A stretch of DNA of 37,383 nt. It comes from Candidatus Poribacteria bacterium. GTDB taxonomy: Bacteria > Poribacteria > WGA-4E > WGA-3G. Below, piece after piece: positions 1-37,383 of this stretch (its first letter is position 1; the number at the start of each line of letters is the position of its first letter). The translations under genes and the position numbers were made by a program. Below the pieces are notes generated by a model. That model saw only the letters and a list, made by a program, of their open reading frames with translations. It ran no database searches and was not told where the DNA came from. The stretch lies in assembly GCA_022822275.1 (NCBI GenBank), contig JAJEBZ010000203.1, positions 1 through 37,383 on the forward strand. Direction: 5' to 3'.

Positions 1-3
1 TCA

Positions 4-140
4 ATTATAATATTGGTTGAAAAAAATGTCAACATAAAAATTATAGTGGTATTATAATATTGGTTACAAAAAATGTCAACATAAAAATTATAGTGGTATT
101 ATAATATTGGTTACAAAAAATGTCAACATAAAAATTATAG
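4..140. repeat. 47-bp direct tandem repeat, about 3 copies
   Basis: Three head-to-tail units start at 4, 51 and 98. Units 1 and 2 are 47 bp; the third is cut after about 43 bp where the next repeat block begins. Unit 2 and the retained part of unit 3 look identical, and unit 1 differs only around position 19-20. Each unit carries the core ATTATAATATTGGTT followed by ATGTCAACATAAAAATTATA. There are no spacers, so this is a minisatellite rather than a CRISPR. The array may continue to the left of the window. Confidence 0.9.
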
Positions 141-410
141 CGGGTGTGTAAAGTTATTGTATACAAAAGAGGCAGTTCGTTTTGTAGGGTGTGTGTCTTT
201 AGTCCCGTAGGGACGCAATGTTTATAGAAGCAATGTTGTCCCTCTCTTGAATTCCGTAGGAACGGCATAGAAAATCAACATATCGTCCCTACCAAATCAA
301 CGCCAGAAGCGCGTATGGCTTCTGGCGGGACTAAAGACACCGTGGATAAACGTGATCTATAAACATAGCGTCCCTACGGGACTAAAGAAATTACCGAAAT
401 ATTTATTTAA
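141..410. repeat. Palindrome-rich mobile repeat block, inverted relative of the 25.1-25.4 kb element
   Basis: Starts with CGGGTGTGTAAAG directly after the third tandem unit. From 141 to about 292 it matches the reverse complement of about 25213-25366 with scattered differences. It carries several copies of the short palindrome AGTCCCGTAGGGAC / GTCCCTACGGGACT (around 200-214 and 369-383). A separate hairpin with 10-bp arms CGCCAGAAGC / GCTTCTGGCG lies at 301-327. Only one terminal-inverted-repeat end is present, so this is a truncated or rearranged copy. No gene is supported in it. Confidence 0.8.
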
Positions 411-496
411 TCTTTATGAAGTTTGTGCTACAACACAAGCGGTTGGCGGATTTCGTGCCTCAACCCGACCTACGGAAGAATGGTATAACATTGACA
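411..496. other. Intergenic remainder downstream of nagB
   Basis: Non-coding spacer between the palindromic block and the 3' end of nagB. It contains fragments that look like dispersed repeats: GTTTGTGCTAC at 421-431, which resembles the palindromes upstream of skp, and CCCGACCTAC at 464-473. No convincing terminator for nagB was found. Confidence 0.5.
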
Positions 497-1237
497 TTAT
501 TTTGATGTCAACAAAGACGCTGACCCAGCATCAAGGAAGATGCTGCAATCCGAATGGTTTTGCAAAATAGAGGCAGGATGCATCGGGGAAATTTCACCAA
601 ATAAGCAATTTCGTACAGCTTCCGCTTTGCGTTCATCAGGCACAGTACAAATAATCGCTTCCGATTTCATAATCTGACGGATAGACATTGAGATTGCATG
701 TGTCGGCACCTCAGACAAATCTTTGAACCATCCCTCACCAACCTGCTGCAAACGGCACGTCTCATCTAATTCCACGATGATATACGGATCCTCTGTCTCA
801 AAGTCAGCAGGAGGATCATTGAAAGCAAGATGTCCATTTTCACCAATTCCAACAAATGCAACATCAATCGTGTGTTGTAAGATAATTCGGTTGAGTCTGC
901 CGCATTCTGCCTGCGGATCGTTCGCTTCACCGTTCAGGAAATGCACTGTTTTTGGCTGAACAATATCAACTAATCTCTCCTGAAGGTATTTGCGAAAGCT
1001 TGCTGCGTGTATTTCTGATATACCGATATATTCGTCCAGGTGGAACATCGTTGTTTTTGACCAGTCTATAGAGGAATCTGCAGTCAACGCATTCAGAAAA
1101 TCAAACTGAGATGCCCCCGTAGCAACAATGAAACTTGCATGTCCATTGGCATTGATGGCTTCCTGCAGTTTTGTGCTTGCAGCCATTGCAGCGGCTGTAC
1201 TCGTCCCCAGTTTAGTTTTTACTTCGAATATTTCCAT
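497..1237 (-). CDS. nagB: Glucosamine-6-phosphate deaminase/isomerase (NagB/6-phosphogluconolactonase family)
   Basis: Expected to convert glucosamine 6-phosphate to fructose 6-phosphate and ammonia in the cytoplasm. The 246-residue protein has the family's length and motifs: HLDEYIG with Asp68 (equivalent to E. coli Asp72), HAASFRKYL, and [13 protein letters not shown] around 131-142, with His136 as the catalytic His. Asn134 replaces E. coli Asp141, as in the Bacillus-type enzymes, and Asp141 replaces E. coli Glu148; both changes occur in family members I know of, but they make substrate assignment less certain. The start at 1237 was chosen over an upstream in-frame start at 1291 because it lies just 3' of the MOSC gene's stop and begins the conserved N-terminus MEIFEVK. 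Last gene of the lpxD - MOSC - nagB set; amino-sugar supply fits its lipid A neighbour. Confidence 0.85.
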
Positions 1238-1242
1238 AATGT

Positions 1243-1896
1243 TTACAACAAGTCTTTTGCCTTCAAGATTCGTCCAAAGTCCTTTTTCCAACTCGGTGAT
1301 AGAGCTGGCAGTTTTCTGGCTTTCGCTATCTTCTCATAATTGTTTGTGTCAAAATATCGTAAGTTGACTATCTCCGTAACACTCATTGACTCTGGCGTAT
1401 TCTCAACACAAGAAATTGCATCACCAGCAGTGATTTCTCCCTCTTGCAGAACCCGAAAATAGAAACCTACACGCCGACTCTCCAAGAACTGTTTAGGAAA
1501 TTCTGCCATCCCCATTTTGTATCCTAATTTGAAGCATGGCACTCGCGGCTGTGTAATCTGTAGTCGCACCCTTGTACCTATCTGAAACACATCACCGATG
1601 TTAACTTCCGATTCCAGCATACCCTCAACAGTCAGATTTTCACCGAATTGACCAAAAGACAAATCTTCTCTATTCAATTCCTGCTGCCAATATGCATAAT
1701 GTTCAAAGGGATACCCATAAATAGCTTTATATGTACCACCGTGTACCTTCAAATCCCCTTGCCCGTCACCATCAATATTTTTCTCTCTCAGCAGCACCGT
1801 CCCTGACACCGGTTCTTTAAAAATACCAGTATAAACAATCCTACCATTGTAGGTAATTGGTTTCGGTTTTGATACATTTATGGATAGGAGTTTCAT
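1243..1896 (-). CDS. MOSC domain protein (YiiM-like)
   Basis: A 217-residue protein with the MOSC (molybdenum cofactor sulfurase C-terminal) beta-barrel fold. Supporting motifs are [17 protein letters not shown] around 47-63, [10 protein letters not shown] around 84-93, GDVFQIG around 101-107, and the conserved MOSC cysteine Cys121 in [10 protein letters not shown]. The sequence after the barrel ([15 protein letters not shown]) is typical of the YiiM family, which in E. coli helps detoxify N-hydroxylated base analogues together with molybdenum cofactor. Its substrate here is unknown. The ATG abuts the lpxD stop, and a plausible ribosome site (AGAAGAG) lies inside the lpxD 3' end, so translation is probably coupled to lpxD. 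Confidence 0.85.
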
Positions 1897-2955
1897 CTAA
1901 GACTCTTCTTTCAAGTCTTGAAGTTTTGCCTCAAGCTTCTCAATGCGTTTCTGGAGCTCTGTGATCTCTTTCATCACTTCCGGCAGTTTACGTGCTGTTG
2001 CTTGAGAACGTAACTCCTGTTTGTGCGGACGGGCAGGGATGCCGGACAGATGACTACCGGGCGGAATGTTTTTCGTGACAGCAGATTTCGAGTAGATAAC
2101 TGTATTTTCACCAACCTTAAGATGACCAATCACGCCAGACTGCCCCGCAATATTTACCCTGTCACCAAGCATAGTACTGCCAGCGATACCGGTCTGTGCA
2201 GCGAGGCAACAATCCTCCCCGAGTACAACATTGTGTGCAATCTGAACAAGGTTGTCAAGTTTCGTGCCACGCTTAATCACCGTTTCAGCAAGTGTTGCTC
2301 TATCTATCGTCGTATTCGCGCCTATTTCGACATCGTCCTCAATCACAACGGTACCAATTTGGGGTATTTTGTAAGGACGTTTTTGTATAGGATCCGGCGT
2401 AAAACCAAAACCATCACTACCGATGACCGCACCGCTATGAAGTATGACACGATCTCCAATAGTGATGTCTTCACGAATACTGACTTGAGAGTAGACCAAA
2501 CCATCACTGCCAATTTTACTACCGCTCCCCACATAGACAAGCGGCATAATGACTGTTCTATCGCCAATCTCAACATTATCACCAATGACAGTATATGCCT
2601 TTATGGTTACGTCTTCTCCTAAGACGACATTCTCTCCAATAATCGCAGTTTCATGGATACCGCGTTGAGTCTGCTGCACCGAATCCGATATGAATAACTC
2701 CATGACCTTGACAAAACTCCAATACGGATTGTCAACACATATCGTTGGCTTACCATTACCGGAAACCCCGTGCCCAATGATGATCGCCGATGCCTGAGTC
2801 GTGGCTATAGCAGAAAGGTATTTCGTATCCGCAACAAAGGTAATTTGGCTGGGGACCGCCTCCATAATACCCGAAACACCTGTGATTTCGATCTCACCAT
2901 CACCGGTTAGTTCACCCTCCAAATGTTCGCAAATATCTTTGAGTTTTATATTCAT
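1897..2955 (-). CDS. lpxD: UDP-3-O-acylglucosamine N-acyltransferase LpxD
   Basis: Catalyses the third step of lipid A synthesis, transferring a hydroxyacyl chain from ACP to the 2-amine of UDP-3-O-acylglucosamine. The 352-residue protein has the N-terminal uridine-binding domain (about 1-100), a long left-handed beta-helix of hexapeptide repeats (about 101-310), and a C-terminal charged helix likely to form a coiled coil (EVMKEITELQKRIEKLEAKL). The catalytic His is His241 in NLVQIAHNVVLGE. Length fits the family (about 340). Its presence implies an LPS-type outer membrane. In many diderms lpxD directly follows skp; here a three-gene module lies between them. Confidence 0.95.
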   Translation of the reverse strand: MNIKLKDICEHLEGELTGDGEIEITGVSGIMEAVPSQITFVADTKYLSAIATTQASAIIIGHGVSGNGKPTICVDNPYWSFVKVMELFISDSVQQTQRGIHETAIIGENVVLGEDVTIKAYTVIGDNVEIGDRTVIMPLVYVGSGSKIGSDGLVYSQVSIREDITIGDRVILHSGAVIGSDGFGFTPDPIQKRPYKIPQIGTVVIEDDVEIGANTTIDRATLAETVIKRGTKLDNLVQIAHNVVLGEDCCLAAQTGIAGSTMLGDRVNIAGQSGVIGHLKVGENTVIYSKSAVTKNIPPGSHLSGIPARPHKQELRSQATARKLPEVMKEITELQKRIEKLEAKLQDLKEES

Positions 2956-3132
2956 ATCTACCTCATCGCGGAATTCTCCAGAATATTTGTATCAGTTACA
3001 TAGCAGCAAACAGAAATTATTAACTCAATCATATTTGTGGACTTACACCTTGAGAAAACTGAGTTGTAATGAGGGTCATTGTTTTGAACTATGCCACAAA
3101 ACACAATGATCGTAGATAAAGTATTACAGTAC

Positions 3133-3249
3133 ATCTCATAAATCATAATATCACACCTTCATTGTAGGGGCGAGGTTACCTCGTCCCTATATAGAAAGGG
3201 CCTTCTAAACGGGCGGAGAGACCCCGCCCCTACAAGTGATTTATGAGAT
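3133..3249. repeat. 117-bp MITE-like palindromic element upstream of lpxD
   Basis: Terminal inverted repeats of 13 bp, ATCTCATAAATCA (3133-3145) and TGATTTATGAGAT (3237-3249), enclose inner inverted arms TGTAGGGGCG (about 3163-3172) and CGCCCCTACA (about 3225-3234). The whole element could fold into a long hairpin. It has no coding capacity and resembles a non-autonomous transposon derivative. It fills much of the 336-bp gap between lpxD and the upstream module; the rest of that gap is A/T-rich without a gene. Confidence 0.7.
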
Positions 3250-3291
3250 ACGCTCTAATATTATTACTCAAGACTTAATTACGACCATTAA

Positions 3292-3774
3292 TTATTCATT
3301 TGAAGATGGCTTTATCCTCAATCCATTATTCTCGTTTACAATATCTTTGAGACACTGCCTTAACTGTCGCTGAGCTTTTTTGGACCTACTAGGTCCTACA
3401 AGTTCTTCTAAATTTTGTTTTGGGTTCATAATGATTAATGCATGAGCTTTGTTAAATGGATTAGCATCGTGTATAACATTAATATCATGATCTATTATAC
3501 CATTGTGATTTTCTATACATATATCCTTTACCTTACCAGTGATAAAACCAATAACACCATCTGAAGGAATTCTTTTAGTTTTCTCTGGCTTAAAACAGTT
3601 AATACTCGCCACATCTGCTGATAAGTGTTTACCTGCGACAAATGCGGCAGATTGGATTATTATTTCGCCAGATGGCAACTCTCTGTAATGATCATCCTTT
3701 GAAGGTTTATTTTTATTCGCTTTAATCCACCTATATAACTCTTCATTATCACTTACATCTTTGGAATTATTCAT
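3292..3774 (-). CDS. Conserved hypothetical protein, third gene of the TIGR04255 module
   Basis: A 160-residue soluble protein without signal peptide or membrane segment. I see a pattern I associate with partners of TIGR04255-family genes: an N-terminal DNEELYRWIK, a segment LPSGEIIIQSAAF (around 29-41), a middle GVIGFITGKVKD, and a late HALIIMNPKQ followed by a Lys/Arg-rich helix (KKAQRQLRQCLKDIV). No enzymatic motif is evident and I do not assign a function. The start overlaps the stop of the preceding gene by 8 bp (ATGAATAA arrangement), which indicates translational coupling. Base composition is visibly A/T-rich compared with the flanking lpxD and skp genes. Confidence 0.7.
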   Translation of the reverse strand: MNNSKDVSDNEELYRWIKANKNKPSKDDHYRELPSGEIIIQSAAFVAGKHLSADVASINCFKPEKTKRIPSDGVIGFITGKVKDICIENHNGIIDHDINVIHDANPFNKAHALIIMNPKQNLEELVGPSRSKKAQRQLRQCLKDIVNENNGLRIKPSSNE

Positions 3775-4294
3775 TAATTAGCCATTCCCATACTTCTTTA
3801 TAATTGTATCTATTAAGTAATCCTGATCTTGCAATGGTTTTTTTGCCATCTCTCCATACCTTTGTGAACTCTGCAATTTGATTTTCTATTTCAAAATACA
3901 AAGTTTTACCGCTATTACGCCACTCTATAGATACACAATTGTCCTCGTTGATATGAATAAATGGGGTATCTACGGAATATTGACCAATATTTACATATAA
4001 AGCGAACTCTTCCATGATTTCTTTTGCATGACTTATATCGCTAATCGGTGGATCCTCACATTGCATTAGTTTGTCAATATGAACCAATATTGGATTAAGC
4101 AAAGAACTATTATCAATATTGTCGTTAATTCGACTCGGAATCGGTTCAAGAAATTTCTTGATTCCTGAATTCAGATGATTACTATCATTACTTAATTCAT
4201 TATTGGTTAGATCTATGTCTGGCACACCGACTATCATTACCACAGAATCTGTATTTGTTATTAACGGTTCAAGTCCAGGAACATATATCCGCAT
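3767..4294 (-). CDS. Hypothetical protein, second gene of the TIGR04255 module
   Basis: A soluble protein of 175 residues from the start used here. Its C-terminal half has the pattern PFIHINEDNCVSIEWRNSG then LYFEIENQIAEF, resembling a small conserved domain in proteins encoded next to TIGR04255 genes; the function is unknown to me. The start is uncertain. The ATG at 4294 lies 7 bp after the upstream stop. An ATG at 4393 (208 residues) has a better ribosome site (GAGGAG, 7-bp spacing) but would overlap the upstream gene by 92 bp; an ATG at 4351 is also possible. The stop overlaps the next gene by 8 bp. Confidence 0.65.
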   Translation of the reverse strand: MRIYVPGLEPLITNTDSVVMIVGVPDIDLTNNELSNDSNHLNSGIKKFLEPIPSRINDNIDNSSLLNPILVHIDKLMQCEDPPISDISHAKEIMEEFALYVNIGQYSVDTPFIHINEDNCVSIEWRNSGKTLYFEIENQIAEFTKVWRDGKKTIARSGLLNRYNYKEVWEWLINE

Positions 4295-4301
4295 ATGATA
4301 A

Positions 4302-5087
4302 TCAGACAATCTTTGTCCTAAGTCTATCTGTAATGCTCCACTCAAAGGCATAGCAATAGTTCTGTAAGAATAAGTCGTAGAACTTAAAGACATCTTGAAT
4401 CTCCTCTATACTTATCTCTATGAAACAATCTATATCAATAAAATAAGACATTTGATTATTTAATTGGATCTGACCGTATATACCAGATGCAGTAGTTATT
4501 GCATACAATACATTCATCCCAACTTCACCGTCATTTAATATGTATCTTCTATTTAAGGATTTAATTTCATCTGCATTAGTTTGCTTTAATTCTGGGAAAA
4601 TATATTTAGGTATAAAGGACATAATATTTTCATTAGTTATATTAGGTATATTAATTTCGTTTACTATGTTTCTATGTCTGAGACCGATACGAGTAAAATG
4701 TGAGAAATTATAAATTCTATCAAATACATCTAAAACTTTATTCAATCTTTCTCTAAATTCATTACCTTTATTGTAAGATCCAAAATGTGTAAGTGAAATT
4801 GAATCTTTTGAAAGATTAACCTGGTACGGTCTCTTGCGATCTGTAGAAGCGAAAATGTAGGTATTTAGTAATTCTGGTAGATCACCAAGATCTGGCTTAA
4901 AGATATCTTGAACGGGGGATGCGTTAATAGCAAAATTGGGATATCCTTGATATCTCATATCAGATTGGAAATCCGTAGGTGTTTCATTAGATATTTTTAA
5001 AAGATCAGGAAATCGAGCTTCAAATATAATCTCAAACAGTAAACTTTTTTGATATTCTTGCATTTGCTGATGCCCAAAAAAATTCAT
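4302..5087 (-). CDS. TIGR04255 family protein
   Basis: A 261-residue protein recognised as TIGR04255, a sporadically distributed family of unknown function. Diagnostic parts are LLFEIIFEARFPDL near the N-terminus, a central NFSHFTRIGLRHRN, and the C-terminal FEWSITDRLRTKIV. No signal peptide or transmembrane segment is seen. The start at 5087 is preferred to a TTG at 5093 because AAGGTGA is spaced about 7 bp from it. It is the first gene of a compact three-gene operon with its own promoter (5326-5354). Patchy distribution, A/T-rich composition and insertion inside a conserved gene cluster are consistent with horizontal acquisition. A defence or conflict role is possible but not shown. Confidence 0.8.
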   Translation of the reverse strand: MNFFGHQQMQEYQKSLLFEIIFEARFPDLLKISNETPTDFQSDMRYQGYPNFAINASPVQDIFKPDLGDLPELLNTYIFASTDRKRPYQVNLSKDSISLTHFGSYNKGNEFRERLNKVLDVFDRIYNFSHFTRIGLRHRNIVNEINIPNITNENIMSFIPKYIFPELKQTNADEIKSLNRRYILNDGEVGMNVLYAITTASGIYGQIQLNNQMSYFIDIDCFIEISIEEIQDVFKFYDLFLQNYCYAFEWSITDRLRTKIV

Positions 5088-5108
5088 AATCAAATCACCT
5101 TTTATGAC

Positions 5109-5256
5109 TATAACCTAAGTAGAACAATCTTCCAGATAGTGTCGTCCGAGCACAAACTGAAAGTTTATGCTACAAAATATCTGCCGATTATCAGCATTTT
5201 TTCATTAAAGACAGCATTTCCAAGTCTAAAACTTATAGGCAGCAACTTGGGTTATA
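5109..5256. repeat. 148-bp MITE-like element in the leader of the TIGR04255 module
   Basis: Inverted terminal repeats TATAACCTAAGT (5109-5120) and ACTTGGGTTATA (5245-5256) match at 11 of 12 positions. Inside, GAGCACAAACTGAAAGTTTATGC (about 5136-5158, split here as GAGCACAAACT and AGTTTATGC) is a degraded copy of the palindrome family found upstream of skp. No coding capacity. Because the promoter lies upstream, the element would be transcribed as part of the 5' leader. Confidence 0.6.
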
Positions 5257-5325
5257 ATATAGCATTTTGAATATTTTCAACCAATAAAGCCTTGCTATAA
5301 CAAACTGTATTCTCTTTGGAAATTT

Positions 5326-5354
5326 ATAATACTATACTATAATTTAATTGTCAA
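5326..5354 (-). promoter_or_regulatory. Sigma-70-type promoter of the TIGR04255 module
   Basis: On the minus strand the sequence reads TTGACA (5354-5349), a 17-bp spacer, and TATTAT (5331-5326). The -35 is a perfect consensus and the -10 matches 5 of 6. It lies just downstream of the skp terminator and about 240 bp before the first module gene, leaving a long leader that contains the 148-bp element. Confidence 0.65.
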
Positions 5355-5380
5355 CAAAGTGTTTCATGACACATTACACG

Positions 5381-5405
5381 AAAAACTAAGTCCAAAACGA
5401 CTTAG
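5381..5405 (-). terminator. Rho-independent terminator after skp
   Basis: On the minus strand: stem CTAAGTC, loop GTTTTG, stem GACTTAG, then TTTTT. The perfect 7-bp stem with an immediate T-run, 18 bp after the skp stop, is a textbook intrinsic terminator layout, though the stem is not GC-rich. It separates the bamA-skp transcript from the TIGR04255 module. Confidence 0.7.
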
Positions 5406-5423
5406 CGTGATTATTTATGCTCA

Positions 5424-6011
5424 TCATTTGTCTTGTGACGGGACTTTGGTATTGTCCTCTTTCGCATCAGACTCGTCTTGTTTAGCTGCATCATCCTTTT
5501 TTGCATCTTTATTGATAGCTTTAATTAGTTTGTCGGTCATATCATACTTCTCATTCATAAAGAGCACGGCTTGTTTACTGAGAATAAGGTCGTACTTTTC
5601 AGCTTTACCTGTTTCAATAATCAGTTTCTCAATGTCCTTAAAAATCGGTTCTAATAGTTCCTTCTCCTTTTGTAGAAGTGCTTCCCGACCCCGATTGAGT
5701 TCTTGTTGGGCTTCCAACTGTTTTTTTCTAATATCCTCCTCTAATTCAGCAGTCTGTGCTTCCTCAACAAAAAGTTCTGTTTTCTCTTTTCTCTCTTGTA
5801 ACGTAGTGATTTCCTTACCCATAGCATCAAGTTTCTCTTTCAAACGCGCTTGAGCTGCATTCAGTAACTTATCCGCTTCAATATATTTTTCATAATTTTC
5901 CAACACTTTCTGTGTGTCTACAACACCTATTTTGAACATTTCTTGACTAATGCTACTGGATATGAACACAATCAGCATCAATGGGAAAGCAACTAACAAA
6001 AATTTCTTCAT
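5424..6011 (-). CDS. skp: Periplasmic OMP chaperone Skp/OmpH family
   Basis: A 195-residue secreted protein that should hold unfolded outer-membrane proteins on their way to the BAM complex. A signal peptide covers about residues 1-23 (KKFLLVAFPLMLIVFISSS). The mature protein starts with the family pattern FKIGVVDTQKVLENYEKY, followed by long charged helices (ARLKEKLDAMGKEITTLQE...) forming the tentacle coiled coils, and YDLILSKQAVLFMN late in the domain. The C-terminal 25 residues are Lys/Asp-rich and look disordered, making the protein slightly longer than E. coli Skp. The ribosome site AAAAGGAT precedes the ATG by 8 bp. It follows bamA, as in many diderms, but with 444 bp of repeats between them. 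Confidence 0.9.
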   Translation of the reverse strand: MKKFLLVAFPLMLIVFISSSISQEMFKIGVVDTQKVLENYEKYIEADKLLNAAQARLKEKLDAMGKEITTLQERKEKTELFVEEAQTAELEEDIRKKQLEAQQELNRGREALLQKEKELLEPIFKDIEKLIIETGKAEKYDLILSKQAVLFMNEKYDMTDKLIKAINKDAKKDDAAKQDESDAKEDNTKVPSQDK

Positions 6012-6034
6012 AATATATCCTTTTATTTAATGTA

Positions 6035-6180
6035 GCACAATCTGTTAAGATTGTGCATCTTAGCGCACAAACTGATAGTTTGTGCTACAAAAACTTCCGA
6101 GAAGTGTATTATGTATTATACTCTTCTGTATCACAAACTTTTAGTTTGTGCATAAACAGAACACAACCTAACAGTTTGTG
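6035..6180. repeat. Cluster of four short palindromes upstream of skp
   Basis: Four related inverted repeats: GCACAATCT-gtta-AGATTGTGC (6035-6056), GCACAAACT-gat-AGTTTGTGC (6065-6085), CACAAACT-ttt-AGTTTGTG (6132-6150) and a degenerate CACAACCT-aac-AGTTTGTG (6162-6180). A fifth remnant may follow at about 6190-6210. Start spacing is 30, 67 and 30 bp, suggesting duplication of a two-palindrome unit. Related fragments occur at 421-431 and about 5136-5158. They look like REP-type repeats; a role in the bamA-skp intergenic RNA is possible. Confidence 0.7.
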
Positions 6181-6263
6181 CGACAACACACAGTCCGTTA
6201 AGTTTGCTAAACGCATAGATCAAAGTGTTCAGGTAATTCCAAAATTTACTATAATCTATAATC

Positions 6264-6385
6264 AGGACTTACGCATTTTCTCTTAAAGTCCCCTTGATAA
6301 GAGGGATTTAGGGGGTTAAATCGCTAAAATAATGCCTTTTTACCCCCCCCCTAACCCCCTTATCAAGGGGAAATGCGTAAGTCCT
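6264..6385. repeat. 122-bp MITE-like element with perfect 15-bp TIRs, between bamA and skp
   Basis: Terminal arms AGGACTTACGCATTT (6264-6278) and AAATGCGTAAGTCCT (6371-6385) are perfect inverted repeats. Inside, CCCCTTGATAAG pairs with CTTATCAAGGGG, and a G-run half pairs with a C-run half, so nearly the entire element is one imperfect palindrome. I recall ends of this type from short non-autonomous elements in other bacteria, without being able to name the parent IS. No clear target duplication is seen, although both flanks are rich in CTATAAT. Confidence 0.75.
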
Positions 6386-6455
6386 ACTATAATTATAATT
6401 TCCAATCAACAGATACGTTCATCCGCAGAATTCATCCAGTTCATAAAAATAGAAC

Positions 6456-8897
6456 CTAAAATCCGGGACCGATTGTAAAATAAAACTTACCTTGAGGTGC
6501 ACGATTCTGCCGATCAAACGCATAACCCCAACCAAATCTTGCCAACATACCTAACATCTGTAAACGTGCTTCTACACCTGCCCCACGTTTGAGGTTAATT
6601 TGACGAAATGGGTTTCCAACACTTTCATCCCATACCTGCCCAACATCAAAGAAAAGAGCTGTTGTCAACTGCGGTGACACTTGAACACGATACTCAAAAT
6701 TGGAGAAGAATACTTTGTTCCCCCCATACGGATTCGGTGTATCGGAATTAAGCGGATCGGGATAGATCTCCCAATCTTCATAACCACGGACGGTGTCTAC
6801 TCCCCCCAGATAAAACCTTTCGTAGAATAGTTCTCTATTATCCTCATCTCTACTCTTCATATAACCCGCACGCGCATGGATAGCAAAAACATGATTCCAC
6901 CACGGGTTGAAAAACCAGCTCGTATCCGCAGTATACTTCTGGAACTCGTTATCAGCACCTAAAAAGCCACCGGAATACTCGTAGGAGAGGCTATTTGAAC
7001 TACCCCCCATTGGGTCATATAACGATGTCCGATAATCACGCGTATCACGTCCAATCGCGAAAAGAATACTCCTTGTTGACCGATTGAACAACTCCTCTTC
7101 AGGTGTGTTCGCTTCTACCAGTTCATTACGAAACCTTACCGACAAGTCAATATCATAAGCAATCGGACGCCCCAGTGAGATAGAACCTCCACGTGTATCC
7201 CAAATATATCTATCCCTCAGATAATTATCCGGATCGAGAACGGTACCAACATTGCCATAATAACGACGAAATCTACGATTGTTGTAAATACGGGCATTCA
7301 GACGCGTCGGTGTTCCAAATATCCAAGGCGTACCAAAACTCGCTTCTGCAGTATAGTGATCGCGCGTACCAAGTTCTCCCTTCAAATGTATCCGATACGC
7401 ACGTCCAAATAGGTTATGCTGTCCGATCTCAGCAGTGCCGAAAATACCACCTTCACTCCCATACCCCCCACCAACACTCAATGTGCCAGTCGTAGGAGAT
7501 TCCGCAATATTTACGACAAGGTTTTTTCGACTATCGTTCTCCGTATCACTCGGAACAAAATCTACTGCACGAATAAACGGCCCCATTTGGAAAAGACGTT
7601 GCCGCGCTTTACGCAGCGACTTCACATCAAGCAACTCATCTGACTTGATATTTAACCAATTCAACTCACGACGAATCACATTTTCATTCGTCTTTTCCAA
7701 ACCCTGAATTGGCACATTGTCAATGATTATAACATCTCCTTGATTTATTTTCAAGGTAATGTCCACAGACGCAGTTACCTCATCAAAATGGGGTTGTGGC
7801 ACGACTTCCGCAAGAAGATAGCCTTTATCAAGATAGTTTTGTTGGAGTTCCGCAATGGATTCTTCAAATATATCTCTATTGAAAACTTCACCTTCAGCAG
7901 GATCCAACATACTCAGAAGTTTCTTCTCTGAAAATACTATCTTCTCACCAAATTCAAGTTCAATGTAGTATTTACCGAGAATGAATTGAGCCCCCTCATC
8001 CACTGTAATATCAAGAATCAATCCTGTTTTGTCTTCGGTGAACCGTTTCTCATGTCCCAAAATCTTTACTTGTGCAAACCCAAGGTCTTGATAGTAATTT
8101 CTTAAAGTATATCCCAGGTCCTCCTCCTCAAACAGAACCTCATCAAAGTGTTTACCAACCCGGGTTTTCATCTTTTTGCGTAGCTTCTTCGCATCAACTT
8201 GAGCATTTCCCAAAAAATTGATCTCTGTTATTCTTACACGCGGTCCTTCCTCTATCTCAAATGTAATCTGATTCGTGTTCTCGTCCGAATTGACATCTAT
8301 ATGGACTTGAATCTTTACAAGGTAATATCCTTTTTCATGATAGAGTTTTTTGATAGCCCGTTCACTATCCCAACGCAGGCGATCATTGAAAATTTCTGAA
8401 CGACGAAGCGTTACCTTATCCATGATTTTTCCCGTATCTATCTCTTCGTTTCCTATGATGTTGATACTTTCCACTTTAGGGCTTTCATCAAGGATATAAG
8501 TTACAACAAACCCCCCACCTTCAGCTTTCTTTACATCCACTTTAATATCATAGAAGAATCCTGTGTCTTTGTATAAGTTCTCAATATCCTTGGTAATCAA
8601 TTCATCAGAGATTTCTTGACCAACCTGCGTTTGTATCAATGTCAGCAACATCTCCTTGCGAAGTGTTTGAATACCCTCAAACTCAATCCGCTTGACTACA
8701 AACATATTATCAACAGATGTGGAGGAAGGGGTTTCTTCAACAGATTCCTTTTCTGTAATGTCTTCCGATGCTTGGGGGCCTAAAGGTGTTTTAGGTGTCT
8801 CTTCGGCAAAAACAGTGAAACTCGGTATAACCGATAGAATCAATACCATTATTATACCAATAATAGGTGTAAGTAACGATTTCATTAGATCGGACAT
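6456..8897 (-). CDS. bamA: Outer membrane protein assembly factor BamA
   Basis: Central BAM-complex component that folds beta-barrel proteins into the outer membrane. From the start used here the protein has 813 residues: a signal peptide (about 1-31, ending SFTVFAEE), five consecutive POTRA domains (about 65-460; the first begins FVVKRIEFEGIQTLR), and a 16-strand barrel starting near GTLSVGGGYG. The barrel contains the loop 6 motif VRGY and ends in phenylalanine (FTIGPGF), the BAM recognition signal. An upstream in-frame ATG at 8963 would add 22 residues before the signal peptide; the ATG at 8897 is preferred because AAGGAG lies 10 bp upstream and it gives a normal signal peptide. Follows ilvE on the same strand. 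Confidence 0.95.
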   Translation of the reverse strand: MSDLMKSLLTPIIGIIMVLILSVIPSFTVFAEETPKTPLGPQASEDITEKESVEETPSSTSVDNMFVVKRIEFEGIQTLRKEMLLTLIQTQVGQEISDELITKDIENLYKDTGFFYDIKVDVKKAEGGGFVVTYILDESPKVESINIIGNEEIDTGKIMDKVTLRRSEIFNDRLRWDSERAIKKLYHEKGYYLVKIQVHIDVNSDENTNQITFEIEEGPRVRITEINFLGNAQVDAKKLRKKMKTRVGKHFDEVLFEEEDLGYTLRNYYQDLGFAQVKILGHEKRFTEDKTGLILDITVDEGAQFILGKYYIELEFGEKIVFSEKKLLSMLDPAEGEVFNRDIFEESIAELQQNYLDKGYLLAEVVPQPHFDEVTASVDITLKINQGDVIIIDNVPIQGLEKTNENVIRRELNWLNIKSDELLDVKSLRKARQRLFQMGPFIRAVDFVPSDTENDSRKNLVVNIAESPTTGTLSVGGGYGSEGGIFGTAEIGQHNLFGRAYRIHLKGELGTRDHYTAEASFGTPWIFGTPTRLNARIYNNRRFRRYYGNVGTVLDPDNYLRDRYIWDTRGGSISLGRPIAYDIDLSVRFRNELVEANTPEEELFNRSTRSILFAIGRDTRDYRTSLYDPMGGSSNSLSYEYSGGFLGADNEFQKYTADTSWFFNPWWNHVFAIHARAGYMKSRDEDNRELFYERFYLGGVDTVRGYEDWEIYPDPLNSDTPNPYGGNKVFFSNFEYRVQVSPQLTTALFFDVGQVWDESVGNPFRQINLKRGAGVEARLQMLGMLARFGWGYAFDRQNRAPQGKFYFTIGPGF

Positions 8898-8966
8898 GGT
8901 AGATATTCTCCTTAATAGTTGCGTTTTAGGTGGTTTGATTTGTTCCGTTGTTTTTCGTTTCATACA

Positions 8967-9842
8967 TCACTCAGGAAAGATTCGTGTTCCAAAGTTATTT
9001 GCATAATGCCGATATGCAGCGATGAGTTTCTGTGTAACTTTGCCCGGTTCACCATTGCCAATCACACGTTGGTCAAGCTTAACAACCGGAATCACTTCCG
9101 CTGCTGTTCCTGTTAAGAAGCATTCATCAGCTATATAAATACCGTGTCGGGTAAAAACGCGTTCTTCAACTTCAAATCCTGCTTCACGTGCAAGCGTAAT
9201 CACACAATTCCGGGTAACGCCTTCAAGAATACCGAGATGTGCTGGGGGTGTAATGATCATCTCATCTTTTACAATAAAGATGTTATCTCCACTACATTCT
9301 GCAACATATCCATCTATATTCAGCATCAAAACTTCCACGGCACCAGATTGCTTTCCTTCTATTTTCGCAAGAATGTTGTTCAGATAGTTTAATGATTTAA
9401 TTCGCGGGTTGATCGCTTCAGGATAATTCCTTCTCACTGAAACTGTGACGATTTCCAAACCATTTTCATAGTAATGTTGCGGATATAACGTTATTTTGTC
9501 GGCAATTATTATCACAGATGGGTTGTGACACTTATCGGGATCAAGACCTAAATCTCCGATGCCGCGCGTTACGATCAACCGAATATATCCTTCCCGGAGT
9601 TGATTTCTACGGAGCGTCTCAAGTGTAGCTTCCTGCATTGCTTCAATCGGAATAGGAATCTTTAACATTAGCGATTTAGCAGAATCGTAGAGTCTTTCTA
9701 AGTGTTCATCCAGTTTAAAGACATATCCGTTGTAACATCGGATACCTTCAAATACACCATCACCATAAAGCAGACCGTGATCAAATACGGAAATCTTTGC
9801 TTCTTCAGGTGAAAAATATTCTCCGTCGACATAAATCAACAT
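8967..9842 (-). CDS. ilvE: Branched-chain amino acid aminotransferase, class IV PLP enzyme
   Basis: Expected to transfer amino groups between branched-chain amino acids and 2-oxoglutarate. The 291-residue protein matches class IV fold-type aminotransferases: VFDHGLLYGDGVFEGIR (19-35), YIRLIVTRG (86-94), the PLP-binding lysine Lys149 in PRIKSLNYLNN, ECSGDNIFIV and FLTGTAAEVIPV near the C-terminus. Length agrees with the family (about 290-310). D-amino-acid transaminases share the fold and cannot be excluded from motifs alone. It sits between lolD and bamA, where no metabolic gene is expected, so it looks like an insertion into an envelope gene cluster. Confidence 0.85.
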   Translation of the reverse strand: MLIYVDGEYFSPEEAKISVFDHGLLYGDGVFEGIRCYNGYVFKLDEHLERLYDSAKSLMLKIPIPIEAMQEATLETLRRNQLREGYIRLIVTRGIGDLGLDPDKCHNPSVIIIADKITLYPQHYYENGLEIVTVSVRRNYPEAINPRIKSLNYLNNILAKIEGKQSGAVEVLMLNIDGYVAECSGDNIFIVKDEMIITPPAHLGILEGVTRNCVITLAREAGFEVEERVFTRHGIYIADECFLTGTAAEVIPVVKLDQRVIGNGEPGKVTQKLIAAYRHYANNFGTRIFPE

Positions 9843-9872
9843 TACCTATACCTTCCTATATACAAGTATCAT

Positions 9873-10604
9873 TTATTTTTCTTTGTCACCGGTTCTGCCA
9901 TCCACAAGCTGAACCGTCCGGTGCGCGCGTGCCGATAAACGTGAGTCATGGGTCACAATAACAAATGTCTGATTGAGACGTTCATTGATATCCTGCAATA
10001 CATCAAGTACTGATTCACTCGTCTTATCGTCTATATTACCTGTCGGCTCATCCGCAAGCACAACTTTAGGTTGATTGATAAGAGCTCTGGCGATAGCAAC
10101 TCTTTGACGTTCTCCGCCTGATAGTTGGCTCGGATAATGTTCAAGACGTTCTGAAAGACCAACACTATCAAGAAGATGTTCCGCTGTTTCATATACGCCA
10201 CCAATGTTCAGGCTATTGCTATCATCGAGTTTCACAGACTTTGATTTTCGGATGAGCCCACCCATCGCAACATTTTCTAAAGCTGTAAATTCTGGCAACA
10301 ATTGGTGAAACTGAAATACAAAACCGATCGCCTCATTTCTAAAACGTGTTAGCTCCCGTTCAGTGAATGCCGTTATATCTTGTTCCTCGTAATAGATGTT
10401 CCCAACTGTTGGTCGATCAAGTGTTCCCAAAAGATGCAACAAAGTACTCTTTCCAACGCCTGATGCTCCCATTATTGCAAGAATCTCTGAATTGCGAACT
10501 TCAAGGTTAACGCCTTTAAGTACCTTGAGTTCAGAGTCACCATCATAAAACGATTTGTGTAAATTGTCAATTCTTATTAAGTTTTCCATTGAAGTTTTAA
10601 CCAC
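9873..10604 (-). CDS. lolD: Lipoprotein-releasing ABC transporter ATPase LolD
   Basis: ATPase that would power release of outer-membrane lipoproteins from the inner membrane with the adjacent permease. The protein shows Walker A GASGVGKST (46-54), the Q-loop in FVFQFHQLLPEFTA, the LolD/MacB-type signature LSGGERQRVAIARAL, Walker B VVLADEPTGN, and the H-loop VTHD. The segment between Q-loop and signature is somewhat longer than usual (GGLIRKSKSVKLDDSNSLN). The start is not fixed: a GTG at 10604 gives 243 residues, while an ATG at 10589 (MENLIRIDN) fits the family N-terminus better; neither has a strong ribosome site. It lies 36 bp after lolC/E. Confidence 0.9.
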   Translation of the reverse strand: MVKTSMENLIRIDNLHKSFYDGDSELKVLKGVNLEVRNSEILAIMGASGVGKSTLLHLLGTLDRPTVGNIYYEEQDITAFTERELTRFRNEAIGFVFQFHQLLPEFTALENVAMGGLIRKSKSVKLDDSNSLNIGGVYETAEHLLDSVGLSERLEHYPSQLSGGERQRVAIARALINQPKVVLADEPTGNIDDKTSESVLDVLQDINERLNQTFVIVTHDSRLSARAHRTVQLVDGRTGDKEK

Positions 10605-10640
10605 GGTTTGACGACTCTATCAAATATTTTGATGTCTTTA

Positions 10641-12110
10641 TTATTCATACTGCAATGCTTCAATAGGCTTAAGGTTTGATGCTTGCCATGCAGGATAGAT
10701 AGTCCCTAACCAACATATTACGAATGAGAGTAAATTGATGAAACCCACAAAAAACCAATTGACTCTGATCGGCAGTTCATTCATCTGATAGATACCACTT
10801 AAACCCAACTCTTTCAAAGAGATTGGTTTGACAAAGCAGTATAACACAAAACCCACAACAACTATCCAGAAAACTGACATTGCCAACTTTCTCATTGTTC
10901 CGTGAGGTATCAAACGTCGGAAAGCAATTACGATCTGACAGATAATTAATAATGCTATAGCACCAAACGCATACAACGGTGATGGTCTGACAACATTATT
11001 GCTCAACAACCAACACAGACCCAGCCCTAATGCTGAACCAGCAATAGTCCCTAACATGCCGATCACACTCCCTTGAAACATAAATATTCCTAATATGTTT
11101 CCACGGGATGCCCCCAAAGTTCGCAACGTTCCAATATCACGTGTCTTTTCCATCACTGTCATGATAAGCGTACTTGCGATATTAAAAGCAGCAACCAATA
11201 TGATAAGTGCTTCAATGATGACTGTCGCGATCTTTTCCAATTTCAACGCAGCAAACAAAGATGCATGTGTCTCTAACCACGTCGTCGTTATCGGCATGTC
11301 AATGACATCTGAAAACTGCGCTGCGTCTTCTATCAATACACTGAGTTCAGATGCCATCTCCGCATCTTCTAATTTTACCAAAATTACATTAACTTTGTCT
11401 TCTGCATCGTAAAGCTCTTGCGCAGTTTCCTTTGCTATATACGCAATCTGATTGTCGTAGACCGCAAGTTCTGACTCATAGAATCCAATGATAACAAAAT
11501 TGGAAAAATCAACAAAGAAATTCGGAGAACCTGTCGTATATGGGTTTTCATCAAGGCTAACGATAAGTCTAAGAACATCACCAACACCAATCCCCAAGCG
11601 CGCCGCCAAGCGCGAACCAACTACCATACCCCCTGCAATCGTCTCACCTTCTCTGAGTGCTGCTTCCTCTATTAATGGGGATGACTGAAAGTCTACCGAA
11701 CCCTCAACAAAATGTGAAAAACCTGTGACTTCATCCTCTTGCGCCGTATCTATGCCTTTCACAAAAATAGTGTCCTTAATCCCCTCGCCACCAGTTTGGA
11801 AAACACCCATCTGTGAATACACAACTGGGGACGCAGCAACAACCCCCTCAACATCTGTTATACGTTCAATTCTGTTTTGATAGTCTCCGAAAAAATTGTT
11901 ACCAATTAATCGCAGGACGACATGTGCCTCATTCGCAAGGAATCTATCTCTAAGTCCATGCTCTACACCATCAAGCACAGCAATCACTAATATCACTGTC
12001 GCAACACCGAGGCCAACGCCCGCAATTGAGATGATACTGATGATTGAGATAAACGACTGTTTTCTACGTGAGAGTAGATACCGTGAGGCTACAAACCATT
12101 CAAATTTCAT
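10641..12110 (-). CDS. lolC: Lipoprotein-releasing ABC transporter permease LolC/LolE
   Basis: Inner-membrane permease working with LolD. It begins FEWFVASRYLLSRRKQSFISIISIISIAGVGLG (typical LolC/E start, first membrane segment about 23-45), followed by a large periplasmic MacB-like domain and a C-terminal FtsX domain from about 290 (EALIILVAAFNIASTLIM, KTRDIGTLRTLGASRGNI). It ends with the family hallmark YPAWQASNLKPIEALQYE. At 489 residues it is about 70-80 longer than usual. The excess is residues about 373-439, which contain two additional hydrophobic stretches (FGAIALLIICQIVIAF and FWIVVVGFVLYCFV). A single permease gene suggests a homodimeric LolCD-type or LolF-like transporter. Confidence 0.9.
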   Translation of the reverse strand: MKFEWFVASRYLLSRRKQSFISIISIISIAGVGLGVATVILVIAVLDGVEHGLRDRFLANEAHVVLRLIGNNFFGDYQNRIERITDVEGVVAASPVVYSQMGVFQTGGEGIKDTIFVKGIDTAQEDEVTGFSHFVEGSVDFQSSPLIEEAALREGETIAGGMVVGSRLAARLGIGVGDVLRLIVSLDENPYTTGSPNFFVDFSNFVIIGFYESELAVYDNQIAYIAKETAQELYDAEDKVNVILVKLEDAEMASELSVLIEDAAQFSDVIDMPITTTWLETHASLFAALKLEKIATVIIEALIILVAAFNIASTLIMTVMEKTRDIGTLRTLGASRGNILGIFMFQGSVIGMLGTIAGSALGLGLCWLLSNNVVRPSPLYAFGAIALLIICQIVIAFRRLIPHGTMRKLAMSVFWIVVVGFVLYCFVKPISLKELGLSGIYQMNELPIRVNWFFVGFINLLSFVICWLGTIYPAWQASNLKPIEALQYE

Positions 12111-12183
12111 ATATTTTAGAAACCGTATTTAATACAAACTATTCAAGGCAATTGCAGCCTATTAAGACAATCAGAGTTAATAA

Positions 12184-12417
12184 TCATTTCCAATCAATAT
12201 CATCAAGCACATTAGCAGTAGCAACCTGTTCCAAAAGCGAGTCAAGACGAGTAAGACTTCGCATCCTTGACACTTTACTCGTTACAGAAACTGGAACAGA
12301 ACCGATACGCAGATCAAGCATTTTCAAAAGTGTCTCACGTTTAGCTTGTATCTGACCGCGTTTCTCACCTTTCTCAATGCCTTGTTGCATGAGATGTTCA
12401 GCCATAGTCCTTTCCAT
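12184..12417 (-). CDS. Small protein resembling the C-terminal tail of Rpn/YhgA-like nuclease-transposase proteins
   Basis: A 77-residue highly charged protein. It begins MERTMAEHLMQQGIEKGEKRGQ, a pattern seen before the C-terminal region of Rpn (recombination-promoting, YhgA-like) proteins, and continues with TLLKMLDLRIGSVPVSVTSKV and a final LLEQVATANVLDDIDWK. The PD-(D/E)XK nuclease domain is absent, so this is either a truncated remnant or a stand-alone tail protein. The start at 12417 is supported by a strong ribosome site (AAGGAGG, 8-bp spacing). The open frame extends back to 12534, but that part has no recognisable content and touches the GNAT stop. Confidence 0.65.
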   Translation of the reverse strand: MERTMAEHLMQQGIEKGEKRGQIQAKRETLLKMLDLRIGSVPVSVTSKVSRMRSLTRLDSLLEQVATANVLDDIDWK

Positions 12418-12533
12418 TAGTTCTCCCTCCTTTTGATGAACAGTATTTTGTATGTTTTCTCGAACCAAAGATTTTAATACTCCATAGCCGCAGATCGGAC
12501 GCTCATTATAAATACAATCTGATGTTCTTGACA

Positions 12534-13097
12534 CTATCGGGAATTATACGTTTTATTATGAATGCAGTATTTGACTAAATCTACGGAAACACCCCATTTT
12601 TCCGCTGCGCGAGGATATTCCGCTTCAAATTGCATACCAATCTTTTCCAACACTCGTCCTGATGCGCGGTTCTGCTTAAAATAAAAGGCGTGGATACTTC
12701 TCAATTTTAAAACGTCAAAACCATAAGATAGGATTACTTTTGCTGCCTCTGTACAATATCCACACCCCCAATAGGGTTTACCAACCCAATAACCGAGTTC
12801 ACCTAACTTTTTCGCTTGGTCAATTCTTATGTCAATCGCTCCAATCAATATAGGTCCGTCCGATTCATGTGTATCTTTCAACGTGATCGCATAAACAATA
12901 CCAGAACCATTCTTCAAACCTTTACTATGACTGCCAATCCATTTTTCTGCCATACCATCTTTGTATGGATGTGGGATTGCACATGTTGTTGCTGCCACAT
13001 CACGTTCACCTGCAAGACGCTGCACATCAGAAGCATCCTCAAGTGTAAATGAACGCAAAATTAACCTATTTGTCGTCAGTACAGGTGCAGTTAACAT
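12534..13097 (-). CDS. GNAT family N-acetyltransferase (RimJ/RimL type), copy 2
   Basis: A 187-residue acetyltransferase of the RimJ/RimL branch, which transfers acetyl from acetyl-CoA to N-terminal or other amines. Motifs: TNRLILRSFTLEDASDVQRL at the N-terminus, LGELGYWVGKPYWGCGYCTEA (acetyl-CoA binding motif A region) and LRSIHAFYFKQNRASGRVLEK (motif B, with the N-R-A-S segment typical of the family). The substrate cannot be inferred. It is clearly a tandem paralogue of the gene immediately upstream, whose stop overlaps its start by 7 bp. It lies inside the lysS - lolC interval. Confidence 0.85.
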   Translation of the reverse strand: MLTAPVLTTNRLILRSFTLEDASDVQRLAGERDVAATTCAIPHPYKDGMAEKWIGSHSKGLKNGSGIVYAITLKDTHESDGPILIGAIDIRIDQAKKLGELGYWVGKPYWGCGYCTEAAKVILSYGFDVLKLRSIHAFYFKQNRASGRVLEKIGMQFEAEYPRAAEKWGVSVDLVKYCIHNKTYNSR

Positions 13098-13648
13098 GTA
13101 ACCTCAAATTCATCTTTAGAAAGCGTATAACCTATCTGATCTTCCAAAACCCCCAAGTGTTCAACGTCTTTCGGAAAGTAATCCCAATACTTCATACCGA
13201 TTTTTTGCATAACGCGCCCCGATGCAGGATTTCTGCTGAAATGATACGCCAGAATGACATCAAGGCCACGCTCAAGGAACCCGTAAGCAACAACTGCCTT
13301 TGCTGCCTCAGTACAATACCCACAATTCCAATACGGTTTTCCAATCCAATACCCGAGAAATGCATCATTGTAGGGTAGATGAATCCGGAAATTCAATTCT
13401 ACGTTGCCCAGTAACGTCCCATCTTTTCTCAGTGTGACTGCAAAAGCAGCACCTGAGCCACTTTCAAACCATTTCTGACTGGAGAGAATCCAGTCTTCCG
13501 CCATGCCATCAAGGTGCAACTCTTCTATGCCAGTGGTAGTGGAAACGACATCCGGATCACTTGTAATATGTTGTACTTCTTGAGCATCCTCAAGGGTAAA
13601 TGAACGCAAAATCAACCTTTCCGTATGAAGTGTCGGTGCAGTCAACAT
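13091..13648 (-). CDS. GNAT family N-acetyltransferase (RimJ/RimL type), copy 1
   Basis: A 185-residue paralogue of the following gene: both start MLTAP, share ERLILRSFTLEDAQEVQ-like N-termini, a GYWIGKPYWNCGYCTEAAK acetyl-CoA site and a SRNPASGRVMQKIGMKY motif B. Predicted cytoplasmic, with no signal peptide. Its start is 1 bp from the lysS stop, and its stop overlaps the next start, so lysS and both GNATs are probably co-transcribed and translationally coupled. The acetylated target is unknown; no toxin-antitoxin partner is visible. Confidence 0.85.
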   Translation of the reverse strand: MLTAPTLHTERLILRSFTLEDAQEVQHITSDPDVVSTTTGIEELHLDGMAEDWILSSQKWFESGSGAAFAVTLRKDGTLLGNVELNFRIHLPYNDAFLGYWIGKPYWNCGYCTEAAKAVVAYGFLERGLDVILAYHFSRNPASGRVMQKIGMKYWDYFPKDVEHLGVLEDQIGYTLSKDEFEVTC

Positions 13649-13649
13649 T

Positions 13650-15122
13650 TTAGCTTTCAGGTCGCATCTGCGGAAACAAGATCACATCACGGATTGAATA
13701 CTGATCTGTCAATAACATCGTTAACCTATCAATACCAATTCCAAGTCCACCTGTCGGCGGCATGCCATACTCCAATGCACGCAGGTAATCTTCATCAACC
13801 ATAAATGCTTCCTCATCTCCCTTTTCCAATTTACTTGCTTGTTCCATAAAACGTCTGCGTTGATCAATCGGGTCGTTGAGTTCACTAAATGCGTTACCGA
13901 CTTCCATGCCGCACATAAAAAATTCAAAACGTTCTACAAAATCAGGATTATCCGGTTTCTTTTTCGCAAATGGAGATACCTCAATCGGATAATCATAAAT
14001 TATTGTCGGTTGATCCAGTTTCGACTCCACAAAAACATCAAAGAGTTCAGCTATAATTTCACCCCGGGATTCATCCCCTTCCAACTTAATACCCGCATCA
14101 ACTACAGTTGTATAAAGCTCATGCTTAGAAAACGACTCAGGATCAATATCCGCATGTTTCTGAATTGACTCAATCATAGTCATTCTTTGCCACGGCGGGG
14201 TAAAATCTATCGTTTTCTCTTGATAATTTATCTGTGTTGTTCCGTGTAGTTTCTCAACTGTTTTGGCAATCAGATTTTCTGTCAACTCCATAATGTCAAG
14301 GTAATCCGCATAAGCTTGATAGAGTTCAAGCATCGTGAATTCTGGGTTGTGATCGCGATCCATGCCTTCATTGCGAAAATCACGCGAAAACTCGTAAACC
14401 CTATCAAAACCGCCTACAATCAAACGTTTTAGGTAAAGTTCATTCGCAATCCGCAGATAAAACTGCTGATCTAACGTATTATGGTAGGTCGTAAACGGCC
14501 GCGCACTTGCCCCACCATAGATTGGTTGTAGCACAGGTGTTTCTACTTCAATAAAATTCTGTGCGTCAAGCATCTCACGAATCGCACGAACAATTTGCGT
14601 CCGCTTAATGAAAACCTCTTTCACATCAGGATTCATGATGAGATCTGCATAACGCTGCCTATACCGAGTCTGCTTGTCTTGTAAGCCGTGCCATTTTTCT
14701 GGCAGCGGTCGGATGGACTTAGAGAGAAGTTCCACTTCATCAACCAAAATCGTCAATTCCCCTGTACGAGTGCGGAATACGACACCACTCACACCGATAA
14801 TATCACCGATATCAAAACGACGATATATCAAATAAGGCTCTGCACCAACACCATCTCTACGCACATAAATCTGTATCTGTCCCTTACTGTCTTGCAAGTT
14901 CGCAAAACTACTCTTGCCATGATCGCGTTTGGTCATAATCCTACCGGCAACCGTGACACGGTGCGTTTCGTCAGGTGTTTCATCAACTTTATCAAAATCT
15001 TTACGAATGACAGCCGTCGTATGGGTTGGGGTGAATTTATGTGGGTAGGGATTAATACCTGCTTTGCGGATTTCACTTAACTTCTCTTTACGTTGGCGCA
15101 TCAACTCATTTGACTCATCCAT
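13650..15122 (-). CDS. lysS: Lysyl-tRNA synthetase, class II
   Basis: Charges tRNA-Lys. The 490-residue protein has full family length: an N-terminal OB-fold anticodon-binding domain (about 60-165, TVAGRIMTKRDHGKSSFANL), class II motif 1 around 185-215 (FIEVETPVLQ), motif 2 FSRDFRNEGMDRDHNPEFT, and motif 3 GLGIGIDRLTMLL near the C-terminus. The lysine-pocket region NAFSELNDPIDQRRRF is also present. A strong ribosome site (AAGGAGGG) precedes the ATG. No T-box or long leader is possible because the Uma2 stop is only 36 bp upstream. Confidence 0.97.
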   Translation of the reverse strand: MDESNELMRQRKEKLSEIRKAGINPYPHKFTPTHTTAVIRKDFDKVDETPDETHRVTVAGRIMTKRDHGKSSFANLQDSKGQIQIYVRRDGVGAEPYLIYRRFDIGDIIGVSGVVFRTRTGELTILVDEVELLSKSIRPLPEKWHGLQDKQTRYRQRYADLIMNPDVKEVFIKRTQIVRAIREMLDAQNFIEVETPVLQPIYGGASARPFTTYHNTLDQQFYLRIANELYLKRLIVGGFDRVYEFSRDFRNEGMDRDHNPEFTMLELYQAYADYLDIMELTENLIAKTVEKLHGTTQINYQEKTIDFTPPWQRMTMIESIQKHADIDPESFSKHELYTTVVDAGIKLEGDESRGEIIAELFDVFVESKLDQPTIIYDYPIEVSPFAKKKPDNPDFVERFEFFMCGMEVGNAFSELNDPIDQRRRFMEQASKLEKGDEEAFMVDEDYLRALEYGMPPTGGLGIGIDRLTMLLTDQYSIRDVILFPQMRPES

Positions 15123-15158
15123 TCGACTACCCTCCTTACTTTTTTATATAAACCGAGA

Positions 15159-15956
15159 CTATTGTTCTGTTAAAGCACGTAACCTTTCAATTTCTGCTAA
15201 AGCTTCTGCCAGATCAGATTCTAAATCTTTTCGTGCTACTGCTTCCTGTTCCGCGCGGTCCTCAGCGTCTTTCCGCGCAATCGCTTCCTGTTCCGCCCGA
15301 TCCTCAGCATCTTTCCGCGCAATTGCTTCCTGTTCCGCGCGGTCCTCAGCGTTCTCCGCGCGGTCCTCAGCAACATCAGCACGTTCAGTCGGAGTAGGCA
15401 ACCACTCTGACTTGAGCGGATCATACAAACGCAACTCACCAGCAACCTCGGCAAAATCTAATTCCAGCACCTTTGATGGCAAGCGACCATCAACAAATTC
15501 TATTTCTTCGTATTTTCCATCGATTAAGCGATACCCAACAAAACTCGAAACTATCTCACCTAACGGATCATAGATGAAATACTCCTTCACACCAAAGACT
15601 GACGCATATAACCTCTTCTTTTCTCCCAAGTCTTTAGAAATACTACTCGGACTCGCAACCTCTAACACAAAATCTGGAGTGTTCGCCTCCTTCCAAACCA
15701 AGTAAGTATTTCGGAATTTCTTTTCAACGCCAAACACAACAAAGACATCTGGGGAAATACTTTTCCGAGGATCACCTTCAACAAAATACACAAAAAGGTT
15801 ACCCGAAACATATACATCCGACCGAGCCTCAAAATGCCTTTCAAGGACCATAATCGTATTATTCATTACTTTTCTGTGTTTATCTGTTTCTGCCATCGGT
15901 TGACCATCTGATTCCGGATAGAATATCGCCGGCGCAGACAGTATCTTTTTCTGCAT
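15159..15956 (-). CDS. Uma2 family putative endonuclease with C-terminal repeat tail
   Basis: A 265-residue Uma2 (formerly DUF820) protein, a family with a PD-(D/E)XK restriction-endonuclease-like fold and mostly unknown role. Domain motifs are SPDVFVV (around 77-83), PDFVLEVASPSSISKDLGEKKRLY (split between core strand and helix, around 106-129) and GVKEYFIYDPLGE. After about residue 190 the protein carries three 14-residue repeats AEDRAEQEA(I/V)ARKD and a Glu/Arg/Leu-rich end, predicted to form a long charged helix or coiled coil. It has its own consensus promoter (16034-16062) and lies between prfB and lysS, so it looks like an insertion into that cluster. Confidence 0.85.
   Translation of the reverse strand: MQKKILSAPAIFYPESDGQPMAETDKHRKVMNNTIMVLERHFEARSDVYVSGNLFVYFVEGDPRKSISPDVFVVFGVEKKFRNTYLVWKEANTPDFVLEVASPSSISKDLGEKKRLYASVFGVKEYFIYDPLGEIVSSFVGYRLIDGKYEEIEFVDGRLPSKVLELDFAEVAGELRLYDPLKSEWLPTPTERADVAEDRAENAEDRAEQEAIARKDAEDRAEQEAIARKDAEDRAEQEAVARKDLESDLAEALAEIERLRALTEQ
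15225..15350 (-). repeat. 42-bp coding tandem repeat, three copies
   Basis: Three in-frame 42-bp units encode AEDRAEQEAIARKD, AEDRAEQEAIARKD and AEDRAEQEAVARKD in the tail of the Uma2 protein, preceded by a partial AEDRAEN. The DNA units are nearly identical (few synonymous changes such as GCGCGG/GCCCGA), which suggests recent expansion or ongoing copy-number variation. The segment is more GC-rich than its surroundings. Confidence 0.9.
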
Positions 15957-16033
15957 CGTTGCATCCCCCGTATCAAGTTATTCCGTTACAAAGCTCCCAA
16001 ATTCTAACATTCTTACTCTCTACAACCTCTATA

Positions 16034-16062
16034 ATTATACCTACATTTTGACCTCAATGCAA
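16034..16062 (-). promoter_or_regulatory. Sigma-70-type promoter of the Uma2 gene (and possibly lysS)
   Basis: Minus strand: TTGCAT (16062-16057), 17-bp spacer, TATAAT (16039-16034). The -10 is a perfect consensus and the -35 matches 4 of 6. It lies 78 bp before the Uma2 start, in the 147-bp gap after the beta-helix gene. Transcripts from here would run on into lysS. Confidence 0.65.
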
Positions 16063-16103
16063 CTTCAATAATTCATCAAAGTGTTGAAGCCAACAGCCCT
16101 AAG

Positions 16104-17489
16104 TTATTTCCGTTTCAAAGCTCCCCAAGTGAAGACCTTTTTACCAACTGGTGAAACACTAAGAGCATCTTCCGTCAAGGATTGCACACCCATACCCGCA
16201 GCTTTGCTACCGCGTTTCAGTCTATAGTCACCATTGTTAGCATCTACAAATTTCGGGTCAACATCAATGATGTCTTCAAATGTATGTCTATCACCTTCGG
16301 GACCACGATCTATACTATCAATACCATCACGAATATTACATCTCCGGACAGTAGCAATGGGTCCACTTACATATAACTCAGGATGTGATGTTTGCTTGGA
16401 ACTATTACCCCATACAATAGAATCTGTTAGTTTAAACGTAGTGCCACCTAAAAAGGCATTAATGCCACCTCCCTCACCATCTGCTGAATTTTGTGTTATT
16501 GTGCAATACTCCACTAAAACCTCACCAAAAGATGAATCAACTTGAATACCTCCACCAGTATCATACGCAGTATTTTCGGCAATCACACAATCAGATACAT
16601 TAGTTCTTGCAGTTGGACTCGAATAAATCCCTCCACCATATTCCGCAGTATTTCGTGTAATATACGAATCAGTAACATACAATACGGAATGTTCTGCACA
16701 TTCTAAACCGCCGCCCATATTTTCAGATATAAGACAATTTACTACATGCGTACCAGCAAGGGAGAACGAAGTACATACGACACCACGACCTTTGTTTCTT
16801 AACACTTCTGAATCTCTAACTGTTAGACTTACTTGATGATAACAGTATATTCCTGCACCACTATTGTCAGAAACAACACATTTACTCAGAGTCGGTTGAT
16901 AATATGATGATCTAACCGAATAATCAACTTTTCCTTCAAAGTAAACACCACTCCCATAAGATTCCGAACTATTATTTGAGATGGTACTATCCATTACTGT
17001 CATCTCAGAATTAAAACCATAGACACCTCCACCATAACCTGTAAATTTTCCATCCTTTACTGCCCTGTTCTGAGTGATTACACAGTTCTTTATGGTCGGA
17101 GACGCATCGTTACAATATATCCCACCCCCAAAAGAATGACGACCATTCATAATCGTGAACCCATCCAATTCTGCGTCTGTTGTCTCTCCATTCTCGAATA
17201 TAAACCCGCTCGTCAATGGAGTTCTTTCACAGTCTATAATTGTCAATGCTGCCCCGTTTGCTGATTTAACAGTGATTTCTTTCCCCTTAAAATCTATATT
17301 CACATTTCCGTTACCCTTGTAAGTACCACTTTCCACAAGAACAGTATCTCCATCCGCTGCAGCATCAATCCCAGATTGAATAGTCGGTTGATCATTAGGA
17401 ACAACGATTGTCGCCGCATCCAACGGAATATTCACAAGTAATATACTAATAATAACCACCATGTAAACGTAGAACCTATAACGATCCAT
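16104..17489 (-). CDS. Secreted right-handed parallel beta-helix repeat protein
   Basis: A 461-residue secreted protein. A signal peptide covers about 1-26 (FYVYMVVIISILLVNIPLDA). The mature part opens with IVVPNDQPTIQSGIDAAADGDTV (start of a pectate-lyase-like or DUF1565-type helix) and continues with repeated coils such as GGGIYCNDASPTIKNCVI, GGGIYSSPTARTNVSDCVI and GGGIQVDSSFGEVLVEYCTI. No catalytic residues can be named, so polysaccharide binding or surface structure is as likely as lyase activity. The tail VSPVGKKVFTWGALKRK resembles the tails of the three LamG proteins. The start at 17489 was chosen because the upstream TTG at 17501 forms part of its GGAGG ribosome site. It lies 22 bp after prfB. 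Confidence 0.85.
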   Translation of the reverse strand: MDRYRFYVYMVVIISILLVNIPLDAATIVVPNDQPTIQSGIDAAADGDTVLVESGTYKGNGNVNIDFKGKEITVKSANGAALTIIDCERTPLTSGFIFENGETTDAELDGFTIMNGRHSFGGGIYCNDASPTIKNCVITQNRAVKDGKFTGYGGGVYGFNSEMTVMDSTISNNSSESYGSGVYFEGKVDYSVRSSYYQPTLSKCVVSDNSGAGIYCYHQVSLTVRDSEVLRNKGRGVVCTSFSLAGTHVVNCLISENMGGGLECAEHSVLYVTDSYITRNTAEYGGGIYSSPTARTNVSDCVIAENTAYDTGGGIQVDSSFGEVLVEYCTITQNSADGEGGGINAFLGGTTFKLTDSIVWGNSSKQTSHPELYVSGPIATVRRCNIRDGIDSIDRGPEGDRHTFEDIIDVDPKFVDANNGDYRLKRGSKAAGMGVQSLTEDALSVSPVGKKVFTWGALKRK

Positions 17490-17511
17490 GTTTTCCTCCA
17501 ATCTAAGCTTA

Positions 17512-18619
17512 TCATTTAGTTTCTGTAGGTTTCATCTTCAAAAAACTCTCAATAAACACATCAATTTCACCATTCAAGACAGCATCAACATTGCCAGTTT
17601 CAACATTAGTTCTGGTATCCTTCACGCGTTGGTACGGATGTAATACATAAGAACGGATTTGGCTGCCGAAGTCTATATCTCGTCTCTCAGGCTGAAGTTT
17701 AGCAAGTTCTTCCTCCTGCTGCGCCCTAAAATGATTGTATAAACGCGAACGAAGTACCTTCATAGCAGTCTCACGATTTCTGTGTTGTGAACGCTCATTT
17801 TGGCATTGAACCGTAATGTTCGTCGGCAAATGTGTAATACGAACCGCAGAATCTGTCACATTGACATGCTGACCACCCGCACCACTCGCACGATAGCAAT
17901 CAATCCGAAGATCTTCAGCATTGATCTCTATCTCAACACTATCGTCAATTTCAGGCGTAACTTTCACCGCAGCAAAAGATGTATGCCTGCGTTTGTTATA
18001 GTCAAACGGGGAAAGCCGCACAAGCCGATGAACACCGGATTCTGCCTTCAGGTAACCATAGGCAAGTGGACCTTTCACCAAAAAAGTCGCACCTTTGATA
18101 CCTGCTTCATCACCTGCAGTCAGATCAACGACCTCAGTCGTATAACCGCGCTGGTCACACCAACGCAGATACATACGCATCAACATGCCAGCCCAATCCT
18201 GCGCATCAACGCCACCCGCACCCGGATGAATGCTCAGAATCGCACTGTTCTCATCAAACTCACCATCCAGCATAATTTGGAGTTCAAGCTTCTCAAACTT
18301 CTTATTAACAACTGATAAACCGTTCTGAATCTCTGTCTCTAAACTCGGTTCATCTTCTTCAATACCAAGTTCAAGTAACGTCTGTAGATCATCAATTGCA
18401 CTGCTTAACTTGTCATATTCTCCGATTTCCTCTTTCAGAACAGAGATACGCTGATGTACAGTTTGGATTCGCTGAGAGTTACCCCAAAAACCTGTAGACA
18501 TCGCTTCTTTTTCAAGTTCTTCTAATTCCTTCTGTTTCGTCGGAAGGTCAAAGATACCCCCGAAGCTCATGAAGCCTCGTAGTAACTAAATCGACTTCCG
18601 GCTTTAAATCTGTTAACAT
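17512..18619 (-). CDS. prfB: Peptide chain release factor 2, with programmed +1 frameshift
   Basis: Terminates translation at UGA and UAA. The gene is in two frames. The zero frame starts at 18619 (ribosome site AGGAG) and encodes 23 residues, MLTDLKPEVDLVTTRLHELR then GYL, ending at an in-frame TGA (18550-18548). A +1 shift that skips T18550 continues as DLPTKQKELEELEKE to 17512, giving about 368 residues, close to E. coli RF2 (365). RF2 hallmarks are the anticodon-mimic SPF in VRLSPFDYNKRR and the GGQ motif in SGAGGQHVNVTDSA. A continuous frame from an ATG at 18570 exists but lacks the conserved N-terminus. The start is 11 bp from the lnt stop. Confidence 0.96.
18547..18562 (-). promoter_or_regulatory. 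RF2 autoregulatory +1 frameshift site
   Basis: Minus strand reads CGG GGG TAT CTT TGA C. This has the Shine-Dalgarno-like GGGGG, the slippery CTT codon and the TGA-C stop context of the classical prfB site. Low RF2 slows termination at TGA and allows tRNA-Leu to slip +1, completing RF2 synthesis. Spacing and bases match the E. coli arrangement almost exactly. Confidence 0.95.
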
Positions 18620-18629
18620 TGATCTCCTC

Positions 18630-20198
18630 TTATTCTGCAGGGTCAGTTAGTTTGACGATATAATAATGGTTCAACAGCCGATAAACAATCCAAGATATAC
18701 AAATAACAAAACAAAGTATCGGCAACCAATCACCAAAACGTGTATATATTGTTTTTTTCTTATCAGATAATTCCACATTCGCAACCAAGTGTTCTTCTGT
18801 CGTCCCAGGTGTCACAAACCCAGTCGTTATCCGACCGATTCTATCAACCGCACATGAGTAACCACCATTTGCACACCTAAACACAGCAATCCGATTCTCT
18901 ACAGCACGAAACGGTGCCATCGCCAAATGCAATTCAGGAAACGCAGTACCAGAAAACCATGCATCGTTCGTTAGAATACCCATCATATCTGCTCCCTTTC
19001 TAACAAACTGACGGAAATGATCCGGAAAGGCTGACTCAAAGCATATTGATGTACCTACTTCTAACACCGTTTCATTAACTTCTGAAATAGGCAGGACTTC
19101 AATAGTTTTTCCATGTGCATAAGGTCGAAATTGAATGAAATTCGGTAGAAAATCGCCCAGCGGAACATATTCTCCAAAAGGCACCAACTTCATCTTAGCA
19201 TACTTACCAACAATCTTCCCTTCTGAAGACATTGAAACCACACGGTTATATAAATCTCCCATCACATCAAGATCTGTCGCACCAATCAGCATTGGTAACT
19301 TGCCAATATTTTGATGCATACGCTCAAAATACTTGTGGTATCCTTCCAACTCTCCCGATAATATCTGACCACTTACTGCTGTCTCGGGCCAAACAATTAT
19401 ATCTGGACCTTCACCCGCAACTTGCTCTGTCAGATTCAGATACTTTGAGAATATCTTAGGAAAACTATCCTGTTTCCATTTCTCAAGTTGTGAAATGTTA
19501 CCGGGAACAAGGGCAACCTTTACCGCATTTCCCGATGCAGCTTGTCCTTTACCAATCACGACATAACCGTATACAAGCGTTGCTATAGCGAGAATACAAG
19601 GGACAGCAAATGCAATGATCTCCTTACGTAAAGCGTGTCTATTCCGAATAAATGTAACAATGCCAGCGTTAAAAAACACGATCACAAAACTCACACCATA
19701 GACACCTGTGAGTGATGCAATCTGAATACCTGGTAAATAGTTCCACTGTGAATACCCCATGAAACCCCACGGAAAACCAGTAAGTAACCAACCGCGCACC
19801 CATTCTAAACTCACCCAAACTACAGCAACACTTGTCGGATATAATATCCCCGATTGCCACGACATCCGATGCACAAACAACGCAAATACTGCAATATAGA
19901 GTGCTGTATAACCAACTAATAGCAGGTATCCAAGAGCTGTCGTAAAGATGTTTGCATAAGGATAAAGAAGTGCAATGGCAATTAACAAAACAGCGAAAAA
20001 TACCAGCCCTGATACATAACCTATACGAAACGCTGCCTTCCAATCCTCAGCACACTCAAGTGCTAACAGCAAAGGAACTAAGCTCACCCATGCAAATGGA
20101 AAGAAATTAATACTGGGAAAACTACAGAACAATAATACCCCAGAACCTACTGCAAGCAAATATCTATAGCGTTTAATGAGATTCAAAATGTCTTCCAC
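18630..20198 (-). CDS. lnt: Apolipoprotein N-acyltransferase
   Basis: Adds the third acyl chain to the N-terminal cysteine of lipoproteins in the inner membrane. The 522-residue protein has about six N-terminal membrane segments (10-190), then a periplasmic nitrilase-type domain, then a C-terminal membrane segment (LPILCFVICISWIVYRLL). The catalytic triad is visible: Glu272 in VWPETAVSG, Lys335 in GKYAKMKLVPFGEYVPL, and Cys386 in GTSICFES. Length matches E. coli Lnt (512). It has a good promoter (20223-20251), and the following prfB begins 11 bp after its stop, so the two are probably one transcript. Its presence fits the lol genes and the lipoprotein found elsewhere in the window. Confidence 0.95.
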   Translation of the reverse strand: MEDILNLIKRYRYLLAVGSGVLLFCSFPSINFFPFAWVSLVPLLLALECAEDWKAAFRIGYVSGLVFFAVLLIAIALLYPYANIFTTALGYLLLVGYTALYIAVFALFVHRMSWQSGILYPTSVAVVWVSLEWVRGWLLTGFPWGFMGYSQWNYLPGIQIASLTGVYGVSFVIVFFNAGIVTFIRNRHALRKEIIAFAVPCILAIATLVYGYVVIGKGQAASGNAVKVALVPGNISQLEKWKQDSFPKIFSKYLNLTEQVAGEGPDIIVWPETAVSGQILSGELEGYHKYFERMHQNIGKLPMLIGATDLDVMGDLYNRVVSMSSEGKIVGKYAKMKLVPFGEYVPLGDFLPNFIQFRPYAHGKTIEVLPISEVNETVLEVGTSICFESAFPDHFRQFVRKGADMMGILTNDAWFSGTAFPELHLAMAPFRAVENRIAVFRCANGGYSCAVDRIGRITTGFVTPGTTEEHLVANVELSDKKKTIYTRFGDWLPILCFVICISWIVYRLLNHYYIVKLTDPAE

Positions 20199-20222
20199 TG
20201 GAAAGATGTAAATGATGAAAAT

Positions 20223-20251
20223 ATACTAACACATCATTCCTCTCATGTCAA
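20223..20251 (-). promoter_or_regulatory. Sigma-70-type promoter of lnt-prfB
   Basis: Minus strand: perfect -35 TTGACA (20251-20246), 17-bp spacer, and TAGTAT (20228-20223; 4 of 6 to consensus). It is 25 bp before the lnt ATG, so the leader would be short. Confidence 0.6.
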
Positions 20252-20341
20252 CCTAATTGTTAAACAGACCAGAGGCATTCAATCAAGGCAAAAAAACGTG
20301 ATTTACACAAAACGCGTAACTTCAGAATCACGGATGACACA

Positions 20342-20368
20342 GATTACGCGGATTACGCGGATTACGCG
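20342..20368. repeat. 9-bp tandem repeat in the lnt / ABC permease divergent gap
   Basis: Three exact copies of GATTACGCG. Nearby, GATAAGAC (about 20369) and GTCTTATC (about 20440) form a wider inverted pair. The rest of the 358-bp divergent intergenic region (20199-20556) shows only the two candidate promoters and no gene. Confidence 0.85.
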
Positions 20369-20485
20369 GATAAGACCTTTATATCAAGTCGTATACCATA
20401 GATAATGCATATCCTGAGCAAAACATCAAATAGCAGAAGTCTTATCCCGATGAATGCCAAAAGACATTCATATCAAAGAATTATA

Positions 20486-20514
20486 TTGACTATTAATCAG
20501 TTGTACTCTAATTT
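20486..20514 (+). promoter_or_regulatory. Candidate promoter of the MacB-type permease
   Basis: TTGACT (20486-20491), 17-bp spacer, TAATTT (20509-20514), about 43 bp before the chosen start codon. The -35 matches 5 of 6, the -10 is weaker. Confidence 0.45.
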
Positions 20515-20556
20515 GGTACAATACAATTTTTGTTCAACTCTATTTGGAGAGACAAC

Positions 20557-21858
20557 ATGCGAATAATTGAAGGATTACTTGTAGGTATATCTGCAATTCG
20601 TTCTAATAAAATGCGTTCCTTACTGACGATGCTTGGAATTATCATCGGTGTGGCTTCCGTGCTTGCAATGATCTCCATTGGAGATGGGGCAAAAGAGATT
20701 GTGTTGCGCGACGCACAAAAACTTGGCGGTGCAAACCAATTCACTATCTACCGAACTTGGTACAAACAGGTAGGAACACGATGGGTAAGAATCCGTAGTA
20801 ATGAATATATGGACTACGATGACGTAAAAGCAATTGAAGCAGAATGTCCAACAGTGAAGGCAGTAACCCCACGGATACCTGAATGGAGAGGGGCTTTAGT
20901 CCAAGCTGCTGGTGGTGCAGAAGCACGCGCAGGCTATAACGGTGTTGATGCTACATACAATACCGCTATGGATTGGAAAATGCAGGAAGGTAGATTTATA
21001 ACAGACGAAGATGTTGAGAACGCAACGACTGTTTGTGTACTCGGGGCGGAGGTAGCAGTTGATCTGTTCGGGGAAAAATCACCGCTCGGAAAAGAGATCA
21101 AGATAGCAAGAGGAGATGGACGCTATGACCGTTGGGGACGTAGAGACAGTTCACGAACTACCGAACGTTTTACTGTGGTTGGCACAATGACTCCACGCGG
21201 GAGAAGTCTACGTTTTGGATGGAGCTATGACGGGCTTGTCTTTATGCCAGTCACCACCACTCAAGAACGGTTTACAGGGAATGATAGAATACAAGATGTT
21301 GTCGTTTATGCAAATACCGTTGAAGATGTACCAAAGGCAATAGAAGAAGTAAAAGCTGTTATTCGTAAACGACATAGAAACCGAGATGGCTTCATCAGAG
21401 TCTTTGATATGCGCGAAGGGATGGCACAACTGGAAAAAATTAGCAAGATGATTAAAATTGCATTAGGGAGTATTGCCGGGTTTTCTCTACTTGTTGGCGG
21501 TATCGGCATAATGAACATGATGCTTGTAGCAGTGACTGAACGCACACGTGAGATTGGACTACGCAAAGCACTCGGCGCAACACGGTTAGACATCCTAATC
21601 CAATTTCTAATGGAATCCATTGTAATGTGTGGTTTAGGAGGATTGATAGGTATAGGCTTAGGGGTCTTTGCTGGGCAAGGTATGTCAATACTTGCAGTCA
21701 AAATTGCAAAGATCGTCCCTGAATGGCCCTCCATTGTTTCAACAAATTGGGTCTTGATTTCAATCTCATTTTCAGCGTTAATTGGTATCTCGTTTGGACT
21801 ATATCCAGCAATAAAAGCGTCATCTCTATCACCGATTGAAGCATTGCGTACAGAATAA
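20557..21858 (+). CDS. MacB-type ABC transporter permease
   Basis: A 433-residue inner-membrane permease. The N-terminus MRIIEGLLVGISAIRSNKMRSLLTMLGIIIGVASVLAMISIGDGA contains the first membrane segment and the MacB_PCD start (a long signature, quoted here only by its ends: MRIIEGLLVG and MISIGDGA). A large periplasmic domain follows (about 45-290), then an FtsX domain with three segments (FSLLVGGIGIMNMMLVAV, TREIGLRKALGAT, and the end FGLYPAIKASSLSPIEALRTE). The start at 20557 has GGAGAG 7 bp upstream; the open frame begins earlier at 20530 without such support. No ATPase or periplasmic adaptor gene lies next to it, so its partner must be encoded elsewhere. Export of a macrolide-like compound, peptide or lipoprotein cannot be distinguished. 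Confidence 0.85.
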   Translation: MRIIEGLLVGISAIRSNKMRSLLTMLGIIIGVASVLAMISIGDGAKEIVLRDAQKLGGANQFTIYRTWYKQVGTRWVRIRSNEYMDYDDVKAIEAECPTVKAVTPRIPEWRGALVQAAGGAEARAGYNGVDATYNTAMDWKMQEGRFITDEDVENATTVCVLGAEVAVDLFGEKSPLGKEIKIARGDGRYDRWGRRDSSRTTERFTVVGTMTPRGRSLRFGWSYDGLVFMPVTTTQERFTGNDRIQDVVVYANTVEDVPKAIEEVKAVIRKRHRNRDGFIRVFDMREGMAQLEKISKMIKIALGSIAGFSLLVGGIGIMNMMLVAVTERTREIGLRKALGATRLDILIQFLMESIVMCGLGGLIGIGLGVFAGQGMSILAVKIAKIVPEWPSIVSTNWVLISISFSALIGISFGLYPAIKASSLSPIEALRTE

Positions 21859-21907
21859 ACAACTTTATGAACTATCTACTTTCTGAATTATAACAACGGA
21901 GAACTCT

Positions 21908-21988
21908 ATGCAACGATTGGATATTCTACACCCATCTATTGATGATTACTTACTTGATATAATTCCGGAACGCGATGAAATGGTCTGA
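21908..21988 (+). pseudogene. Decayed O-methyltransferase N-terminus (26 codons)
   Basis: A 26-codon frame with a good ribosome site (GGAG before ATG) encodes MQRLDILHPSIDDYL followed by LDIIPERDEMV and a TGA. The pattern of a short N-terminal helix, Y-L-x-x-(I/L)-x-P-x-R-D resembles the start of family 3 (caffeoyl-CoA type) O-methyltransferases. The expected continuation is missing, and the next gene starts 43 bp later. It is most likely a remnant left after a deletion; a genuine small peptide is the alternative. Confidence 0.45.
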
Positions 21989-22031
21989 CGTATCAGGCGT
22001 AGTGAAAAACTAATTATGAGGATTATTACAC

Positions 22032-22295
22032 ATGACTACGATGAAATGTCCCAGATGCAGTTCTGAAAAAATCATGCCTAACTTACAAATTAGAGATCGA
22101 GCTGAATCCTTATTATTTGACGAAGACTTAGAAGTTGTGGTAGATAGTAAACCAAGTGCAGTATTCTTCAAGGGAACTCATTACGAAGCTTTGAGAGCAA
22201 CGGTCTGCGGTGAATGCGGATACGTTAGTCTTTCAGTGAAAAATCCTAAAGCATTATGGAATGCCTATTCACAAAAAAAGGATGATAAGGACTAA
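22032..22295 (+). CDS. Small zinc-ribbon protein
   Basis: An 87-residue protein with two cysteine knuckles, KCPRCSSEK (Cys at about 6 and 9) and VCGECGYVSL (Cys at about 58 and 61), predicted to bind one zinc. Between them is a segment of hydrophobic strands and an acidic stretch (LLFDEDLEVVVD). No other domain is recognised and the function is unknown. The start at 22032 has GAGG about 10 bp upstream. Its stop is 3 bp before the following dioxygenase gene, so the two are probably co-transcribed. Confidence 0.75.
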   Translation: MTTMKCPRCSSEKIMPNLQIRDRAESLLFDEDLEVVVDSKPSAVFFKGTHYEALRATVCGECGYVSLSVKNPKALWNAYSQKKDDKD

Positions 22296-22298
22296 AAA

Positions 22299-23132
22299 AT
22301 GCCAATACTAACACAAGCACATCATGATCATTTTGATGAATTCGGTTACATGGTTGTTGAAGATGCAGTTCCAATTGACCTGTGTGAAGCGGTTGTTGAC
22401 GGGATATTCTCGTTCTTGGAAATGGACCCATCTAACCCAAATGGCTGGTATCGCGCTCCACATAAACCTGGTGCCGGCATGGTAGAAATGTATTTTCATC
22501 AAGCTATGTGGAACGTCTATCAACATCCCCCGATATATCAGATTTACAAGGAAGTTTATGGGACAGAAAGAATCTGGGTTCACATAGACAGAGTCAACAT
22601 GAAACCACCAAAACACCCCGACCATCCTGATTGGGACCATTTAGGGATGTATCATTGGGACGCGGACACTTCAAAACTGCCGGTAAAGTTTCAAACACAA
22701 GGTGTTCTATTCTTGAGAGATACCTTAGATAATCAAGGTTCTTTTGTATGTTGGCCCGGTGCACACAAGTCACTGCTTGACAAAGAGAATCCGTGGGTCC
22801 CAGAACTTACACCGCAGGTATATAGGGAAAAATTCATACAGGTACCAGCGAAGGCAGGCTCGCTCCTTATCTGGCATATTGCACTTCCACATGGCAATGG
22901 ACGCAATACCTCCGACAAACCGAGATTAGCACAATACATGAACTATTATCCCGCACCAAACCCAATGAATGAAAAGAAACGTCAGGAACGAATTACATTG
23001 TGGAAAGAACGAAGAGCGTTAGGGCACGGTCCTTATCCCGGTGATCCAAGGGGATGGGAAGCGAAAAACTACGGATCACCGGAATTAACACCGTTAGGAA
23101 GAAAGTTGTTAGGACTTGATCTCTGGGATTAA
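22299..23132 (+). CDS. Phytanoyl-CoA dioxygenase (PhyH) family protein
   Basis: A 277-residue Fe(II)/2-oxoglutarate-dependent oxygenase of the PhyH family, which hydroxylates diverse small molecules. Family features: N-terminal FDEFGYMVVEDAVP, the HxD iron ligands in MYHWDADTS (His119, Asp121), the distal His198 in ALPHGNGRN and the 2-oxoglutarate-binding Arg209 in SDKPRLAQYMNYYP. The substrate cannot be predicted; PhyH paralogues are numerous in some uncultured marine lineages. Its stop codon overlaps the stop of the convergent LamG gene by 4 bp (TTAA shared), leaving no room for a terminator between them. Confidence 0.9.
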   Translation: MPILTQAHHDHFDEFGYMVVEDAVPIDLCEAVVDGIFSFLEMDPSNPNGWYRAPHKPGAGMVEMYFHQAMWNVYQHPPIYQIYKEVYGTERIWVHIDRVNMKPPKHPDHPDWDHLGMYHWDADTSKLPVKFQTQGVLFLRDTLDNQGSFVCWPGAHKSLLDKENPWVPELTPQVYREKFIQVPAKAGSLLIWHIALPHGNGRNTSDKPRLAQYMNYYPAPNPMNEKKRQERITLWKERRALGHGPYPGDPRGWEAKNYGSPELTPLGRKLLGLDLWD

Positions 23133-23926
23133 TACTTTTTCATAAACGCCCAAGTAGTAGTCAATTTTTCTTGTGGGTCTACACCAAGTGCTGTTTGTAA
23201 ACCAGTATTGCGAATAGCATCTATCTGTTTCAGATCAAGGTCAACATTAAAGATTGCCACCTCATCAAGTGTGCCAAGCATGTGGACGTGGTTTGCTAAA
23301 GGAGCTCCTATATTAACCTCTTGCGTTGCATTATTGGTATTCGTATTGAATTCTGTTCCTTCTTTTGCCTGAAGAACACCATCAACATATAGATCATGAT
23401 CTTTCACAGCACTTGAACCTTTAGGAAAGACGACCGCACAATGATGCCATTCTCCATCACATACGTCATCTGTCCCAAAGTTATTTCCGCCATTGACTTC
23501 TACGCGTAAATTGCATTCGGTTCCTCTTACATGTGCCCGGATGTAGTATTTTTGTGTTGACGAATTTATACCCCATTTCACCCATGAATGTTCACGAACC
23601 GTTGAAGTCTTAAACCAAAACACTGTTGTTCGAGGGTCTGTTCCTCCGATACCTGTATAACCTGTAATTATTAAATTGTCATCGTTACCATCATATTCCA
23701 ATGCGTTTCCAAAAACACCTTTGACATAAGTCGCCCCAACAAGTTGACCATGGCGGTCATTCCCAGAAATATCTCTGACGACATCATTATCATTATCGAA
23801 AAGATAAGCCACCTCTAAGACTTCTTTCTCAATTGCTGCTGCATGGCTTAGACATGCAACTGACATGGAAACAATCATAACACTGATTAGTATTCCTAAA
23901 AATTTACTTTGAATGTTGAATTTCAT
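23129..23926 (-). CDS. Secreted LamG/concanavalin A-like domain protein, paralogue A
   Basis: A 265-residue secreted protein. The signal peptide is about 1-30 (FLGILISVMIVSMSVACLSHA). One LamG domain fills the rest: VAYLFDNDNDVVRDISGNDRHGQ, GNALEYDG, TVFWFKTS, CDGEWHHCAVVFPKG, HDLYVDGVLQ and LDEVAIFNVDL, patterns of the jelly-roll fold that binds glycans or proteins. It ends IRNTGLQTALGVDPQEKL then TTTWAFMKKY, a tail shared with its paralogues. The ribosome site AGGAGAG is 11 bp before the ATG. It follows paralogue B by 91 bp. The ligand is unknown. Confidence 0.88.
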   Translation of the reverse strand: MKFNIQSKFLGILISVMIVSMSVACLSHAAAIEKEVLEVAYLFDNDNDVVRDISGNDRHGQLVGATYVKGVFGNALEYDGNDDNLIITGYTGIGGTDPRTTVFWFKTSTVREHSWVKWGINSSTQKYYIRAHVRGTECNLRVEVNGGNNFGTDDVCDGEWHHCAVVFPKGSSAVKDHDLYVDGVLQAKEGTEFNTNTNNATQEVNIGAPLANHVHMLGTLDEVAIFNVDLDLKQIDAIRNTGLQTALGVDPQEKLTTTWAFMKKY

Positions 23927-24017
23927 TTATTTACTACTCTCCTAATAATCAGATACAATGTCTCATATACATAAAGTGACGTTTTCATTGTATGGTTGGT
24001 TTTAGCTACAGCGTTGT

Positions 24018-24821
24018 TTAATATGACTTAATTTCTGCCCAACTGGTTGCTAATTTTTCTATTGGGTCTACACTGAGTGCTGTTTGTAAACCAGTATTGC
24101 GTATAGCATTAATATCGTTCTGACTCAAGGCGACATTAAAAATGGCGACTTCGTCCATCAAGCCAGATAAAAATTTGTGACCAGTAAGTCTGGAACCAAT
24201 GTTTACCTGAACAAACTCACCGTTTGTATCCATCTCTTTGTCAGTTCCTTGTGGTGCATTTTGAAGTTTGCCATCCACATATAGTTCATGATCCTTTACG
24301 GAGTCTGAACCTTTTGGAAAGACGACTGCACAGTGATGCCATTCCCCATCGCAAACATCATCACTACCATAGCTCTGTCCCCCATTTACCTCAACTCTCA
24401 AGAAACACTGTTCTCCAGATGGATGTGCTCTTATGTAATATTTTCGTCCCCCAGCATTTTGTCCCCATTTCACCCATGAGTGATCAATTGCAGCATTTGC
24501 TTTAAACCAAAAAACCGTTGTTCTGGGTTCAGTACCTCCAACACCAGCATAGTCGCCTGTAACTATCATGTCATCAACGCCATCAAATTCCAGTGCCATA
24601 CCGAAAACGCCTTTAACATAAGTCGCCCCCGTGATGGTACCGTCGTGCCCGTTTTTTGATGAATCCATTGCTGTAGTGCCATCGCCTTCATCAAATAGAT
24701 ATGCAAACTCAATCGTGTCTATATCAATTCGGGCAGCATGACTGTAACCAATGACTAAAAAAGCTAACATGAACAAACTAATAGCAAGTATTCCGTATTT
24801 ACGCTGTTTCCAAGTTATCAT
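24018..24821 (-). CDS. Secreted LamG/concanavalin A-like domain protein, paralogue B
   Basis: A 267-residue paralogue with signal peptide about 1-29 (GILAISLFMLAFLVIGYSHA). The LamG domain is nearly identical in key stretches to A and C: FAYLFDEGDGTTAMDSSKNG, GMALEFDGVDD, CDGEWHHCAVVFPKGSDSV, HELYVDGKLQ and LMDEVAIFNVALS. The tail is SVDPIEKLATSWAEIKSY. The start at 24821 is chosen because it has GGAGG 5 bp upstream; the frame extends to a TTG at 24842 that lies just before that site. Probably made with paralogue A; the 91-bp gap between them shows no terminator. Confidence 0.88.
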   Translation of the reverse strand: MITWKQRKYGILAISLFMLAFLVIGYSHAARIDIDTIEFAYLFDEGDGTTAMDSSKNGHDGTITGATYVKGVFGMALEFDGVDDMIVTGDYAGVGGTEPRTTVFWFKANAAIDHSWVKWGQNAGGRKYYIRAHPSGEQCFLRVEVNGGQSYGSDDVCDGEWHHCAVVFPKGSDSVKDHELYVDGKLQNAPQGTDKEMDTNGEFVQVNIGSRLTGHKFLSGLMDEVAIFNVALSQNDINAIRNTGLQTALSVDPIEKLATSWAEIKSY

Positions 24822-25049
24822 ATTTTCCTCCAACAAAAACAATTGAGTATAACTCTCAACTTAAAGTACTATCGAAAACTTAAATTTTTACTTGTCATTT
24901 ATGCTTTTAGAATTATAGCATTATGGTGAATATATTGACATATCCAGGAAGACATTCTTTTTGAGTTACTGATTGCACTCAGTTATTAGTTCATATTGTC
25001 AATATGTCAAGAATTATAACAAATCAACATTAAAAAAGCAAGGGGTGTG
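24822..25049. other. A/T-rich intergenic region upstream of LamG paralogue B
   Basis: No gene or RNA is supported. ATATTGACATAT-like words occur near 24930-25010 as imperfect repeats. At 25042-25057 GGGGTGTGTAAAGTAC looks like the broken end of an element related to the one inserted next to it. Confidence 0.4.
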
Positions 25050-25057
25050 TAAAGTAC

Positions 25058-25366
25058 GGGCGTGTAAAGTTTTTGTACTAACTTCCCGCGAACTATTGTA
25101 GGGCAGGTGCTCTATGCCCCGCTACATGATTGTCAATTTATGGATTTTCATGTTATGATCTTCAGTCCCGTAGGGACGATATGTTTATAGCAGCATCTAC
25201 TCTCAGCGTCTTAGTCCCGTAGGGACGCTATGTTTATTTTCTATGTCGTTCCTACGGAACTCAAGAGAGGGGCAACATTGTTTCTATAAACATTGCGTCC
25301 CTAAGGGACTAAAGACACCCCCTACAAAACGAATTGTCTCTTTTGTACAAAGAATTTACACACCCG
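25058..25366. mobile_element. 309-bp non-autonomous insertion element with 8-bp target duplication
   Basis: Ends GGGCGTGTAAAGTTTTTG (from 25058) and, as reverse complement, GGGTGTGTAAATTCTTTG (from 25365) form imperfect terminal inverted repeats of about 20 bp, each followed by GTAC. The flanks are exact direct repeats TAAAGTAC at 25050-25057 and 25367-25374. Inside are several copies of the palindrome AGTCCCGTAGGGACG (about 25164, 25213) and its variants. No coding capacity. GTGTGTAAA-type ends with 8-bp duplications suggest mobilisation by an IS256/Mutator-type transposase, an inference. The half from about 25213 to 25366 is related, inverted, to 141-292. Confidence 0.8.
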
Positions 25367-25528
25367 TAAAGTACGAGTAATGTTTTAGAAAATGTGGGTA
25401 CAGCAATATCAGAGTAATAAACGGAAGAAAATGTCTGTTATGGAATCTTACTCTCTTTTTCAAATAAGTTCTTGACAGTTTAAAGTAGGACTGACAGATT
25501 AGGAACTATCAGTTATCAGTAGAAAAGC

Positions 25529-25554
25529 AGTGTGAAGCATAATTACTTCACACT
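25529..25554 (-). terminator. Hairpin downstream of LamG paralogue C, possible terminator
   Basis: A perfect 9-bp stem AGTGTGAAG / CTTCACACT with an 8-nt loop, about 70 bp after the paralogue C stop. On the minus strand it is followed by GCTTTTCT, a weak T-rich tail. It may end the LamG C transcript before the insertion element. The remaining spacer (25375-25624) has no gene. Confidence 0.45.
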
Positions 25555-25624
25555 ACTATAAAATTATTTGGTATGAGACCAGAATTTCGATACGTTTTCA
25601 AAAAACGGATATGCTTGTTTTTGA

Positions 25625-26425
25625 CTAATATTTCTTTATTCTTGCCCAGCTTGTGGCTAATTTGCCTTGCGGGTCAACACTCACGGTGGCATGCAAACCA
25701 TCCTCCATGATGGCATTGACCTGTTTTTCATCAATGGCAACGCTGAAGATGGCGAGTTCATCCATAAGTCCATATAAAAAATGATGTCCTGTCAGACGTG
25801 CCCCGACATTAATCTCTTGCGTTGCGCCATCTGTGTTCATATCTCTATCATTTCCTATTTTTTCTTGTAGTATGCCATCAACATAAAGGTGGAAATCTTG
25901 GACAGAATCAGCATCGTCTGGAAAGACAAGTACACAGTGATGCCATTCACCATCACACACATCAGTATTTCCATAATTTTGTCCGCCATTAACTTCAATT
26001 CTCAAGAAACACTGTTCTCCTGATGGGTGTGCTCGGACATAGTGTTTTTCTCCAGCTGCATTTCTACCCCATTTCACCCATGAATGCTGTCTTGTTTCAT
26101 TGGATTTAAACCAGAAGAGAATTGATCTGGGGTCTACGCCACCAATGCCAGTATAACCGGTTACTATCAGGTTGTCGTCTACTCCATCATACTGGAATGC
26201 AGTACCGAACACCCCTTCAGTATACTGTGCGCCAATTATAGCACCATCACGACCATTAGGTGAGGAATCTACAGCGACTTCCCCTTCTCCTTCATCAAAA
26301 AGATAGAGAACTTCAATATTCTCTTCATCAATTATACCTGCATGCACATAACTACACATTGACAAAATGATAACAATGATACCGAACTTTATAACACTTG
26401 AACCGCTTAGAATTTTTGAATGCAT
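25625..26425 (-). CDS. Secreted LamG/concanavalin A-like domain protein, paralogue C
   Basis: A 266-residue paralogue with signal peptide about 1-29 (FGIIVIILSMCSYVHA). LamG core: VLYLFDEGEGEVAVDSSPNG, GTAFQYDGVDDN, FWFKSNETRQHSWVKWG, CDGEWHHCVLVFPDD, FHLYVDGILQ and LMDELAIFSVAID. The tail is SVDPQGKLATSWARIKKY. The ribosome site GGAGG is 7 bp upstream of the ATG. It is separated from paralogue B by about 800 bp that include the 309-bp insertion element, so the three genes were probably a closer tandem before that insertion. Confidence 0.88.
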   Translation of the reverse strand: MHSKILSGSSVIKFGIIVIILSMCSYVHAGIIDEENIEVLYLFDEGEGEVAVDSSPNGRDGAIIGAQYTEGVFGTAFQYDGVDDNLIVTGYTGIGGVDPRSILFWFKSNETRQHSWVKWGRNAAGEKHYVRAHPSGEQCFLRIEVNGGQNYGNTDVCDGEWHHCVLVFPDDADSVQDFHLYVDGILQEKIGNDRDMNTDGATQEINVGARLTGHHFLYGLMDELAIFSVAIDEKQVNAIMEDGLHATVSVDPQGKLATSWARIKKY

Positions 26426-26603
26426 TATCGTTCCTCCAAGAACAAATTATGATTTTTTGTTATTTAGAAACTAAATTTTACTATTTATAATAATTGAGTA
26501 AACCCTTCCTATAAATTTTGACGAACGTTAAAACAATATACCAAAAACATCAAAAATATACAACAAAATTAATTTGGTAAATACAAAGTTTTTAATGCGA
26601 ATA

Positions 26604-26659
26604 ATCTTAACGTTAGGTGGTTAGAGGTTATTATACTTCTATACACCTAACGTTAAGAT
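26604..26659. repeat. Perfect 16-bp inverted repeat downstream of the DUF1553 gene
   Basis: ATCTTAACGTTAGGTG (26604-26619) and CACCTAACGTTAAGAT (26644-26659) are perfect complements around a 24-nt loop, starting 17 bp after the DUF1553 stop. There is no clear T-run on the minus strand, so it is either a non-canonical terminator, an mRNA-stabilising hairpin or a protein-binding site; each arm also holds the small palindrome TAACGTTA. Confidence 0.8.
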
Positions 26660-26676
26660 ACATGTTATGGGTACAC

Positions 26677-28959
26677 TTAACGATTGAAAAGGAATGACCT
26701 TGATGAAATTAGAGCCCACAAGAGGTCTTCCACATCCACTTGTCTTGGTACTTGTTCTTTTTCTTCAGGGGGTGTATCCGTTAGATAGTTTGTTCCTGTT
26801 TCAAGTTCCGTTTTAGTCGGATATCGACTCAAAGTCATAAGGTATAAATGATTAACCAATTCTGCTGGTTTCATTTTTTCGCCAGTTTCTGGGCGAAGTA
26901 ATTTCCGTATTGTTCCATTGCCCTGTCTCAACTTATTGTTGACATAAGGGGAGTTGATGATGTGAAGTGCTTGAATCAATGTTGGTTCGAGTAATGGGTC
27001 TAAGTTGCCCAAAAACTCTCTATTGGAACGTCCGAAAAGACTTAGGAATCGGGAACTTACAGGCAGTGGTACCTCAACAGCACGAGTTCCTTCAGGATAG
27101 CGTCCATATTTCTCAGATGTTCCAGTAACATCATTTAGAACATCCAGTAAAACTTGTGCCATTAGTGGTCGTGGCATAAAGCGTGAGAAGAATCTATCAT
27201 CTAATTCATTCGTTTCATTCGGTGCAGCAGAGAGCTGGTATGTCCGTGAATTGAGAATTAGTTTGATGATATGTTTGGTATCATAGTCGGAACGTATAAA
27301 TTCTTCTGCTAATGCTTCCAACAATCCCTCAACACTCGGAGGTGTTGTAGCCCGCATGTCGTCAACTGGGTCAACAATTCCTCTACCGAAATAGTAACTC
27401 CATATACGGTTGACGGTTGCTTTAGCGAAATATGGGTTGTTATCGGACGTCATCCAGTCAGCAAGATGCTTTATTGCTTTTTCTTGATATGCTTCTGGTA
27501 GAGTTTCTCCACCCAGGAATGTCGGTTGTGCCACCTGTCCACGGTTGCCTTGAACAGACTGGTTTATGACGCGACCTCCGGGATTGTGGTAAACGACTAA
27601 TTCTTGGTAGAGTTTGCCATTTCGGGTTGTGACCTTACCCGTAAAAGCGGCGAAGTTCCAATAATCATCAGTGGTCCACTGGTCAAATGGATGTTTATGG
27701 CAACGTGCACAACTAAGACGTATACCTAAGAACACCTGTGCAGTTGTTTCCGCTCTACCTGCTGGTTGCCGTTCAATCCGATAGTAGTTTGTTGGACCGT
27801 TCTGATATGTGCTGCCAGTTGCAGTCAAAATCTCTTCAACAAACTCACTATAAGGTCTGTTTTCAGCGACAGAATCCCGGATATACTCATGGAATAGCAC
27901 AGCACCCCGTTCACCAAATTCACCATTGCCCAACCTTCGTGGATGTACACGCAACATGTCAGCCAACTTTAATGTTCGCAGATCAATCCATTCTGGGGTA
28001 TCCATAAGTGTATCAATTAGCCGTGAACGTTTGTCTGTATTAGTATCCGCGATAAATTCATTTACCTCATCGGGTGTAGGTAAATGTCCGACCGTATCCA
28101 GATAGATTCTTCTGATGAATTCTGAATCCGTTGTGAGTGCCGAGGGACGCACATTGAGTTTTTTCAGTTTTGCTGCAACGAATTCATCAATGAAGTTATT
28201 TGTTGCAACTTCTGGATATGGTGTACCATCTTGTGCTCTCGGTACGGTGATGAAGGATGAGGTGACTACCCCCAAAAATCTTGCAATTATCGCTGTTCCC
28301 CCCCATCGTACGCTTGTTACTAACCCATCAGGTGAGACCTCGGCAATCGGTTCGTCTTTGGATTCATACACAGCTTGGTGGGTAACGTCTTTGGAAGTAC
28401 CATCAGTGAAAGTCGCTATAACTTTCAACTGTTCTGTTTCCTCAACACCGGAGAAGGTAACCCCTTTTGGTTCAATTTCGAGTTTTTGTAAACGAGGTTC
28501 ATCTGGTGAAAAAGGTGCACCAGCCTCAATCCATCGTAAAATCGTTTTTGCTTCCGCGGAATCTACCTCAAATCTCGTCCCACCCGTATGAGGAATTTGG
28601 CCTGTGGGTTTAAGAAAAAGTAAACTCTGTTCCGGTTCAAGCAGATTTATACGTCTGCCACGGTTGTGGTGTACAATCGGTTCATAGTCTGCCTCTGGAT
28701 TAAGGGTAAGTAATGATAGGTTTAAACCGCCTCTTCCACCGAATTTTCCGTGACATTCCCCCGTTGAACAACCGCTCTTGTCAAGAATAGGGGCGACATC
28801 CTTTAGAAAAAGGGGTGTGCTATCTTTTGAATCTTTGTTAGTTGAATCTACACTGTCAGTATTTCCCATACATGTAGCCGGTAATAGCATGAATGTATAT
28901 GCTGCTATAGCACATACCATGAGGATAGGAACTATAATGTTCCTTCTGACGATATCCAT
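26677..28959 (-). CDS. Secreted DUF1549/DUF1553 protein with cytochrome-like N-terminus
   Basis: A 760-residue exported protein of the planctomycete-type PSD1 group. The signal peptide is about 1-33 (IIVPILMVCAIAAYTFMLLPATCMG). An N-terminal domain holds GCSTGECHGKFGGRGG (Cys64, Cys69, His70: C-x4-CH rather than the usual C-x2-CH). Next comes a bacterial Ig-like (BIG2) domain (about 140-225, LKVIATFTDGTSKDVTH). DUF1549 follows (from about 245, FIDEFVAAKLKKLNV), containing a canonical LSCARCHKHPFDQW, then DUF1553 to the end (FLGGETLPE, ATVNRIWSYYFGRGIVDP). These proteins usually occur with a DUF1501 partner; none is seen here. Function is unproven; periplasmic redox or polymer breakdown is often proposed. 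The start at 28959 has AAGGAG 6 bp upstream. Confidence 0.88.
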   Translation of the reverse strand: MDIVRRNIIVPILMVCAIAAYTFMLLPATCMGNTDSVDSTNKDSKDSTPLFLKDVAPILDKSGCSTGECHGKFGGRGGLNLSLLTLNPEADYEPIVHHNRGRRINLLEPEQSLLFLKPTGQIPHTGGTRFEVDSAEAKTILRWIEAGAPFSPDEPRLQKLEIEPKGVTFSGVEETEQLKVIATFTDGTSKDVTHQAVYESKDEPIAEVSPDGLVTSVRWGGTAIIARFLGVVTSSFITVPRAQDGTPYPEVATNNFIDEFVAAKLKKLNVRPSALTTDSEFIRRIYLDTVGHLPTPDEVNEFIADTNTDKRSRLIDTLMDTPEWIDLRTLKLADMLRVHPRRLGNGEFGERGAVLFHEYIRDSVAENRPYSEFVEEILTATGSTYQNGPTNYYRIERQPAGRAETTAQVFLGIRLSCARCHKHPFDQWTTDDYWNFAAFTGKVTTRNGKLYQELVVYHNPGGRVINQSVQGNRGQVAQPTFLGGETLPEAYQEKAIKHLADWMTSDNNPYFAKATVNRIWSYYFGRGIVDPVDDMRATTPPSVEGLLEALAEEFIRSDYDTKHIIKLILNSRTYQLSAAPNETNELDDRFFSRFMPRPLMAQVLLDVLNDVTGTSEKYGRYPEGTRAVEVPLPVSSRFLSLFGRSNREFLGNLDPLLEPTLIQALHIINSPYVNNKLRQGNGTIRKLLRPETGEKMKPAELVNHLYLMTLSRYPTKTELETGTNYLTDTPPEEKEQVPRQVDVEDLLWALISSRSFLFNR

Positions 28960-29116
28960 GTCTTTCTCCTTTCTTACAAGCAAACGTTGATGATTATACT
29001 GTCAACAAACTTGTAAGGAATTACCTCAGTTACTAAGTTCTTTTATTTATACAATAGTCAAACATACGTTCTATATTATTCAATACCGTTTGTTAGGTTA
29101 GTTGATTTTCAACAAG

Positions 29117-31561
29117 TTACACGAACAATTCACTAAAAACTTCAGACATATTTTCAACGAAATGAAAAGTTAATCCATCTTGAATATCTTCTGGGATTTC
29201 AACAAAATCCTTCTGATTGCCTTGTGGAATGATGATCTTTTTAATTCCTGCCTGTTTCGCTGCAAGTATTTTTTCTTTGACACCCCCAATAGGTAAGACC
29301 CTGCCTCTGAGAGTCAATTCACCGGTCATTGCGACTTCGGGTGTTATTCCTTTTTTTGTAGCAATAGAAGCGAGTGCAGCAGCAATAGTTATTCCTGCTG
29401 ACGGACCGTCCTTTGGAATAGCACCTGCAGGTACATGTATGTGGATGTCATCTTGTAGGGGCCCCGTGTCAAATTCAAGTGAAGATGCTTGTGACTTGAC
29501 ATAAGTCAGTGCCGTCTGTGCAGATTCTTGCATCACCTCTCCGACTTGTCCTGTGACAAGAAGTTCACTCTTGCCACTCTGTTTTTCTGTAGCGGTTGCT
29601 TCAACAAAAAGTATCTCTCCACCAGCTGGCGTAACCGACAGTCCTGTTGCAACGCCTACATCTGCTTCTCTTCCTGCGACTTCAGATTCAAACTTGGGTG
29701 GACCGAGATACTTGGGTATCTCCTCAATGTCAATAGTGGTAGGTTCGCTATCCCCTTCGGCAACCCGTCGTGCGGATTTACGACACAATGTACCAAGTTC
29801 ACGTTCAAGGTTACGCACCCCCGCTTCACGTGTATAGGTCGTAATGACTTTTTCTATTGCCTTATCCGAAATATCTAATTGTTCATCTGTTATTCCATTT
29901 GCAGTAAGTTGCCTTGGAATGAGAAACTGTTTGGCAATCTCTTTCTTCTCGTTTGAAGTATATCCAGGCAATTCCATTGTTTCCATGCGGTCACGTAATG
30001 GTGGCGGAATAGTGTAAATTTGATTTGCCGTAGTGATAAACATAATATTTGACAAATCGAAGGGAACTTCCAAGTAATTGTCGGTGAAAGCATGATTCTG
30101 TTCAGGATCAAGCACTTCCAGTAACGCAGCTGCTGGATCACCTCTAAAATCAGAACCGAGTTTGTCAATTTCGTCAAGCATAAAGACCGGATTATTGGAT
30201 TCCGCTTGCCGCAAGCCTTTTATGATTCTACCGGGCATAGACCCTATATAAGTTCGTCGATGTCCACGTATTTCAGCCTCATCGTGCATACCCCCCAATG
30301 AAATACGTACAAATTTTCTACCGATCGCACGCGCTATAGATCTCCCAAGCGATGTTTTGCCGACTCCAGGGGGTCCCACAAAACAGAAAATGGGGCCCTT
30401 CATATCATCTTTTAGGATTCGCACAGCAAGATGCTCTACAATTCGCTCCTTGACTTTTATAAGATTATAATGGTCTGCATCAAGTATTTCCATTGCATCG
30501 GTTAGGTCAATTGAGTCTTCTGTATACACTGACCATGGAAGATTCAGTAGCCAATCCAGATAATTTCGTGACACAGTGGATTCTGGTGAAAATGACTGCA
30601 TTTTAGATAACCTATTGAGTTCTTTTTTTGCAGCTTTATGTGCCTTAGGTGGTAATTCCTTTTTCTTCAACTTTTCACGCATTTCTTCTATATCTGATGC
30701 TAAATCATCCGCGTCGCCGAGTTCTGTCTGTATGGCTTTAAGTTGTTCTCGGAGGAAATACTCACGTTGTCCTTTATTGATAACGGCTTGTGCGTTGGAT
30801 TGAATCTTGCTTTCTAATTCATGAAGGTCTACCTCTCTGGCAAGAATCACAGTGAGTTTATTCAATCGTTCCGCGATGGGGATTGTTTCGAGAACTTGCT
30901 GTTTTTCATGAGGTTTAAGGTCTAAGACTGCGGCGATATAATCTGCTAACCTACCGGGTTCGTCTATGCTTTTTGCCATGAGTCCACACTCTTCTTGGTA
31001 TCGTGAGGAGAGCTGGATAATTCGTTGGAACATTTCATCAGTGCTGCGTACAAGTGCCTCAAGTTCTAAATCTTCATCCGAAGTATCTATATCATCTTCA
31101 TCATCAATCACTCTTACACGAGCTTTCATAAAAGGATCCGTGTGTATTATCTCTTCTATCTCCACTCTTGCGCGACCGTTGGCAAGAAACAACACATCTT
31201 CATCATCTTTCTTAGCGCGGAGAATATGGATTAAACTTCCAATTGGTCTCAATTCATCAAGTGAGATGTCCTTTACTTCACGCGGGTCAATATCCAAACT
31301 ACGCCCGGAAGTTGTCTGAAAGATACAGAGTACCCGTTCCCCGTTAAGCATCGCATCATCCACAGCCTCCATCACCATTTTCCCTGAAAGTGCTACATGA
31401 TGTGGATGAAATGGTGGTACAGGGGGCATATAGGGAAAAATGACCATATCGTTCACAGGAAGAATAGGTAGTTCTATTGTTTCTACACCTTCATGTTCTG
31501 CAGAACTATCGGGATCTTCAAGATTTTCAGATTCAGATGTGGTTTCGTGTTCATTTTTCAT
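29117..31561 (-). CDS. lon: ATP-dependent protease Lon
   Basis: Cytoplasmic AAA+ protease that degrades damaged and regulatory proteins. The 814-residue protein has the N-terminal substrate-binding domain (about 27-225, LPILPVNDMVIFPYMPPV), a central coiled region, the AAA+ module with Walker A GPPGVGKTS and Walker B VFMLDEIDKL, and the C-terminal serine protease domain with the Ser-Lys dyad Ser721 (PKDGPSAGI) and Lys762 (IGGVKEKILAA). Length is normal for LonA. The first 27 residues are an acidic, Ser/Glu-rich extension. Transcribed alone as far as can be seen; no heat-shock operator was recognised upstream. Confidence 0.97.
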   Translation of the reverse strand: MKNEHETTSESENLEDPDSSAEHEGVETIELPILPVNDMVIFPYMPPVPPFHPHHVALSGKMVMEAVDDAMLNGERVLCIFQTTSGRSLDIDPREVKDISLDELRPIGSLIHILRAKKDDEDVLFLANGRARVEIEEIIHTDPFMKARVRVIDDEDDIDTSDEDLELEALVRSTDEMFQRIIQLSSRYQEECGLMAKSIDEPGRLADYIAAVLDLKPHEKQQVLETIPIAERLNKLTVILAREVDLHELESKIQSNAQAVINKGQREYFLREQLKAIQTELGDADDLASDIEEMREKLKKKELPPKAHKAAKKELNRLSKMQSFSPESTVSRNYLDWLLNLPWSVYTEDSIDLTDAMEILDADHYNLIKVKERIVEHLAVRILKDDMKGPIFCFVGPPGVGKTSLGRSIARAIGRKFVRISLGGMHDEAEIRGHRRTYIGSMPGRIIKGLRQAESNNPVFMLDEIDKLGSDFRGDPAAALLEVLDPEQNHAFTDNYLEVPFDLSNIMFITTANQIYTIPPPLRDRMETMELPGYTSNEKKEIAKQFLIPRQLTANGITDEQLDISDKAIEKVITTYTREAGVRNLERELGTLCRKSARRVAEGDSEPTTIDIEEIPKYLGPPKFESEVAGREADVGVATGLSVTPAGGEILFVEATATEKQSGKSELLVTGQVGEVMQESAQTALTYVKSQASSLEFDTGPLQDDIHIHVPAGAIPKDGPSAGITIAAALASIATKKGITPEVAMTGELTLRGRVLPIGGVKEKILAAKQAGIKKIIIPQGNQKDFVEIPEDIQDGLTFHFVENMSEVFSELFV

Positions 31562-31732
31562 TGTTATCTCTTTTCTTTATTAGATATTTACAAAATAGAC
31601 ATTTACAAAAATACAATTATCATTATTATTCAAAAGGTTATATCTAATTCGTCTTTACCTATCAGTTGTCTTATGTCTAATTTCTAAATGTTAATATTCA
31701 TAATGGTGTACATCAATTATATATTTATTATG

Positions 31733-32839
31733 TTATGGGGTTACATTTATCCATCCTCTTTCACCCACTATTTCAACTGTAGTATTTAGCGAAGCACACC
31801 TTGTCTGATAGGCTTTTAAAGTTTCTATTGCAGTTTCTTCTATTTTTTCATCTAATGTGTTTACTTCAGGATCTCTTACTTTGAGGAGTCGTGGTTGCGG
31901 AGTTGAATCACCTAATTTATCTACTAATATTGGGATCAATTCAATAGATTTGAGTGCGCCTTCAACAAAAGTAACTTTCGGGATAATTGTGCGTGCATGT
32001 TGTAATTCATACTTATCATAGATGAAGTCTGCTAAACTGTAAACTATTGGTTTTCCGTTATAGATTTCAATCCCTCCAAGCGAATGCAATTGTTGGCATA
32101 AGATTAAATCTGCGCCATTGTCAATGAGGGCATGAGCAAAGATACGCTGTCGCTCTATACTTGCTTGACGAGATTTTTCTTCTGAATTCTGTTTGCCCCA
32201 ATGTAGCCAAACGATAATCAGTTCTGCGGAACTCTCTACTTGTTGAACAGCTTTCATCATCTGGCTGTATGCTGCAGATGCAATCGGATCCACCGATGCC
32301 ATATTAAATTCATTGCCGCGCAAATATGCTAAGTGTGCTATCTTTTTTGATTCAACCTTTATCCATTTTGGTGCATTTGCTAATGCGGGTGTAGTTCCGG
32401 CACCGATCGGTTTTACATTATACCATTCTAAATTGGAAATCGTATCCTCAAGTGCTTCAATACCAAAATCCATCACGTAAGGTGTAGCTAAAGATACTGT
32501 ATCAAATCCTGCGTTTGCAATTGCCCTTGCAAGCCCTGGTGCAGCTCGAAAACGTGGATCCCTATTGGGATTAGGTTCTCCTCTATCTGAAATGCTGGTG
32601 TTCAACGATGCTGTCGCAATATCTGCGGATTGAATGATAGATTCAACCTTTTCAAAGAAAATAGCTGCCCCTTGTTTCTCAATTAATGGTGTAAAATTGC
32701 TACCAATTGTAATATCACCTACCGCAACAATTGTAATCTCATCACTTTCCTGCTTTTGAGTTAAATCCGAAGCAAATAATGCTATACTGCTAAGTATAAA
32801 CATACAGATAAAAATGAGAATTGACAATGTACTTTTCAT
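31733..32839 (-). CDS. Divergent CapA/PGA_cap-like secreted protein
   Basis: A 368-residue exported protein (signal peptide about 1-24, LSILIFICMFILSSIALFA). The overall pattern matches CapA-type metallophosphatases: VAVGDITIGSNF (Gly41-Asp42), NAGFDTVSLA, IGAGTTPALA, IVWLHWGKQ (His213), GADLIL and IVYSLADFIYD. Several expected metal ligands are changed: the family's NLE is SLN (78-80), ANNH is ATPY (118-121), the GxHPH loop is CQQLH (248-252), and SLGNF is SLADF. It may be catalytically inactive or use a different chemistry. Its start overlaps the stop of the coiled-coil gene (ATGA), indicating coupling. Poly-gamma-glutamate synthesis genes are absent, so a capsule role is not supported. Confidence 0.78.
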   Translation of the reverse strand: MKSTLSILIFICMFILSSIALFASDLTQKQESDEITIVAVGDITIGSNFTPLIEKQGAAIFFEKVESIIQSADIATASLNTSISDRGEPNPNRDPRFRAAPGLARAIANAGFDTVSLATPYVMDFGIEALEDTISNLEWYNVKPIGAGTTPALANAPKWIKVESKKIAHLAYLRGNEFNMASVDPIASAAYSQMMKAVQQVESSAELIIVWLHWGKQNSEEKSRQASIERQRIFAHALIDNGADLILCQQLHSLGGIEIYNGKPIVYSLADFIYDKYELQHARTIIPKVTFVEGALKSIELIPILVDKLGDSTPQPRLLKVRDPEVNTLDEKIEETAIETLKAYQTRCASLNTTVEIVGERGWINVTP

Positions 32840-33306
32840 AACTCGTTTTTTAGTTGTGTGCCGATTTTTATCAATGTATCAGCAAAAACTTGCCGTTCTG
32901 TTTGCCTTGAACTTTCCATAGTCTCTGTTTCAGAACGAAGTGTGTCTATTTGCGTTTGGAAATCGGTTGCAAACTCATTGATGAGCATAGACAATTTTTC
33001 CAAGTCGTTCTCAGTACGACTAATCAGTTCATCAATTCGGTTATCAATTCGTTGTGTAATATTATCTGGAATATTACTGTATTGAGCCTTAACTTCAGAA
33101 ATTTCTTTTACCAGTTTTGATTCAATGTCGGAGATTTCACTATGAAGTTTTTCAACATCTTGTGATAATTTATTGAGTTTTTCTTCGTAAACTCTAAAAT
33201 CGTCTCCAAAAACATTGTCTCGGAGGTAAGATTCCAAATTCTGTGGTTTTGTTGTCTGTCCTTCTTGTGAGTCTTCGTCTGTAACTAGCTGCTGAGATTC
33301 ATTCAT
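32836..33306 (-). CDS. Coiled-coil hypothetical protein
   Basis: A 156-residue soluble protein without signal peptide or membrane segment. After a polar N-terminus (about 1-27) it is almost entirely heptad-rich: VYEEKLNKLSQDVEKLHSEI, DIESKLVKEISEVKAQY, RIDNRIDELISRTENDLEKL and TQIDTLRSETETMESSRQ. It resembles a long oligomerising rod, with no catalytic motif. It lies 9 bp after the aldolase-like gene and overlaps the CapA-like gene by 4 bp, so it probably links or scaffolds these products, an inference from position alone. Confidence 0.75.
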   Translation of the reverse strand: MNESQQLVTDEDSQEGQTTKPQNLESYLRDNVFGDDFRVYEEKLNKLSQDVEKLHSEISDIESKLVKEISEVKAQYSNIPDNITQRIDNRIDELISRTENDLEKLSMLINEFATDFQTQIDTLRSETETMESSRQTERQVFADTLIKIGTQLKNEL

Positions 33307-33315
33307 TATTCAACT

Positions 33316-34395
33316 CTATGGATAGTTATATAAGTTCTGTGGTGATTGATTATCCTGATCAACTTCTATTTGCCCATTGGTTTCATCATTTTCGATTGCG
33401 TTTGTCTCCATCTGATTTCTACTTGCGTTAAACTCACGTAGGATACAATTAACAATCTCTTCACTATATGCTTCTGCTGATACTTGTCCTTGATTTGCTT
33501 CCCACGCCATTCGGGCTACTGCTTCAAAATACTCTGCATGCTTGTATGCTTCTAATAGATCCTTGCCACGGGAGAAGGTCCCATGTCCAACCCAGTAGAG
33601 GATATGACGCATTTCATTGAAACCATTTTCAAAAAGTCGTAAACTTTCATACGATAACTCAGGTATGCCAGGCACGCGTTCCTGAACAAACCCAATACCA
33701 TCTGATGCATCATAAATGATCGGAGTTTCCGGTTCATATCCTTTAAGAAAGTTGTAAAACCGGTCTGGGTGCCCGTGCTGTGTCCGAGATATTAGGTTCA
33801 AAAACTTCGGTTGTAAATGCACCAATGCTTTGAAACCGTGTGCTTCAAGCTGTTCAAAAACAAGCAAATAATGGAACATCTCACTGGTTGGTGCACTATG
33901 AATTGCCTCTTTTTCCTCTCCAGACCTGTTTTCAAGCTCCGTTTGTGTCTGTGTCCCGTATCGCATTCGGTAATGCGTCCCATCCGGTTCTACCTCAACA
34001 ATAGTGACGTTGAGAGCGGGATGTTCAATTGCAATCATGTCCAAACGTGAACCTGATTTCGTCAAAAGCACATGCCTACCTGCTAACCCTTTTACAACAA
34101 TTGCCGTTGGGAGTGCATACCGTGGCGAGTCATCGTAACTGATTAGATATTTTGATTCAACAGGTTCTGAGAGTATCACCCCCATATTACCAGCTGATGC
34201 CCATAAGTAATCGTGTGCATGAGCGTGTGCCCCCACCCATCCCATTTGACCAATATATGTCCCTAATTCGCTATCGGGTGAGATAGGGTGAAGTTCCGGT
34301 TGATAACCTCTGTCACACCACTGACTATACCGATAACTATGTACCGGTGGCGGTTGATGATGTGTCAAGTAAGGATTCGTTAAAGTCAAATTCAC
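33316..34395 (-). CDS. Class II aldolase/RhaD-like protein lacking one zinc ligand
   Basis: A 359-residue cytoplasmic protein. Patterns match rhamnulose-1-phosphate-aldolase-type class II aldolases: LWASAGNMGVILS (64-76), VVKGLAGRHVLLTKSGSRLD (phosphate-binding area, 100-119), APTSEMFHYLLVFEQLEAHG (168-187; Glu172 aligns with catalytic Glu117 of E. coli RhaD), ALVHLQPKFLNLISR (190-204), RVPGIPELSYESLRLF and ILYWVGHGTF (His271). In RhaD the zinc is held by an HxH plus a distal His; here the pair is His193-x-Gln195. The last 45 residues are polar and probably disordered. No rhamnose or fucose genes are nearby. First gene of a three-gene operon; the substrate is unknown. Confidence 0.72.
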   Translation of the reverse strand: MNLTLTNPYLTHHQPPPVHSYRYSQWCDRGYQPELHPISPDSELGTYIGQMGWVGAHAHAHDYLWASAGNMGVILSEPVESKYLISYDDSPRYALPTAIVVKGLAGRHVLLTKSGSRLDMIAIEHPALNVTIVEVEPDGTHYRMRYGTQTQTELENRSGEEKEAIHSAPTSEMFHYLLVFEQLEAHGFKALVHLQPKFLNLISRTQHGHPDRFYNFLKGYEPETPIIYDASDGIGFVQERVPGIPELSYESLRLFENGFNEMRHILYWVGHGTFSRGKDLLEAYKHAEYFEAVARMAWEANQGQVSAEAYSEEIVNCILREFNASRNQMETNAIENDETNGQIEVDQDNQSPQNLYNYP

Positions 34396-34424
34396 TTGGA
34401 CTATATTTTGCTAAAATTCATAAA

Positions 34425-34814
34425 CTGATATTTCACAAGTGACTTAGGCACCAAAATAAACAAGGGTCTATTTTAATTGAAGTCTTGAAAATGATATCTG
34501 AAATCGGATATAATTTTAGATTTCCTCCTAATTTTTTAATCCAAATACCTCTATATTGACAATTAGAGTAGTCATGAATACGCAGAAATCAAGCAAAATC
34601 GCCCTAGTGGTCTGTCTATACTAAATCTTGTATGTCGGGTAGAGGGACGAACCCGACATGATACCACATATCATAAGGATTGTCGGGTTTCGTCCCTCTA
34701 CCCGACATACATTTTTAGAATGGACTAAACACTAGACAAAGAATATTTTCCTGATGTGTGAATGATCTTAGTTTTAATTAATAGTTAGTTCCTTGCGATT
34801 TTGGGAAATGTCAG
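34425..34814. mobile_element. ~262-bp MITE-like element, copy A, interrupted by a second element
   Basis: Ends CTGATATTTC (34425-34434) and GAAATGTCAG (34805-34814) are imperfect inverted repeats. The element matches copy B (35293-35552) in the same orientation across its length, including GAAGTCTTGAAAATGATATC and TCCTCCTAATTTTT words. Copy A is 390 bp; removal of the 124-bp inner insertion plus its 4-bp duplication leaves 262 bp, against 260 bp for copy B. No coding capacity. Confidence 0.8.
34608..34731. mobile_element. 124-bp nested MITE-like element with CTAG target duplication
   Basis: Flanked by direct CTAG at 34604-34607 and 34732-34735. Ends TGGTCTGTCTATACTAAA and, as reverse complement, TGTTTAGTCCATTCTAAA are imperfect inverted repeats. 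The inner arms (34629-34657 and 34681-34711) carry TGTATGTCGGGTAGAGGGAC and pair almost perfectly. Copy B of the host repeat lacks the insertion, which confirms its borders. YTAR-type targets such as CTAG are known for IS5-group transposases, so such a parent is plausible. Confidence 0.85.
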
Positions 34815-34829
34815 TTAAGTTAGTATTTG

Positions 34830-35207
34830 TTAATCTTCCTCATATGATAATTTTTTTACTGAAACGAACTTCCAGGTTCCACCTGTTTTTTTATAGGAAA
34901 TGAGTGCTCTAGCACTATATCGCTTACCTGTGTTCATGTCGCGTAGGCGCATATCACACGTATACTCTATGAAATTTTTGAGTTGTTGTTTTTTTATAAT
35001 TTTAATTGAGGTAATTTCGTTAATAGAAGCGAAGTGCCATCCACCACTGAACATGTCCCCCATAGTTTTACCTATTAAATCAGCCTTAATTTGATCTGTA
35101 TCTGGTGTGCTACTACAACCTATGAATAACACTAACAATATAACAACACTTACTATCACTGGTAATTCAAATCCTAAACAAATTGAACGACCGTTTATTT
35201 TATTCAT
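34830..35207 (-). CDS. Small putative lipoprotein
   Basis: A 125-residue protein with a lipoprotein signal: a basic start, a hydrophobic stretch (LPVIVSVVILLVLFIGC) and the lipobox LFIGC with Cys31 followed by Ser-Ser, so likely outer-membrane directed. The mature part (IKADLIGKTMGDMFSGGWHF, then YTCDMRLRDMNTGKRYSARA and GGTWKFVSVKKL) resembles small beta-rich NTF2-like or DUF-type lipoproteins; no family is assigned. The ribosome site AGAGG is 8 bp upstream. The gene lies between two direct copies of a ~260-bp mobile repeat. Confidence 0.75.
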   Translation of the reverse strand: MNKINGRSICLGFELPVIVSVVILLVLFIGCSSTPDTDQIKADLIGKTMGDMFSGGWHFASINEITSIKIIKKQQLKNFIEYTCDMRLRDMNTGKRYSARALISYKKTGGTWKFVSVKKLSYEED

Positions 35208-35292
35208 ATAAAATGCCTCTTGAAAACAAAAATACTAGCTTATTGTGCTATCAGATTAAGAATTAGATACCTACAGGCAATAATAAGTATAA

Positions 35293-35552
35293 CTGACATT
35301 TCACCAGTAACTTAGGTGCCAAAAAAGAAAAGGGTCTACTTTAACTGAAGTCTTGAAAATGATATCTGAAATCGGATATAATTTTAGATTTCCTCCTAAT
35401 TTTTAATCCAAATACCGCTATTTTCGCAATTAGAGGGGCATGAATACTCAGAAATCAAGTAAAATTCCCCAAGGCAAAGACCATTTTCATGTTATGTGAA
35501 AACTTTTAGTATTGATTATAAGTGAGTTCCTTGTGATTTTGAGAAATGTCAG
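35293..35552. mobile_element. 260-bp MITE-like element, copy B
   Basis: Ends CTGACATTTC (35293-35302) and GAAATGTCAG (35543-35552) are perfect 10-bp inverted repeats. The body matches copy A in direct orientation without the nested insertion. ATAAGTA occurs close to the left end and directly at the right end, a possible but offset target duplication. It occupies most of the 436-bp gap between the lipoprotein gene and the AAA ATPase; the remainder has no gene. Confidence 0.8.
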
Positions 35553-35643
35553 ATAAGTACCGAACAAGTTGATTATTAAAATATACCATGTTTATAATGG
35601 TAGTGCAAGTTAAAATTCAATAATTGGAGTTTTAGAATTGTTT

Positions 35644-37236
35644 CTATTTTGATGATGGCAGTTCTTGTAAAACAGGAATCACATAACTGCGAATTGTTAA
35701 ATCTTCAATTTCTTCAGTTTCAACACGAGGTTCCGGAGTTTTTCGGTGATCAAACACAACATAATAACCCTCTTCAGCTTTTTCTGACCTAACGTAAGAA
35801 ACAAGCTGTGCTTTGCCTGCTTGATACCGGGGTTCTCCTCCCCAGATTTTCGTTTCTACTATGTATTTTCGTTTGTTGAGTAGAATTAGAAGAGCTAATC
35901 TTCCGCGTCCTGTCTGTACCTCAAGATACATTGTACCACCGACAATCTGAACAAACTGACTGAGATATGCAAAGAGTAGATATTGACCCACATATTCTTG
36001 AGGAGTCTCTGGAACTTGTAGAATCCTATAGCCAGCACGGGCTATAAAATCACGAAAGTTGTCAAGAAGTGCTTCCATCTGTATATGTCCATCCTTATTG
36101 AGATAATCCTCAAATTCTATACGTCCCTCTTCTGGTAAGTATTCCTGTTCTAATCCATTTACTATTGGCTTAAATGCTTGTAAAACATGATAGTGGTAGA
36201 TAGGGTTTATTATTTCACACATACCATCTTCACCTTCACCAATTACCCCATAGGTAGCGAGTTCACTGATAAGTTCATTCTGTAGCGAAAACGTTGTCCC
36301 TTGATCGTAAGAAGCAATCTTCATGAGCAGTGCTTCAAACCGTCGATCTCTGCGGATATTTGTAATCAAATGATCTATGTTCGTGTTGCGTTCACGGAGC
36401 AGTTTTAGATGTGCTGTTGAAAAGTGTTCCATTGTAATCGGATCGCTTTTTGGGATATCCATTTCCTCCGTGAGAATCTGACCAAATCTATTGACAAGAA
36501 AAGGTTGTCCAGCAGTCTGTTTATGTATAGACTCAATTACTTCAGTGTCAAGTGTTTGTCCAACTTCGTGAGTATATTGCGAAAACAGTTCTTGAACCTG
36601 CTCAAGCGTGAAATTATACAGGTTATATTCATCCTGAATATTGAAAGGTGAAATAGACCTATCATAATTGAGTTGTGTTATGTTTTTGACTCCGACAATA
36701 CCAACACTATACGGACAACGTCCCTTTCCAGATAGGTAAATCTGTCGCAGTGTGTGCAGAAATCCACGTAATGCAGTGGGTGGGATCGCATCAAATTCAT
36801 CAATAATCATGACAAACCGCTGCTTATCTAACAGACTTCCAAGACTTTCAAAGAACTCACGCATGCTGATAACATCGGTTATTTGTGCATTTTCTATAAA
36901 TTGTTTGAGATCTTCAGTAAGATCCTCATCATGTTTTTGAAAATATTCAATTATCCTTTTACATATTTCTTTGCCAAAAGAACTATAGAAAACAGACGCG
37001 TCAATGTCAACATATCCTTCAAAATTTAGTTGTATTGGGATGTATCCGTTTCCTTTACTTTCCAGCATATCAAGTGCGTTTCTGAAAAGCGTGGTTTTCC
37101 CTGTCTGTCGTGGGGCAAAAAGGACAATGTATCTACCTTTTTTTACCCGATCGACATAATCTGCAACTTCCTCTGTGCGAGCAACAACGTAGTTATCTTC
37201 AGGATACACAGGACCGCGGGTCTCAAAACAGCGCAT
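35644..37236 (-). CDS. AAA-like ATPase with C-terminal PD-(D/E)XK domain
   Basis: A 530-residue cytoplasmic protein. The N-terminal P-loop ATPase domain begins MRCFETRGPVYPEDNYVVAR, with Walker A APRQTGKTT (41-49), Walker B VMIIDEFDAIPP (142-153), and QPFLVNRFGQIL as a later conserved segment. The C-terminal domain (about 390-515) matches the PD-(D/E)XK nuclease domain common on such ATPases: GQYLLFAYL, then GRGRLALLILL (443-453), YIVETKIW (458-465) and GKAQLVSYV. Glu461 and Lys463 of the E-x-K are present, but the preceding metal-binding Asp position is Ala448 (GCT). The role is unknown; these genes are multi-copy and probably mobile. The ribosome site AGGAGAG is 11 bp upstream. Confidence 0.82.
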   Translation of the reverse strand: MRCFETRGPVYPEDNYVVARTEEVADYVDRVKKGRYIVLFAPRQTGKTTLFRNALDMLESKGNGYIPIQLNFEGYVDIDASVFYSSFGKEICKRIIEYFQKHDEDLTEDLKQFIENAQITDVISMREFFESLGSLLDKQRFVMIIDEFDAIPPTALRGFLHTLRQIYLSGKGRCPYSVGIVGVKNITQLNYDRSISPFNIQDEYNLYNFTLEQVQELFSQYTHEVGQTLDTEVIESIHKQTAGQPFLVNRFGQILTEEMDIPKSDPITMEHFSTAHLKLLRERNTNIDHLITNIRRDRRFEALLMKIASYDQGTTFSLQNELISELATYGVIGEGEDGMCEIINPIYHYHVLQAFKPIVNGLEQEYLPEEGRIEFEDYLNKDGHIQMEALLDNFRDFIARAGYRILQVPETPQEYVGQYLLFAYLSQFVQIVGGTMYLEVQTGRGRLALLILLNKRKYIVETKIWGGEPRYQAGKAQLVSYVRSEKAEEGYYVVFDHRKTPEPRVETEEIEDLTIRSYVIPVLQELPSSK

Positions 37237-37268
37237 AATAATACTTCTCTCCTATAGGTGCTAAGAGT

Positions 37269-37297
37269 ATTATATCAAATTACTACATAGAAGTCTA
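37269..37297 (-). promoter_or_regulatory. Sigma-70-type promoter of the AAA-like ATPase gene
   Basis: Minus strand: TAGACT (37297-37292; 4 of 6), 17-bp spacer, and a perfect TATAAT (37274-37269), 33 bp before the start codon. Confidence 0.55.
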
Positions 37298-37383
37298 TAA
37301 GAAAAGGGAAACCGCCCAGGGTTATTTAGTTTTAAGATTTATCAGTTGACGGGTGTTACTGATAGTTTATATCGTAGGTCGGG

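What the first reader, a model, noticed from the sequence alone, without database searches (positions are those of the whole stretch)
3292..5354. Autonomous three-gene TIGR04255 module placed between skp and lpxD
Three tightly packed, A/T-rich genes (7-bp gap or overlap, then 8-bp overlap) have their own near-consensus promoter (5326-5354), are insulated from skp by an intrinsic terminator (5381-5405), and are bordered on both sides by MITE-like elements (5109-5256 and 3133-3249). They interrupt a skp-lpxD pair that is adjacent in many diderms. TIGR04255 is sporadically distributed and of unknown function; from memory the two following small proteins recur with it. The set behaves like a mobile, self-contained functional unit, possibly a defence or conflict system.
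Basis: partly seen in the sequence, partly recalled or inferred. Interest (0 to 1): 0.68.

Follow-up and report, generated by a model that had tools for sequence, protein, structure and literature searches.

The report
Mobile three-gene conflict module, TIGR04255 type
A compact set of three co-translated genes of unknown function has inserted between two cell-envelope genes of a Poribacterium; the same set recurs in unrelated bacteria, and the way its parts are lost suggests a toxin-and-antidote style conflict system with an added sensor protein.

Summary
Three overlapping minus-strand genes (TIGR04255 protein P0001; P0002; P0003) lie in a 2.5-kb A/T-rich insertion that splits skp and lpxD. 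The insertion is private to this genome: 15 relatives with the skp-lpxD junction, one ~93% identical in DNA, lack it. The same ordered triad occurs in Poribacteria, Nitrospirota, Nitrospinota, Pseudomonadota and Actinomycetota. It sits beside ssrA and an integrase in Rhodanobacter; related TIGR04255 triads with other partners sit on conjugative plasmids. TIGR04255 is the constant first gene; genes 2 and 3 come in interchangeable pairs. In Poribacteria, gene 2's C-terminal domain survives repeatedly when TIGR04255 or P0003 is lost (P0003 missing or broken beside an intact gene 2: 17 places; the reverse: at most 1), under purifying selection. That asymmetry, plus an Xre-like helix-turn-helix middle gene in the plasmid class, suggests gene 2 is an antidote/regulator, gene 3 a harmful effector and TIGR04255 a trigger or sensor. 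Restriction-modification genes are enriched near related triads but were not recognised here. The two flanking repeats are real, but are unrelated genome-wide families and no evidence of mobilisation. No activity, target or defence role is shown. Mechanism confidence about 0.4.

The parts
2976..5447 (.). Inserted segment (approximate ends) absent from the sister genome; it replaces ~80 bp between skp and lpxD and changes the last codons of skp
   Evidence: blastn against L077: window 1800-2975 and 5448-6028 align at 92-94%, nothing between
4302..5087 (-). Gene 1: TIGR04255 family protein, 261 aa; predicted alpha/beta fold with weak AdoMetDC/TBP-like resemblance
   Evidence: NCBIfam 67.5 bits; model pLDDT 80; Foldseek E 4e-4 but TM only 0.29; dN/dS 0.17-0.24 in relatives
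3767..4393 (-). Gene 2: P0002, 208 aa; leader overlapping gene 1, fast-evolving linker, conserved C-terminal ~100-aa domain (called WDG here after the DNWDG motif of most relatives; this copy lacks the motif itself)
   Evidence: domain dN/dS 0.12-0.25, linker 0.48-0.58
4401..4407 (-). Shine-Dalgarno (AGAGGAG) of gene 2, inside the gene 1 coding sequence
3292..3774 (-). Gene 3: P0003, 160 aa; conserved AAF..S(V/A)D.A and AHA.I motifs; no matching solved or viral fold found
   Evidence: (pLDDT 87); dN/dS 0.08-0.32 in relatives
5326..5354 (-). Promoter-like site TTGACA-17-TATTAT
   Evidence: class not above chance
5385..5406 (-). Intrinsic terminator after skp, inside the inserted segment
   Evidence: terminator-like sites 5 found, 1.0 expected; lies within the segment absent from L077
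3122..3260 (.). Repeat element A with 24-nt inverted ends (MITE-like)
5113..5259 (.). Repeat element B, a different genome-wide repeat family, between promoter-like site and gene 1

Best explanation
The set is a horizontally acquired three-component conflict module. Shown: one ordered, overlapping operon, recurrent across phyla, inserted here at a single site. Inferred: gene 2 is the antidote/regulator, acting through its conserved C-terminal domain. Gene 3 is a growth-inhibiting effector held by gene 2. TIGR04255 is the sensor or trigger subunit that makes release conditional, possibly engaging gene 2's fast-evolving linker. The nested starts (gene 2 inside gene 1, gene 3 overlapping gene 2's stop) would keep the products in proportion. 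After loss of TIGR04255 the remainder would act as a two-gene toxin-antitoxin-like pair; after loss of gene 3, a solitary antidote remains. The biological pay-off (phage defence, or addiction by the mobile element) is not determined.
For: Order and overlap conserved in Poribacteria, a Methylococcales MAG, Nitrospirota, Nitrospinota, a betaproteobacterium, Rhodanobacter and Rubrobacter. Loss pattern: 10 intact WDG domains have no detectable gene 3 and 7 have a broken one; intact gene 3 without intact WDG at most once (L024); class I TIGR04255 never seen without WDG. Some lesions are internal deletions of gene 3 that spare gene 2 (L215, L219), and several pair-only loci fuse the first codons of TIGR04255 in frame to gene 2. 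Because gene 2 is central and survives loss on either side, operon polarity alone does not explain this. Retained genes are under purifying selection. In a plasmid-class triad the middle gene carries an HTH_19 helix-turn-helix and weakly matches Xre/MqsA antitoxins. Neighbouring ORFs: type I specificity 7 of 63 and type IIG 8 of 63 (possibly overlapping sets), against 98 control ORFs with no specificity family among the 25 listed and 1 IIG hit. Conjugative plasmids; ssrA and integrase. Orphan antitoxins are abundant in Klebsiella (PMC7192599).
Against: No toxic, enzymatic or binding activity is shown; neither small protein matches a family or solved structure by sequence. Loss counts are not fully independent (shared sites and ancestry); lesions judged distinct by eye number about 12-14. 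Solo WDG might have another role. dN/dS of solo copies partly reflects history with gene 3. No defence gene was recognised in the ORFs of this window. The R-M-associated loci mostly belong to a sister class with a different gene 3, and are partly orthologous.
Confidence: 0.4

Rival explanations
1. Reverse polarity: TIGR04255 is the harmful effector and genes 2+3 form its control or immunity pair, which lingers as orphans after the effector is lost.
For: TIGR04255 is the part most often missing while genes 2+3 persist under purifying selection, and in this class it is not seen without gene 2.
Against: Gene 3 is also lost repeatedly with gene 2 kept. Across classes TIGR04255 is constant while the pair varies, unlike typical effectors. 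Its predicted fold resembles no known toxin.
Confidence: 0.2
2. A non-conflict accessory module, for example a stress- or metabolite-sensing regulatory complex, spread by ordinary gene transfer; losses only reflect dispensability.
For: No known toxin or nuclease domain in the class I proteins. This copy lies among housekeeping genes. Vertical retention at one site in many species.
Against: One-sided loss of gene 3, presence on conjugative plasmids and at an ssrA integration site, R-M neighbours, an Xre-like middle gene in the sister class.
Confidence: 0.25
3. A pure addiction module that stabilises the mobile elements carrying it, without a defence role.
For: Plasmid and integrative-element locations of related triads, repeated decay on chromosomes, and the antidote-like persistence of gene 2.
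Against: Enrichment beside R-M genes fits defence islands as well or better. A third, constant component is not needed for simple addiction.
Confidence: 0.15

Closest known systems
NCBIfam TIGR04255 (sporadTIGR04255, function unknown)
   Same: Gene 1 is a clear member (67.5 bits, cut-off 30, nearly full length)
   Different: The NCBIfam entry is a single protein family; no description of a three-gene operon was found in the literature searched (no paper names it)
Type II toxin-antitoxin systems with Xre-type antitoxins (MqsA, RES/Xre)
   Same: Small overlapping operon, antidote-like persistence of one partner; in a plasmid-class triad the middle gene has an HTH_19 domain with weak Xre/MqsA antitoxin matches
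   Different: Three components; no known toxin or antitoxin family in this copy; class I gene 2 gives no HTH match; neutralisation untested
Three-component toxin-antitoxin systems (such as those predicted in PMC2701414; and toxin-antitoxin-chaperone systems, from memory)
   Same: An extra gene accompanies a toxin-antitoxin-like pair
   Different: TIGR04255 is not matched to a protease or chaperone family, and is constant while the pair varies
Restriction-modification loci of defence islands (type I, type IIG)
   Same: Shared neighbourhoods in several Poribacteria
   Different: No restriction or methylase component in the module; none recognised near this copy

Membership tests
TIGR04255 | Score above the curated cut-off, full length | tested here: met
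   67.5 bits vs 30, profile positions 2-250 of 252
Type II toxin-antitoxin system | Two small co-operonic genes, overlapping | tested here: met
   8-bp overlap of genes 2 and 3; pair persists without gene 1
Type II toxin-antitoxin system | One partner kept without the other, not vice versa | tested here: met
   17 places vs at most 1; events not fully independent
Type II toxin-antitoxin system | Recognised toxin or antitoxin family | tested here: not met
   No Pfam, NCBIfam or PADLOC match for genes 2 and 3 beyond chance
Type II toxin-antitoxin system | Toxicity neutralised by the partner | not testable with these tools
   Needs expression assays
Anti-phage defence system | Located in defence islands or mobile elements | tested here: inconclusive
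   Enriched R-M neighbours for the wider set, plasmid and ssrA sites; not so for this copy
Anti-phage defence system | Protection in a phage challenge | not testable with these tools
   No experiment possible
Composite (MITE-flanked) transposon | Same element at both ends | tested here: not met
   Flanking repeats are unrelated families; no target duplication noticed by eye

The most novel reading that the evidence does not exclude
TIGR04255 is the constant first component of an undescribed, modular family of three-gene conflict systems across several phyla, in which interchangeable antidote/effector pairs (WDG + AHA protein, helix-turn-helix + SQSCD protein, others) are coupled to one shared sensor.
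Probability: 0.4. Interest if true: 0.72.

Novelty: new variant of a known kind. Interest (0 to 1): 0.52.

Why it matters
TIGR04255 is a sporadic family with no assigned role. Placing it as the constant member of recurrent triads, with a testable assignment of antidote and effector from the loss pattern, turns it into a concrete candidate class of conflict or defence system that can be assayed in laboratory strains. The evidence is comparative only, so the interest is moderate until an activity is shown.

Tried and rejected
MITE-driven mobilisation: rejected, since the two flanking repeats are different families. Known function by sequence: Pfam, NCBIfam and PADLOC gave only TIGR04255, and PDB profile searches gave nothing significant. 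P0003 fold searches in PDB and viral libraries: nothing convincing. P0001 fold search: AdoMetDC/TBP-like at E 4e-4 but TM 0.29, kept as a weak lead. Viral contigs: no relatives of P0001 or P0003, with a search that reaches close relatives only. Plasmids: no P0003 relative, but many TIGR04255 triads of other classes. Literature on TIGR04255: none found. Homology of class I and class II genes 2 and 3: only suggestive by profile comparison (single-pair E 4e-4 and 5e-3, low probabilities).

Full report
Observation. Three minus-strand genes lie between skp and lpxD: TIGR04255 (5087-4302), P0002 (4393-3767) and P0003 (3774-3292). Gene 1 scores 67.5 bits against TIGR04255 (cut-off 30); genes 2 and 3 match nothing convincing in Pfam, NCBIfam or PADLOC. 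Gene 2 very probably starts at 4393: that ATG follows AGAGGAG inside gene 1, and class I relatives in several phyla have a start at the corresponding place, many after a purine-rich stretch. The true overlap is therefore 92 bp, not a 7-bp gap. Genes 2 and 3 overlap by 8 bp.

The site. In the 15 relatives where both genes are on the fetched stretch, skp and lpxD follow one another without an insert; in L090 the contig cuts the site. The sister genome G007 (L077) aligns up to 2975 and from 5448 at 92-94% identity and has about 80 bp in place of the 2.47-kb insert. The insert is 32.6% G+C against 40.2% for the window. It brought the terminator (5406-5385) and replaced the last codons of skp. No minus-strand terminator-like site lies between gene 3 and lpxD, so lpxD may now be read from the module (inference). 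Element 3122-3260 (24-nt inverted ends) and element 5113-5259 are each multicopy, but belong to different families; they do not form a composite transposon.

Distribution. P0003 relatives occur in 26 of 98 related genomes, often several per genome, almost always preceded by the C-terminal domain of P0002, and in about ten loci by TIGR04255. Named records show the lineage is Candidatus Poribacteria and add a Methylococcales MAG, Nitrospirota, Nitrospinota, Chloroflexota, Betaproteobacteria, Cupriavidus, Rhodanobacter and Rubrobacter. Complete triads in the same order are in L161, L172-L175, L185, L188 and L189. In the P0003 tree the Nitrospirota, Nitrospinota and Methylococcales rows group with a Poribacteria sequence, and the two copies of the window's own genome fall in different clades, which fits horizontal transfer. 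In Rhodanobacter the triad follows ssrA and a tyrosine integrase (integrase recognised by eye; ssrA).

Modularity. TIGR04255 is found in 27 of 85 genomes of the phylum and in the loci examined is nearly always the first of three genes. The pair behind it varies: P0002/P0003 type; a ~130-aa SVYRIS type with a similar middle domain (homology only suggestive); a SQSCD/TQTCD type; a HEPN-like type by eye. On plasmids of cyanobacteria, actinobacteria, rhizobia, Vibrio and Acinetobacter the triad is TIGR04255, a ~200-aa protein (often with a helix-turn-helix) and a ~280-aa SQSCD/TQTCD protein; most of these plasmids are typed conjugative or mobilisable. The one middle gene tested against Pfam (Vibrio) has HTH_19 above cut-off and weak Xre and MqsA antitoxin matches. 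A Rhizobium conjugative plasmid has a further version beside a multiubiquitin/ThiF/DUF6527 cluster. L017 and L157 have another first gene before the same pair.

Loss pattern. At one orthologous site (CotH-Uma2-[module]-dehydratase) four species have the full triad, about nine only genes 2+3, and others gene 2 with a broken or missing gene 3. Several pair-only loci fuse the first codons of TIGR04255 in frame to gene 2, by more than one junction. Over the phylum, comparing the gene 2 domain with gene 3: 10 intact gene 2 domains have no detectable gene 3 and 7 have a broken one, while intact gene 3 without intact gene 2 occurs at most once (L024; L223 is cut by a contig end). In L215 and L219 gene 3 is internally deleted with gene 2 intact. 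A sign test on 17 vs 1 gives about 1e-4, and on about 12 distinct lesions vs 1 about 3e-3 (by hand; relatedness not corrected). Since gene 2 is central and survives loss on either side, polarity alone cannot explain it. dN/dS is 0.12-0.25 for the gene 2 domain, 0.08-0.32 for gene 3, 0.17-0.24 for TIGR04255 in Poribacteria and 0.48-0.58 for the gene 2 linker; comparisons involving solo gene 2 domains give 0.04-0.30.

Neighbourhood. In 63 ORFs (at least 150 aa) near 16 Poribacteria TIGR04255 triads, 7 match type I specificity subunits and 8 type IIG enzymes (the two sets may overlap). Among 98 control ORFs from an arbitrary set of regions, one matches IIG and no specificity family is among the 25 listed. 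The loci are not all independent, and several belong to the SVYRIS class. No defence gene was recognised by eye in this window.

Structure. P0003 folds confidently (pLDDT 87) but matches no solved or viral fold convincingly. P0001 (pLDDT 80) gives AdoMetDC/prozyme and TBP as best matches (E 4e-4 and 1e-2) with low TM-scores: a weak hint of a duplicated alpha/beta fold. P0002 was not folded.

Mechanism. The best-supported reading is a tripartite conflict module: gene 2 antidote/regulator, gene 3 effector, TIGR04255 trigger. The operon, its recurrence, its insertion here and the loss asymmetry are shown; the roles are inferred.

Noticed in passing
window 2955-5447: The insertion separates lpxD from bamA-skp, alters the skp C-terminus and adds a terminator after skp; lpxD may now depend on the module's promoter.
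   Followed up: partly
L050 (own genome contig 316): A second TIGR04255 triad in the same genome with different partners (155 aa, and a 191-aa SQSCD protein).
   Followed up: partly
L034 (own genome contig 270): A second gene 2 + gene 3 pair without TIGR04255, next to a nucleotidyltransferase-HEPN-like protein (by eye).
   Followed up: partly
L093, Rhizobium sp. CB3060 plasmid pCB3060_2: A TIGR04255 triad with other partners directly beside a multiubiquitin/ThiF/DUF6527 ubiquitin-like cluster; the last gene has a GLTCATYV motif that looks like a cysteine-peptidase site (by eye).
   Followed up: partly
L017 5748-6386 and L157 4441-5115: An unrelated first gene (IIGGWN..I..P.WIGRH motif) replaces TIGR04255 before the same gene 2 + gene 3 pair.
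   Followed up: no
window 3122-3260 and 5113-5259: Two abundant short repeat families of this genome, each with about 20 or more copies.
   Followed up: partly
L018, L038, L041 gene 2: The gene 2 linker contains imperfect tandem repeats of roughly 55-60 residues (by eye) and evolves fast.
   Followed up: no

Follow-up and report, generated by a model that had tools for sequence, protein, structure and literature searches.

PEP-CTERM, LPXTG and similar sortase tags are short C-terminal sequences that occur on exported proteins of many folds and end in a hydrophobic segment with basic residues. The type IX secretion system (T9SS) reads C-terminal domains (CTDs). Type A (TIGR04183, PF18962) follows unrelated exported domains and needs an N-terminal Sec signal; in the excerpts available to us it measures about 70 to 100 residues and has an Ig-like fold with motifs A to E. 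Type B (TIGR04131, PF13585), at 150 to 235 residues, is read by dedicated barrel shuttles, PorP/SprF, and illustrates, in the available part of the source, that a single T9SS can recognise several signals (PMC12618676). The short CTDs of Prevotella intermedia, reduced T9SS signals found many times per genome, are described in the text at hand as having 40 to 55 residues, three strands, and motifs B, D and E as in long CTDs (PMC11969387). For Porphyromonas HBP35, the accessible text reports that the part of the CTD needed for a GFP fusion to be exported to the surface is its last 22 residues (PMC3120885). A 2016 survey (PMC4793230) and a 2023 review (PMC10202324), as far as their available sections go, confine T9SS to Bacteroidota, and a 2014 paper on Poribacteria, in the portion available, found TIGR04183 domains and did not find structural Por genes (PMC3909097). 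Literature found on Poribacteria and type IX secretion, as available to us in part, contains no report of a poribacterial T9SS.

Four proteins with a common ending

The window, the whole stretch of 37,383 nucleotides analysed here, comes from the genome of a sponge-associated Candidatus Poribacteria. Four of its genes, all on the minus strand, encode exported proteins that end alike. Host 1 is a right-handed beta-helix protein (PF13229; 16104..17489; 461 residues from the ATG used), and its tail, VSPVGKKVFTWGALKRK plus stop, occupies 16104..16157. Hosts 2, 3 and 4 are LamG proteins (PF13385) of 265, 274 and 266 residues, at 23129..23926, 24018..24842 and 25625..26425. Their tails are VDPQEKLTTTWAFMKKY (23129..23182), VDPIEKLATSWAEIKSY (24018..24071) and VDPQGKLATSWARIKKY (25625..25678), each again with its stop. 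The coordinates and endings that the earlier note gave for the four open reading frames were confirmed on the sequence, as was its mix of three LamG folds and one beta-helix.

A conserved C-terminal peptide on exported proteins

The tail recurs far above chance. Our sample of its own genome comprises the window and 54 further stretches, 707,042 bases in all; it was picked around tail matches, so the frequency of tails in the sample is not the genome average. Within this sample of about 0.7 Mb, 60 complete genes end, in frame, in V-x-[PA]-x-x-K-L-x-T-[TS]-W-[GA]-x-[LI]-K plus one to six residues, after exclusion of 4 of 64 tail ORFs (L104 +, the second in L105, L112 and L120) that either ran off a contig end or were dropped by the gene picker. 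Across 181,317 residues the core motif was found 61 times, every time at the C-terminus. A degenerate DNA pattern (roughly K-x3-[TS]-W-x2-[ILMF]-K, 0 to 24 nucleotides, then a stop whose frame was not enforced) returned 79, 40 and 33 matches for TAA, TAG and TGA across the genome versus 12, 3 and 8 when the pattern was reversed, a single tail with several stop choices entering these counts repeatedly. A tighter pattern, with [GA] after W and TAA as the stop, returned 60 matches versus 1 in the control.

Positions on which no selection was made are also kept in the 60 tails: V at -10 in 95% (I in the remainder), P or A at -8 (77% and 22%), and G or A at +1 (75% and 25%). By position, the profile is polar except for V, L, W and L/I. 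Synonymous codons are freely mixed among tails, so the conservation lies at the level of protein; a DNA repeat is ruled out. No Pfam or NCBIfam family describes the tail, nor does the literature found, including searches with its motif letters and with Poribacteria, C-terminal and LamG together.

Apparent Sec export, called by a home-made heuristic rather than SignalP, was found for 59 of the 60 tailed genes and 110 of 459 others in the sample (Fisher p=2e-31). The 60 include L107, the sole tailed gene lacking a signal peptide. Relaxed endings such as KLTTIW or KLTTRW appear on nine more exported proteins, counted as tail-less within the 110, and on one of 349 non-exported genes. The hosts fall into 18 groups unrelated in sequence, and Laminin_G_3 is matched by only 34 of the 60; the earlier note's expectations that the tail would be enriched at the ends of signal-peptide proteins whose folds are unrelated, and would not be confined to LamG hosts, are both borne out. 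The tail is thus a conserved linear C-terminal peptide on many apparently Sec-exported proteins of unrelated folds. Common descent alone, in which LamG paralogues retained an old ending and likeness elsewhere arose by chance, could draw on the largest cluster, 34 of the 60 hosts including the LamG proteins of the window. It is scarcely credible, since the other 26 hosts form 17 groups, codons are mixed, the motif is never internal and related endings occur in other lineages. A turnover or quality-control tag for a periplasmic C-terminal protease would suit the extreme C-terminal position on exported proteins; we think it very improbable, as it would be hard to rationalise why the genome should encode such a tag on dozens of surface-type domains.

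Predicted structure of the tail

In an AlphaFold2 model of the LamG protein Host 3, the tail has pLDDT below 50 and the remaining domain mostly 80 to 97; the model does show a helix for the tail, at that low confidence. The tail is thus predicted to be outside LamG, the one host domain modelled well. Non-LamG hosts, the host clusters and this model together rule out that the tail is part of LamG. The beta-helix host, modelled by AlphaFold2 without an alignment, gave a mean pLDDT of 50.7, and that model was set aside. The claim that the tail is not a regular last strand of its domain therefore holds for LamG, where the low-confidence tail lies outside the domain, and for the beta-helix there is only the poor whole model.

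The hydrophobic moment of the conserved 11 residues is 0.456 at 160 degrees, against 0.276 (sd 0.018) in shuffles, and only 0.305 against 0.273 at 170 degrees. At 100 degrees there is no excess (0.297 against 0.279), which rules out a helical amphipathic peptide. The strand-like period is what would be seen in a strand added to another sheet, and fits a structural or maturation element that packs on its own protein, an oligomer partner or a chaperone and serves folding rather than addressing. We regard such an element as improbable, given one tail across 18 unrelated host groups and its low confidence beside the LamG domain. The earlier note's suggestion of a short surface-attachment or processing tag is supported as a candidate by the enrichment of export signals, the diversity of folds and the LamG model.

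Comparison with known C-terminal signals

The tail lacks the hydrophobic segment of LPXTG and PEP-CTERM, a difference drawn in the earlier note that holds across the sample: 59 of the 60 hosts appear exported without a further membrane segment, and the profile is polar apart from V, L, W and L/I. It is also, as that note held, much shorter than T9SS CTDs, at about 17 to 22 residues against 40 to 55 for the short ones or more for the others. It resembles type A CTDs, which occur in the same genome, in its C-terminal position after unrelated exported domains behind a Sec signal, but it lacks the GxY motif, and neither TIGR04183 nor PF18962 matches any of the 60 hosts. Motifs B, D (GxY) and E of the short Prevotella intermedia CTDs are likewise absent, judged by the available description of those CTDs against the tail profile. 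Type B, far longer, offers an analogy in its dedicated shuttle; PF13585 and TIGR04131 have no match among the 60 hosts. No motif is common to the tail and type A, type B or short CTDs.

Our leading reading, to which we give nearly even odds, is that the tail acts in connection with type IX secretion as a short signal at the C-terminus. It draws on the export signals of the hosts, on T9SS components encoded in Poribacteria and on SprA in most of the genomes elsewhere that carry a related ending, as set out below. Since surface export of the HBP35 fusion calls for just the last 22 residues of the CTD as its required part, a signal of this length would not be unreasonable. A tailed protein would cross the inner membrane through its N-terminal signal peptide. 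After that it would be set free, stay bound to the shuttle, or undergo cleavage and attachment by a PorU-like enzyme. It is possible, with the balance somewhat against it, that the tail, a linear stretch of some 20 residues, represents another kind of T9SS signal, one that would direct dozens of proteins per genome by way of SprA and shuttles of the PorV family in organisms other than the Bacteroidota, to which reviews limit T9SS. Its form in Poribacteria would be V-x-P-x-x-K-L-x-T-T-W-G-x-I-K; elsewhere it would be TWGx[IVL]Kxx[FY][RK]. As it stands, the tail makes dozens of exported proteins recognisable in each genome of a phylum of sponge symbionts, plus others in several lineages. As a T9SS signal it would be under half the length of the shortest CTDs we found described (40 to 55 residues, in the text at hand), and its recognition by SprA and shuttles would be testable with a short peptide.

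Distribution across genomes

Every one of the 84 Poribacteria genomes sampled has the tail, and the K-x3-[TS]-W-[GA] form gives 0 to 3 matches per genome in 109 genomes of other phyla. A speciality of Poribacteria is ruled out, as the looser TWGxIK form occurs in other lineages. At least 15 genomes from other lineages show, among the matches listed, the related ending TWGx[IVL]Kxx[FY] in frame; of the 15 so identified, 14 have SprA (E 7e-52 or better), against a base rate of 79/204 (Fisher p=8e-6, with no kinship correction). One outside genome with the ending, G116, has no SprA match; nor does G162, an outside genome with four tail-pattern matches that is not among the matches listed. G285 and G171, whose SprA scores are the highest, lack a tail match. 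In samples of single genomes, tail-rich G291 (398 kb) had 2 tails among 74 apparent exported genes, and tail-poor G331 (400 kb) had 0 among 49, with many ORFs in this G+C-rich genome appearing to be in the wrong frame.

Type IX secretion machinery and the tail

SprA-like matches occur in 80 of 81 Poribacteria genomes, with the curated cut-off passed in one, and PorU-like matches in all 81, none above the cut-off as searched and two controls matching too. The genome of the window has a SprA-like ORF of 2155 residues (161 bits across 5 stretches; curated cut-off 200) and a PorU-like gene at 418.5 bits (curated cut-off 420), directly followed by a PorV/PorQ-family gene (92.8 bits; curated cut-off 90). 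Two further PorV/PorQ-family genes score 96.6 and 113.8 bits, above the same cut-off. The matches to SprA, PorU and PorV in Poribacteria suggest that the confinement of T9SS to Bacteroidota needs another look, the distribution literature having been covered selectively. The earlier note proposed looking for a processing enzyme alongside the tail. The genome does have a PorU-like gene with an adjoining PorV/PorQ-family gene, but tail-poor genomes of another phylum contain PorU just as tail-bearing ones do, so it does not track the tail.

That phylum, the one of genome G276, has SprA in 46 of 47 genomes and PorU in 47 of 47. A link between tail and T9SS predicted within it failed, the machinery being near-universal with or without the tail. 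Its family f201 (nine genomes) has just 0 to 2 tail matches per genome, yet SprA matches all nine, eight at E about 1e-42 or better and G330 doubtfully; G305 has no tail match and SprA is present. PorU is present in G305 and throughout f201. Conversely, G297 (9 tail matches, 86% complete) has PorU and no SprA match, and G306 (17 tail matches, 82% complete) has PorU and only a doubtful SprA (E 6.5e-4). Nothing therefore links the tail to SprA within this phylum, and another gene may decide tail use. These genomes favour a sorting or anchoring tag that docks into some other outer-membrane or surface receptor, one that merely co-occurs with SprA lineages, as do the absence of CTD motifs from the tail and the type A CTDs already present in Poribacteria. 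The strong SprA matches in 14 of the at least 15 tail-bearing outside genomes among the matches listed speak against such a receptor, and we hold it to be a serious though rather doubtful possibility.

Type A CTDs were found in 6 of the 110 tail-less exported proteins (E up to 0.001), so a tail-independent T9SS route in Poribacteria is likely. In favour of a link between the tail and T9SS, a domain without a Pfam match is common to the tailed proteins L098 and L123 and to a protein of 1064 residues that ends in a type A CTD, at 30% and 29% identity, respectively (E 8e-9 and 2e-10, for a comparison among 110 proteins).

A shared C-terminal tail marks apparently exported proteins

The four window proteins, three LamG proteins and one beta-helix protein, end just as the earlier note had stated, and the shared tail it described is far more abundant than those four cases. 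The genome to which the window belongs, as contig C218, spans 4.53 Mb; across it, degenerate tail patterns gave 79, 40 and 33 matches, one figure per stop codon, versus 12, 3 and 8 for reversed patterns. Demanding [GA] after the Trp left 60 matches versus 1 control.

Tail genes were sampled from 54 stretches fetched around matches in this genome plus the window, 707,042 bases in all, from which 519 complete genes were picked. The strict motif, counted if it lay within 14 residues of the end, terminates 60 of the 519. Apparent export, called by a home-made heuristic (signal peptide and no further membrane segment), was found for 59 of the 60 tail genes versus 110 of 459 tail-less genes (p=2e-31). 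In 181,317 residues there are 61 instances of the looser core [TS]W[GA]x[ILVM]K, every one C-terminal and none internal. A relaxed ending occurs on nine other exported proteins and on 1 of 349 non-exported genes. The tail is almost certainly a real tag on proteins that the heuristic calls exported.

Once signal peptide and tail are trimmed, 18 groups can be distinguished among the 60 hosts. The largest, of 34, includes the LamG proteins of the window; the others are nine pairs and eight singletons. Pfam assigns Laminin_G_3 to 34 and CBM9 to 3, with CBM_4_9, lamin-tail, beta-helix and others single or few. No C-terminal signal family appears among the Pfam or NCBIfam matches of the 60, and in the window's LamG proteins the NCBIfam matches end upstream of the tail. 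Another LamG tail gene of this genome, L120:338-1479, is apparently split across two frames, by a frameshift or an assembly error.

Numbered from the Trp, the tail profile shows V at -10 (95%), E/D at -9 (75%), P/A at -8, G/D/E at -6 (82%), K at -5, L at -4 (75%), T/A at -3, T at -2 (82%) and T/S at -1, then W, G/A, any residue, L/I, K and 1-6 further residues. Sequences were selected on K, T/S, W, L/I/V/M and K; the remaining positions are independent of selection. The fixed residues are encoded by mixed codons. One of the window's LamG proteins was modelled with AlphaFold2 from 26 sequences (mean pLDDT 83.3). In this model, the sole host model read for tail placement, residues 246-262, the tail, are below 50, with a helix drawn there without confidence. 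The model of the beta-helix protein was of poor quality.

Distribution of the tail

The tail pattern matches all 84 poribacterial genomes, 1-99 times each when TAA is counted (control 0-3), and at least 8 times each when TAA or TGA is counted. The same pattern gives 0-3 matches in each of 109 genomes of other phyla. Among named genomes, 41 of the 51 loci matched by a window LamG protein are titled Candidatus (or uncultured) Poribacteria. In one record titled Planctomycetota (NIOZ-UU13; L181), a title that may be wrong, the tail of a LamG protein, KLTTTWGNIKAQ, is perfectly poribacterial.

With a looser pattern that asks for TWGx[VIL]K close to a stop, some other lineages show enrichment: G276 (18), G203 (15), G255 (12), G217 (10) and G186 (7); the 5 matches in G205 represent one place. 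In stretches fetched from eleven non-poribacterial genomes with such enrichment, 49 ORFs terminate in [TS]W[GSA]x[ILVM]K followed by no more than 8 residues, nearly all as TWGxxKxx[FY], on host proteins that vary in sequence. By the gene picker, 32 of 43 such tail genes are apparently exported versus 40 of 151 neighbours (p=2e-8). Six of these hosts were scanned with NCBIfam and gave no match. G153, a small genome from another phylum, has KLTSTWGEIK at C7:6901-6941 and KLTSTWGELK at C12:7611-7651; the TGA of each match is out of frame, so both may be internal.

Type IX secretion components in Poribacteria

The SprA translocon model (TIGR04189) matches 80 of 81 poribacterial genomes, 1 above the curated cut-off, and 0 of 14 controls. 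The PorU sortase model (NF033707) matches 81 of 81, none above cut-off, and two controls also match. In the window's genome the SprA-like protein is a 2155-aa ORF scoring 161 bits across 5 stretches (cut-off 200), and the PorU-like protein scores 418.5 bits (cut-off 420) and is followed by a gene of the PorV/PorQ shuttle family. Contigs C56 (L206:9178-15645), C138 (L213) and C186 (L214) between them carry SprA-like, PorU-like and PorV-family genes; two more PorV/PorQ-family genes share stretches with tail genes. Of 110 exported proteins without the tail, 6 match the T9SS C-terminal domain model TIGR04183 (E <=0.001). Sections of Kamke et al. 2014 (PMC3909097) report TIGR04183 domains in Poribacteria and structural Por genes as not found.

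In genomes of the phylum of G276, numerous weak SprA matches, at profile positions ~600-655, sit in ORFs of ~800-1,600 aa and may represent another family, so that an E-value of 1e-3 by itself is no proof of SprA.

Covariation of tail and machinery

Among 204 genomes of other phyla, at least 4 looser matches occur in 8 of 79 SprA-positive genomes (including G205) versus 1 of 125 SprA-negative genomes (G162; p=0.0025). The in-frame ending TWGx[VIL]Kxx[FY] occurs in at least 15 genomes outside Poribacteria; among the matches listed, a set without those of G203 and G162, 14 of 15 are SprA-positive (p=8e-6). These counts include related genomes, and both tables were in view when compared. Across phyla, then, the machinery tends to accompany the tail. 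Of single mechanisms for the tail, the leading one is a putative sorting signal linked to the T9SS, to which we give just under an even chance.

A prediction written after this comparison held that SprA would be absent from f201, a tail-poor family in the phylum of G276, and from tail-poor G305, and present in tail-rich genomes. It failed: SprA matched in 9 of 9 f201 genomes (eight strongly) and in G305. Two tail-bearing genomes, both incomplete, also ran against it: SprA was unmatched in G297, and its match in G306 was doubtful; our estimate for the T9SS link was lowered slightly because of these two. PorU is present in 47 of 47 genomes of the phylum. Within it, therefore, tail and machinery do not covary. 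The main rival, that another envelope receptor reads the tail, is possible but less likely. A dedicated shuttle may be one candidate for deciding tail use, by analogy with the type B CTDs of F. johnsoniae, which part of one study (PMC12618676) describes as having their own dedicated shuttle.

Other features of the window

A Uma2-type protein at 15159-15956 (-) carries AEDRAEQEA-like segments repeated in a run at its C-terminus. The prfB (RF2) ORF as listed, 17512-18570, lacks its true N-terminus; 5' of it, at 18500-18660 (-), an ATG opens a frame ending CTT TGA C, which we take to resemble the classical programmed +1 frameshift site.
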